Positions 1 to 43,606 of a stretch of DNA of 43,606 bases are shown piece by piece (the stretch's first letter is position 1; each line of letters starts with the position of its first letter). Source of the DNA: Anaerolineales bacterium (lineage in GTDB: Bacteria; Chloroflexota; Anaerolineae; Anaerolineales; Villigracilaceae). Position numbers and translations under genes: made by a program. Location of the stretch: positions 1-43,606 of the forward strand of contig JAFGSI010000015.1 of NCBI GenBank assembly GCA_016934715.1, read 5' to 3'. The notes beneath the pieces were generated by a model. The model was not told the DNA's origin, did not search any database, and saw only the letters and a program-made list of their open reading frames with translations.

Positions 1-2733
1 CTTTCAGTATCCTCTCTCGGATCGGTCTGACTGGAACTTGGATGAAGGTCTTGAAGAATTGTCTGAGGAAATCCTTTCAGTATCCTCTCTCGGATCGGTC
101 TGACTGGAACGTGTACACGTAGCCGATGCGTCTAGCCTCCCCGACCTTTCAGTATCCTCTCTCGGATCGGTCTGACTGGAACCTACGACCTTCTGCGGCG
201 CACGGTAGAGGCCCTCGACTTTCAGTATCCTCTCTCGGATCGGTCTGACTGGAACCCTGGCCCGCGCTCCGCGTCATCACGGCCATTGCCTCTTTCAGTA
301 TCCTCTCTCGGATCGGTCTGACTGGAACCAATACCCAATCCAACCAAAGTTAGACGGAGTTCGCTTTCAGTATCCTCTCTCGGATCGGTCTGACTGGAAC
401 TGGGCGAGACGCTGCGGGTCGAGGGCCAGCTTACGACTTTCAGTATCCTCTCTCGGATCGGTCTGACTGGAACGACAGTCTGTATCCGCACGAGTTCAAT
501 CTTGCTAACCTTTCAGTATCCTCTCTCGGATCGGTCTGACTGGAACTGGCTCCCATCCTGCACTGGCGCGTGTGCCACGTGTCTTTCAGTATCCTCTCTC
601 GGATCGGTCTGACTGGAACGAATTCGACCGGACCGCGGAGTTGCTGGAGAAATGCTTTCAGTATCCTCTCTCGGATCGGTCTGACTGGAACTAGGTGTCG
701 CCGCAAACGGATATGACTGCACAACCACTTTCAGTATCCTCTCTCGGATCGGTCTGACTGGAACAATATACCACAATCCGTTTGATATACCATTCCTGGA
801 CTTTCAGTATCCTCTCTCGGATCGGTCTGACTGGAACGTCACCCGTTACTCGATACTCGCTTTCCCGTTCCCTTTCAGTATCCTCTCTCGGATCGGTCTG
901 ACTGGAACTGTCCGAGTCCTCTTCAATGCTGCCGGACTCTTTCACTTTCAGTATCCTCTCTCGGATCGGTCTGACTGGAACCGGCGCGGCCTACTGCATC
1001 TCTACCGCGGGCTGGAGCTTTCAGTATCCTCTCTCGGATCGGTCTGACTGGAACTTCCTGCCAGGCCATCCGCTCTCGATGCCGATCGCCTTTCAGTATC
1101 CTCTCTCGGATCGGTCTGACTGGAACTCTACGACCGGCGGGCTCTTCTCGTCGAACGCTGTCCTTTCAGTATCCTCTCTCGGATCGGTCTGACTGGAACT
1201 GCGGCCCGGATCGCCTGGTGCCCGCCAAGGGCGAGCTTTCAGTATCCTCTCTCGGATCGGTCTGACTGGAACGTCGAGTAAGCGCGTCATCCGCCGCAGG
1301 TCCTGCGACTTTCAGTATCCTCTCTCGGATCGGTCTGACTGGAACCAAAAAGCCAAAGGTCGTTACCCCCGTATTACCTACGCTTTCAGTATCCTCTCTC
1401 GGATCGGTCTGACTGGAACACCGCTGGCGGATCCCCCTGGAGCGCCTGCCGGATGCTTTCAGTATCCTCTCTCGGATCGGTCTGACTGGAACCCGTCTGG
1501 ATGTATAGGACTTCATACTCCCGCTGGACTTTCAGTATCCTCTCTCGGATCGGTCTGACTGGAACGCGGTACCACAACCGGAGCGACTCGTACAGGTCAG
1601 CTTTCAGTATCCTCTCTCGGATCGGTCTGACTGGAACCTGATACAGCAACGCTCGCGCCATTCACGTAGAGCACTTTCAGTATCCTCTCTCGGATCGGTC
1701 TGACTGGAACCAGGTTGCTATCCCTCATCGCCCATTTCTGGATGACCTTTCAGTATCCTCTCTCGGATCGGTCTGACTGGAACTTTTCCTGCCCGGTCAC
1801 CCGCTTTCAATGCCGATCGCCTTTCAGTATCCTCTCTCGGATCGGTCTGACTGGAACTCAAGGCCGGTCGCTAGTTAGCCCTGGCTGTCGTGACTTTCAG
1901 TATCCTCTCTCGGATCGGTCTGACTGGAACACCGCGAAGAGGCCAGCTCGCCGACGCAGCTCAAGCCTTTCAGTATCCTCTCTCGGATCGGTCTGACTGG
2001 AACCCAGATCTCGATATGGCCACAATGAGCGCAGCGGATCTTTCAGTATCCTCTCTCGGATCGGTCTGACTGGAACTCAACTGCTGGCCATCCAAGATAT
2101 CTGGAGCCGGCTGCTTTCAGTATCCTCTCTCGGATCGGTCTGACTGGAACTCAACTGGTCAGCCTGGTCCAGCGCGTTGCCGGAGACTTTCAGTATCCTC
2201 TCTCGGATCGGTCTGACTGGAACAAGGCCTATTCGTGCCTCCTGGATGCTCAACTCGGTCTTTCAGTATCCTCTCTCGGATCGGTCTGACTGGAACATAC
2301 TCTGTTGTTGTGTCGTGCGTAATAAGCCAATCCTTTCAGTATCCTCTCTCGGATCGGTCTGACTGGAACACCGTATCTGTATCTGTTTTGGCCGCAATAT
2401 CACACTTTCAGTATCCTCTCTCGGATCGGTCTGACTGGAACTGTTTCTTGACGAGCGCTTCGGCGATTTCCTGGTAACTTTCAGTATCCTCTCTCGGATC
2501 GGTCTGACTGGAACTACTTGGCGTGGATCTTCACCGCGTTCGGAAGATTCTTTCAGTATCCTCTCTCGGATCGGTCTGACTGGAACCCTGGTGCGCACGA
2601 TGATGTCCAACCCGTTCTACGCCTTTCAGTATCCTCTCTCGGATCGGTCTGACTGGAACTCCGCTCATGTCTCTTCCACGTCCGTATCGTTATGGTCTTT
2701 CAGTATCCTCTCTCGGATCGGTCTGACTGGAAC
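1..2733 (-). CRISPR. CRISPR array, 38 repeats of 37 bp, 37 spacers
   Basis: A 37-bp repeat starts at 1, 74, 146, 219, 292, 364, 437 and so on up to 2697, always in the same orientation, and I saw no variant copy. Spacers are 34-37 bp, mostly 36. Read on the minus strand the repeat begins GTTCCAGTCAGACC and ends GGATACTGAAAG. Its last 8 nt, ACTGAAAG, resemble the usual type I crRNA 5' handle (ATTGAAA-like), and ATCC/GGAT plus CAGT/ACTG can pair to form a small stem. The cas genes are on the same strand and end 155 bp before the array, so the leader is on the right and the newest spacers lie near 2697. The array starts with a full repeat at base 1, so the old end is not visible. Confidence 0.98.
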
Positions 2734-2888
2734 AACCACAATTTTGGCTTCAAATATCGGCCCCAATTCCATTTTCGGGGCTCCAAGGCCTTGCCAAAGG
2801 CTGTTACTACGTTCTGATGATACTTCCAAAATACCTGCTCCGCAAACCAGATTCTGCCCAAAAACCCGGGGGATTTGCGGCAGAACGG
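2734..2888 (-). promoter_or_regulatory. Probable CRISPR leader
   Basis: This 155-bp non-coding stretch lies between the cas4 stop and the first repeat on the transcribed strand, the normal place for a leader. On the minus strand it holds a small dyad (GCCCC/GGGGC with a 12-nt loop) about 20 bp from the first repeat. The dyad could be a processing or protein-binding structure or a weak cas4 terminator. I could not identify a convincing promoter. Confidence 0.6.
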
Positions 2889-3488
2889 CTAGTAAATGTC
2901 GTTGCAAAACCGGCGAAACTCACAAGCCGCACACTTGGCCCGCTGCGGCGTCGGCTCGGGCATGGTCTCGTAGCGTAACATGCAGTGCATCGCGTCCAAG
3001 GTAGCGGTCAGGCCGTCACGGAGGCGATTGTCGATCGGGATTTCATCTGCCTTACGGCGCGGGATGGAATACAAAAAGCCACGTTTGACGATCAGCCCGG
3101 AGGCTTCCTCCAGCATCAGGCCATACGCGGCCAATTGCAGCTTGAAATGAGTGCCGGCAATCTCGGAAAGCTTGTAATCCACCGGGATAACTTCATCTTC
3201 GTCGTCCAGCCAGATGACCATGTCCACTATCCCGCGTAGTCCGAGACGGTCGGAGACGAGCGAGGCGTTGAATTCCTTCCGGCCCTCATCCAGGCCATAG
3301 GTGTGCAGGCTGCGGCGGGACTCACGCCCTTCCTCATCGTGGCCGGCTTCGATCCCGGCCTGCATCTTGAAAGTAATCGGCCGGACATCCGGGAGGCAGA
3401 CAGCGTAGTAGAGAATACGCGGGCAGTAGACCCACTGCTTCAGGTCGGTTACCCGGAACGGGGCTTCGAGGTACACCTTTTCCAGCAT
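2889..3488 (-). CDS. cas4: CRISPR-associated exonuclease Cas4
   Basis: This 199-residue protein has the complete Cas4 layout. Cys22 (in YCPR) and C-terminal Cys186, Cys189 and Cys195 (CAACEFRRFC) are the expected 4Fe-4S ligands. His50, Asp89 (GIVDMV), Asp104 and Lys106 (VDYK) and Gln118 fit the RecB/PD-(D/E)XK nuclease core. Cas4 trims prespacers and helps select PAM and orientation together with Cas1-Cas2. The start codon directly abuts the cas2 stop, so the genes are probably translationally coupled. It is the last cas gene before the leader. Length is normal and no key residue is missing. It is GC-rich like cas1, cas2 and cas6. Confidence 0.95.
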   Translation of the reverse strand: MLEKVYLEAPFRVTDLKQWVYCPRILYYAVCLPDVRPITFKMQAGIEAGHDEEGRESRRSLHTYGLDEGRKEFNASLVSDRLGLRGIVDMVIWLDDEDEVIPVDYKLSEIAGTHFKLQLAAYGLMLEEASGLIVKRGFLYSIPRRKADEIPIDNRLRDGLTATLDAMHCMLRYETMPEPTPQRAKCAACEFRRFCNDIY

Positions 3489-3758
3489 CTATTCTCTCTC
3501 CTCCGGCTTCTGGTCGATCACCTTGCGCTTGGCCCAATCGTCAGCACAAATGGGAAACAACTGGATGTTACCTGCTTTCCTGCCCAGGATCTTTTTGACC
3601 TTGAGCATCAGTTCCTGCTGATGGGTTGGCAGGAGCGCGCCCAGGAAAGAGCTGAACTGGATGCGGTCAAGTCCATAGTCCAGGCAGGCATCGGCGATCT
3701 TGCCACGCTTGCAGTCGTCGGGCACATCGTAGACGACCAGGGTATTGGGAGTTCTCAA
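3489..3758 (-). CDS. cas2: CRISPR-associated endonuclease Cas2
   Basis: This 89-residue protein has the Cas2 ferredoxin-like core. An N-terminal strand carries VVYDVPDD with the conserved Asp, followed by KRGKIADACLDYGLDRIQ and FSSFLGAL, which is the family pattern. Cas2 dimerises and bridges two Cas1 dimers during spacer integration. The reading frame opens with TTG rather than ATG: no ATG fits ahead of the VVYDV strand, and the TTG lies 9 bp after the cas1 stop with only a weak AGGG-type ribosome site. Translation is therefore probably coupled to cas1. Normal length for the family. Confidence 0.95.
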   Translation of the reverse strand: MRTPNTLVVYDVPDDCKRGKIADACLDYGLDRIQFSSFLGALLPTHQQELMLKVKKILGRKAGNIQLFPICADDWAKRKVIDQKPEERE

Positions 3759-3767
3759 CGGACAGCC

Positions 3768-4817
3768 CTACCATTCCATCTGGAACGGCTCGTAGGTAGT
3801 CCGTTCTCTGCGAAGAAAGGTTGCGATGTGGCGGGCCTGCATTTGCATGATCGCGCCCAGGGAATGGCGCTTGCCTTCGTAATGCACGGCAGTCTCCAGC
3901 CGCTCCGTGATCTTCTCGGCCAGCATCCGGCGTGTCTCTTTCGTCAACAGGCCGCCTTCCTCTTGGTCCAGATTGACACTCTTGTTCGCCAATCCCAGGA
4001 CGGTGCGGTCCACCACCGCAGCCCGATATTCCTCGATGAAGTCGAGCGTCAGGCTAGGCTTGCCAGGCCGGTCCACGTGCAGGAAGCCAGCATAGGGGTC
4101 GAGGCCGGCCAGGACGAGGCCGCGCTCCACCTGCCCGTAGAGAATGCCGTAGGAATAGTTCAGGGCGGAGTTCAAGAGGTCCGCCGCGCCGCGTCCGGTG
4201 CGGCCCGGGAAGGCGTACTTCTCGGGGACGACCAGCCTGACCGCGCCCCAGTAGCGCTGGGCGGCGCGGCCCTCCAGGCCCATTAACTCGGCCCGCAGGT
4301 CCGAGACGGTGGCAGAGCCATCCTGAACTTCCGGGTACTGGCGGACGCGGTCTACTTCGATCAGTTCGTCCAGCACCTCGGTGGCACGCAAGCGCATTTC
4401 TGTAAAAAGAGCTTCGTTGGTCTCCTTGCGGTATTTTGCCATGTACTTCAACAAGTTGGACTGGTTCTGCAGTTTGCCGATCACCAGCGCCAAGGCCAGG
4501 CGCAGGCCGCGGCTGTCGCCGAAGGCCTCCAACTGCGCCCGGCGGGTGGCGACCGTTCCGGTCAGGCCGGCGCTGTACAGGCTGGCGTAAGGTGTGCCGG
4601 TGCCGCTCAAAAAGTGGATGGGGATGCCGCGTTCGGTGCACTCACGTACCGCCTCGGCGCTCAGGCTGACGCCCCGGTTGGCGATCACCACCGATTCGAG
4701 GTGCAACAGCGGCGCCTGGGCGATCTTCTCGTCACCCTTGGTCACAATCAGGCGCTCACTGTGCTTCCCCAGGAATGCACCGTACTGGTCAATGACAAGA
4801 TGTTGGATAATGGTCAT
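3768..4817 (-). CDS. cas1: CRISPR-associated integrase Cas1
   Basis: This 349-residue protein is Cas1, the integrase that inserts new spacers. Metal ligands are visible as Glu182 (LMGLEGRAA), His247 (FLHVDRPGKP) and Asp259 (SLTLDFIEEYR), the normal triad and spacing. The N-terminal part (YGAFLGKHSERLIV, ANRGVSLS) is the usual beta-domain. A longer frame to 5087 exists but overlaps cas6 fully. The ATG at 4817 is preceded by AGGATG and lies 8 bp after the cas6 stop, so I use it. Cas1 is a stand-alone protein here, not fused to Cas4. Confidence 0.97.
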   Translation of the reverse strand: MTIIQHLVIDQYGAFLGKHSERLIVTKGDEKIAQAPLLHLESVVIANRGVSLSAEAVRECTERGIPIHFLSGTGTPYASLYSAGLTGTVATRRAQLEAFGDSRGLRLALALVIGKLQNQSNLLKYMAKYRKETNEALFTEMRLRATEVLDELIEVDRVRQYPEVQDGSATVSDLRAELMGLEGRAAQRYWGAVRLVVPEKYAFPGRTGRGAADLLNSALNYSYGILYGQVERGLVLAGLDPYAGFLHVDRPGKPSLTLDFIEEYRAAVVDRTVLGLANKSVNLDQEEGGLLTKETRRMLAEKITERLETAVHYEGKRHSLGAIMQMQARHIATFLRRERTTYEPFQMEW

Positions 4818-4825
4818 CTGACATC

Positions 4826-5824
4826 CTACCTTTCCGCATCGGAACGTGACTCCAATTTCAAGCGGTAAACACCGTTGCCTTTTGCCGTATCTTTGCCGAC
4901 CTGGACGATCTCGCCCCACAACAGCCAGGGCAGGAGCTCGGTCCAGACCTCCGCCGGAGCGGTGTACCAGGCCGGGCCGACCAGCCCACTGATCCAGGTC
5001 GGCTGGCCAGTGCGGCTGGACCCGCTGCGGACGTCCACCCAGTTGGCCCGGCTTTCCACCAGCCGGACGCGGTGCGCTAGGTCCCATAACCGCTGGCGTT
5101 CCTCGAACGGACGTTCCATCCCTCCGGCATGCTGGACGGCAAGTTCATCCAGCCGCCGCAGAATGTGGTTGAAGATCACGCCGAAATCCGGCGACTTGAG
5201 CAGGCGTTCTTCCAGGATGACCCGCAGCGGGGTCAGGAAGTCCAGACGCAGGCGGGCAGACCCGTCCCCCAGACTACCGATGAACTTCTCGGCGGCCTGC
5301 AGAATATCGGCGTGGGTCACTGGCTGCGCGGGAGGTCGGACGACGTTCTCGCCTTCTGCAAGTACCGTCCAATCGCCGTTGTGTGGATGTTCTGCATGGA
5401 TGGTCTTCAAGGCAAACCGGCCGCGCCCTGGCCCAACACCAGTGCGTCCCGTCTCCGGGACAGCCAGCACGAAATAGGGCAGGTAGCGGGCGGCCTCGCC
5501 GATCAGGGTGATGTGGAAGTCAAACCCTGCACCCGGTTCCAGGCTCTCCCCTACTCCCAACGGCGGCGTCATTACGTAGCCGCGCCGCTCCTGCCCCGGG
5601 TGGTCTCTGGCTGCCACCAGCCAGCAAACTGGACAAACAGCTACATGCGAGGCGTTGGATGGGTCCCCTGCACAGGTGGCTCGGCGCATCACATTGACCA
5701 GCGCCCCGCGCAAGTTGCTGCCAGCGCGCAGCCCGCCCAACTGGACGGACGACTCAGTAGCGCAGTGGAAGCGCAGGCGGAGGGAGGTGAGGGGGAAAGC
5801 TTGCTCAGTCTGTGACATACTCAT
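4826..5824 (-). CDS. cas6: CRISPR RNA endoribonuclease Cas6
   Basis: A 332-residue RAMP protein that matches the Cas6 family with a characteristic C-terminal domain. A Cys-pair element (CPVC, residues 64-67) follows an LRG segment, and the Gly-rich stretch GVGPGRGRF at 129-137 is typical. Cas6 cuts the repeat to release crRNAs carrying the ACTGAAAG handle. The gene start overlaps the cas5 end: ATG candidates are at 5824 and 5818, both inside the last codons of cas5 and without a clear Shine-Dalgarno, so translation is probably coupled. An upstream ATG at 5896 is in frame but would overlap cas5 much further. Base composition changes sharply here: cas6 is GC-rich and cas5 is not. Confidence 0.9.
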   Translation of the reverse strand: MSMSQTEQAFPLTSLRLRFHCATESSVQLGGLRAGSNLRGALVNVMRRATCAGDPSNASHVAVCPVCWLVAARDHPGQERRGYVMTPPLGVGESLEPGAGFDFHITLIGEAARYLPYFVLAVPETGRTGVGPGRGRFALKTIHAEHPHNGDWTVLAEGENVVRPPAQPVTHADILQAAEKFIGSLGDGSARLRLDFLTPLRVILEERLLKSPDFGVIFNHILRRLDELAVQHAGGMERPFEERQRLWDLAHRVRLVESRANWVDVRSGSSRTGQPTWISGLVGPAWYTAPAEVWTELLPWLLWGEIVQVGKDTAKGNGVYRLKLESRSDAER

Positions 5825-6509
5825 AAAGTGAAAAGGATTTACTGGAGCGAGTCTTACGGTAGGGCAGAATAACATTTCGGCGAATTCGATCTCCATCTTT
5901 CAGCTTCACAGCACTATAAATATTTGCCTTTTCAAATGAAAGGCTTGGCGCACAATCATCAAGGACTTGCAATGTACCAAATATGGAAAACGATATTTGT
6001 TGATTCGTAGCGTCCACAAATTGTGGTGGAAGTTCTTCAATAACGTGCGGGGTTTTCACCAATTGCATAAAACCGCCGCGCTTGCCAAAATAGTTAATGT
6101 TGAGCAACAAATTTACGAAGGTCTCTTTCTGCGTCTCGCTCAGTTCCAGTCCGACAGACATAGGGCCAATCAGTTGTGCATATTCGCGATAACCAATTGT
6201 CCGCTGAAAGGGTCCAAGTGAATCGGGAGTGCCTTCTTTGGGTGGATTCTTGTATGGTCTCAGAATTCGCTGAAACAGGTTTGTCACCACAACTTTGGAA
6301 GCAGGTCGGATGGCAACGTGCAAGTCGCGAATCTGTTCCCACAGCGATTCTGCCTGCTTCACTCCAAGCGTTCGACAGGCAGAATCAAGCAATGCCATTT
6401 TGAGCGCGTAGGGTGTAGGCACAAGCAGAGTCTTTCCACCCGAGGAAGTTGCTGTACTGAGTTTGAGCGAAAACAGTGTGACTGCTTCGTATTCAGCAAT
6501 CAGCCACAT
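5805..6509 (-). CDS. cas5: CRISPR-associated RAMP protein Cas5
   Basis: A 234-residue protein at the normal Cas5 place between cas7 and cas6. The N-terminal part contains TLFSLKLSTATSSGG followed by LLVPTPYALKMALLDSACR, the kind of beta-strand plus helix start seen in Cas5 of I-A/I-B-like systems. Cas5 caps the 5' crRNA handle in Cascade. The ATG at 6509 has a strong site, TAGGAGG followed by CGAT, placed across the cas7 stop, so the two are coupled. It is AT-richer than cas6 and grouped by composition with cas7, cas8 and cas3. The assignment rests on position and general pattern more than on one diagnostic motif. Confidence 0.82.
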   Translation of the reverse strand: MWLIAEYEAVTLFSLKLSTATSSGGKTLLVPTPYALKMALLDSACRTLGVKQAESLWEQIRDLHVAIRPASKVVVTNLFQRILRPYKNPPKEGTPDSLGPFQRTIGYREYAQLIGPMSVGLELSETQKETFVNLLLNINYFGKRGGFMQLVKTPHVIEELPPQFVDATNQQISFSIFGTLQVLDDCAPSLSFEKANIYSAVKLKDGDRIRRNVILPYRKTRSSKSFSLYEYVTD

Positions 6510-6517
6510 ATCGCCTC

Positions 6518-7522
6518 CTAGGACTTCGACGCAACAGAAAGAGAAAACGGCATAGCCGACTTCGCTAATTCTGCAATAAGTTTGGCAAATTCGCCGAGTG
6601 AAGCAAACGGCTTGACTTCCACTGCGTTGGGACGCAGGCTGTTGATTGCCTCTGCAACCTGCTTCACATCTGCTTCAAATTCTGGCTTAAGCGGTGAAAT
6701 GCACGGCGCGGGAACAACGTCATGGCTGACGGTCAACACACCCTTGAAATCCACAATATGCGGGTTTTGTGTGCTCCGCATTGCGCCTGCGGGTTCGACA
6801 AAGGTGTAAACCACGCTTTCAAGCAGAACTTTCAGGCGCGCTTCGCGTTGTTTCTCGTCAATGGCATAGGTTTGCGAAATATCATTAAATCCAACACGTG
6901 CGGCTTCAAGATTCAGAACAATCGCATAAACGCCAGAAGATGCAGGACGATGAAAGATTGCTTGTCCTGTGTTGCCTGAGCGCGCTTCGTCCGACTCGTC
7001 TGCTTTGGATCGGGCAGAGGCGCTATCGGAAACATATTTGACATGGAAATAAGTATCGGTCTCAACAAGATTAGGTACACCCACGACCCAGCCAAATTCC
7101 ACAACGCTCTTGCGCGGCAGGGAACGCTTTCCGGCCGTGACCAGGATACCTTCCAAGTCTGTAACGGCACATTGTTTGAGAATGACATCCAACTCGCCAG
7201 GATCGCCTTTTGCTTTTTCCAAAGCCTTGAAGAGATCGTTCTGTACTTCGATATCGTAATTCACGCGATTGGCATTGAAAGAGCGCGCGCCTTCAGAAAG
7301 CGGTAGGTTAGTGGCGACTGCCAAACGGTGCATGTGTTCCGCCTGAATATGTTTGAACATATCGCCTGAAATAGCATTGACGTTGTGCAATTTTCCGTCC
7401 GCACCGATGATATTGACCATACGGGTCTGGATCTGGTTGCCTTCGCCGCCTTCATTATTCAGCGAGTGCATATCCAAAGTTGCCAGGGCGGAAATTGCGA
7501 TGGAATAGATTACGTTAGGCAT
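6518..7522 (-). CDS. cas7: CRISPR backbone protein Cas7 (DevR/Csa2 family)
   Basis: This 334-residue protein is the crRNA-coating backbone of Cascade. The early segment LNNEGGEGNQIQTR (residues 21-34) after a first RRM strand (YSIAISALATLDMHS) is the signature of the DevR/Csa2/Cst2 branch of Cas7, found in I-A and I-B-type systems. The C-terminal half has HDVVPAPCISPL, also compatible with the family. The ATG is preceded by AAAGGAGATAAACA, a good ribosome site. It lies 25 bp after cas8 and 8 bp before cas5. Not the Csc2 (I-D) type, as far as I can judge by eye. Confidence 0.9.
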   Translation of the reverse strand: MPNVIYSIAISALATLDMHSLNNEGGEGNQIQTRMVNIIGADGKLHNVNAISGDMFKHIQAEHMHRLAVATNLPLSEGARSFNANRVNYDIEVQNDLFKALEKAKGDPGELDVILKQCAVTDLEGILVTAGKRSLPRKSVVEFGWVVGVPNLVETDTYFHVKYVSDSASARSKADESDEARSGNTGQAIFHRPASSGVYAIVLNLEAARVGFNDISQTYAIDEKQREARLKVLLESVVYTFVEPAGAMRSTQNPHIVDFKGVLTVSHDVVPAPCISPLKPEFEADVKQVAEAINSLRPNAVEVKPFASLGEFAKLIAELAKSAMPFSLSVASKS

Positions 7523-7547
7523 TGTTTATCTCCTTTTTGAATTGGGG

Positions 7548-8006
7548 TTATTCTTCGTCACCAGATTCTTCTTCATCGGCTTGGGCGTCATCTATTTCTT
7601 GCTCGACGCTTTCGGACTTATCCTTGCTTCGAGTTTCGCTGGCATACCCAAAAGCTACCAACATGTTGCAGACAACTTTGGAACCGAAACGATCCACCAA
7701 TTTGACGATTTCTTCCATATCCTCCATGCGAACATTGGAGCGGAATGGATTGCGACCCTTTTCCCGCAACTGAGCATTTTCTGCGTTGTACAGGTGAAGG
7801 AATTCGCCTAACTCGGCAAGAAAATCTTCGGGGTACGCAGCTTTTCGTGCTAGTTGCTGCCCCAAACCATAGCGAATATCAGTCGCAGGTTTTCTGAATT
7901 TCTTCGCGTTCTGCAAACTGACCGTGCTATGGCGAATGGCATAGGCAATGTTGCGAAAGCCCTCGTTCTGCATGATCTCGCTATATTTATCGTCTTCGCT
8001 GTTCAT
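7548..8006 (-). CDS. cas11: Internal ORF in cas8: predicted Cas11-like small subunit
   Basis: An ATG at 8006, in frame with cas8 (Met467), has GGAGGTG exactly six bases upstream (8013-8019), one of the strongest ribosome sites in the operon. It would give a 152-residue product starting MNSEDDKYSE, mostly helical in appearance, with an acidic tail. Known biology: several type I systems (I-B, I-C, I-D) make their Cas11 small subunit by internal initiation near the cas8/cas10d 3' end. The locus has no separate csa5/cas11 gene, which the internal product would supply. That it is really translated is inference. Confidence 0.65.
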   Translation of the reverse strand: MNSEDDKYSEIMQNEGFRNIAYAIRHSTVSLQNAKKFRKPATDIRYGLGQQLARKAAYPEDFLAELGEFLHLYNAENAQLREKGRNPFRSNVRMEDMEEIVKLVDRFGSKVVCNMLVAFGYASETRSKDKSESVEQEIDDAQADEEESGDEE

Positions 8007-9404
8007 AAAAAGCACCTCCAAGGTTGGAATAGAGAATGGACGGACAAATTTCCTGCGCTCCAACTGACTTATGACAAATCCACTGTAAGCGTTTGTGAAC
8101 TCAAAGAAAGCGTCTACTTGGTCTCCTGAAACAAAGTCACGGTAATTGGATAGCAAAGCAAATTGCTCTCCATGTGTTTCATCGAGGTTCCGAACAATCG
8201 AAATGTGTTCATCCAAAGATGCCTGAAACTGTGTCAACTGTTCGGGATTGTGTGGCGCAATCCATCTCGGTAGATTTACAGAAGCAATATTCATTACAGC
8301 AGGCGAGTTACCTAAATTCTTATAAAACGCCATTTGCATACCACTAACTAGATCAGCAGGAGGCTCTCCAAAAATATCTTCGCCTAAATCGTCAACACGG
8401 GCATCTTCATAATGCTTTAGGAAAGATTGTGTGTACTGTAAGGAAACCAGCACATCCATTTTTATGGCTGTTTGACTTACGCTCATTGCCTGACGAAAAT
8501 GTTTCATCACCTTCTGGTGCACAATCCAACCCAACCTTGAAGGTGACAGCACATAAGTCTTGCGATCCTTCGCGTTGCGCGGGTCTTTGGGATTGGCAAC
8601 AATTCGAGTATATGAGCCATAAAACAACCCAACTGTTTTTAGCCATTCAAGCAACCAGAAACCTTTTACGTTGTTGGGATCGCGCCATTCTGTTTTTGGG
8701 CTGTTGACGCCCTTTCCTTGTGATGGATTGATAAGTTGGTTGGCGGTTACATCCTTTGTTTTCTCCAGACCGTTCTCTTTGCACAACGCATTCCAGGCTG
8801 TTTCAGCACCATCAACATCATTTGGCACGTTGGCGACCATCCCAAGCAGAATTTTGAGCAAGTCAGGGAAAACAGTTTGCGCCTGCCACCAAATGCCAAG
8901 CGGCGCGTTGTAACTTTGTAATGCGCCTGGGTTTACCGCTCGGAAGATTTCCCAATTTTGATGGAGAGACGAAGGTGGTTGAATTTCTCCAGCATGCCAT
9001 CTTTTCTTATCTTCAGGAGAGAGAGCCTTGACCCAGGTGAAAAAATCATCCTTGTTTTTCTTTTCGGTCTGGTAATCAAGAAGACTATATCCATCTGGCT
9101 CAGGTAACCTTGCCAAGTCAAGTTTTGTACCCTTGATAGCTTTTGTGATTTTTTCATGCTTCTTCGTAGCGGCGGTATCTACTGTGATTAGCAACGGTGC
9201 GCCGACAAAAAACTTCCGTTTCTCTATCCACTCCTGACGGACAGCTGGCTCACAGATAACAGCAAAAGCATATCCTTTATCTTCCATGCGAACTTTGGCG
9301 CGACCATCGGCAATTGTGTTGATTACAAATGCCAAACCAAATGCCGCGAGGTTATCGGCAAAGGTGTTCGTGGATTTTTCGATGAAATAGGTTGATTGAT
9401 ACAA
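7548..9404 (-). CDS. cas8: Probable Cascade large subunit Cas8
   Basis: A 618-residue protein between cas3 and cas7, where the large subunit that recognises the PAM is expected. The start is TTG at 9404: an AGGAGG lies six bases upstream, and the first ATG in frame would run far into cas3. No zinc-finger Cys pairs, HD motif or GGDD palm are visible, so it is not Cas10d. The segment VKGFWLLEWLKTVGLF resembles a pattern I associate with Cas8a-like proteins. The last 20 residues are strongly acidic. The C-terminal 152 residues can be translated separately (next entry). Subtype of Cas8 is uncertain, since large subunits diverge fast. Confidence 0.8.
   Translation of the reverse strand: MYQSTYFIEKSTNTFADNLAAFGLAFVINTIADGRAKVRMEDKGYAFAVICEPAVRQEWIEKRKFFVGAPLLITVDTAATKKHEKITKAIKGTKLDLARLPEPDGYSLLDYQTEKKNKDDFFTWVKALSPEDKKRWHAGEIQPPSSLHQNWEIFRAVNPGALQSYNAPLGIWWQAQTVFPDLLKILLGMVANVPNDVDGAETAWNALCKENGLEKTKDVTANQLINPSQGKGVNSPKTEWRDPNNVKGFWLLEWLKTVGLFYGSYTRIVANPKDPRNAKDRKTYVLSPSRLGWIVHQKVMKHFRQAMSVSQTAIKMDVLVSLQYTQSFLKHYEDARVDDLGEDIFGEPPADLVSGMQMAFYKNLGNSPAVMNIASVNLPRWIAPHNPEQLTQFQASLDEHISIVRNLDETHGEQFALLSNYRDFVSGDQVDAFFEFTNAYSGFVISQLERRKFVRPFSIPTLEVLFMNSEDDKYSEIMQNEGFRNIAYAIRHSTVSLQNAKKFRKPATDIRYGLGQQLARKAAYPEDFLAELGEFLHLYNAENAQLREKGRNPFRSNVRMEDMEEIVKLVDRFGSKVVCNMLVAFGYASETRSKDKSESVEQEIDDAQADEEESGDEE
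8007..8019 (-). promoter_or_regulatory. Internal Shine-Dalgarno within cas8
   Basis: On the minus strand GGAGGTG is followed by CTTTTT and ATG. The codons used (in LEVLF) do not force such a perfect anti-16S match, which makes a real internal initiation site plausible. Confidence 0.65.
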
Positions 9405-9405
9405 G

Positions 9406-11814
9406 TTATGCCTCCTGCCGGGTTCCACGAGCTGTGCCTTCCTGGTCCGAACGGCGGAGCGACCGCACCAATAGCACGTACGCCATCCAGCCAAATGTGT
9501 CATCAGGGGCAATCAGCAGGTTGGAAAAAGAATTTTGTATTGTCTTCAGTTCGCCTCGCAATAACTCTAAATTGACCCGCTTCCGAATTCCTTCGGGCAC
9601 AAAATCAAGTGTAACAAAGATGTGGCTCTCTGCCTGTACTTCCAAAGCGTAAGTCTTGCACTCGCTTGCAAAGGGTGTGTGATGGCGGGTAATCGCAGTC
9701 AGAATCGCTTTCACTAAATCCTTTTCACTTTCTTGGGTGAAGGATTTTGCAATAACCTGGGCGGTTGCCAATGCGCTTTCACCCGCGTGATTGGGTTTCG
9801 GATGTTTTTTGTGAACGGCACTCTCTGCCTCCTTGTGTTCTTGATTTTTCCACTCATTTTCAGTATGTCCAGCCGCAAAAGTATTGAGGATGGGCATTCC
9901 AATTTGCTTTTGATAGGCGCGCGCCCATCCTTGCCACCCTGTGCTTAACTTGCCTACATCATGGAACAAGCAAGCCAACCAAACTGCTCGCATGACGCTA
10001 CCATCAGACCATCCCGCCGCTTGCTCCAATGCCTTCGCTGAGTAGGTCAATTCTTTCAAGGAAATATCCTGAAAAGCATCCAAGACTCGCTTAATATGAT
10101 CTTCGTAAGACTCTTGGTGATAAGAAAAACCTTCTCGTTCTGCTCTTGCTTCAATATCTGGCAAAGTTGAGACAAAATCTGTATTTCCTGTATCAGAAAC
10201 AAAGCCTTCGTCTTTGAGATAACCTGCCAATTCAGGGTTGACGACAATTATTTGTGTAGCAGTCAGTTGACTTGAGTCACTGAGTCTTTCCCATCCATAA
10301 TCCGTGCGATTGCTCTCATCACTATCCGGGCTTTCAATAAGTCGCCTGACACGCCAGTCGACGTCTATGTCACGTTCAAGCCATTCTTTGAGCATACCGA
10401 ATAAAGTTTTTGTCGGGAGATTGAATCCATTTGCAAGATAAGGGTCAAGCGTTATCTCATCAGGATTGGGATGAATCAAGACCCGCTTGCTATCTGCATC
10501 GCGTACCAAAAGACGACCTGCGCTTACAAGGTCAGCGCCAATCAAAACATTATTAATTGCCTCGGTGCGTGATGGTTCACCCGCTGATAATTTCAATAGG
10601 ATACTTTCATCTCTTGGTGTCGCAACTCTATTTACAAATTCGTGCTCTTTTCCAAAATCATAAATTTCGTTGTTATGTTCCTTAAGCCAATCAAGAGCGT
10701 CTTTCATTTCCTTGCCCCAGGCAGAATTTTCACTGTCAGTGCCATAGGGAGAAAGTTTCTCAACAGGGTAAACGATTACCTGCCCTTGCTCACCCGCATA
10801 TCGTGCACAACGGCCCGCACGCTGAATCAATGCGCTGGCTGGTGCTAGTTCCGTATGCAGAGTTTCCGATGTAATATCAACGCCTACTTCGATAGTTTGG
10901 GTTGCAATGGCAATAACGCTGCCTTCCGAATTGTCACGTCCAAACAGGGCTTTGATTCTTTGTTCGATTTCCTGACGGTCTTCCTGTAAAAAACGGCTAT
11001 GTAATAGTAGCACGTCAATATCTTTGCCTTTTACCGAATCTCTTAATTCTCGATAGAGTTCTTGCGCTCGGCGAACCGTATTGCAGATTGCCAGACTGCG
11101 CTTTTTATGTTTCTTCAGAATTGCACTTGCAGATAATTGCGCTTCGGCGACTTGCCAGGTGCGCTGACGCGCCTCTTTTTCTCCAAACGATGTTTCGATT
11201 AAACGTGCTTCATCTGGATCAACCAAAACAACTTCGGCGTTATAGAGTTCATCTTTGAGTGCATTCAAAACCGACTCGCTAAATGTCGCAGTCATCAGTA
11301 AAACAGGCGCAACACGGCTTAATCGCTTAACTGCGTACAATGTAGATGGCAAAGTTGAATCTGGGTCGAGCAGATGAAACTCGTCAAAAACAAGATAAGA
11401 GCCAACCAGTGCGCCTGCATTGAGATTTGCTAACCTACGCGGCAAGCCGTAAGGCATAGTCAAGTAGCTGCTTAAGAATTGGTCAATTGTGCAAAAGATC
11501 AAGTCGCCCTTAAGCTCTCTATCTTCTGGACGCTCACCTGTTTGAATAGTGACTTTGATTTCTTCCTTGTTTCTACGTTGATAAGAAGATGATAATTTCT
11601 TATATTCTGCTTCAAATTGATTTGCTAGCACACGCATAGGAACAGAGTAAATGCATTTGCGAGGGGTTGATCCATCATCTCGGTCAAAGAAATTTTCAAT
11701 ATATGGGGAAAGAGCGGCGCGTGTTTTTCCTGCTCCCGTCGGCGCTTGCAAGATGACGGATTTACCCGCCTGAATTAACTCTTTGACTCGTTCCTGATAC
11801 GGATAAAGCGGCAT
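9406..11814 (-). CDS. cas3: Cas3 helicase with C-terminal HD nuclease
   Basis: This 802-residue protein unwinds and degrades target DNA after Cascade binding. The helicase comes first: Walker A APTGAGKT at 24-31, DEFH at 144-147, TAT motif near 175, and QRAGRCAR at 331-338. The HD nuclease is at the C-terminus: His573, LFHDVGK with His618-Asp619-Lys622, and His711-His712. Many Cas3 proteins have the HD domain in front, so the order is notable and argues against I-C, I-E or I-F. The ATG overlaps the WYL gene stop by one base (TAATG). The stop lies just before the TTG of cas8. AT-rich relative to the flanks. Confidence 0.95.
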   Translation of the reverse strand: MPLYPYQERVKELIQAGKSVILQAPTGAGKTRAALSPYIENFFDRDDGSTPRKCIYSVPMRVLANQFEAEYKKLSSSYQRRNKEEIKVTIQTGERPEDRELKGDLIFCTIDQFLSSYLTMPYGLPRRLANLNAGALVGSYLVFDEFHLLDPDSTLPSTLYAVKRLSRVAPVLLMTATFSESVLNALKDELYNAEVVLVDPDEARLIETSFGEKEARQRTWQVAEAQLSASAILKKHKKRSLAICNTVRRAQELYRELRDSVKGKDIDVLLLHSRFLQEDRQEIEQRIKALFGRDNSEGSVIAIATQTIEVGVDITSETLHTELAPASALIQRAGRCARYAGEQGQVIVYPVEKLSPYGTDSENSAWGKEMKDALDWLKEHNNEIYDFGKEHEFVNRVATPRDESILLKLSAGEPSRTEAINNVLIGADLVSAGRLLVRDADSKRVLIHPNPDEITLDPYLANGFNLPTKTLFGMLKEWLERDIDVDWRVRRLIESPDSDESNRTDYGWERLSDSSQLTATQIIVVNPELAGYLKDEGFVSDTGNTDFVSTLPDIEARAEREGFSYHQESYEDHIKRVLDAFQDISLKELTYSAKALEQAAGWSDGSVMRAVWLACLFHDVGKLSTGWQGWARAYQKQIGMPILNTFAAGHTENEWKNQEHKEAESAVHKKHPKPNHAGESALATAQVIAKSFTQESEKDLVKAILTAITRHHTPFASECKTYALEVQAESHIFVTLDFVPEGIRKRVNLELLRGELKTIQNSFSNLLIAPDDTFGWMAYVLLVRSLRRSDQEGTARGTRQEA

Positions 11815-12854
11815 TATTTATCACCAAAGAAGTCATTCAGTGTGGACGACTTTCCCGATGGCTCTGAACTGATAAACCAACCATATTTCTCAGCCACCGC
11901 CTTTGCTTCGCCCATCATTGTCTCGCGCAATTCTTTTGGTTCCAGCACCTCACAGTCCGCGCCCCAAGCCCTTATCCAAGGGATCATCTCTTGCAGCTCT
12001 GCTACCTTCGCTTTCCAAACAATCGAACCATCCTGCAATTCCACCTCTTCTTCCGAACGATGCCAGCGTGTTTCACGAACCCGCGCAGATACATTTCGGC
12101 GAAATTTGAGAACTACTTCAATGGGTTCATTCTCCGAATACCAAATACCCCAGGCGTCTGCCAGCAACTCACGCGGATCAAAATCGGCGGGGATGTCATA
12201 ATTGTCGCGTGTTAATTCTACACGTTCAATCCGCTCAATCTTCAAAGTGCGCATTTTGCCAGAGGGGTCATTGCGCCCGATCACATGTGTTGTTTGCCCA
12301 ACCGCGTATGGCTCAATAAAATATGGGCAAAGCAGATACTCAAAAACCTTTCCTGCTTTCTCGCTTCTGTGCCACACCTGCACTTTACGCTGTTCCGCCC
12401 AAGCGAGGGTCAATTTTTCGAGGGCCTGCAGGTACACCGGATCGCGCCGCTGGGCAGCCTCGTCCATCACGTCCGCGGATTGCTGTACATGCCGGCTGAT
12501 GCGCGGAGCCAGCCGTTCCAAGGCCAGGCCCAGTTTGCGCAGGGCGGAAGCCGCGTACGGGTTCTGACGGTCCATGCGTGTGGCCAACAGCCGGGAGGCC
12601 AAATGCACGGCCATGGCTTCGTGCAGTCCAAGCCGGACGTTTACAAGGTACGACTGCCGGTCGATGAACAGCCGGCCGTCGTCGGTCTCGTAGTACGGGA
12701 ACTGGTCCGGCATGTCCCGGAAATAGCGGTTGACCGTGGAACGGTTCACATCCAGGCGGCGGGCGATCTCTGCCTGGGTCATCCCTTCGGGATGGGCAAG
12801 CAGCATGGCTTCGATCTGCAGCAGACGCTCGGCTTTGTTTTCGGCACGATTCAT
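11814..12854 (-). CDS. WYL-domain transcriptional regulator
   Basis: A 346-residue regulator with an N-terminal HTH (GMTQAEIARRLDVNRSTVNR, about residues 24-43) followed by a WYL-type domain (about 150-240) and a C-terminal extension. WYL proteins often control CRISPR-Cas and other defence operons through a nucleic-acid or nucleotide ligand, usually as repressors. It is directly coupled to cas3. Odd feature: composition switches within the gene. A hand count gives about 70% GC at 12421-12480 but about 42% at 12301-12360, so the N-terminal and C-terminal parts may have different origins. I use the ATG at 12854. The ATG at 12890 and the TTG at 12920 are alternatives. Confidence 0.88.
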   Translation of the reverse strand: MNRAENKAERLLQIEAMLLAHPEGMTQAEIARRLDVNRSTVNRYFRDMPDQFPYYETDDGRLFIDRQSYLVNVRLGLHEAMAVHLASRLLATRMDRQNPYAASALRKLGLALERLAPRISRHVQQSADVMDEAAQRRDPVYLQALEKLTLAWAEQRKVQVWHRSEKAGKVFEYLLCPYFIEPYAVGQTTHVIGRNDPSGKMRTLKIERIERVELTRDNYDIPADFDPRELLADAWGIWYSENEPIEVVLKFRRNVSARVRETRWHRSEEEVELQDGSIVWKAKVAELQEMIPWIRAWGADCEVLEPKELRETMMGEAKAVAEKYGWFISSEPSGKSSTLNDFFGDK

Positions 12855-12878
12855 ATGATGTCCCACAATAGAAATCGA

Positions 12879-12891
12879 TATGCTAAGCATA
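12879..12891. promoter_or_regulatory. 13-bp palindrome, candidate operator of the WYL/cas operon
   Basis: TATGCTAAGCATA is a perfect dyad with one central base, 25 bp before the WYL start codon. A 10-bp word, GTGTTGCAGA, occurs nearby on the minus strand (12911-12920) and again on the plus strand upstream of the small HTH gene (13175-13184). Binding by either regulator is inference. Confidence 0.4.
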
Positions 12892-12923
12892 GCACAATCA
12901 TGAGGCGGATTCTGCAACACTTT

Positions 12924-13192
<269 letters not shown>

Positions 13193-13199
13193 CAAGGGA

Positions 13200-13247
13200 A
13201 AACAAAAAGCTCCACGGCTGGATGGGGGGACATCCAACCGCGGAGCA
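13200..13247 (-). terminator. Rho-independent terminator after the recombinase
   Basis: On the minus strand a long near-perfect stem (GCTCC/GGAGC, CGG/CCG, TGGATG/CATCCA around a C-rich loop) is followed by TTTTTGTTTT. It ends transcription of the recombinase and insulates the downstream cas operon. Confidence 0.85.
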
Positions 13248-13310
13248 CCCTGATTATACGGCTATTACGGCATCTCACGTCTGAACCATCTTGTTGACTG
13301 CTTATGGCCG

Positions 13311-14263
13311 CTAAAGCCTCCATCCATCCACCGGGCTTGCCTGTTGGTGAGCTACAGCCACGTCATCTGACGTCAGTTCCATGTAATGCCGAATCATGTC
13401 GAGCGTCTCGTGACCAAACAATTTCTGAAGGGCGAAGATGTTTCCTCCAATCCGCAAGAACTGAATCGCTGCCGTCCTGCGGAACCGGTGCGGATGCACC
13501 TTCGCCACTCCACCCCACTTGCTGACTTTGGCCAGGATATTCGCCAGGTAAAGTTGGGGGATCGGCCGGCCATCTTCGCTCAGGAAGACGTTATCCGCCC
13601 CGAGGACCGGTTCGGCGCGCACCAGGCTGATGTAACGCCAACGCGCCCGCTTGGTGGACTTTCCCAGGTAGACGAACCGCTCTTTGGACCCCTTATGAAG
13701 ATCTTGGCATATCCGGTCTCCAGGTCGAGGTTGGGCATGCGCAAGTTGAGTAACTCGTTCAAGCGCATGCCGGTGTCGAGCAGGATCAGGATGATGGCAG
13801 TGGCAAGCAGCGCAGACAGTTCCGGCAGTTCCTTGCAGGCAGCGATCAGTGCGCGGATCTCGGTCTCGTTGAAGGGGTCCGGAATAAACCTGGGGACCCT
13901 GGGGCGAGGTACGTTCTTAATCGGCGAACTGGTGATGAGTTCCTCGCGGACTGCCCAATTGAAGAAGGATGACAGGCTGGTGTAATATCCGCAAATGGAG
14001 CTCGGAGCCAGCAGTTGTTTCCCCTTTGAGTGATAGGGGTGGTCTTCGTATGTCGCGACTGTCGTGCGCAGCCCGGTAAAAAAACGGCGGACCTGTTCAG
14101 CGGTTACCTCTTCGATCCTGGATGGATGACCGATATCCTTTTCAAGCCACCTGTGAAAGAGCAGCAGGTTGTCGTGGTACCAGGGGAGCATCTTCTTGGA
14201 CAAGCCCTTGGCCTCGTTGCTCACCTGGAAACCAGTGATGGCCTTTTCGAGTGCAGCGTCCAT
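13311..14263 (-). pseudogene. Tyrosine recombinase/integrase, frameshifted
   Basis: Two frames make one recombinase. The N-terminal frame (from the ATG at 14263, with AAAGGAGG upstream) carries the core-binding domain and the first catalytic Arg (DTGMRLNELLNL). The C-terminal frame carries GSKERFVYLG, HPHRFRRTA, LFGHETLDM and the Tyr in RHYMEL. The frames meet near 13690-13697, where one base is missing from the conserved GKGSKER region, as shown by comparison with the intact paralogue at 41887-42951 (same HQQ-SPVD tail). A disabling mutation is the simplest reading. A sequencing error or recoding is possible. It stands next to a partial tRNA gene, as integrases do. Confidence 0.88.
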
Positions 14264-14353
14264 TCTTACCTCCTTTGCAAAGAATGTTAAAGAAAGTGAC
14301 GATGTGTTTTACGTAGGGAAGTTGGTAAATAAGCTGCTCCTGTTAAAACGCAA

Positions 14354-14380
14354 AACGTCCAAAACGGGGTTTTGGACGTT
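14354..14380. repeat. Perfect 12-bp-arm hairpin upstream of the recombinase
   Basis: AACGTCCAAAAC and its exact complement flank a GGG loop. On the minus strand it is followed by a T-rich run (TTTGCGTTTTAA), so it could end transcription coming from the right. It could equally be a recombinase-binding or attachment structure. It lies in the 408-bp gene-free stretch 14264-14671, which also holds a second, weaker dyad (GCAACT ... AGTTGC, about 14391-14422), the tRNA fragment and the -10 box listed below. Confidence 0.55.
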
Positions 14381-14462
14381 CGAAAAGGGGCAACTACTCG
14401 TTTTTTGGCCGATCAGTTGCTACAGCTTGGGGGGATTCTGACTCAAATCGAGGAAGCTCAAC

Positions 14463-14500
14463 TTAAGAGTCAATTGCTCTGCCAGTTGAGCTAGTCGGCC
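14463..14500 (-). pseudogene. 5' half of a tRNA-Lys(CTT) gene
   Basis: The minus strand reads as bases 1-38 of a tRNA: acceptor strand GGCCGAC, TA, D-arm GCTC-AACTGGCA-GAGC, A, then stem ATTGA and loop CTCTTAA with anticodon CTT. After the anticodon loop the match ends: the next bases (GTTGA) do not pair with ATTGA, and no T-arm or 3' acceptor strand follows. The break within the anticodon loop, 200 bp from an integrase gene, fits an integration or excision border. Confidence 0.8.
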
Positions 14501-14639
14501 GTGCGGTTTGTGGTTATACCGCAAAGCCCGAGATAAGGCCTCCACAAAGAACCAGGATCCCAACCCGGAACTGCACACCGCCGTCAGCCAGCAGGCCGCG
14601 GGCTGATGGGTTTTTAAGGCACACCTGCCTGGAAACCCG

Positions 14640-14645
14640 TATAAT
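14640..14645 (+). promoter_or_regulatory. Candidate -10 box (TATAAT)
   Basis: A consensus TATAAT lies 26 bp before the start of the small ORF at 14672. No good -35 is evident. Confidence 0.4.
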
Positions 14646-14671
14646 GATAATAACCAAACCAAGGAGATCGC

Positions 14672-14854
14672 ATGTCAAAATCTGAACTTGAACCCACCAC
14701 CAGCAACCTGGCCGAAACAGACAATTACCTGGTCTGGAAAGCCGACGAACCCGATAACGAGACCACCTACCACGTCGAACTGGGGAACCTCACCGTGCAC
14801 TTTTTCCAGGAAGAGTGGGACGAATTCCTCAAACTGATCCGCAGCATGGGCTGA
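14672..14854 (+). CDS. Small acidic protein of unknown function
   Basis: A 60-residue acidic protein with no transmembrane segment, Cys pair or known motif. Its second half (TTYHVELGNLTVHFFQEEWDEFLKLI) looks like two strands and a helix, a compact fold. The start codon has AAGGAG at good spacing and a TATAAT upstream, and the stop lies 3 bp before the next start, so it is a real gene in an operon with the peptidase. I do not recognise the family. Function unknown. Confidence 0.75.
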   Translation: MSKSELEPTTSNLAETDNYLVWKADEPDNETTYHVELGNLTVHFFQEEWDEFLKLIRSMG

Positions 14855-14857
14855 AGC

Positions 14858-15850
14858 ATGCCCCTGTGCAACTGCATCACCGATGTTCCCGGCGTAGAGG
14901 TCGGCCATGCCCAGGACATGCAGGCCCTGACCGGCTGCACAGTAATCCTGTGCCGCAAGGGGGCGGTCGGTGGGGTCGATGTGCGCGGCGGCGCACCGGG
15001 CACGCGCGAAACCGACCTGCTCCACCCGCTCAACCTGGTGGAGCGGGTGCATGCCGTCCTGCTGGCCGGCGGCTCGGCCTTCGGGCTGGACGCCGCCTCG
15101 GGGGTGATGCGCTACATCGAAGAACAGAAGATCGGCTTCGACACCCGGGTGGCGCGCGTCCCGATCGTCCCGGCGGCGATCCTGTTCGACCTGACCGTCG
15201 GCCGCGCCGACGTCCGCCCGGACCTTGAGATGGGCTACGCCGCCACCGCGGCGGCGGCCTCCGGGCCGGTGGCCGAGGGCAATGTCGGCGCCGGGACCGG
15301 GGCTTCGATCGGCAAGATCTTTGGCCCGGCCGGGGCGATGAAGGCCGGCCTGGGCACGGCCAGCATCACCCTGGGCGGCGGTGTGGTGGTGGGAGCGATC
15401 GTGGCAGTCAACGCCTTCGGCGACGTGGTTGCCCCGGCCACCGGCGAGATCGTTGCCGGGGCACGGCCAACCCGTCTCGGGGCGCTCAAATTAGGCGGCG
15501 AGGGACCCTACGCCGGCACGCTCAAAATGATGTCCACGACCGCCGGGCGGGCGATCATGCGCCTGGCGGAAGGGCACAATACGGTCATCGGCGTGGTGGC
15601 TGCCAACGTGCGTTTCACCAAGGCCGAGGTGACCAAGATGGCCCAGATGGCCCACGATGGGCTGGCGCGCGTCGTCTGCCCGGCCCACACCATGCTCGAC
15701 GGCGACACGCTCTTCGCCCTGGCGACCGGCGGGCACAAGGCCGACGTCAGCACGGTGGGAGCCTACGCAGCCGAAGCGCTGGCCCAGGCCATCCTCCGGG
15801 CAGTACGGACAGCGAGTCCGGCAGGCGGGCTACCGGGATTAAATTCCTAG
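14858..15850 (+). CDS. P1 family (S58, DmpA-type) peptidase
   Basis: A 330-residue member of the P1/S58 family of self-cleaving N-terminal-nucleophile aminopeptidases (DmpA, BapA, NylC relatives). Family features: the N-terminal ITDVPGVEVGHA, VDVRGGAPGTRETDLL, LLAGGSAFGLDAASGV, and EGHNTVIGVVA, in which Asn241-Thr242 is the expected autoproteolytic junction with Thr242 as nucleophile. GDTLFALATGG near the C-terminus is also typical. Members hydrolyse small D- or beta-peptides, amides or aminohexanoate oligomers; the substrate cannot be predicted. No signal peptide. Probably co-translated with the upstream small protein. Confidence 0.9.
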   Translation: MPLCNCITDVPGVEVGHAQDMQALTGCTVILCRKGAVGGVDVRGGAPGTRETDLLHPLNLVERVHAVLLAGGSAFGLDAASGVMRYIEEQKIGFDTRVARVPIVPAAILFDLTVGRADVRPDLEMGYAATAAAASGPVAEGNVGAGTGASIGKIFGPAGAMKAGLGTASITLGGGVVVGAIVAVNAFGDVVAPATGEIVAGARPTRLGALKLGGEGPYAGTLKMMSTTAGRAIMRLAEGHNTVIGVVAANVRFTKAEVTKMAQMAHDGLARVVCPAHTMLDGDTLFALATGGHKADVSTVGAYAAEALAQAILRAVRTASPAGGLPGLNS

Positions 15851-15872
15851 GGACACGGCGCTGCCGTGTCCC
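15850..15872 (+). terminator. Hairpin at the end of the peptidase gene
   Basis: GGGACACGGC and GCCGTGTCCC form a perfect 10-bp stem with a GCT loop, beginning on the last base of the stop codon. No U tract follows, so it is a weak terminator or a REP-like palindrome. Compare 21352-21380 and 23351-23373. Confidence 0.5.
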
Positions 15873-15986
15873 CGGGAAGTTTGGTTCGCGTACTGTGATA
15901 AGATCTGAACCCAGATCTTTGTATGCTGCCTGTTTTGGGCCGCTTCGAGAAGCGACTTCTGGCCAGAAGCAGCAGGGGAGATCCGC

Positions 15987-16373
15987 TTACTTCTTGCGGC
16001 GGCCTTTCAATTCGCTCTTCAGGAAGTAGCTCAACACCACGCTGATGGCGGTGGTGATTAACGATCCGAGGAAGGCGTTCCAGAACCATGGCTCGGCCAG
16101 GGTGAAGCCTACGTTAAACTGGATGCCGATCCAGCCGGTCAGGGCGAAAAGCAGGGTGTTGATCACCAGCGTGAACAGCCCAAGGGTCAGGACGATCAGC
16201 AGGCAGGAGAGCGCCTTGGCCGGCGGCTTGAGGAAGGCATTGACCAGACCGAAGATCAAGGCCAGCCAGAGGATGTCGACCCAGTTGCCAGCATAGAGAA
16301 TGCGCCCGGGCAGGGCAATGATCGCCACATACAGGGCGACCGCATTGATACCCCAGCGTAAGATAAATTTCAT
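15987..16373 (-). CDS. Four-helix membrane protein, phage-holin family (PF04020-like)
   Basis: A 128-residue hydrophobic protein with four probable membrane helices (about 5-25, 30-50, 58-82 and 92-118) and a basic tail (KSELKGRRKK). The pattern ILWLALIFGLVNAFLKPPAKAL matches the bacterial 'phage holin family' small membrane proteins, which are widespread and not necessarily phage-derived. The ATG has GGAGG upstream. It follows the GNAT gene by 13 bp, so they are co-transcribed. Cellular role unknown. Confidence 0.85.
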   Translation of the reverse strand: MKFILRWGINAVALYVAIIALPGRILYAGNWVDILWLALIFGLVNAFLKPPAKALSCLLIVLTLGLFTLVINTLLFALTGWIGIQFNVGFTLAEPWFWNAFLGSLITTAISVVLSYFLKSELKGRRKK

Positions 16374-16385
16374 CAGCAGTTCCTC

Positions 16386-17387
16386 CTAAATTGATGTACG
16401 CCGCGCAACGGCAGAAGTTTCATCGATCCGCATCCAGACCAGCGTGCGCCTGGCCTCGAAGCCGGCCATCCGGATCGGGTCGGCATATTCCCCGGCCGGG
16501 AAATCCAGGGTCAGGGATCGGCGCCAGGACAATTGGCGGCGGGCGTTCAACAGCAGGGCGGTCACAGCCCGCTCGCCCCCTGTGACGGTCGCGGCCAGCC
16601 ACAGCCGGTCGGACTGTCCGTAGATCGCCTGCCAGGAAAGGGTCCCGAGCAGGTGCCCGTCCTCCCGCACAGCCCACTGGCGGACTTCAGCGTCGAGGAA
16701 CAGGCGATAGAGCGAAGGCCCGAGACCTGGACGCAGAGAAAGCCAGGGCAGGGCCTGGTACCAGGCCGTCCCGTCGGGGTAGGCCCGCCGCAGCCAGTGT
16801 TCCTGCTCACGCCAGTCGCGACCCTGCCGCGCACCAACGGTCATCCCCAGGTCGTTGAGGCGAACACCCCGGTCCGGATTGGCCAGCCAGGTGGTCCGCC
16901 GGTGATGGGCGACAAAACCCAGCTGCTCGTACAGGGCGATCGCCCCAGGATTGTCATCGCGGACGTGCAGCCAGATCTCATCCGCATGCCGTTCGCGGGC
17001 ATGCTCCAGGGCAACCGTGGTCAACGCCCGCCCGATGCCGCGCCGGCGCAGCTCGGGGCGGACGGCCACGTTGGCGATCAGATAGACGCGCTTGCTGCCC
17101 TGGCGGTGGGGGATCAGGCTGACATTGCCCACCACCTGGCCATCCTGCTCCCAGACGTAACCCGAAAGCGGCATGGAGGCCGTTTCAACCATCGTGGTCG
17201 CCCAGCGCAGGAAGGAATTGTCCTTACCGGCGCGGCGCATCTGCTGGAGGTAACGCCGCCCGTCAGCATCGAGCGTGCCGGCGAAACAGGCCTCGACCAG
17301 GTCGGCCACGGCCGGCAGATCGTGCAGGATATTGAGCGGGCGCAGCTGGCGCGTTTCGGCTAGAATCGCGGTGGTGATGGTTGCCAT
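16386..17387 (-). CDS. GNAT family N-acetyltransferase
   Basis: A 333-residue protein whose first half (residues about 17-165) is a GNAT domain: VVGNVSLI strand, acetyl-CoA loop RRRGIGRA at 114-121, and NPGAIALYEQLGF at 146-158. The second half (about 190-325) may be a degenerate second GNAT-like repeat, but I see no acetyl-CoA loop there. The substrate is unknown. TATAAT lies only 7 bp upstream of the ATG (17395-17400), so the mRNA could be leaderless. Confidence 0.88.
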   Translation of the reverse strand: MATITTAILAETRQLRPLNILHDLPAVADLVEACFAGTLDADGRRYLQQMRRAGKDNSFLRWATTMVETASMPLSGYVWEQDGQVVGNVSLIPHRQGSKRVYLIANVAVRPELRRRGIGRALTTVALEHARERHADEIWLHVRDDNPGAIALYEQLGFVAHHRRTTWLANPDRGVRLNDLGMTVGARQGRDWREQEHWLRRAYPDGTAWYQALPWLSLRPGLGPSLYRLFLDAEVRQWAVREDGHLLGTLSWQAIYGQSDRLWLAATVTGGERAVTALLLNARRQLSWRRSLTLDFPAGEYADPIRMAGFEARRTLVWMRIDETSAVARRTSI

Positions 17388-17394
17388 GGCGCCA

Positions 17395-17400
17395 ATTATA
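17395..17400 (-). promoter_or_regulatory. -10 box seven bases before the GNAT start
   Basis: TATAAT on the minus strand at this distance would place the transcription start on or next to the ATG. No convincing -35 was found. Confidence 0.4.
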
Positions 17401-17436
17401 GCCCCATTTGAATGGCAACACGATCAACGTCCCAGG

Positions 17437-18588
17437 TTAGGGATCCCTATCCAGATACGCCTGGTACACCTGCAATTGGGTGGCCCAGGTGATCAGGCCT
17501 TCATCGGCCAGCACTTGCATTTGTGCAAAGAAATAGCGCAGCACCCCCTCGTTTTCAGGGACGAATTCGGTCACGGGGAGGTAAACAGCCAGCTTGGCCA
17601 CCCGGTCCGGGTCACGGTTCTGGTCGATCTCCCGGATAAGCATCACCAGCGCATCAACGTCAGCCCGGTCCAGGGGGCAGGCATCACAGGTCTGGCGCGA
17701 GAGATTGTCATATTCGCCAGACCCTTCGGCGAGGTTCCGCAGAGCCCCCAATTCACCCGAGGAGATGACGATCACGCCCTGTGGGTCGGGGACAAAATCG
17801 GTCGCATCGGCCACCTCGAAGAGATAGATGCGTTGGTACAGGTCGAACGGGGAATTGAAATGGTGGTTGCCAGCACGGATGAAGTCGTCGGTCCATTCCG
17901 GGCCAGGACGATTCTCGATCGGCATAGACAGGTAATGCATCGAGACGATCCCATTCAGGTAGCGGAACCCGGCCATGCTGGCGCCGATCGCCCAATCGTT
18001 CCTCGACCCGCCGCCGGAGCAACCCAGGTTGTTTTCTGGGCCAACCAGACCATCCACCAGGGCCTTGTTCTCGGCAAAGAAAAGGGAATAGCGTTCGACC
18101 GGCATCAATTCGTCGCGAAAACCAAAGTCGCAGTGCGTGCCAACCCCATGGCCGCGGGCGACAATCTCGGCCATGAAATTGCGGTTCCAGGTGACGTTGG
18201 CGATGGCAAAAGGCTGCTCAGACTCGATCGTCAGGAGGCCGCCGTATTCATCGGCCAGGTCGAGTCCGTAGGTCAACTGCTCAATGTGGCGTTCGAAGAC
18301 TGCCTGATCACGATCGTCAGTGAAGCCATGCTCCATGTGAGTCATGGTGGTCATGAACAGGGGCGCCCGTTCCCTGGCAACCGGGTCCGTCCCGGCTCCG
18401 GATCCCGGTGTCAGTGCGCAGTCGGCCGGACAGTTCGTGGCATTCTCCGGTCCCCCGCAGATGCCGTCGCCGCACGGACTTGGCGAGGACGTCTGGGATC
18501 CTATCGGGGTGCCAATCCCCCCTGCGGAGGTGCCGCAGGCTGAAAGGCTCAACATCAATATAATGAATAGCATCATCAACTGTTTCAA
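17437..18588 (-). CDS. Secreted lipoprotein with polysaccharide-deacetylase-like domain
   Basis: A 383-residue protein with a lipoprotein signal ending LSLSAC (lipidated Cys18). Next comes a Cys-rich repeat CGDGICGGPENATNCPADC (39-57), of the CGDGxC...CPxDC type seen in secreted bacterial proteins, then a body with MTTMTHMEHGF and a later ARGHGVGTHCDFGF. That resembles the motif-2 region of NodB-like deacetylases, but a full catalytic set is not evident. A TTG start at 18588 is chosen because AGGAGG lies six bases upstream and the signal peptide begins there. Likely substrate: cell-surface glycan; unproven. Confidence 0.72.
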   Translation of the reverse strand: MKQLMMLFIILMLSLSACGTSAGGIGTPIGSQTSSPSPCGDGICGGPENATNCPADCALTPGSGAGTDPVARERAPLFMTTMTHMEHGFTDDRDQAVFERHIEQLTYGLDLADEYGGLLTIESEQPFAIANVTWNRNFMAEIVARGHGVGTHCDFGFRDELMPVERYSLFFAENKALVDGLVGPENNLGCSGGGSRNDWAIGASMAGFRYLNGIVSMHYLSMPIENRPGPEWTDDFIRAGNHHFNSPFDLYQRIYLFEVADATDFVPDPQGVIVISSGELGALRNLAEGSGEYDNLSRQTCDACPLDRADVDALVMLIREIDQNRDPDRVAKLAVYLPVTEFVPENEGVLRYFFAQMQVLADEGLITWATQLQVYQAYLDRDP

Positions 18589-18847
18589 GACCTGCCTCCT
18601 GATCCATCAACGCCATTCCTATTATCGCGCGAAACGGACAAACCCACACGGTCCGCGGATTTCTGTTGGACTTCTCATCAGTCTGCGCAGGGAGGTGGAT
18701 CCTGGTAGGCCGGGCCATCCCGACCGATGCGCATCGCAATGCCCGCCTCTCTTTTGACTTGCGCTCCGCACCGAATTCAGTACAATGGAGATGAGGCGAA
18801 TCTAATAGAACTCTAACGCGTAACCGGCAGTTCACCAAACCCCCCTT

Positions 18848-18856
18848 TGTTATAAT
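18848..18856 (+). promoter_or_regulatory. Extended -10 promoter of clpC
   Basis: TGTTATAAT fits an extended -10 (TGnTATAAT), 30 bp before the ATG. No clear -35. The rest of 18589-18885 shows nothing else I can support; no CIRCE or CtsR-like operator was recognised. Confidence 0.5.
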
Positions 18857-18885
18857 CGTACCTGTACCCCGAAAGGATTCTGCCT

Positions 18886-21336
<2,451 letters not shown>

Positions 21337-21351
21337 GATTCACACCCCCCG

Positions 21352-21380
21352 GTTGGGACGGCAGGCTCTGCCGTCCCAAC
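21352..21380 (+). terminator. Hairpin terminator after clpC
   Basis: GTTGGGACGGCA pairs with TGCCGTCCCAAC across a GGCTC loop, followed by TTGTCTATT. The core GGGACGGC...GCCGTCCC resembles the hairpins at 15850 and 23351. Confidence 0.65.
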
Positions 21381-21430
21381 TTGTCTATTGAGACCCTTAC
21401 AGGTACAATCGTTCCACTTGAGGAGTTCCC

Positions 21431-23326
21431 ATGCGCAAATACCTTCCATTCATCATTCTTGTCATCCCCCTGCTGGCCTGCACGATCGTCATCCCCCCCT
21501 TCCCGACCTCCGTGGTTCCCGCCACCGCTGACCCCCTCCAACCGCCGACTCCCACCCTGGCGACCTCGCTCCACGGCGAAGACACGCTGGCCGCCCTGTG
21601 GCAGGTAGACCTGCCAGCCTTCGACCCCTATGATTTCGCCCAGCGTTACGAGGGCAAATCCTACGCCGAGGCGCTGCCGCCGGTCACAACGATCCGCCAG
21701 GTCGGCGAACGGGATGCCTTCTGGGTCACCTACGGCGCTGAGACCCCCGCCACCCTGCGCAACGTCACCGAGCACGCCTACTTCTGGGTCCAGGACGGCG
21801 TCTCCTACGACCACAATGCCCTGCTTGCTTTGGGCGAGACCTTCGAATCGACCATCTACCCGCGCACGCGCGACATCTTTGGCAGCGAGTGGAATCCCGG
21901 TGTCGATGGCGACCCGCGCATCTATATCGTCTACACCGACGACGAGACCGGCTCTGGCTCCTTCCCGACCTATGCGGAGATCAACCCTGAATTCGACCCC
22001 GAGTCCGACGGTCACGAGATCATCTTCCTGAGCACCTCCAGCCGCCTGGATGAGGACTACCTCTACGGCGTTCTGGCCCACGAATTCCAGCACGTGATCC
22101 ACTATAACGTCGACCCCAACGAGGAACTCTGGCTTGAGGAGGGCCTCTCCGAACTGGCGGCCTATCGCCTGGGCTACGATCTGGGGGGCTTCGACCGCTA
22201 TTTCACCCGCAACCCCGACATTCGCCTGCTGGAATGGCCCGATGACAACACCAGCGCCTACTACGGTTCAGGAGCCCTTTTCGCCATCTACTTCCAGCAG
22301 CGCTTCGGCGAGGACGCCCTGCGGGCCCTGGTGGCCGACCCGCGCAACGGCATCCGCAGCGTGGAAGCGGTCCTGACCGAACGCCAGATCGTCGACCCGC
22401 TGACCGGCCAGCCGGTCCACGCGGACGACCTGTTCCTCGACTTCGCCATCATGCTCTACCTGGACGACCCGGCTGTCGCCGACGGGCGCTACGCCCTGCC
22501 CGGCTACCCGGACCTGTCCTCGGTCCAGGACACCGACTATTCGCATACCTGCCCGATGGACATCACCCGCCGGGAGGTCAACCAGTACGGCATCGACTAT
22601 CTCGGCATCGCCTGTCCCGGAGAGCACACCCTCCATTTCCAGGGTGCCACCGCCGTCGACCTGCTGCCGACTGAGCCCCACTCGGGTGAATACGCCATGT
22701 GGTCCAACCGCGGCATCAACTCCGACATGACCCTGACCTGCGCCTTCGATTTCAGCAGCCAGAGCGGACCCCTGACCTTCAAGTACTGGACCTGGTACGA
22801 CACCGAGAGCAGCTACGACATGGTTTACCTGACCGCCCTGGGCGAGGGCGACGCCACCTGGACCAACCTGCTGGCCACCTCCCCCAGCGATATCTATGCC
22901 GGCTACACCGGCAGCGGGACGACCTGGCAGGAGCAGACCGTCGACCTGTCGCGCTTCGCCGGCCGCCGGACCCAGGTACGCTTCGAGTACGTCGTCGATT
23001 ACTCGATCTACGGGGACGGTTTCCTGGTAGACGACATCTCGATCCCCGAAACCGGCTACACCACCGATTTCGAATCCGGACCAGACTGCTGGCAGGCCGA
23101 GGGCTTCGCCAGGGTCCAGACAAGCCTGCCGCAGACCTTCCGCCTGGCGCTGATCATCCATGGCCCGAACGGGACCCGGGTCGAGATCGTGACGGTGGCT
23201 CCCGATCAGTCGGCGGCCATCCCGCTGCACCTGGTGGAGGGCGAGCAGGCCACGATCGTCGTGATGGCCACCAACCCCTTCGCCCTTCAGCCAGCCAGCT
23301 ACGACTACCGTGTCACGGCGCCCTGA
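21431..23326 (+). CDS. Secreted lipoprotein metallopeptidase, immune-inhibitor-A-like
   Basis: A 631-residue protein with a lipoprotein signal (VIPLLACT, Cys17) and a Pro/Thr-rich linker. The catalytic module contains HEFQH (His217, Glu218, His221), followed by ELWLEEGLSELA whose Glu236/237 may be the third zinc ligand, as in M6-like gluzincin families. The C-terminal half consists of jellyroll modules with FLVDDISI, typical of immune inhibitor A and MAM-like domains. It should act outside the cell as an anchored protease; the substrate is unknown. Its paralogue lies at 32790-34784, with a similar LPQTFRLALI ending. Confidence 0.88.
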   Translation: MRKYLPFIILVIPLLACTIVIPPFPTSVVPATADPLQPPTPTLATSLHGEDTLAALWQVDLPAFDPYDFAQRYEGKSYAEALPPVTTIRQVGERDAFWVTYGAETPATLRNVTEHAYFWVQDGVSYDHNALLALGETFESTIYPRTRDIFGSEWNPGVDGDPRIYIVYTDDETGSGSFPTYAEINPEFDPESDGHEIIFLSTSSRLDEDYLYGVLAHEFQHVIHYNVDPNEELWLEEGLSELAAYRLGYDLGGFDRYFTRNPDIRLLEWPDDNTSAYYGSGALFAIYFQQRFGEDALRALVADPRNGIRSVEAVLTERQIVDPLTGQPVHADDLFLDFAIMLYLDDPAVADGRYALPGYPDLSSVQDTDYSHTCPMDITRREVNQYGIDYLGIACPGEHTLHFQGATAVDLLPTEPHSGEYAMWSNRGINSDMTLTCAFDFSSQSGPLTFKYWTWYDTESSYDMVYLTALGEGDATWTNLLATSPSDIYAGYTGSGTTWQEQTVDLSRFAGRRTQVRFEYVVDYSIYGDGFLVDDISIPETGYTTDFESGPDCWQAEGFARVQTSLPQTFRLALIIHGPNGTRVEIVTVAPDQSAAIPLHLVEGEQATIVVMATNPFALQPASYDYRVTAP

Positions 23327-23350
23327 AGATCCGCCCGACTTCATCTCCTC

Positions 23351-23373
23351 GTCCCGTCGCTCCGCGACGGGAC
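23351..23373 (+). terminator. Hairpin after the metallopeptidase
   Basis: GTCCCGTCGC and GCGACGGGAC form a perfect 10-bp stem around TCC. There is no U tract. Third member of the GGGAC/GTCCC hairpin set. Confidence 0.5.
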
Positions 23374-23423
23374 GACTCTATCTCCACGGTCCGGGCCGAT
23401 TACCCACACAATTTATCCAACTC

Positions 23424-23437
23424 GTGACAGATATCAC
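23424..23437. promoter_or_regulatory. CRP/FNR-type site, copy 1
   Basis: GTGACAGATATCAC is a GTGA-N6-TCAC dyad of the CRP/FNR superfamily type, upstream of the broken hdrA copy. Bases after it (TTGTA) are shared with copy 2 at 23924. Confidence 0.5.
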
Positions 23438-23543
23438 TTGTATTTCTTTGTGAATACTGGCACTATTACCGCAGGTGTCCTACCCGTCACCCAGGTGCAG
23501 CGCCGAGAGGTTGTTCCCATTTCATCAGAGAAAGGAGACCCTG

Positions 23544-23850
23544 ATGAACCCCCCATCACAGAATCCGACGCGTGAGGAACCCCGCATCGAGGTTGACGGT
23601 GAGGCTGCACGATGAAAGCCAGCCCACTTCCCCACCTGGCGGTTTCCCACCATTCCGCTCACGTGTGCTCCGACCCTGGTCGGGGCCCGATCACGGAAGA
23701 CATCGGCAAGGAAGGCCTGAACCCCTTCCTGTGCCAGAGGACTGGCATGCGCAAGCACGGCGCGTGGGTGGGTGGTTGCTGGCCGCCGGGCGCGCCCTCC
23801 AGATCGTGGCCAGGGCATCGGCGCCCGACCAGCCCGGGGACCCGTTGTAA
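23544..23850 (+). pseudogene. Decayed, internally deleted hdrA copy
   Basis: The segment opens like a gene (AAAGGAG then ATG at 23544) but hits stops. In the frame starting at 23612 it reads HVCSDPGRGPITEDIGKEGL followed directly by NPFLCQRTGMRKHGAWV. The intact HdrA1 reads YMCSDPGQALIADDIRNEGL, then about 26 more residues, then NPFMFQMTNIREHCAWV. The DNA upstream (GTTGACGGTGAGGCTGCAC) also lines up with the GTGGATGTCGAGGCC part of hdrA1. A deletion apparently joined two similar GAGGGCTTG/CAGGGCTCAAC-like stretches. The rest of the gene is missing. It is a relic of a duplication, not functional. Confidence 0.75.
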
Positions 23851-23882
23851 GGAGCAAGCTGTTTCGTTGGGTCGTTTACCGC

Positions 23883-23910
23883 AATCAGCGCACCCCCAAG
23901 TGCGCTGATT
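23883..23910 (+). terminator. Hairpin between hdrA relic and hdr operon
   Basis: AATCAGCGCA and TGCGCTGATT form a 10-bp stem with an 8-base loop, followed by the pyrimidine-rich GTCTGCTCTCTTT. It would separate upstream transcription from the hdr operon promoter. Confidence 0.6.
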
Positions 23911-23923
23911 GTCTGCTCTCTTT

Positions 23924-23937
23924 GTGACACTTATCAC
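23924..23937. promoter_or_regulatory. CRP/FNR-type site, copy 2, upstream of the hdr operon
   Basis: GTGACACTTATCAC, a GTGA-N6-TCAC dyad, lies 75 bp before the hdrA1 start and exactly 500 bp from copy 1. The position suits activation of the operon by a CRP/FNR-family regulator sensing redox, gas or a nucleotide. The regulator itself is not in the window. Confidence 0.55.
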
Positions 23938-24011
23938 TTGTACGACCCGGCAATTTTGATGAAACTGATACGAAATAGAGGTGCTTTTTCTCAGGCAAAG
24001 GAGAACGCCGG

Positions 24012-25991
24012 ATGACTCATTCCGCAAGCACAGCACCGCAGAAGAACCACCGGGTTGGGGTCTACGTATGCCATTGCGGCACCAACATCGCCGGCACGGT
24101 GGATGTCGAGGCCGTGAGAGACTACGCGGCCAGCCTGCCCCACGTGACAACCGCACGCGGCTATACCTATATGTGCTCGGATCCTGGTCAAGCCCTCATT
24201 GCAGACGATATCCGCAATGAGGGCTTGACGCACGTCGTCGTGGCCTCCTGCTCGCCATTGATGCACGAGACCACCTTTCGCCGGGCATGTGCCGAGGCAG
24301 GGCTCAACCCGTTCATGTTCCAGATGACCAACATCCGCGAACACTGCGCGTGGGTCACCGATGACCGGGGCACAGCCACTGCAAAGGCCAAGTCCCTGGT
24401 CGCCGCGGCAGTCGGACGGGTGATCTGGCAGGAGCCCTTCGAGATGCGCCAGGTGGCCATCAAGCAGTCGGCCCTGGTGGTCGGTGGTGGGATCGCTGGC
24501 ATCGAGGCCGCCCTGCGCCTGGCTGACTCGGGCAAGCACGTCACCCTGGTCGAGCGCGAGCCGTCCATCGGCGGACACATGGCCCGGCTTTACAAGACCT
24601 TTCCAACCTTAGACTGCGCGGCTTGAATTCTGACCCCCAAGATGGTGTCCGTTGGACGCCACCCCAACATCACGCTGATGACCTATTCCGAGGTCGAGAA
24701 GGTCTCCGGTTACATCGGCAATTTCACTGTCACGGTCAAACGCAAGCCGCGCTACGTGAACGAGGACCTGTGCACAGGTTGCGGCACCTGCCTGGAGAAA
24801 TGCCCGTGGAAGAAGATCCCTTCCGAGTTCGACTACGGGATGAGCACCCGACCGGCAATTTACTACCCGTTCCCACAGGCAGTGCCGCGCGTTCCAGTGA
24901 TCGATACCGAGAACTGCGCCTACTTCAAGTCCGGGAAGTGCAGGGCCTGCGAGAAGTTCTGCCCGCGCGGGGCGATCGACTTCGATCAGCAGGAACAGCA
25001 CGTCGAGATCGAAGCCGGGACCATCATCCTGGCCACCGGCTTCCAGGACTTCGACCCGCGCAAGGAGACACGCTATCAATACGGCACGCTGCCCAATGTG
25101 GTCACCGGGATGGAACTGGAGCGGATGATCAACTCCGGCGGGCCGACCAACGGCCAGGTCCGCATGAGCGATGGCCGGATCCCGCAGCGGATCGCCGTCC
25201 TGCACTGTGTCGGCAGCCGGGGCGAGTCGCACGAATACTGCTCGCGGGTCTGCTGCATGTACTCGCTCAAACTGGCCACTCTGATCCGCGAATACGTCAA
25301 AGCCGATGTGGTCGAGTTCTACCGCGACATGCGCGCGTTTGGCAAAGATTACGAAGCCTTCTACACACGCACCGAGGAACACGGGGTCAATTTCGTGCGC
25401 TTCGATAACGACCTGCGCGTGGAACCACGCAACGGGCATCTGGCCGTGCTGGCCACCGATGTGTACACCGGCAAGGAAATCGAAGCACCGGTAGATATGG
25501 TCGTCCTGTCGACCGGCATTGAACCCCACGCCGACCAGCAAGCCGTCGGGGCCATCTTTGGCGTCAGCCGCAGCCCGGACGGGTTCTTCCTGGAGAAACA
25601 CCCCAAGATGGCCCCGGTGGAAACCGCCACGGACGGGGTCTTCCTGGCCGGCGCCTGCCAGGGACCGAAGGATATTCCCGACAGCGTCTCGCAGGGTGCC
25701 GCAGCCGCAGCTGCAGCCCTGTCCCTGCTCGATCACGGTACGGTGGAACTCGAACCGTTCACTGCCCAGATCAGTGCCGAGGCCTGCGGCGCCTGCCGCA
25801 CCTGCGAGGGATTGTGCCCCTATGGGGCCATCGCGATGGTCGATTGGAACGGCAGGCAGGTCGCCCAGGTCAACGAAATCCTGTGCAAGGGCTGCGGGGC
25901 CTGCGTGGCCGCCTGCCCGGCCGGTGCGGCCACCCAGAAAGGGTTTACGCTCGACCAGGTCCTTGCCGAGATCGAAGGGATCTTACTCTAG
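24012..25991 (+). CDS. hdrA: HdrA-like flavoprotein, predicted selenoprotein (Sec205)
   Basis: Read through an in-frame TGA at 24624-24626, this is one 659-residue HdrA. N-terminal domain: YVCHCGTNIAGTVDV (Cys20, Cys22), MCSDPG (Cys55), ASCSPL (Cys80) and EHCAW (Cys112). FAD fold: VVGGGIAGIE at 156-165. Then FPTLDCAA-Sec-ILTPKMV, where relatives have Cys. Ferredoxin clusters follow: CTGCGTCLEKCP (254-264), Cys302/310/313/317, and C-terminal CGACRTCEGLCP and CKGCGACVAACP. HdrA is the electron-bifurcating flavin subunit of heterodisulfide-reductase-type complexes. Selenocysteine at this place is known for some HdrA proteins. A conventional annotation would wrongly split it into two genes. AAAGGAG lies 8 bp before the ATG. 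Confidence 0.9.
24624..24661 (+). promoter_or_regulatory. Sec codon and SECIS-like hairpin in hdrA1
   Basis: The UGA is followed 24 bases later by the loop of a stem UGGUGUCC / GGACGCCA (24643-24650, 24654-24661) with loop GUU. Spacing and a GU-containing apical loop suit bacterial SelB-binding elements. Confidence 0.7.
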
Positions 25992-26029
25992 AACGCAGAT
26001 CACGTTGCGTCCCTGACCATGGAGGTTTC

Positions 26030-29000
26030 ATGAACCATTCAAAAATCAAGACCGGTGTGTACGTCTGCCATTGCGGGACCAACATCGCTGGCACGGTGGA
26101 CGTCGCTGCGGTGGCCGAGTTTGCCCGCGGTCTGGCGGGGGTAAGCATCGCCCGTGATTACACGTATATGTGCTCGGATCCCGGCCAGGCCTTGATCAAG
26201 CAGGACATCCAGGAGAATGGTCTCAACCGGATCGTGGTGGCCTCCTGTTCGCCGCTGATGCACGAGCCGACCTTCCGAAGGGCCTGTGCCGAAGCCGGGC
26301 TGAACCCGTTCTTCTGCCAGATGGCCAACATCCGCGAGCACTGCTCATGGGTGGTCGACGACCGGACCCAGGCGACGACCAAGTCCTGCAGCCTGGTGGC
26401 GGCGGCCGTTCGGCGGGTACACCATCACGTGCCGCTGGAGATGCGCCAGGTGGAGATGAACCAGTCGACGCTGATCGTCGGCGCAGGCATCGCCGGGATC
26501 GAAACGGCCCTCAAGCTGGCCGAGGCCGGCAAGCAGGTCTACCTGGTCGAGCGCGAGTCCAGCATCGGCGGCCACATGGCCCAGCTTTACAAGACCTTCC
26601 CAACGCTCGACTGCGCGGCTTGAATACTTACCCCGAAAATGGTGTCCGTCGGACGCCACCCCAACATCAAGCTCTTGACCTGCAGCGAGGTCGAATCGGT
26701 ATCCGGTTACGTAGGCAACTTCACGGTCAATGTCCGCCGCCAGGCCCGCTACATCGATGAGTCAATCTGCGCCGGCTGCGGCCTGTGCGCCTCGGTCTGC
26801 CCGGTCGACGTGATCAACGAATTCGACCAGGGCCTGAGCAAACGCCGGGCTGCCTACCGGGTCTCGGCCCAGGCCGTGCCGGGTGCCTACGCCATCGACA
26901 AGCATGGGGTGGCCCCCTGCCGGGCTGCCTGCCCGACCGACCAGCGCGCCATGGGCTATGTGGCCCTGGTACAGAAGAAGCGCTACGCCGACGCCTACTG
27001 GGCGATCCGCCGTGAGCACCCCTTCCCGTCCGTCTGCGGGCGGGTCTGCAACCGCAACTGCGAAGCGGCCTGCTCACGCGGCAAGGTCGACGAGCCGGTC
27101 AACATCATGGGCATCAAGCGCTTCGTTGCTGACTGGGCCTACGAGCACCGCCACGAACTGCCCAACATGCGCGACAAGTCGATGGTCGGCACGCCCTTCC
27201 AGCACAACCCGCCGCCGACCGGGAAGAAGGTCGCCGTGATCGGGGCCGGGCCGGCCGGCCTGACCGCCGCCCTTGACCTGGTGCGCCTGGGACACGGGGT
27301 CAAGGTCTTCGACGCCCTGCCCAAACCGGGCGGCATGATCCGGGTCGGCATCCCGCCCCACCGCCTGCCCTACGAAATGCTCGACTGGGAGATCCAGCAG
27401 GTCCTGGACGAGGGCGTCGAACTGCAGCTCAATACCTGGGTGGATGACATCCCGGCCATGTTGAAATGGAAGGGGCCCCACGGCGGCCCGTACGACGCCG
27501 TCCTTGTGGCCACCGGAGCGCACGTGGCCAAGAAGGTCAACATCCCCAACAATGAACACCCCGACAACTGGCTGAGCCTGGACTTTCTCAAGCAGGTCTG
27601 CCTGGGGGAATCGCCCGACCTGACCGGCAAACAGGTGGCCGTGATCGGCGGCGGCAACGTGGCCTTGGACTGCGCCCGCTCGGCGGTGCGCCTGGGGGCC
27701 AGCGGCTGCCGGATGATCTTCCGCAAGCCCAAGGGCGAGATGACCGGCTTCGAGTGGGAAGTGGCCGTTGCCGAGGAAGAGGGCGTCGAGATGTGCGGGG
27801 CGACCCTGTTCAAAGAAGTTGTCGTTGAACACGGCGACATCAGCGGCGTGCGCTGCGTCCGCACCGAGTACCACGGCTACGATGCCAGCGGCCGGATCGT
27901 GATCTTCGAACTGCCGGGCAGCGAGCACGTCATCCCGGCCGACATCGTCATCTGGGCCACCGGCCAGGGCTGCGACCTGTCGTTCCTGCCCGAGGACGGC
28001 AGCATCCAGCCGGCCAGCCAGGGGATCGAATCGGATGGCGAGATGATGACCAGCCTGGCGGGCGTCTTCGTGGCCGGCGACGTGCACCGCGGCTCAACCT
28101 TCTATGTGGTCGACGCCATCGGCGAAGGCCACCATGCAGCCCGGGCCATCGACCGCTACCTGCGCGGCGAAGAGGGGATCCCGGAACCGGATCTGCCACC
28201 GGTCGTCGAGCTGGACGTCGACGAGGTCCGGCGGCGCATCGTGCGCGGCGAGGCCTCGGAGCGGGCGCGCATCCCGATTCGCACCATCCCTCTTGAGGAC
28301 CGCAAGCTCAACTTTCGCGAGGTCGACCTGACCCTGACAGAAGAGGAAGCCGTCGCCGAAGCGGAGCGCTGCGTCCGCTGTGGGACCTGTGCCGAGTGCC
28401 TGGAGTGCGTCGCAGTCTGCGATCGGGGTGCCATCAACCACGAGATGCACGCCCGTACCGAGGAACTGACCGTCGGGACGATCGTCCTGGCGACCGGCTT
28501 TCGCGAATTCAACCCCTCCCGGGCGCCCGAACTCAACTACGGCAAACTGCCCAATATCCTGACCGCCCTGGAATTCGAACGCCTGCTCAATGCCAGCGGC
28601 CCGACCCTGGGGAGCGTTACCCTGCAGAACGGCCAGGTGCCCAAGAGCGTGGCGATTGTCCACTGTGTGGGCTCGCGCGACGCAAAGTACAACGAATACT
28701 GCTCGCGGGCCTGCTGCATGTACTCGCTCAAACTCTCCCAGCTGGCCCACGAATACCTCGGCGCCGAGGTGCACGAGATCTACCGCGACATGCGTTCCTT
28801 TGGCAAGGGCTACGAGGAATTCTTCAACCGCACGACCCGCATGGGCGTGCACTTCTATCACGGACGGGTCAAAGCCATCACCAGGAAGAGCGGCAAGCTG
28901 CGCGTATCCTGGACCGAGGCTTTCCACAACCAGCCCGACCACGTCGACGTGGAAATGGTCGTCCTGGCAACCGGCTTCGAACCCCGTGAGGACGCCGGAT

Positions 29001-29458
29001 GGGTGGCCTCCATCTTCGGGATCAACCGCAGCCAGGATGGCTTCTTCCGCGAGCGCCACCCCAAGCTGGCCCCGGTCGAGACCGCCAGCGAGGGCATCTA
29101 CGTGGCGGGGGCTTGCCAGTCACCCAAGGACATCCCTGACAGCGTGACCCAGGCTGGCAGTGCCGCCGCGGTGGCCCTCTCCCTGATGGACCAGGGCACC
29201 ATCGCCCTCGACCCGGCCATCGCCACGGTCAATGAAGCCCACTGCGCCGGCTGCGGCCAGTGTGTGACTGCCTGCCCCTATGGGGCCATCAGCCTGGTCG
29301 ATGCGCGGGCCCAGGTCAATGCCTACGCCTGCAAGGGCTGCGGCACCTGTGCAGCCACCTGCCCGAACAAGGCCATGACCCTGATCCACTACAACGACCG
29401 CCAGATCGTGGCCGAGATCATCGGGGCGCTGGCAGTCGAAAACCCGGAGGCCCTATGA
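26030..29458 (+). CDS. HdrA-like selenoprotein (Sec198) with inserted GltD/NfnL-like NAD(P)H oxidoreductase
   Basis: Reading through TGA at 26621-26623 gives an 1142-residue protein. Residues 1-290 copy HdrA: YVCHCGTNIAGTVDV, FAD fold VGAGIAGIE, FPTLDCAA-Sec-ILTPKMV, then ferredoxin CAGCGLCASVCP. From about 291 an inserted module resembles the glutamate synthase small subunit/NfnL: CRAACPTDQ, CGRVCNRNCEAACSRG, FAD motif VAVIGAGPAGLTAA (401-414), and a second dinucleotide motif VAVIGGGNVALDCA. After a further cluster (CVRCGTCAECLECVAVC) the HdrA C-terminus resumes, with final CAGCGQCVTACP and CKGCGTCAATCP. The fusion would bring NAD(P)H directly to the bifurcating flavin. It begins 39 bp after hdrA1, with GGAGG four bases before the ATG. 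Confidence 0.9.
26621..26658 (+). promoter_or_regulatory. Sec codon and SECIS-like hairpin in the second hdrA
   Basis: The same stem UGGUGUCC / GGACGCCA, here with loop GUC, occurs at the same 24-base distance from UGA as in hdrA1. The bases between UGA and the stem differ between the genes, while the stem is kept. Confidence 0.7.
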
Positions 29459-30786
29459 CCTTCGAACCAAAGATCATCGCCTTTCTGTGCACCTGGTGCT
29501 CCTACACCGGGGCCGACTCGGCCGGCATCGCCCGGAAGAAGTCGCCGGCCAACATCCGCGCCATTCGCGTGCCCTGCTCGGGGCGTGTCTCCCCCGAACT
29601 GGTCATGCGGGCCTTCGACCAGGGCGCAGACGGCGTTCTGGTCCTGGGATGTCACATTGGCGAATGCCACTATGAATCCGGCAACCACCGCACCGCCAAA
29701 CGCCTGCCGGTCCTGCAAAGCCTGCTGACCTATGCCGGCCTGGAACCAGAACGCCTGTACCTGGACTGGGTCTCGGCCTCGGAGGGCGACCGCTTCGCCC
29801 ACATCACGACCGATTTCACTGAGCGGGTTCGGGCCCTGGGCCCTGCCCGTTGGCGGGTGAACCGGGAGGCCTGGCAGCCGGTCTACCGGGCAATGGAGGC
29901 AGCGGTCGCAGCGGTTCCGGCCCCCGCGATGAATTGCGCGGACAAGACCGATGCCATCCGCACCAGGGCTCGCGACCTGCTGGTCAACGGTGATGTCGAA
30001 TGCGTGATCGGCTACGAAGTCAGCCCGCACGGCCGAACCCGCCCAACTTTCGTGTATACCCCGGACGAGACCGAACGCCTGGTCTGGAACCCGGGAGTCA
30101 GCAACAACCTGACCACTTACCTGCCTGTGAAGTTGAACAAGGGCCAACAGCCGGCCAAAGCGGTCGCCGTGGTGGTCAAGCCGTGCGACAGCAAGGCGGT
30201 CAACGTCATGCTGGCCGAGAACCAGTTCAGCCGGGCGCAGGTCCACCTGATCGGGGTGACCTGCGAGGGTGTGGTCGATGCCGAGGGCAATTTGCAGTCC
30301 CGCTGCCAATCCTGCGACGAACGGATGCCAGTGCTCTATGATTCCCTGGTCGGCGAGCCGGTCGAGGGGAAGGCATTGGATCACCCCGCTCCGGTCGACG
30401 AACTGGAGGCCCTGACGCCGCCCGAGCGGATGGAATACTGGCTGAGCCAGTTCGACCGCTGCATCCGCTGCTACGCCTGCCGGCAGGCCTGCCCGATGTG
30501 CAACTGCCCCACCTGCCTGTACGAGCGCGACGACTCGACCTACGCTCCGCTGGGGACCGGCCTGAACGAGAAGCGCACCTTCCATCTCGGTCGGGCCTAC
30601 CACCTGGCCGGGCGCTGCGTGGGCTGCAACGAATGCGAGCGGGCCTGCCCGATGGGCATCCCGATCAGCCGCCTGAACCAGAAACTGGCTGCCACCCTGG
30701 CGGAGACCTTCGGCCACCACGCCGGGCTGGAAGCGATCCCATCGCCGATCGTCACCGTCCTGTCGGGAGAGTACAAGGAGGGATGA
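29455..30786 (+). CDS. MvhD-like subunit fused to an iron-sulfur FdhB/FlxC-like domain
   Basis: A 443-residue fusion. Residues 1-135 are MvhD/FlxD: IIAFLCTWCSYTGADSAG (Cys12, Cys15), VPCSGR (Cys41), VLGCHIGECHY (Cys66, Cys71), the 2Fe-2S protein that passes electrons to HdrA. After a linker, residues about 165-443 resemble the F420-hydrogenase/formate dehydrogenase beta type (VVVKPCDSKAVNVML) with clusters CIRCYACRQACPMCNCPTC and CVGCNECERACPMGIP. Its ATG overlaps the upstream stop (ATGA), so translation is coupled. In FlxABCD-HdrABC operons such parts are separate FlxD and FlxC proteins. The fusion is the unusual point. Confidence 0.88.
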   Translation: MTFEPKIIAFLCTWCSYTGADSAGIARKKSPANIRAIRVPCSGRVSPELVMRAFDQGADGVLVLGCHIGECHYESGNHRTAKRLPVLQSLLTYAGLEPERLYLDWVSASEGDRFAHITTDFTERVRALGPARWRVNREAWQPVYRAMEAAVAAVPAPAMNCADKTDAIRTRARDLLVNGDVECVIGYEVSPHGRTRPTFVYTPDETERLVWNPGVSNNLTTYLPVKLNKGQQPAKAVAVVVKPCDSKAVNVMLAENQFSRAQVHLIGVTCEGVVDAEGNLQSRCQSCDERMPVLYDSLVGEPVEGKALDHPAPVDELEALTPPERMEYWLSQFDRCIRCYACRQACPMCNCPTCLYERDDSTYAPLGTGLNEKRTFHLGRAYHLAGRCVGCNECERACPMGIPISRLNQKLAATLAETFGHHAGLEAIPSPIVTVLSGEYKEG

Positions 30787-30787
30787 G

Positions 30788-31792
30788 ATGAATGCCAAGA
30801 AAGCCGCCATCCCGCAAGAAGACCTGGCCGCCTGGCTGGACGCCGTCGCCGGGCAGCAGACCCTGGTTGCCCCACGCCGAGAGCAGGATGTCGTGCTCTA
30901 CCGCCCGGTGACCGGGAGCGCCGAGATCGCCTGGGAGGCCGAGCGGCCGCTGCTCTCGGTCAAGGAGGTTTTTTTTCCGCCCACCGAGCAGCTGCTGACG
31001 ATCGAGATGGCCGGGACGGAAGTACGCCTGAAGGAAACCCTGCCCGAGGGTCAAACGACCGTCTTCGGGGTGCGCCCCTGCGACGCCCGCGGCGTCAAGC
31101 TGCTCGACGCCCTGTTCCTGGACACCCGGCCGGTCGACCCGCACTACCAGAGGCGCCGCCAGCAGACCACCCTGATCGGCCTGGCCTGCAAGGAAATGGG
31201 CCCGACCTGTTTCTGCACCTCGGTCGGCGGGGCACCCGACGATCCAACCGGCATGGACCTGATGCTTTACACCACCCCCGACGGCTACCTGGCCGAGGCG
31301 ATCACCGACAAGGGCCGCCGCATCCTCGAAGAGACAGGCTGGCCGGAGACGGTCAGCGGAGGTGCAGCGCAGAATGAGGCGAACCGGATCCCGGTCCCCT
31401 CGAAGGCTGAATGGCAGACGCACTTTAATGACGAGTACTGGCTGCGAATGAGTGAGCGCTGCCTGTCCTGCCGGGCCTGCGCCTACGTCTGCCCGACCTG
31501 CCGCTGCTTTGCCGTGCGCGACGAGATGCTGGCGCCGGGTGAGTTCGAACGCATTCGCTGCTGGGACTCGTGCGCCGGAGAGAACTACCGGCGGGTGGCC
31601 GGCGGGCACAAGCCGCGCCCCGAGAAAGGCGAGCGCCTGCGCAACCGCTTCTACTGCAAGTTCTTCTACTTCTCCGAACAATACCACCTGGAGGAGACCG
31701 TCGCCTGCACGGGTTGCGGGCGATGCATTGACGTCTGCCCGGTCGGGGTGGACATCCGCGAAGTGCTGACCGATCTCGGGAGGCCCCAATGA
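30788..31792 (+). CDS. 4Fe-4S dicluster subunit, FlxB/AsrA/sulfhydrogenase-beta-like
   Basis: A 334-residue cytoplasmic protein. The N-terminal part has FGVRPCDARGVKLLDALFL, typical of the AsrA/HydB/FlxB family. The C-terminal part has two cluster motifs, CLSCRACAYVCPTCRC and CTGCGRCIDVCPVGVD. It should relay electrons between the NAD(P)H-oxidising flavoprotein and the MvhD-HdrA module. It starts one base after the previous stop and its stop overlaps the next start (ATGA), so the genes are tightly coupled. AsrA of anaerobic sulfite reductase is the main alternative, but no asrC (siroheme subunit) is present here. Confidence 0.88.
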   Translation: MNAKKAAIPQEDLAAWLDAVAGQQTLVAPRREQDVVLYRPVTGSAEIAWEAERPLLSVKEVFFPPTEQLLTIEMAGTEVRLKETLPEGQTTVFGVRPCDARGVKLLDALFLDTRPVDPHYQRRRQQTTLIGLACKEMGPTCFCTSVGGAPDDPTGMDLMLYTTPDGYLAEAITDKGRRILEETGWPETVSGGAAQNEANRIPVPSKAEWQTHFNDEYWLRMSERCLSCRACAYVCPTCRCFAVRDEMLAPGEFERIRCWDSCAGENYRRVAGGHKPRPEKGERLRNRFYCKFFYFSEQYHLEETVACTGCGRCIDVCPVGVDIREVLTDLGRPQ

Positions 31793-32628
31793 GCACCTCT
31801 GAAAAGACCATGACCCCCTATCTCGGCAAACTGGCCAAGGTGCATGATCTGGCCGCTGAGATCAAACTCCTGCGGGTCGAGCTGCTCAACGGTGGGGGCG
31901 AAGCCTTCGCGAATTTCCAGCCCGGGCAGTTCGCCTTCATCTCGGCCTTCGGCCTGGGGGAGGCCCCCTTCGGGATCGCCAACGCGGCCCAACGCGGGCC
32001 GTATATCGAATTTGCCATCGCCCGCCTGGGATCGGTGACAACCGGCCTGCACGAACTGGGGGAGGGCGATGTGGTCGGGGTGCGCGGCCCGCTGGGGAAC
32101 TGTTTTCCGATGGACGAATTCAAAGGCAAGAACCTGCTCGTCCTGGGCGGCGGGATCGGCGGAGCGCCGCTGCGCCCGGTCATCCAGCACGTCCTCGACC
32201 AGCGCGGCGACTACGGCAGGCTGACCATCCTGTGGGCCGCCCGCCACCCCTCGCTGCTGGTCTTTACCGACGAGTACGACGAGTGGCGCGGGGCTCCCAA
32301 TACCGAACTGTTCCTGACGGTTGACAATCCCGACGAAACCTGGAACCATGATGTCGGCCTGATCACCCAGCTGCTTGAGAAGGTCGCCCCCTCACCGGAG
32401 AACGCCATCGCGGTGACCTGCGGCCCGCCGGTGATGATCTACCACACCACCCGCATGCTCGAGAAAATGGGCTTTGCCCCCGAGGCCAGCTACGTGACCC
32501 TGGAGGCACGCATGCACTGCGGCCTGGGCAAGTGCGGCCGCTGCAACCTGGGCGAGAAGCTGATCTGCGTCGACGGGCCGGTGTTCAACATGCAGGCAGT
32601 CGGGAATCTGCTGGAGACCTATTTGTAG
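31789..32628 (+). CDS. FAD/NAD(P)-binding oxidoreductase, FlxA/AsrB/sulfhydrogenase-gamma-like
   Basis: A 279-residue ferredoxin-reductase-type flavoprotein. The FAD-binding barrel is at about 10-105 (FQPGQFAFIS, GVRGPLGNCFP), NAD(P) fold with LLVLGGGIGGAPLRP at about 119-133, then the C-terminal CGLGKCGRCNLG...CVDGPVF, the 2Fe-2S site of the PyrK/AsrB family. It would oxidise NAD(P)H and pass electrons to the FlxB-like partner, or work in reverse. Last gene of the hdr/flx operon: 160 bp of non-coding DNA follow. Confidence 0.9.
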   Translation: MSTSEKTMTPYLGKLAKVHDLAAEIKLLRVELLNGGGEAFANFQPGQFAFISAFGLGEAPFGIANAAQRGPYIEFAIARLGSVTTGLHELGEGDVVGVRGPLGNCFPMDEFKGKNLLVLGGGIGGAPLRPVIQHVLDQRGDYGRLTILWAARHPSLLVFTDEYDEWRGAPNTELFLTVDNPDETWNHDVGLITQLLEKVAPSPENAIAVTCGPPVMIYHTTRMLEKMGFAPEASYVTLEARMHCGLGKCGRCNLGEKLICVDGPVFNMQAVGNLLETYL

Positions 32629-32789
32629 CACCCGATTTTCGGGCACCGCTGTTCCAGGACGCATCCGGCCTGGGGGCGCTCCGCCGCAGAGCGTCGCAAC
32701 AAAAAAGCCAGTTTGAGGGGGGATAATTCCACGCCTCTTTCCCGGTAAAGAGTATAGTAAAATTAGACAAATTCTATCAGGAAAAAACC

Positions 32790-34784
32790 ATGCAGAAATC
32801 CACTCCCGTCATCCCGATCATCCTGGTCATCCTGCTGGCAGTCTGTTGCTGCCTGCTGGTCGTCTTCGGCAGCATCTACTTGATCTTCGACCGCCTCGGC
32901 AGCACGATCCTGCCATCCGTCCAGGCCCTCGATCCCTTCGGCCCGACCCCGACCCCGGTCGAGGTGACCCGCGTCCCGATCGGTGAGATCCCCACCGGCA
33001 CACTCCAACTGCTCGAGCAGACCATCGTCCCGGCCAACCACCTGCCGGACCTGGCCTGCCGCCTGCAAGGCAACTGCGACATCCCCGAGACAGTGCCCGC
33101 CCCGTCCGTCCCGCTGACGGTCGGGACCCGCCAGACCTTCTGGGCCAACGATACCGACGCCAACGAGAACTTCCAGGTCGAGGCCGAATTGCTCTACATC
33201 ACCGAGCATGCCTATTTCTGGGCTGAAACCGGGATCCGCGTTGACGAGAACGACATGCGGGCCCTTCTGGATACCTTCGAGAACGAGATCTATCCCACCA
33301 ACCGGGCCTTCTTCGGCTCGGAGTGGACCCCAGGCGTCGACAACGATCCGCATATCTACATCCTCTATCTCAACAACATCGGCTTCTCGGTGGCCGGCTA
33401 CTTCTCGCTGTCTGACGAATTCCACCCCCTGGCCCACGAGTATTCCAATGCCCACGAGATGTTCTACATCAACGCCACCCAGGACCTGGGAGCCGAATAC
33501 ACCTACGGTGTCCTGTCCCACGAGTTCCAGCATATGATCCACTGGTACCAGGACGCCAACGAGGGCGCTTTCATCGATGAGGGCTTCGCCGAACTGGCCA
33601 CCCACATCAATGGATACGGCACCGGAGGCTTCGACTGGTTCTACGCCAACACTCCCGACATCCCGCTGACCGACTGGCTGCCCGATCCAGGCACCAACAC
33701 CGCTCATTACGGAGCCAATTTTCTCTTCTCGGTCTACTTCCTCGACCGCTTCGGCGACGAGATCACCCAGGCCGTGGTCAACGAACAGACCAACGGCCTG
33801 TACAGCGTCGACGTCGTCCTGGAGCAGCACCAGGTCACCGACCCGCTGACCGGGGAACTGATCAACGCCGATGATTTCTTTCTCGACTGGACGATCGCCA
33901 ACTACATCCACGACGCCGGCGTCGGCGACGGTCGCTACTTCTATTCCAACTATCCCAATTCACCCCAGGTCCGGCCCACCGAGACCATTGCGACCTGCCC
34001 GCTGGCTCCGACCGGGCGCGACGTCAACCAGTACGGCGTGGATTACATCCAGATCACCTGCAGCGCTCCCTACACGATCACCTTCAGCGGCTCAACCACC
34101 ACCCGCGTCATCCCGGCCGACCCGCACTCGGGCAGCTACGTCTTCTGGTCGAACAAGGGGGACCAGTCGGACATGACCATGACGCGCACTTTCGACCTGA
34201 GCAGCGTGTCCGGCCCGGTGGCGATGACCTACTGGACCTGGTATGACATCGAGGAAGACTGGGATTACGTCTACGTGGAAGCCTCCACCGACGGCATGCA
34301 ATGGGACATCCTGATCAGCCCCTCCGGCACCGACGAGGATCCGATGGGCAACTCCTACGGCTGGGGCTACACCGGCCTGAGCAACGGCTGGATCGAGGAA
34401 TCGGTCGACCTCTCGGCTTACGCCGGGGCAGAGACCGTCTACGTCCGCTTCGAGTACGTCACCGACGCCCGGGTCAACGGCGAGGGGTTCCTGGTCGACG
34501 ACATCGCCATTGCGGCCATCGGTTACAGCGAAGATTTCGAAGCCGGGACGGGCAGCTGGGATGGCACCGGCTTCGTGCGCATCGAGAACATCCTGCCGCA
34601 GACCTTCCGGCTGGCGCTGATCCTGGAGGGCGCAGATGGGACAACAGTCCAGATCGTGGAGGTCAGTTCCGAGCAGACCGCCGAGATCAGTGTCCCGGCG
34701 GGAACCCGCAGCGCGACCCTGGTCGTCACCGCCACGAACCGCTTCACCCGCCTGCCAACAGGCTACGAGATCGAAATCCGCTAG
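32790..34784 (+). CDS. Membrane-anchored/secreted metallopeptidase, immune-inhibitor-A-like
   Basis: A 664-residue paralogue of the protein at 21431. It starts with a very hydrophobic segment (about 7-33, containing CCC), either an uncleaved anchor or a signal, followed by a Pro/Thr linker (FGPTPTPVEVT). The catalytic HEFQH is at 244-248 (YGVLSHEFQHMIHW), with Glu264 in FIDEGFAELA as possible third ligand. C-terminal modules (MAM/jellyroll-like, FLVDDIAIAAIG) and the ending LPQTFRLALI match the paralogue. Extracellular protease or adhesin-like peptidase; substrate unknown. Confidence 0.87.
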   Translation: MQKSTPVIPIILVILLAVCCCLLVVFGSIYLIFDRLGSTILPSVQALDPFGPTPTPVEVTRVPIGEIPTGTLQLLEQTIVPANHLPDLACRLQGNCDIPETVPAPSVPLTVGTRQTFWANDTDANENFQVEAELLYITEHAYFWAETGIRVDENDMRALLDTFENEIYPTNRAFFGSEWTPGVDNDPHIYILYLNNIGFSVAGYFSLSDEFHPLAHEYSNAHEMFYINATQDLGAEYTYGVLSHEFQHMIHWYQDANEGAFIDEGFAELATHINGYGTGGFDWFYANTPDIPLTDWLPDPGTNTAHYGANFLFSVYFLDRFGDEITQAVVNEQTNGLYSVDVVLEQHQVTDPLTGELINADDFFLDWTIANYIHDAGVGDGRYFYSNYPNSPQVRPTETIATCPLAPTGRDVNQYGVDYIQITCSAPYTITFSGSTTTRVIPADPHSGSYVFWSNKGDQSDMTMTRTFDLSSVSGPVAMTYWTWYDIEEDWDYVYVEASTDGMQWDILISPSGTDEDPMGNSYGWGYTGLSNGWIEESVDLSAYAGAETVYVRFEYVTDARVNGEGFLVDDIAIAAIGYSEDFEAGTGSWDGTGFVRIENILPQTFRLALILEGADGTTVQIVEVSSEQTAEISVPAGTRSATLVVTATNRFTRLPTGYEIEIR

Positions 34785-34799
34785 AAAGAAGGGAAAAGC

Positions 34800-35123
34800 A
34801 TGACGACTGCACCAAGATCCCAGGTACTGGAGCTCGCCGCCCTGGCCGAGTACCAGGAAGGCGCGATTGTCTCGCGCCAGATCACCAAGGTCGAGGCCGG
34901 GAACGTGACCCTGTTCGCCTTCGACCAGGGTCAGGAACTCAGCGAACACACCACCCCCTTCGACGCCCTGGTCCAGGTGGTGGATGGGGAGGCTGAGATC
35001 ACGATCTCCGGCCAGCCCTTCCAGTTGAAAAGCGGCGAGGCGATCATCATGCCGGCCGACGAACCGCACGCCCTGCGGGCTGTGAAACGCTTCAAGATGC
35101 TCCTGACGATGATCCGGGCCTGA
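34800..35123 (+). CDS. Single-domain cupin protein
   Basis: A 107-residue one-domain cupin: motif 1 is represented by SEHTTPFDALVQVVDGE and motif 2 by PADEPHALRA, with the usual GEAIIMP between. One His in each motif plus acidic residues could hold a metal. Such small cupins may be isomerases, sensors or dioxygenase-like enzymes; no reaction can be named. It lies 15 bp after the metallopeptidase with a purine-rich ribosome site, so they may share an mRNA. Confidence 0.82.
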   Translation: MTTAPRSQVLELAALAEYQEGAIVSRQITKVEAGNVTLFAFDQGQELSEHTTPFDALVQVVDGEAEITISGQPFQLKSGEAIIMPADEPHALRAVKRFKMLLTMIRA

Positions 35124-35309
35124 GCACATAAGCGGGCCAGATCGCTGGTCCAATGCATGGCAATGGGCGGCAGAGGGTCGCGGTTGGAGAGTTGATCCGG
35201 CCCGTTTCCGCATTCTACCTTGCCCCAGAAACATAATGTCAACCCTCCCGTGGCGGGTTTGAAGCGCAGAAAGATCAGGATGGGATCCCGATGGGCAGGC
35301 GAGGGCTCC

Positions 35310-37184
35310 ATGGATGAAGATGTCAACGTCCCGTCAGCTTTCGTATCAAACGAGGAGATCTCTGCTGAGATCCTGAATCTCATCTTCACACGATCGCCGG
35401 ATGCCATTGCGCTGGTGGATGAGCAGGGCCGGATCCTGATGGCCAACCAGAGCACTGCGGCGCTGCTTGGTTTCGCCAGCGGCGAGGACGTCGTCGGCCA
35501 AGCGGTCTGGGGATTCATTGCCCACCAGCACCACCAGCGCGCCCAGCAGGATATGCAGGATACCTTCAGCCAGGACGGCATCCGCCGCTTCGAGTATCCG
35601 ATCGCTCATCGCCAGGGGGGCCAGTTCCAGGTCGAAATGACCGCCATTCCACTCAGGAACATCCCCGGCCTGCCGCTCAGCCTGCTGGTCATCGCCCGCG
35701 ACATCAGCGAACGCCGCAAAACGGAAATGGCCATCCTGACCCTGCTGGAAAAATCGCTCCAGGGGGTGATCATGATCCAAAACCGGCAGATCACCTACTG
35801 CAACCAGGTGGCCAGCGAGATCCTGGGCTATCCACCGGAGGAACTGCTTGGCCTGCACGCAAAAGAGACTTCCCGGTTGATCCATCCGGATGATTTTCCC
35901 CTCTTCCGGACCCGCCTGCAGGCCCGTCAGGAGAACATTGAAGACCCCATCCGGCTGCAGTTGCGCATCCGGCGCAAGAACGGGGAGATCCGCCACCTGA
36001 ACGTCGCCAGCGTCGGGAGCCTCTACAACGACCTGCCGGCCCTGCAGATCACCTTCCTCGACCTGACCGAGCAGAGACAGGCCGAAGAGGGCTGGAGGGA
36101 GATGCTGACCCGCTACCAGGCCCTGGGGGAGGCCGCCCAGGACGCCATCTACATCCTCGATCGGGAAGGCCAGATCCTCTACATCAATTCCTACTGCGCC
36201 GAAATGCTGGGAACCACCCCAGAGCGCGCCACCGGCCGGAGACGTTGCGACTACATCCCTGACACGTACGGCCAAAAGGTCCTGGAAGCGCGCCAACAGG
36301 TCTTCGAGACCGGGGCACCGGTCCAGGTTGACGACCAGCTTCCCACCATAAAGGGCCTGCGCTGGTTCAGCGCCAGGTTCGTCCCGCTGCGCGATTCATC
36401 CGGGGAGGTGACCCGTGTTCTGGGAGTCTCGCGTGACATCGATGATCGCAAGCACATGGAACTGGAACTGGTCCAGGCGACCCACGATCTTGAACAGCAC
36501 GTCGCCGAACGAACCGCCGAACTGGTCGTCAGCCAAAAACAACTCAAATTGCTGACCCGCCGGGTTGTCAACGCCCAGGAGGAGGAACGGCGCAGGATCG
36601 CCCGCGAACTGCACGACGAGGCCGGCCAGGCCCTGATCTCGCTCAAGATGGGTCTGCTGGCCATGCTGGAGGAAATGCCCCCTGGTCACCCCCAGCCCGG
36701 ATTGCTCAAAACCTTCGAGATGATCGACCAGACCACCGAACGGATCCGCAGCCTGGCCCACAGCCTGCGTCCGCCCGTCCTGGACATCGCCGGGGTCAAC
36801 CTCAGCCTGAAGGAGTACTGCCGCGAGTTCTCCGAGCGGGTCAGGATCGAGGTGCACTACCAGGGTACCGACCTGCCCGGGCTGCCCGAAGAGATCAGCA
36901 TCAGCCTGTTCCGATTTCTGCAGGAGGGCCTGACCAATGTGGCCAAACATGCCTCCGCCCAGGTCGCACAGGTCGATCTGGAATATCAGGATGGTGAGAT
37001 CCGGCTCAGCGTGCGCGACGATGGCTGTGGTTTCGATCCGGCTGTTCCGGCGGCCGGGATCGGGCTGCTGGGCATGCGCGAAAGGCTCGCCATCCTGCGC
37101 GGCAGCCTGCAGATCGACTCCCGCCCTGGGGAAGGCACCCTGCTGAGCGCCAGAATCCCCTGGCAGGGATCCGGCTCGCCTTAG
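35310..37184 (+). CDS. PAS-domain sensor histidine kinase (NarX/HisKA_3 type)
   Basis: A soluble kinase of about 624 residues with three PAS domains (about 20-135, 140-260, 270-390). A HisKA_3 dimerisation helix follows with the phospho-acceptor His in RRRIARELHDEAG, then a HATPase_c domain with the N-box EGLTNVAKHASA and DDGCGFDP. No membrane helices, so it senses an internal signal such as redox, or light via a PAS ligand. The ATG at 35310 has GAGGG upstream. In-frame ATG at 35280 and TTG at 35220 are alternatives. The cognate regulator is the next gene. Confidence 0.9.
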   Translation: MDEDVNVPSAFVSNEEISAEILNLIFTRSPDAIALVDEQGRILMANQSTAALLGFASGEDVVGQAVWGFIAHQHHQRAQQDMQDTFSQDGIRRFEYPIAHRQGGQFQVEMTAIPLRNIPGLPLSLLVIARDISERRKTEMAILTLLEKSLQGVIMIQNRQITYCNQVASEILGYPPEELLGLHAKETSRLIHPDDFPLFRTRLQARQENIEDPIRLQLRIRRKNGEIRHLNVASVGSLYNDLPALQITFLDLTEQRQAEEGWREMLTRYQALGEAAQDAIYILDREGQILYINSYCAEMLGTTPERATGRRRCDYIPDTYGQKVLEARQQVFETGAPVQVDDQLPTIKGLRWFSARFVPLRDSSGEVTRVLGVSRDIDDRKHMELELVQATHDLEQHVAERTAELVVSQKQLKLLTRRVVNAQEEERRRIARELHDEAGQALISLKMGLLAMLEEMPPGHPQPGLLKTFEMIDQTTERIRSLAHSLRPPVLDIAGVNLSLKEYCREFSERVRIEVHYQGTDLPGLPEEISISLFRFLQEGLTNVAKHASAQVAQVDLEYQDGEIRLSVRDDGCGFDPAVPAAGIGLLGMRERLAILRGSLQIDSRPGEGTLLSARIPWQGSGSP

Positions 37185-37224
37185 ACATTTGTATTGTCCG
37201 CCGGGACCAGAGCGACTTCTTCTC

Positions 37225-37230
37225 TATAAT
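37225..37230 (+). promoter_or_regulatory. Candidate -10 box before the response regulator
   Basis: A TATAAT sits 47 bp before the start. No -35 at proper spacing, so an own promoter is only possible. Confidence 0.3.
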
Positions 37231-37277
37231 GACCGAATGGGAGTATCCGCCGCCGCAGTGTCGCATAAGGGAATCAC

Positions 37278-37970
37278 ATGACCGTCCGGGTCGCGATCGT
37301 CGACGATCACATCAGCATCGTGGATGGCTACCAATATCGCCTCGCTAAATCGCCAAAGATTGAAGTGGTGGCAACCGGCACCTGCGGCGAGGAGATCGAG
37401 CCATTGTTGGCCAGGCACCCGGTCGATGTCCTGCTCCTGGACATCAACCTCCCAACCTCTCCCGAAAACCGCAACCCCTTCCCGGTCCTGCATGCCATTC
37501 CACGACTGCTCCTGCAGCATCCCAGGCTCAACATCCTGATCATCTCGATGCTCAAACAGATCGTGCTGGTCGAAGCACTGGTCGATGCCGGCGTCAGCGG
37601 TTACATTCTCAAGGATGACCAGGTTTCCATTCAACAACTCACCAAGATCGTCTTGATGATCGCCAGCGGCGGGATCTATTTCAGCGAGGGGACCTATCAC
37701 TACCCCACAACCGGGAAGAGCAAGCCGGTCCTGACCCCTCGCCAGCTGGAGGCCCTGTCCCTGTGCGCGGCCTACCCTGACGGGACGACCATCGCACTGG
37801 CCAACACGCTGGGAATCTCGGGCTCGACCCTGCGCAACCTGCTCTCCGGGGCCTACCTGAGGCTGGGCGTGCGGACGCGCGCCGCGGCGATCGCCCGGGC
37901 AAATCAGCTTGGCCTGCTGCCCTCGGATTTTCCGCAGGAGATCGCCCGCCAGCCAGCCGACGAGGCCTGA
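37278..37970 (+). CDS. NarL/FixJ-like response regulator
   Basis: A 230-residue protein. The receiver has acidic Asp9/Asp10, phospho-acceptor Asp55 (VLLLDINLP), and Lys in YILKDD. The C-terminal part is LuxR-like (LTPRQLEALSLCAAYPDGTTIALANTLGISGSTLRNLL), somewhat divergent from the common family pattern. It lies 93 bp after the PAS kinase, on the same strand, so they most likely form a pair. Target genes unknown. Confidence 0.9.
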   Translation: MTVRVAIVDDHISIVDGYQYRLAKSPKIEVVATGTCGEEIEPLLARHPVDVLLLDINLPTSPENRNPFPVLHAIPRLLLQHPRLNILIISMLKQIVLVEALVDAGVSGYILKDDQVSIQQLTKIVLMIASGGIYFSEGTYHYPTTGKSKPVLTPRQLEALSLCAAYPDGTTIALANTLGISGSTLRNLLSGAYLRLGVRTRAAAIARANQLGLLPSDFPQEIARQPADEA

Positions 37971-38010
37971 GAGAATCACTTCCTGATCGCGCTTTGCCCA
38001 CTGCATATGG

Positions 38011-38040
38011 AAAATGGCGGCTCTTCCGTCCGCCATTTTT
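38011..38040. terminator. Bidirectional terminator
   Basis: AAAATGGCGG pairs with CCGCCATTTT around CTCTTCCGT, with A and T runs on each side. It serves the response regulator on the plus strand and the convergent methyltransferase on the minus strand. Confidence 0.75.
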
Positions 38041-38131
38041 GCTGTGGGCTTTTTGATCCTTTCCCCTTCCGAAGAGCTGCCGGGAGGTTCTTCCCAGGCA
38101 GCCCCGGCGCTCCTGGTGGAAACCGACCGGG

Positions 38132-39028
38132 CTATAACGCCTGGCGGAAATCGTATATCCCACCCTGGAACGCCCAGCGAGACCCGCAAACCGGGCAGAC
38201 CAGCTGGTCTCGTCGCATGTCCAGAGCGGCATGACCGCACTCCAGGCACCTGAACAAGGCTCCCGGGGATGCAAACGGTGAGGACCCTGCTGCCTGGGCC
38301 TGCACGAAAACACTCGGGGCAAGCTGGCACAGGGCGCCCGTCGGCTGAAAGAGAGCGTCCAGCCCGGCCAACAAACCCGGGGGAACCAGCCGTTTGAGCA
38401 GCCCGAGACGGAAATGGGAAACCGTGCGCACCTTCTGGACCTCGAAGCTGGCTTCCGTGAGCCAGGCGCGCACGGCCCGCGGGTGAAAGTCGAAATTCAA
38501 GGCCGCGAACTCGACCGGTTCAAGGGCGAACGGATTCCAGTCCTGCCGCCGGAGGCAGTAGCGCAGGATGGCCTTCAAGTTGCGCTTGTTGGCATATTCC
38601 AGGATGAAGGCAGCTCCGGGCTGGAGGGCAGCCCGCACCTGGCGCAGGGCTGCTGGAGCATCGGCCATGTGGTGGAGGGTGCGGATCATCGTGGCGGCAT
38701 CAAACAGACCCTCCACGAACGGCAGGCGATAGATGTCGGCCGCAACATAGACATAACGCGCTGTGGAACCCAAGCGGGCCTGGGCCTGTTCAAGTTGGGT
38801 ATGGGAGAAATCAACCAGCACGATCCGCTCGAAGCCGTCATAGCGGGGGGTGTTCCGGCCGGCGCCGGCGCCCAATTCGAGCAGCAGGTTCCCCCCGGCC
38901 GGCAGCAGGTGGCGGAGGGCGATCTCCTCGCACCGATCCTCATACTCTCGACCGCCCTGTTCCCAGAACGAGGTCTGGTAGTCCGAACCTTCATAACTGC
39001 ACACGGGAGGGCTTTTTTCGTCAGGCAT
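38132..39028 (-). CDS. Class I SAM-dependent methyltransferase with C-terminal zinc ribbon
   Basis: A 298-residue protein. A Rossmann methyltransferase has motif [13 protein letters not shown] near residue 50, VLVDFS as the acidic loop, and [22 protein letters not shown]. The last 35 residues contain CLECGHAAL and CPVCGSRW, a four-Cys zinc ribbon like those of Trm112-type tails. The ATG at 39028 overlaps the end of the UDP-glucose dehydrogenase gene by 8 bases, so they are co-translated and the substrate may be a sugar or surface-polymer precursor. Inference from context only. Confidence 0.85.
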
Positions 39029-40337
39029 CCCGATTGCCTTCACTGCCACGCCCGATGGCCTGGTAGGTGTATCCCATGCGGCGCATCTCGGCCGGGTTGT
39101 AGATGTTGCGCCCGTCAAAGAGGACCGGCGTCGTCATCAGGCTTCGGATCCTCTCGAGATCGAGCTGTTTGAACTCATTCCACTCGGTGATCACGATCAG
39201 GGCGTCACAGCCGTCTGCCATCTGGTAGGGATCGTCATACAGGGCGACCTGAGGCAGAAGGTCTCTGGCAGTTTCGATCGCCACCGGGTCGAACGCCCGT
39301 ACAGAAGCCCCGGCAGCGATCAGGTTGTTGGCAACCTCGATCGAGGGGGCCTCGCGCATGTCATCGGTGTTGGGTTTGAAAGCCGTCCCGAGCAGCCCGA
39401 CCGTCTTGCCCTGCAGGCCGCCCAGCATTGCCGCCGTGCGCTCGACCACCATCCGACGGCGGTCGTAATTGACCTGCGTGACAGCATCGAGGATGCGCGG
39501 CTCGACACCTTTCTGCCTGGCCATGAAGGCCAGGGCCTTGACGTCCTTCGGGAAACAGGAACCGCCCCAGCCCAGACCGGCATCCAGGAACTGGGGACCG
39601 ATGCGTTTGTCGTACCCCATGCCAGCCATCACTTCCTTCACATCCGCCCCGAACGCGTCACAGACATCGGCGATCTCGTTGATGTAGGAGATCTTGGTGG
39701 CAAGGAAGGCATTGGAGGCATATTTGATCATCTCGGCAGTGCGCAGGTCAGTGATGACGATCGGGGCCCGCAGTGGGAAATGCAGCTGGGCCACCTTCTC
39801 GGCCGCTTCCCGGTCAAGCGAACCGAGCACGGTCCGGTGGGGATTCATAAAATCGGCGATTGCCGAGCCTTCGCGCAGGAACTCCGGGCAGGAGACCACC
39901 GAAAATGGGATCGGTTCGGGTTGTGCCTCGCTCACCACATCAGCCACCCAGTCCCCGGTCCCGACCGGAACAGTGGACTTGTTGATGATGATCAACGGGG
40001 CAGTCATGTTCTCGGCAATCGAGCGCGCTGCAGAAGCAACGTACTGCAGGTCGGCCTCGCCATTGACGCTTGACGGCGTTCCCACAGCGATGAAGGCAAA
40101 TTCTGTATCCTGCAGCGCTTCGGCATAGGAGGTTGTGAATGTGATCCGGCCAGCCTGCACATTCCGATCGACCAATTCCTTGAGACCCGGCTCAAAAATG
40201 GGCATGACGCCTTTCTTGAGCCCTGCGATCCGTTTCTGATTCACATCAAGAGCCACAACGCGATTGCCGAGATCGGCAAAGCAGGCCCCGGTGACAATCC
40301 CAACATAACCGACGCCGACAACACAGATCCGTTTCAT
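39021..40337 (-). CDS. ugd: UDP-glucose 6-dehydrogenase
   Basis: A 438-residue enzyme that oxidises UDP-glucose to UDP-glucuronate with two NAD+. NAD fold: [19 protein letters not shown] (7-25) and LDVNQKRI. Catalytic Lys205 ([12 protein letters not shown]) and nucleophile Cys261 ([16 protein letters not shown]) are in place. Length and motifs are normal. The glucuronate precursor would feed surface polysaccharide. The gene overlaps the methyltransferase. Divergent members use other UDP-sugars, which sequence alone does not exclude. Confidence 0.95.
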
Positions 40338-40407
40338 CTAGCACTCCTCATAAAAAGATAGCAGGGCGGACCAAGATCCGCCCTTCCAAAATCAGTCTAC
40401 TTTCTTG

Positions 40408-40998
40408 CTAACCGCCCGGAGTGGGGGAGCGTGCAGGCGGTGGCGGAGGGGTCATGGGAGTCAGACGCTCGAAATCCTGCGGACGCAGGAAGCCGCCGTA
40501 CACCCACCTCCCGCCCAGGGCTTCAAAATCCGCCTGTCCTTCGCTGATCCGCACCCAGAAATACGAATCCCCCTCATGCCCATCGTAGAGAACGTACTGG
40601 TCGAAAAAGAGACAGTCGTTCATCTGCAGGGCGCCGACCACCGGGAAATCCATCCCCGCCCCGTCACGCACATTCAGCGCCGCGATATCCACGCAGTAAC
40701 GCACTCCGCTGGCCGGATTGGTCGCGGTTGCCGTCGGGCGAACTGGCGTAAGCGTGGCCGTCAGCGAGGCTGTCGGCGTAGGAGTCTCCGTCGGGGTCGG
40801 GAAAAGGGTCAGCGTGGGCGTAGGCGTGCGGGCCTGTTCAGCTTCAGCAGTCCGGTCGGCTTCAATCCTGACCTCAAGGTAATGAAAATACAGAGTCACG
40901 ACAGTCGTGATGAGGGTGATAACAGCCGTTACGATCGTGCCGATCAGGGTATATTTGGCTGTCGTCGACATCCCGCCTGAGTCTTTTTCTTCGGGCAT
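40408..40998 (-). CDS. Membrane-anchored protein with SH3b-like domain
   Basis: A 196-residue protein with an N-terminal membrane helix (about 15-40), a Thr/Pro-rich linker (TPTPTLTLFPTPTETPTPTA) and a C-terminal domain RYCVDIAALNVRDGAGMDFPVVGALQ, the start pattern of bacterial SH3 domains that bind peptidoglycan. It then ends in another Pro-rich tail. The ATG at 40998 has GGAAGG nine bases upstream. A TTG at 41007 overlapping the previous stop is an alternative. Likely an extracellular wall-associated protein; exact role unknown. Confidence 0.8.
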   Translation of the reverse strand: MPEEKDSGGMSTTAKYTLIGTIVTAVITLITTVVTLYFHYLEVRIEADRTAEAEQARTPTPTLTLFPTPTETPTPTASLTATLTPVRPTATATNPASGVRYCVDIAALNVRDGAGMDFPVVGALQMNDCLFFDQYVLYDGHEGDSYFWVRISEGQADFEALGGRWVYGGFLRPQDFERLTPMTPPPPPARSPTPGG

Positions 40999-41003
40999 GA
41001 GTA

Positions 41004-41396
41004 TCAACCTTCCTTCAGCGTCAGGGCCTGCTCGAGCGTCCGGCTGACTGTCTCGATCAATACCGCGATGTTGATCGGTTTGGAGATATAACCGTCAAAG
41101 CCCGCTTCAAGCGCCCGTTTTCGATCGCCCGGCAGGGTATGCGCCGTCAGGGCCAGGAGAGGGACGACCGCGGTCTGGGGGTCGGCCTTGAGCTCACGGG
41201 CAGCGGTCCATCCGTCGACTTCGGGCAGGGACAGATCCATCACCACCAGGTCAGGGTGTTCCTGGCGGACCAGGTCCAATCCTTCCTGTCCACTTCTGGA
41301 GGTCAACACCTCATGCCCGGCAGTCTCGAGCAGGATGCATACCAACTGAAGGTTGTCCGCATCATCTTCCACCACCAGAATGCGACCTTTCGTCAT
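41004..41396 (-). CDS. Single-domain CheY-like response regulator
   Basis: A 130-residue stand-alone receiver: ILVVEDDADN with Asp11/Asp12, phospho-acceptor Asp54 (VVMDLSLPEVDG), conserved Thr in LALTAHT and Lys in YISKPI. No output domain. The surface of this type (DivK-like) usually works through protein-protein contacts. It is co-transcribed with the SH3b protein, whose start lies just past its stop. The controlling kinase is not adjacent. Confidence 0.92.
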   Translation of the reverse strand: MTKGRILVVEDDADNLQLVCILLETAGHEVLTSRSGQEGLDLVRQEHPDLVVMDLSLPEVDGWTAARELKADPQTAVVPLLALTAHTLPGDRKRALEAGFDGYISKPINIAVLIETVSRTLEQALTLKEG

Positions 41397-41572
41397 CGAT
41401 TCTCTCCACGACTGGTTCCTTTATACACAAACTAAGGCAATTCGTCAAATATTTTCGACAGCAACTTGGAGAGAATTTCCTCCAGAATTGCTGGTCCGCG
41501 CTTCGAGTTTCGATAACCCCAAAAGGATTCTTGTTGACAAAATTGCCGCCCCATAGTAATATCAGGCCGCCT

Positions 41573-41644
41573 GCCGAGGTAGCTCAGTGGTAGAGCAGGG
41601 GACTCATAAGCCCTTGGTCGCGGGATCGACTCCCGCCCTCGGCA
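41573..41644 (+). tRNA. tRNA-Met (anticodon CAT)
   Basis: A full 72-nt cloverleaf: acceptor GCCGAGG/CCTCGGC, D-arm GCTC/GAGC, anticodon loop CTCATAA, variable loop TGGTC, T-arm GCGGG/CCCGC with loop ATCGACT, and discriminator A. CCA is not encoded. The CAT anticodon could also belong to a lysidine-modified tRNA-Ile, but the overall sequence looks like elongator Met. The 176 bp before it (41397-41572) show nothing else except a possible promoter. Confidence 0.93.
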
Positions 41645-41653
41645 CTCCAAAAT

Positions 41654-41745
41654 GACCCCTCGTCCCACTTTAGGGGTCAAAACGAGGGGTTCCTCCCAAC
41701 TAAGCCTGCAAAACGCAGGCTTTTTTGATTCATTCGTCCCACTTT
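41654..41745 (+). repeat. Repeats next to tRNA-Met, candidate att/arm sites
   Basis: TCGTCCCACTTT occurs twice as a direct repeat, at 41660-41671 and 41734-41745. The first copy lies inside an inverted repeat GACCCCT/AGGGGTC (41654-41660, 41672-41678). Between tRNA and integrase, such repeats are typical of attachment regions, but no att pair can be shown within the window. Confidence 0.4.
41703..41726 (+). terminator. Rho-independent terminator after tRNA-Met
   Basis: AGCCTGC and GCAGGCT form a stem with a 5-base loop, followed by six T. Clear terminator on the plus strand. Confidence 0.85.
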
Positions 41746-41886
41746 GACCACTTTTTTGACTACGCGACCCCGACCAAGGGCTTCAAGCTGCAACGAAATT
41801 CGACCTAAGGATTCGACGGCATTTTTTACATCGTTATCAACACCGGTCAGCCGGAGTCAACCAAAACAGAAAGGAGCGCAGGTAAT

Positions 41887-42951
41887 ATGGTCCACAGAAT
41901 AGCATTAAAAAGAAAAGAAGCCAATATGATCACCCTGAAACAGGCCATCGAAAACTACGTCACCACCCGCACCACGGAGGGAATGAGCCGGCATTACACC
42001 ACCTGGCTCGAAAGGCGACTAAAGGATTTTAATCAATACACCCAAGAGACTCGTCCCGGAGACGAATCCCTTGGTCGGGTAACCCTGGATGACGCCCGGA
42101 ACTTCATCGGAATGTTGATAAAGAAACGGGTCAAGTATGAGCACCACCAGAGGCGTGCGCCGGAAGCAGAAGGCCTCGCCCCCACCACCATTCACGGATA
42201 CGCCCGCAGCATCCGCTCCTTCGGTACGTTCCTGTTCGAGGAAGGCTACACCGAGGAAAATATCTTTGAAGGCCTCCGGCCGCCGAAGGTTCCAAAGAAA
42301 ATAATCGAACCGCTGACCGAGGAGGAGATCCGCCGTATCCTGTCCATCATCCCCCAGGTTACCGCCGAGGGGTTACGGAATTACGCCTTCTTCCTGCTAT
42401 TGCTCGATACCGGCATCCGACTTTCAGAGATGCTCAATTTGAAAGTGAGTGACATCGATCTTGCCGAAGGGATCTTCAAGGTGATGGGCAAGGGTTCCAA
42501 GGAACGCGAGATCCCGCTCGGTGTCACCGCCCGGCGTGCTCTCATTCGCTACATCGAGATGGGCCGCCCCCGCCCACTCAACCCGAATGACGACACTCTT
42601 TTTCTGACCATGGATGGCAGTCCGATCACCCAGTCGAGCGTTGCCTGTGTGCTCAAGCGGATCGCCAACCGGGTGCACATCAAACACCTGTATCCCCACC
42701 TGCTACGCCATACATTCGCCGTGCGTTACCTGATCAACGGCGGCGATGCTTTCTCGCTGCAGAAGATCCTCGGGCACGAATCACTGGATATGACCCGCCG
42801 CTACGTGGAACTGGCCAATACGGATGTCAAAAAGAAACACCAGCAGTTCAGCCCGGTGGATAACTTGAACCTATCCGAAGCGCGGCGCGGTAGGCCCAGA
42901 CTACAGACCAGAGAAAAATCCGAATACACGGCAAGTCCTAAAAGAGGCTGA
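41887..42951 (+). CDS. Tyrosine recombinase/integrase (XerC/D-like)
   Basis: A 354-residue tyrosine recombinase with a SAM-like N-terminal domain (about 14-125) and an intact catalytic domain: Arg178 (DTGIRLSEML), Lys in GKGSKERE near 202-205, HLLR at 271-274, His297 (LGHESLDM) and nucleophile Tyr306 (RRYVEL). It resembles the broken recombinase at 13311-14263, including the HQQ-SPVD tail. It lies 242 bp after tRNA-Met with an AGGAG upstream of the ATG. Position suggests an integrated element, for which no cargo besides the next gene is seen. Confidence 0.93.
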   Translation: MVHRIALKRKEANMITLKQAIENYVTTRTTEGMSRHYTTWLERRLKDFNQYTQETRPGDESLGRVTLDDARNFIGMLIKKRVKYEHHQRRAPEAEGLAPTTIHGYARSIRSFGTFLFEEGYTEENIFEGLRPPKVPKKIIEPLTEEEIRRILSIIPQVTAEGLRNYAFFLLLLDTGIRLSEMLNLKVSDIDLAEGIFKVMGKGSKEREIPLGVTARRALIRYIEMGRPRPLNPNDDTLFLTMDGSPITQSSVACVLKRIANRVHIKHLYPHLLRHTFAVRYLINGGDAFSLQKILGHESLDMTRRYVELANTDVKKKHQQFSPVDNLNLSEARRGRPRLQTREKSEYTASPKRG

Positions 42952-42953
42952 TT

Positions 42954-43439
42954 ATGTTCCTGAAAATTTTCGCTGCTATTGCCAAGACAATCGGCGTCCT
43001 TGTTACGATCGCCCTGCTGACACCCATCGCTTATTTCGCCTGGCGGGCCGGCCAGCCCTTGGATCGGCCGGAATTCCGCGACCTGACCTACTACCAGCTT
43101 CTAGCAGAACGCCAAAACGCCTACGACCAGCTCGCACGTTCTTATCTGTCCAGCCATCCGAACGGGAAGGTCAAGACCGGGATGTGCTTTGGCGTGGAGG
43201 TGTTTGTCGAAGCGGTGGCCGGCTTGCCCAATTCCGGTTTTTATACACTGGCCGGCTTATTCCCTGCTCTCAAAAGGTTCGTCAATCCCTGGGACCTCCA
43301 ACGGGGATATGTTCCGATGGATGTCACCGCCATGAACTTCCTGCCAGCCTGGTGGGACACCTTTGAATTATTCCTTTGGGGCCTGATCGAGCATGTCCCC
43401 CATGGACCGGTTCCCTACTGCCGGATCGCAACGCCATAA
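42954..43439 (+). CDS. Small membrane-anchored protein of unknown function
   Basis: A 161-residue protein with one N-terminal membrane helix (about 8-31) and an outward-looking soluble domain rich in Trp, Phe and Pro. A single Cys occurs in GMCFGVEVF and another in PYCRIA. It begins 2 bp after the integrase stop, so it is probably translated from the same mRNA. No family recognised. Small proteins so coupled to an integrase may be element cargo or accessory functions. Confidence 0.72.
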   Translation: MFLKIFAAIAKTIGVLVTIALLTPIAYFAWRAGQPLDRPEFRDLTYYQLLAERQNAYDQLARSYLSSHPNGKVKTGMCFGVEVFVEAVAGLPNSGFYTLAGLFPALKRFVNPWDLQRGYVPMDVTAMNFLPAWWDTFELFLWGLIEHVPHGPVPYCRIATP

Positions 43440-43501
43440 TGCCAGCCCGGCGGATAAGTAGAGGCCGTAATTTCTGTTGGGTTGCGTGAAGTCTCATAAT
43501 A

Positions 43502-43537
43502 AAACGAACGCCTGCGATTTTTCGCAGGCGTTCGTTT
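43502..43537. terminator. Strong bidirectional terminator
   Basis: A perfect 16-bp stem AAACGAACGCCTGCGA / TCGCAGGCGTTCGTTT with a TTTT loop. It ends the integrase unit on the plus strand and the partial gene on the minus strand, where T-rich bases follow. Confidence 0.85.
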
Positions 43538-43551
43538 GAAAGGTCGAAGGA

Positions 43552-43606
43552 TCAGGCCTGGAGGCTCGCATAGACCTTTACATCCCGTTCCAGTTTTGGA
43601 CCGAGC
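43552..43606 (-). CDS. C-terminal end of a minus-strand gene (partial)
   Basis: The minus strand reads LGPKLERDVKVYASLQA and a TGA stop, open to the window edge. It ends just ahead of the strong terminator, which supports a real gene. Too short to identify. Confidence 0.6.
   Translation of the reverse strand, partial: LGPKLERDVKVYASLQA

Follow-up and report, generated by a model that had tools for sequence, protein, structure and literature searches.

Genes of the cluster

The window, i.e., the whole stretch of 43,606 nucleotides from an Anaerolineales bacterium (Chloroflexota) that was analysed here, contains a gene cluster of the order hdrA-hdrL-flxDC-flxB-flxA. Its features are:

23924..23937, +: candidate operator GTGACACTTATCAC, upstream of hdrA
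24012..25991, +: hdrA, type I HdrA core, 659 amino acids, predicted selenocysteine (Sec) at residue 205
24624..24626, +: UGA predicted to encode Sec in hdrA, aligned to Cys197 of 5odc_A
24643..24661, +: putative bacterial SECIS-type hairpin of hdrA, 8 bp, loop GUU
26030..29458, +: hdrL, HdrA with an inserted Fer4_20 + Pyr_redox_2 module, predicted Sec at residue 198
26621..26623, +: UGA predicted to encode Sec in hdrL
26640..26658, +: putative bacterial SECIS-type hairpin of hdrL, 8 bp, loop GUC
29455..30786, +: flxD-flxC-like fusion; a 4Fe-4S dicluster part comes after the MvhD/FlpD domain
30788..31792, +: flxB-like (HydB/AsrA-related) iron-sulfur protein, named models below their curated cut-offs
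31789..32628, +: flxA-like (HydG/AsrB-related) FAD/NAD(P)-binding protein, named models below their curated cut-offs

The product of hdrA resembles the HdrA of known structure (PDB 5odc_A) over its full length (E 4.3e-220, residues 13-657 aligned). HdrL aligns with the same protein by residues 7-292 and 787-1132. Between these N- and C-terminal parts of HdrA lies a GltD/NfnB-like module (about residues 295-715), and the preliminary description of this DNA had rightly seen one of the two copies as a fusion. The NCBIfam model NF040770, which describes HdrA2 with fused MvhD (777 positions, curated cut-off 1100 bits), is matched by hdrA with 827.3 bits (E 1.1e-248, model positions 1-639 only) and by hdrL with 788 bits; both miss the cut-off. 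The MvhD part of the model (positions 647-774) is matched by the separate gene at 29455-30786, the start of which overlaps the stop of hdrL. Two residues of HdrA, K409 and E356, are described as key for bifurcation in an excerpt of PMC12054007; they correspond to K420/E370 in hdrA and K901/E850 in hdrL. Two distant HdrA-like loci of the same genome (L021, L024) lack the Sec-site motif.

The domain make-up of the genes downstream of hdrL fits flxA, flxB, flxC and flxD, and no Flx model was among their matches; we call these genes Flx-like, the name being our assumption. The order of the MvhD-Fer4, HydB/AsrA-like and HydG/AsrB-like neighbours is kept in relatives.

UGA codons and hairpins

With TGA read as a residue, both frames are open, that of hdrA (24012-25991) with one internal TGA and that of hdrL (26030-29458) with one internal TGA and a TGA stop of its own. 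Homology to the solved HdrA runs across the UGA in either gene. Both codons lie in the motif LDCAA-U-ILTPKMVSVGRHPNI; the variable M of the preliminary description, LDCAA-UGA-ILTPK(M)V, is present in both copies (ILTPKMV). As counted from the alignment of hdrA to 5odc_A, the site is that of Cys197. The structure of HdrA and the role of this cysteine were reportedly described by Wagner et al. in 2017; the term 'Cys197' is absent from the text of PMC12054007. Thus, the claims that tandem HdrA genes carry UGA at a conserved cysteine, and that frame and homology continue without a gap, held for both genes. So did the expectation that annotation would report four broken proteins: the standard list of open reading frames (table 11) splits hdrA into 24012-24626 and 24642-25991, and hdrL into a front part within 25814-26623 and a rest at 26639-29458. 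Since automated annotation fragments Sec-HdrA genes in this way, a complex of energy metabolism is easily missed in Chloroflexota.

Purifying selection acts on both sides of the UGA. Between hdrA and its counterpart in one relative (G008), dN is 0.15 and dS 1.19 before the codon, 0.14 and 1.07 after it; for hdrL, compared with another relative (G017), the values are 0.12 and 0.84 before, 0.26 and 1.05 after.

In bacteria, the SECIS lies within the coding sequence, as a hairpin shortly after the UGA whose small loop has an early G. Both hairpins of the window fit this rule of loop and distance: an 8-bp stem, UGGUGUCC-GUY-GGACGCCA, begins 16 nt past the TGA in hdrA and hdrL, and its three-base loop begins 24 nt after the UGA. 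The similar hairpin at equal distance had been noticed before; its loop, then given as GU, is GUY. When codons were shuffled such that neither the encoded protein nor the codon usage of the window changed, the scores of hdrA and hdrL were equalled or beaten in 2095 and 2120 of 100,000 versions, respectively. A single window hairpin is therefore about a 2% event by chance, and the two are not independent, because the genes are paralogues. Folding of the two 48-nt stretches yielded z-scores of -1.98 and -2.70, which are too weak by themselves. With a relaxed cut-off, Rfam yielded two matches between 22000 and 32000, both below threshold and neither credible; the hairpin was therefore tested by comparison.

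Across the HdrA family, 120 of 122 bacterial Sec sequences among the matches listed have a stem of at least 6 bp 3' of the codon, as against 4 of 23 bacterial Cys sequences and none of the eight archaeal Sec sequences among the matches listed. The named Sec loci stem from a pattern that requires TGA, and the 23 Cys sequences are those fitting the Sec-site motif. Shuffling gave a median fraction of 0.030 for the bacterial Sec sequences among the matches listed (n = 121, none above 0.2; L137, whose frame ends 13 codons past the UGA, was left out), and of 0.705 for the bacterial Cys sequences (n = 23, 20 above 0.2). The fraction exceeded 0.2 in 8/8 archaeal Sec sequences among the matches listed and was 0.79 in the sole archaeal Cys sequence. 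The compared sequences share kinship and P values are nominal. A G occupies one of the first two loop bases in 114/122 Sec sequences among the matches listed. Stem sequences differ between bacterial lineages, their position being about constant. The hairpin, then, is tied to Sec; it is missing from Cys orthologues and from archaeal Sec genes. It is this family-wide comparison, rather than the window hairpins alone, that makes the case for a putative SECIS. In archaea, according to an excerpt of PMC11227280, SECIS elements reside in 3'-UTRs.

Alternatively, read-through or a near-cognate tRNA might place Cys or Trp at the UGA, and constraint on the protein might have produced the hairpin as a by-product. 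The stem indeed codes for conserved amino acids, and neither shuffling nor folding renders a single stem extreme. However, the Cys genes of tandem pairs keep near-identical amino acids around the site but lack the hairpin: the Cys hdrL of one relative (G001) retains MVSVGRHPNI, with GTC and GGC replacing the window's GTG and GGA, and these synonymous codons open the stem. The lineage-specific stems at a nearly fixed position and the archaeal Sec genes without a stem speak against read-through too, which we regard as very improbable.

Sec and Cys versions in relatives

In the window's clade, HdrA and HdrL normally occur as a tandem pair. In all 12 genomes with both sites readable (window included) the pair is concordant: nine are Sec-Sec, three Cys-Cys, none mixed. 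In relatives found by protein search, irrespective of codon, the Sec sites that were read hold TGA, TGC or TGT only. Other stop codons at this place, for which the preliminary description had suggested looking, were not seen at the sites read; a TAA in one match, that of a distant protein (G145), lies outside this tally. Eight further Cys-type loci with ...TPR, read for the codon only, have TGC or TGT (8/8). A paralogue (G030:C144) has TGC at the site and its single TGA elsewhere, and two Methanococcales loci (L081, L107) have TGA at the site.

That the UGAs are true stops, due to nonsense mutations, sequencing errors or pseudogenes, would agree with the splitting of both genes by standard gene calling. 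Yet the identical codon stands at the identical place in independent assemblies, the sequence downstream is under purifying selection and the hairpin is maintained; true stops appear more improbable still than read-through.

Sec machinery is at hand. The proposed search for selA, selB, selC and selD turned up selA, selB, a tRNA-Sec (anticodon tca) and selD in the window's genome, selD with an in-frame TGA of its own. Among 61 genomes of Anaerolineales, selB is above cut-off in 51 and selA in 49; the machinery is common in the order with or without Sec-HdrA, and its presence alone is therefore weak evidence. A genome-wide reassignment of UGA to a sense codon, e.g., Trp or Gly, would account for in-frame UGA within conserved genes but is next to impossible in view of UGA as the terminal stop of hdrL and of several orthologous hdrA and hdrL, the Sec machinery in the genome, and Cys at the site in the Cys-type relatives read.

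Selenocysteine recoding of both hdrA and hdrL is thus left as the almost certain reading, for which sequence alone could hardly offer better support. The two would be neighbouring bacterial selenoprotein genes, probably co-transcribed. The UGAs at 24624 and 26621 would each be decoded by SelB and Sec-tRNA, directed by the in-gene hairpin 16 nt downstream; HdrA, and HdrL with its GltD/NfnB-like NAD(P)H module, would result, with Sec replacing the cysteine equivalent to Cys197.

The history of the Cys versions is less clear-cut. In a tree of N-terminal HdrA parts, extracted in frame around the site (44/154 entries with <170 residues were dropped), the window copies are sister to the Cys copies (support 91 and 92), a placement that full-length trees do not reproduce. 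In the latter, the Cys copies of HdrL form a single clade (100/100) apart from the window copy, with a very long outgroup branch (4.52), and the HdrA Cys copies are possibly one or two groups, with Cys paralogues as outgroups. We only claim that the Cys copies lie among Sec copies, no deeper branching order being implied. Sec-to-Cys is the likelier direction by parsimony, which is not proof.

The putative complex and known systems

HdrA and HdrL are probably joined by the Flx-like products of the genes just downstream in a complex that links NAD(P)H to ferredoxin by electron bifurcation or confurcation; for this complex and its reaction we consider the chances even. No hdrB or hdrC is among the three genes downstream of hdrL, and CCG-domain matches in the window's genome are confined to three other contigs (C48, C59, C66). 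A more specific model is speculative and rather unlikely to hold in full: HdrA and HdrL might be a heterodimeric Hdr-Nfn hybrid without HdrBC, using NADH via FlxA, NADP(H) via HdrL with its GltD insert, and ferredoxin via the HdrA core, with Sec matched in both cores; the two sites might evolve as a unit, Sec-to-Cys changes being fixed jointly while the Sec machinery stays.

The clade offers a natural experiment, Sec-Sec and Cys-Cys versions of one operon in relatives that retain the Sec machinery. With it, one could probe the part that selenium plays in flavin-based electron bifurcation, and any need for paired sites to match. A literature search found neither a Chloroflexota operon hdrA-hdrL-flxDC-flxB-flxA without hdrBC nor paired Sec/Cys switching in genomes retaining selA and selB.

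The kind of recoding is not new, as excerpts of the papers cited here reveal. Two neighbouring Sec-HdrA, one of them a fusion, had seemed unusual; they do occur side by side, but the pair is usual in the clade, and adjacent and fused Sec-HdrA are published (PMC1794560, PMC2702500). Syntrophobacter fumaroxidans has seven Sec-HdrA, in unsplit and split forms; as in the window, Sec-hdrA genes are clustered and adjacent, but they accompany frhD-frhG-frhA and glpC, and the organism belongs to the Deltaproteobacteria (PMC1794560). In Desulfobacterium autotrophicum HRM2, HdrL1 and HdrL3 are selenoproteins, and hdrA1, hdrA2, hdrL1 and hdrL3 are listed as Sec genes (PMC2702500). Its HdrL shares with that of the window the Sec-containing HdrA/glutamate-synthase-type fusion adjoining mvhD. 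Its locus VIII has a tandem hdrL/hdrA, the hdrA4 of which is named but absent from the Sec list in the excerpt of PMC2702500; the window pair differs by UGA in both genes, followed by an MvhD-Fer4 fusion and flxB/flxA-like genes, and by its origin in Chloroflexota.

Type III HdrA of ANME-1 and Bathyarchaeota resembles the window's HdrL in having GltD inserted in HdrA; a reaction with NAD(P)H has been suggested for it (PMC12054007). Its GltD motif is GXGXXG; the HdrL insert has GAGPAG (405) and GGGNVA (540). Unlike HdrL, type III HdrA is not termed a selenoprotein in the excerpt of PMC12054007. FlxABCD-HdrABC (PMC6687939; cited in PMC12054007) likewise has Flx-like proteins beside HdrA, but differs by its HdrB and HdrC, genes not found in the window's cluster. 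Finally, Methanococcus maripaludis has HdrA in Sec and Cys forms, as has the window's clade; there, however, a single genome encodes both isoforms, which respond to selenium (PMC11097638).

Two HdrA-type genes and the machinery to read their UGA

Both tandem HdrA-type genes of the window carry a TGA in frame, at the same protein position:

24012-25991, + strand: hdrA, single in-frame TGA inside LDCAA-U-ILTPKMVSVGRHPNI
26030-29458, + strand: hdrL, single in-frame TGA inside LDCAA-U-ILTPKMVSVGRHPNI

The first encodes an ordinary HdrA core, of which residues 13-657 align with the solved HdrA chain 5odc_A (E 4.3e-220). Its UGA falls on Cys197 (chain numbering, counted from the alignment), which bears out the preliminary description, where UGA had been placed at the conserved Cys of both genes. 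The second is an HdrA interrupted by a GltD/NfnB-like module. Its two HdrA parts, residues 7-292 and 787-1132, can be aligned with 5odc_A, and residues about 295-715 align with the small subunit of glutamate synthase and with Nfn-type proteins. For this split architecture, PMC2702500 uses the name HdrL and PMC12054007 the name type III HdrA. For hdrA against G008, a genome of the same order, dN and dS are 0.15 and 1.19 before the UGA and 0.14 and 1.07 after it. For hdrL, whose counterpart in G008 changes frame ahead of the UGA, the values against G017 are 0.12 and 0.84 before and 0.26 and 1.05 after.

A check for selenocysteine machinery had been proposed, and all of it is found in the window's genome (4.09 Mb, 97.8% complete): selA (527.2 bits, cut-off 267.9), selB (357 bits, cut-off 242.25), selD (366.7 bits, cut-off 125) and a tRNA-Sec above the gathering score, with anticodon tca by ARAGORN. 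Since selA and selB are common in the order (of 61 genomes, 49 have selA over cut-off and 51 have selB), they permit recoding and do not prove it. The selD gene (L016 882-1811, - strand) has one in-frame TGA of its own, with SSCAG-U close to its start, and is itself predicted to encode a selenoprotein.

The hairpin downstream of UGA

The hairpins read UGGUGUCC-GUU-GGACGCCA in hdrA and UGGUGUCC-GUC-GGACGCCA in hdrL, each with 8 bp in the stem and three bases in the loop. Both start 16 nt past the UGA, so that the same SECIS-like hairpin at equal distance, as originally described, holds as well. When codons were shuffled so that the encoded protein stayed unchanged and codon usage remained that of the window, 2095 and 2120 of 100,000 versions per hairpin were equal or better; a single window hairpin is, therefore, only suggestive.

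The comparison of sequences across relatives argues strongly for the element. The survey comprised 154 deduplicated rows (aligned HdrA/HdrL sites) from 182 matches with duplicates. Among the matches listed, a stem of at least 6 bp follows the site in 120 of 122 bacterial rows with TGA (Sec rows, which take in the archaeon-titled locus L075), in 4 of 23 bacterial rows with TGC or TGT (Cys rows) and in none of eight archaeal Sec rows; in the sole archaeal Cys row there is a 6-bp stem, a weak one. Archaeal SECIS elements are located elsewhere, in 3'-UTRs (PMC11227280). Upon codon shuffling, the median fraction at least as good was 0.030 in 121 bacterial Sec rows (locus L137 left out; below 0.05 in 84, above 0.2 in none, among the matches listed) and 0.705 in the 23 bacterial Cys rows (below 0.05 in none, above 0.2 in 20), and all eight archaeal Sec rows exceeded 0.2; the P values are nominal, because these sequences share ancestry and each named Sec locus comes from the matches listed for a pattern demanding TGA. 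The stem sequence varies by lineage; examples are GGAUGUC-GGUC-GACAUCC in Desulfobacterales, GGAGGCC-GGUA-GGUCUCC in Thermodesulfobacteria, GGUUGACGC-GGC-GCGUCAACC in other Chloroflexi.

Some loci are peculiar. L075 combines Sec-HdrA with a bacterial-type hairpin and clusters with Thermodesulfobacteriaceae in the tree; the contig is probably mis-binned. L137 (4097 onward) and L149 (3672 onward) show the Sec-HdrA pattern and hairpin and lose similarity a few codons later, the frame of L137 closing 13 codons past the UGA; each may be a chimera or a truncated copy.

Paired selenocysteine and cysteine in relatives

HdrA was matched in 39 of 61 genomes, the window's own included, and HdrL, at 1e-200 or better, in 69 of 400 genomes of the order, the majority of matches listed being distant proteins below 50% identity. 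Twelve genomes have a tandem hdrA-hdrL with both sites readable. Nine pairs are Sec-Sec (window, G008, G017, G030, G143, G180, G212, G252, G321), three Cys-Cys (G001, G002, G015) and none mixed. The twelve pairs do not stand for twelve separate events, and one or two changes may account for all three Cys pairs. Where contig ends cut the pair or its genes lie on separate contigs (G005, G027, G036, G076, G178, G399), every visible site is TGA. In a further HdrA of the window's genome (contig C48:106462-108429, 54% identity), the codon at the site is TGC and no such hairpin follows.

The Cys-type hdrL of G001 encodes the same MVSVGRHPNI as the window, and its stem is opened because GTC and GGC replace the window's GTG and GGA. 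In the ten of 61 genomes with orthologous hdrA, selA is over cut-off in all and selB in nine (not in G036, 85% complete); tRNA-Sec is present in the window's genome and eight of nine relatives (not in G002, 86% complete). The Cys-Cys genomes G001 and G015 thus retain selA, selB and tRNA-Sec. The Cys copies form one clade in HdrL (support 100/100) and one or two groups in HdrA, and only 2% and 0% of bootstrap trees put Cys rows and outgroup on one side of a branch. As the Cys copies thus lie among Sec copies, the trees favour Sec-to-Cys reversion in both genes; the N-terminal tree is at odds with the others on the nearest Sec copy. Table 1 of PMC1794560, with data of 2006, lists no Sec-to-Cys event for HdrA.

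G008 and G030 each have one more hdrL upstream, which makes a third Sec copy. In the HdrL search, TAA or TAG was reported inside matches of G008, G030, G180 and G145; in the first three it lies away from the Sec site. In both G008 hdrL copies (L182 4780-4930 and 10320-10470), some 60 nt are missing from almost the same position, near residues 67-88, and the frame is changed; assembly collapse of near-identical copies or decay would explain this.

Gene neighbourhood and known systems

Directly upstream of hdrA lies a decayed fragment of another hdrA-type gene (23618-23769). It best matches the hdrA of G008 (82% over 56 nt, E 6e-10; 77% over 61 nt against the window's hdrA) and is consistent with a remnant of a lost third copy, such as G008 and G030 have. 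Fragment and hdrA are each preceded by a palindrome:

23424-23437: GTGAYANNTRTCAC, before the hdrA-type remnant
23924-23937: GTGAYANNTRTCAC, before hdrA

These are the sole matches in the window at no more than one mismatch (0.16 expected). We take the palindrome to be a candidate Rex or CRP/FNR-type operator. By a looser pattern, similar ones precede the cluster in G008, G017 (twice), G001, G002 and G036, that of G015 being less alike; the pattern is absent upstream in G030, G005, locus L088 and G027, and before the inner hdrA of G008. Two proteins with InhA-like MAM domain (PF20773), perhaps paralogues, are encoded on either side of the hdr-flx cluster (21431-23326 and 32790-34784).

The end of hdrL overlaps the start of the next gene (ATGA). 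An MvhD-Fer4 fusion, a HydB/AsrA-like and a HydG/AsrB-like protein follow, in an order kept in relatives. The insert of HdrL has GAGPAG at 405, presumably an FAD motif, and GGGNVA at 540, a putative nucleotide motif of NADP type. The key residues for bifurcation given in PMC12054007 are kept (K420/E370 in hdrA, K901/E850 in hdrL). The cluster may encode a bifurcating complex that works with NAD(P)H and ferredoxin.

The cluster resembles flxABCD-hdrABC (PMC6687939, PMC12054007), but is without hdrB and hdrC; CCG-domain proteins are encoded on C48, near the Cys-HdrA, and on contigs C59 and C66. Among the papers listed from the mostly open-access literature on HdrA selenocysteine, HdrL, SECIS and Anaerolineae/Chloroflexota selenoproteins, we found no report of this operon, nor of paired Sec/Cys switching. 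Chloroflexota hdr clusters and Sec-containing formate dehydrogenases are described in PMC5736913 and PMC4959059, where HdrA is not termed a selenoprotein in the passages concerned. Sec-HdrA is known from methanogens, Asgard archaea and bacteria (PMC1794560, PMC11227280, PMC13188914). Adjacent Sec-hdrA genes in Syntrophobacter (PMC1794560) and Sec-HdrL in Desulfobacterium (PMC2702500) have already been published.
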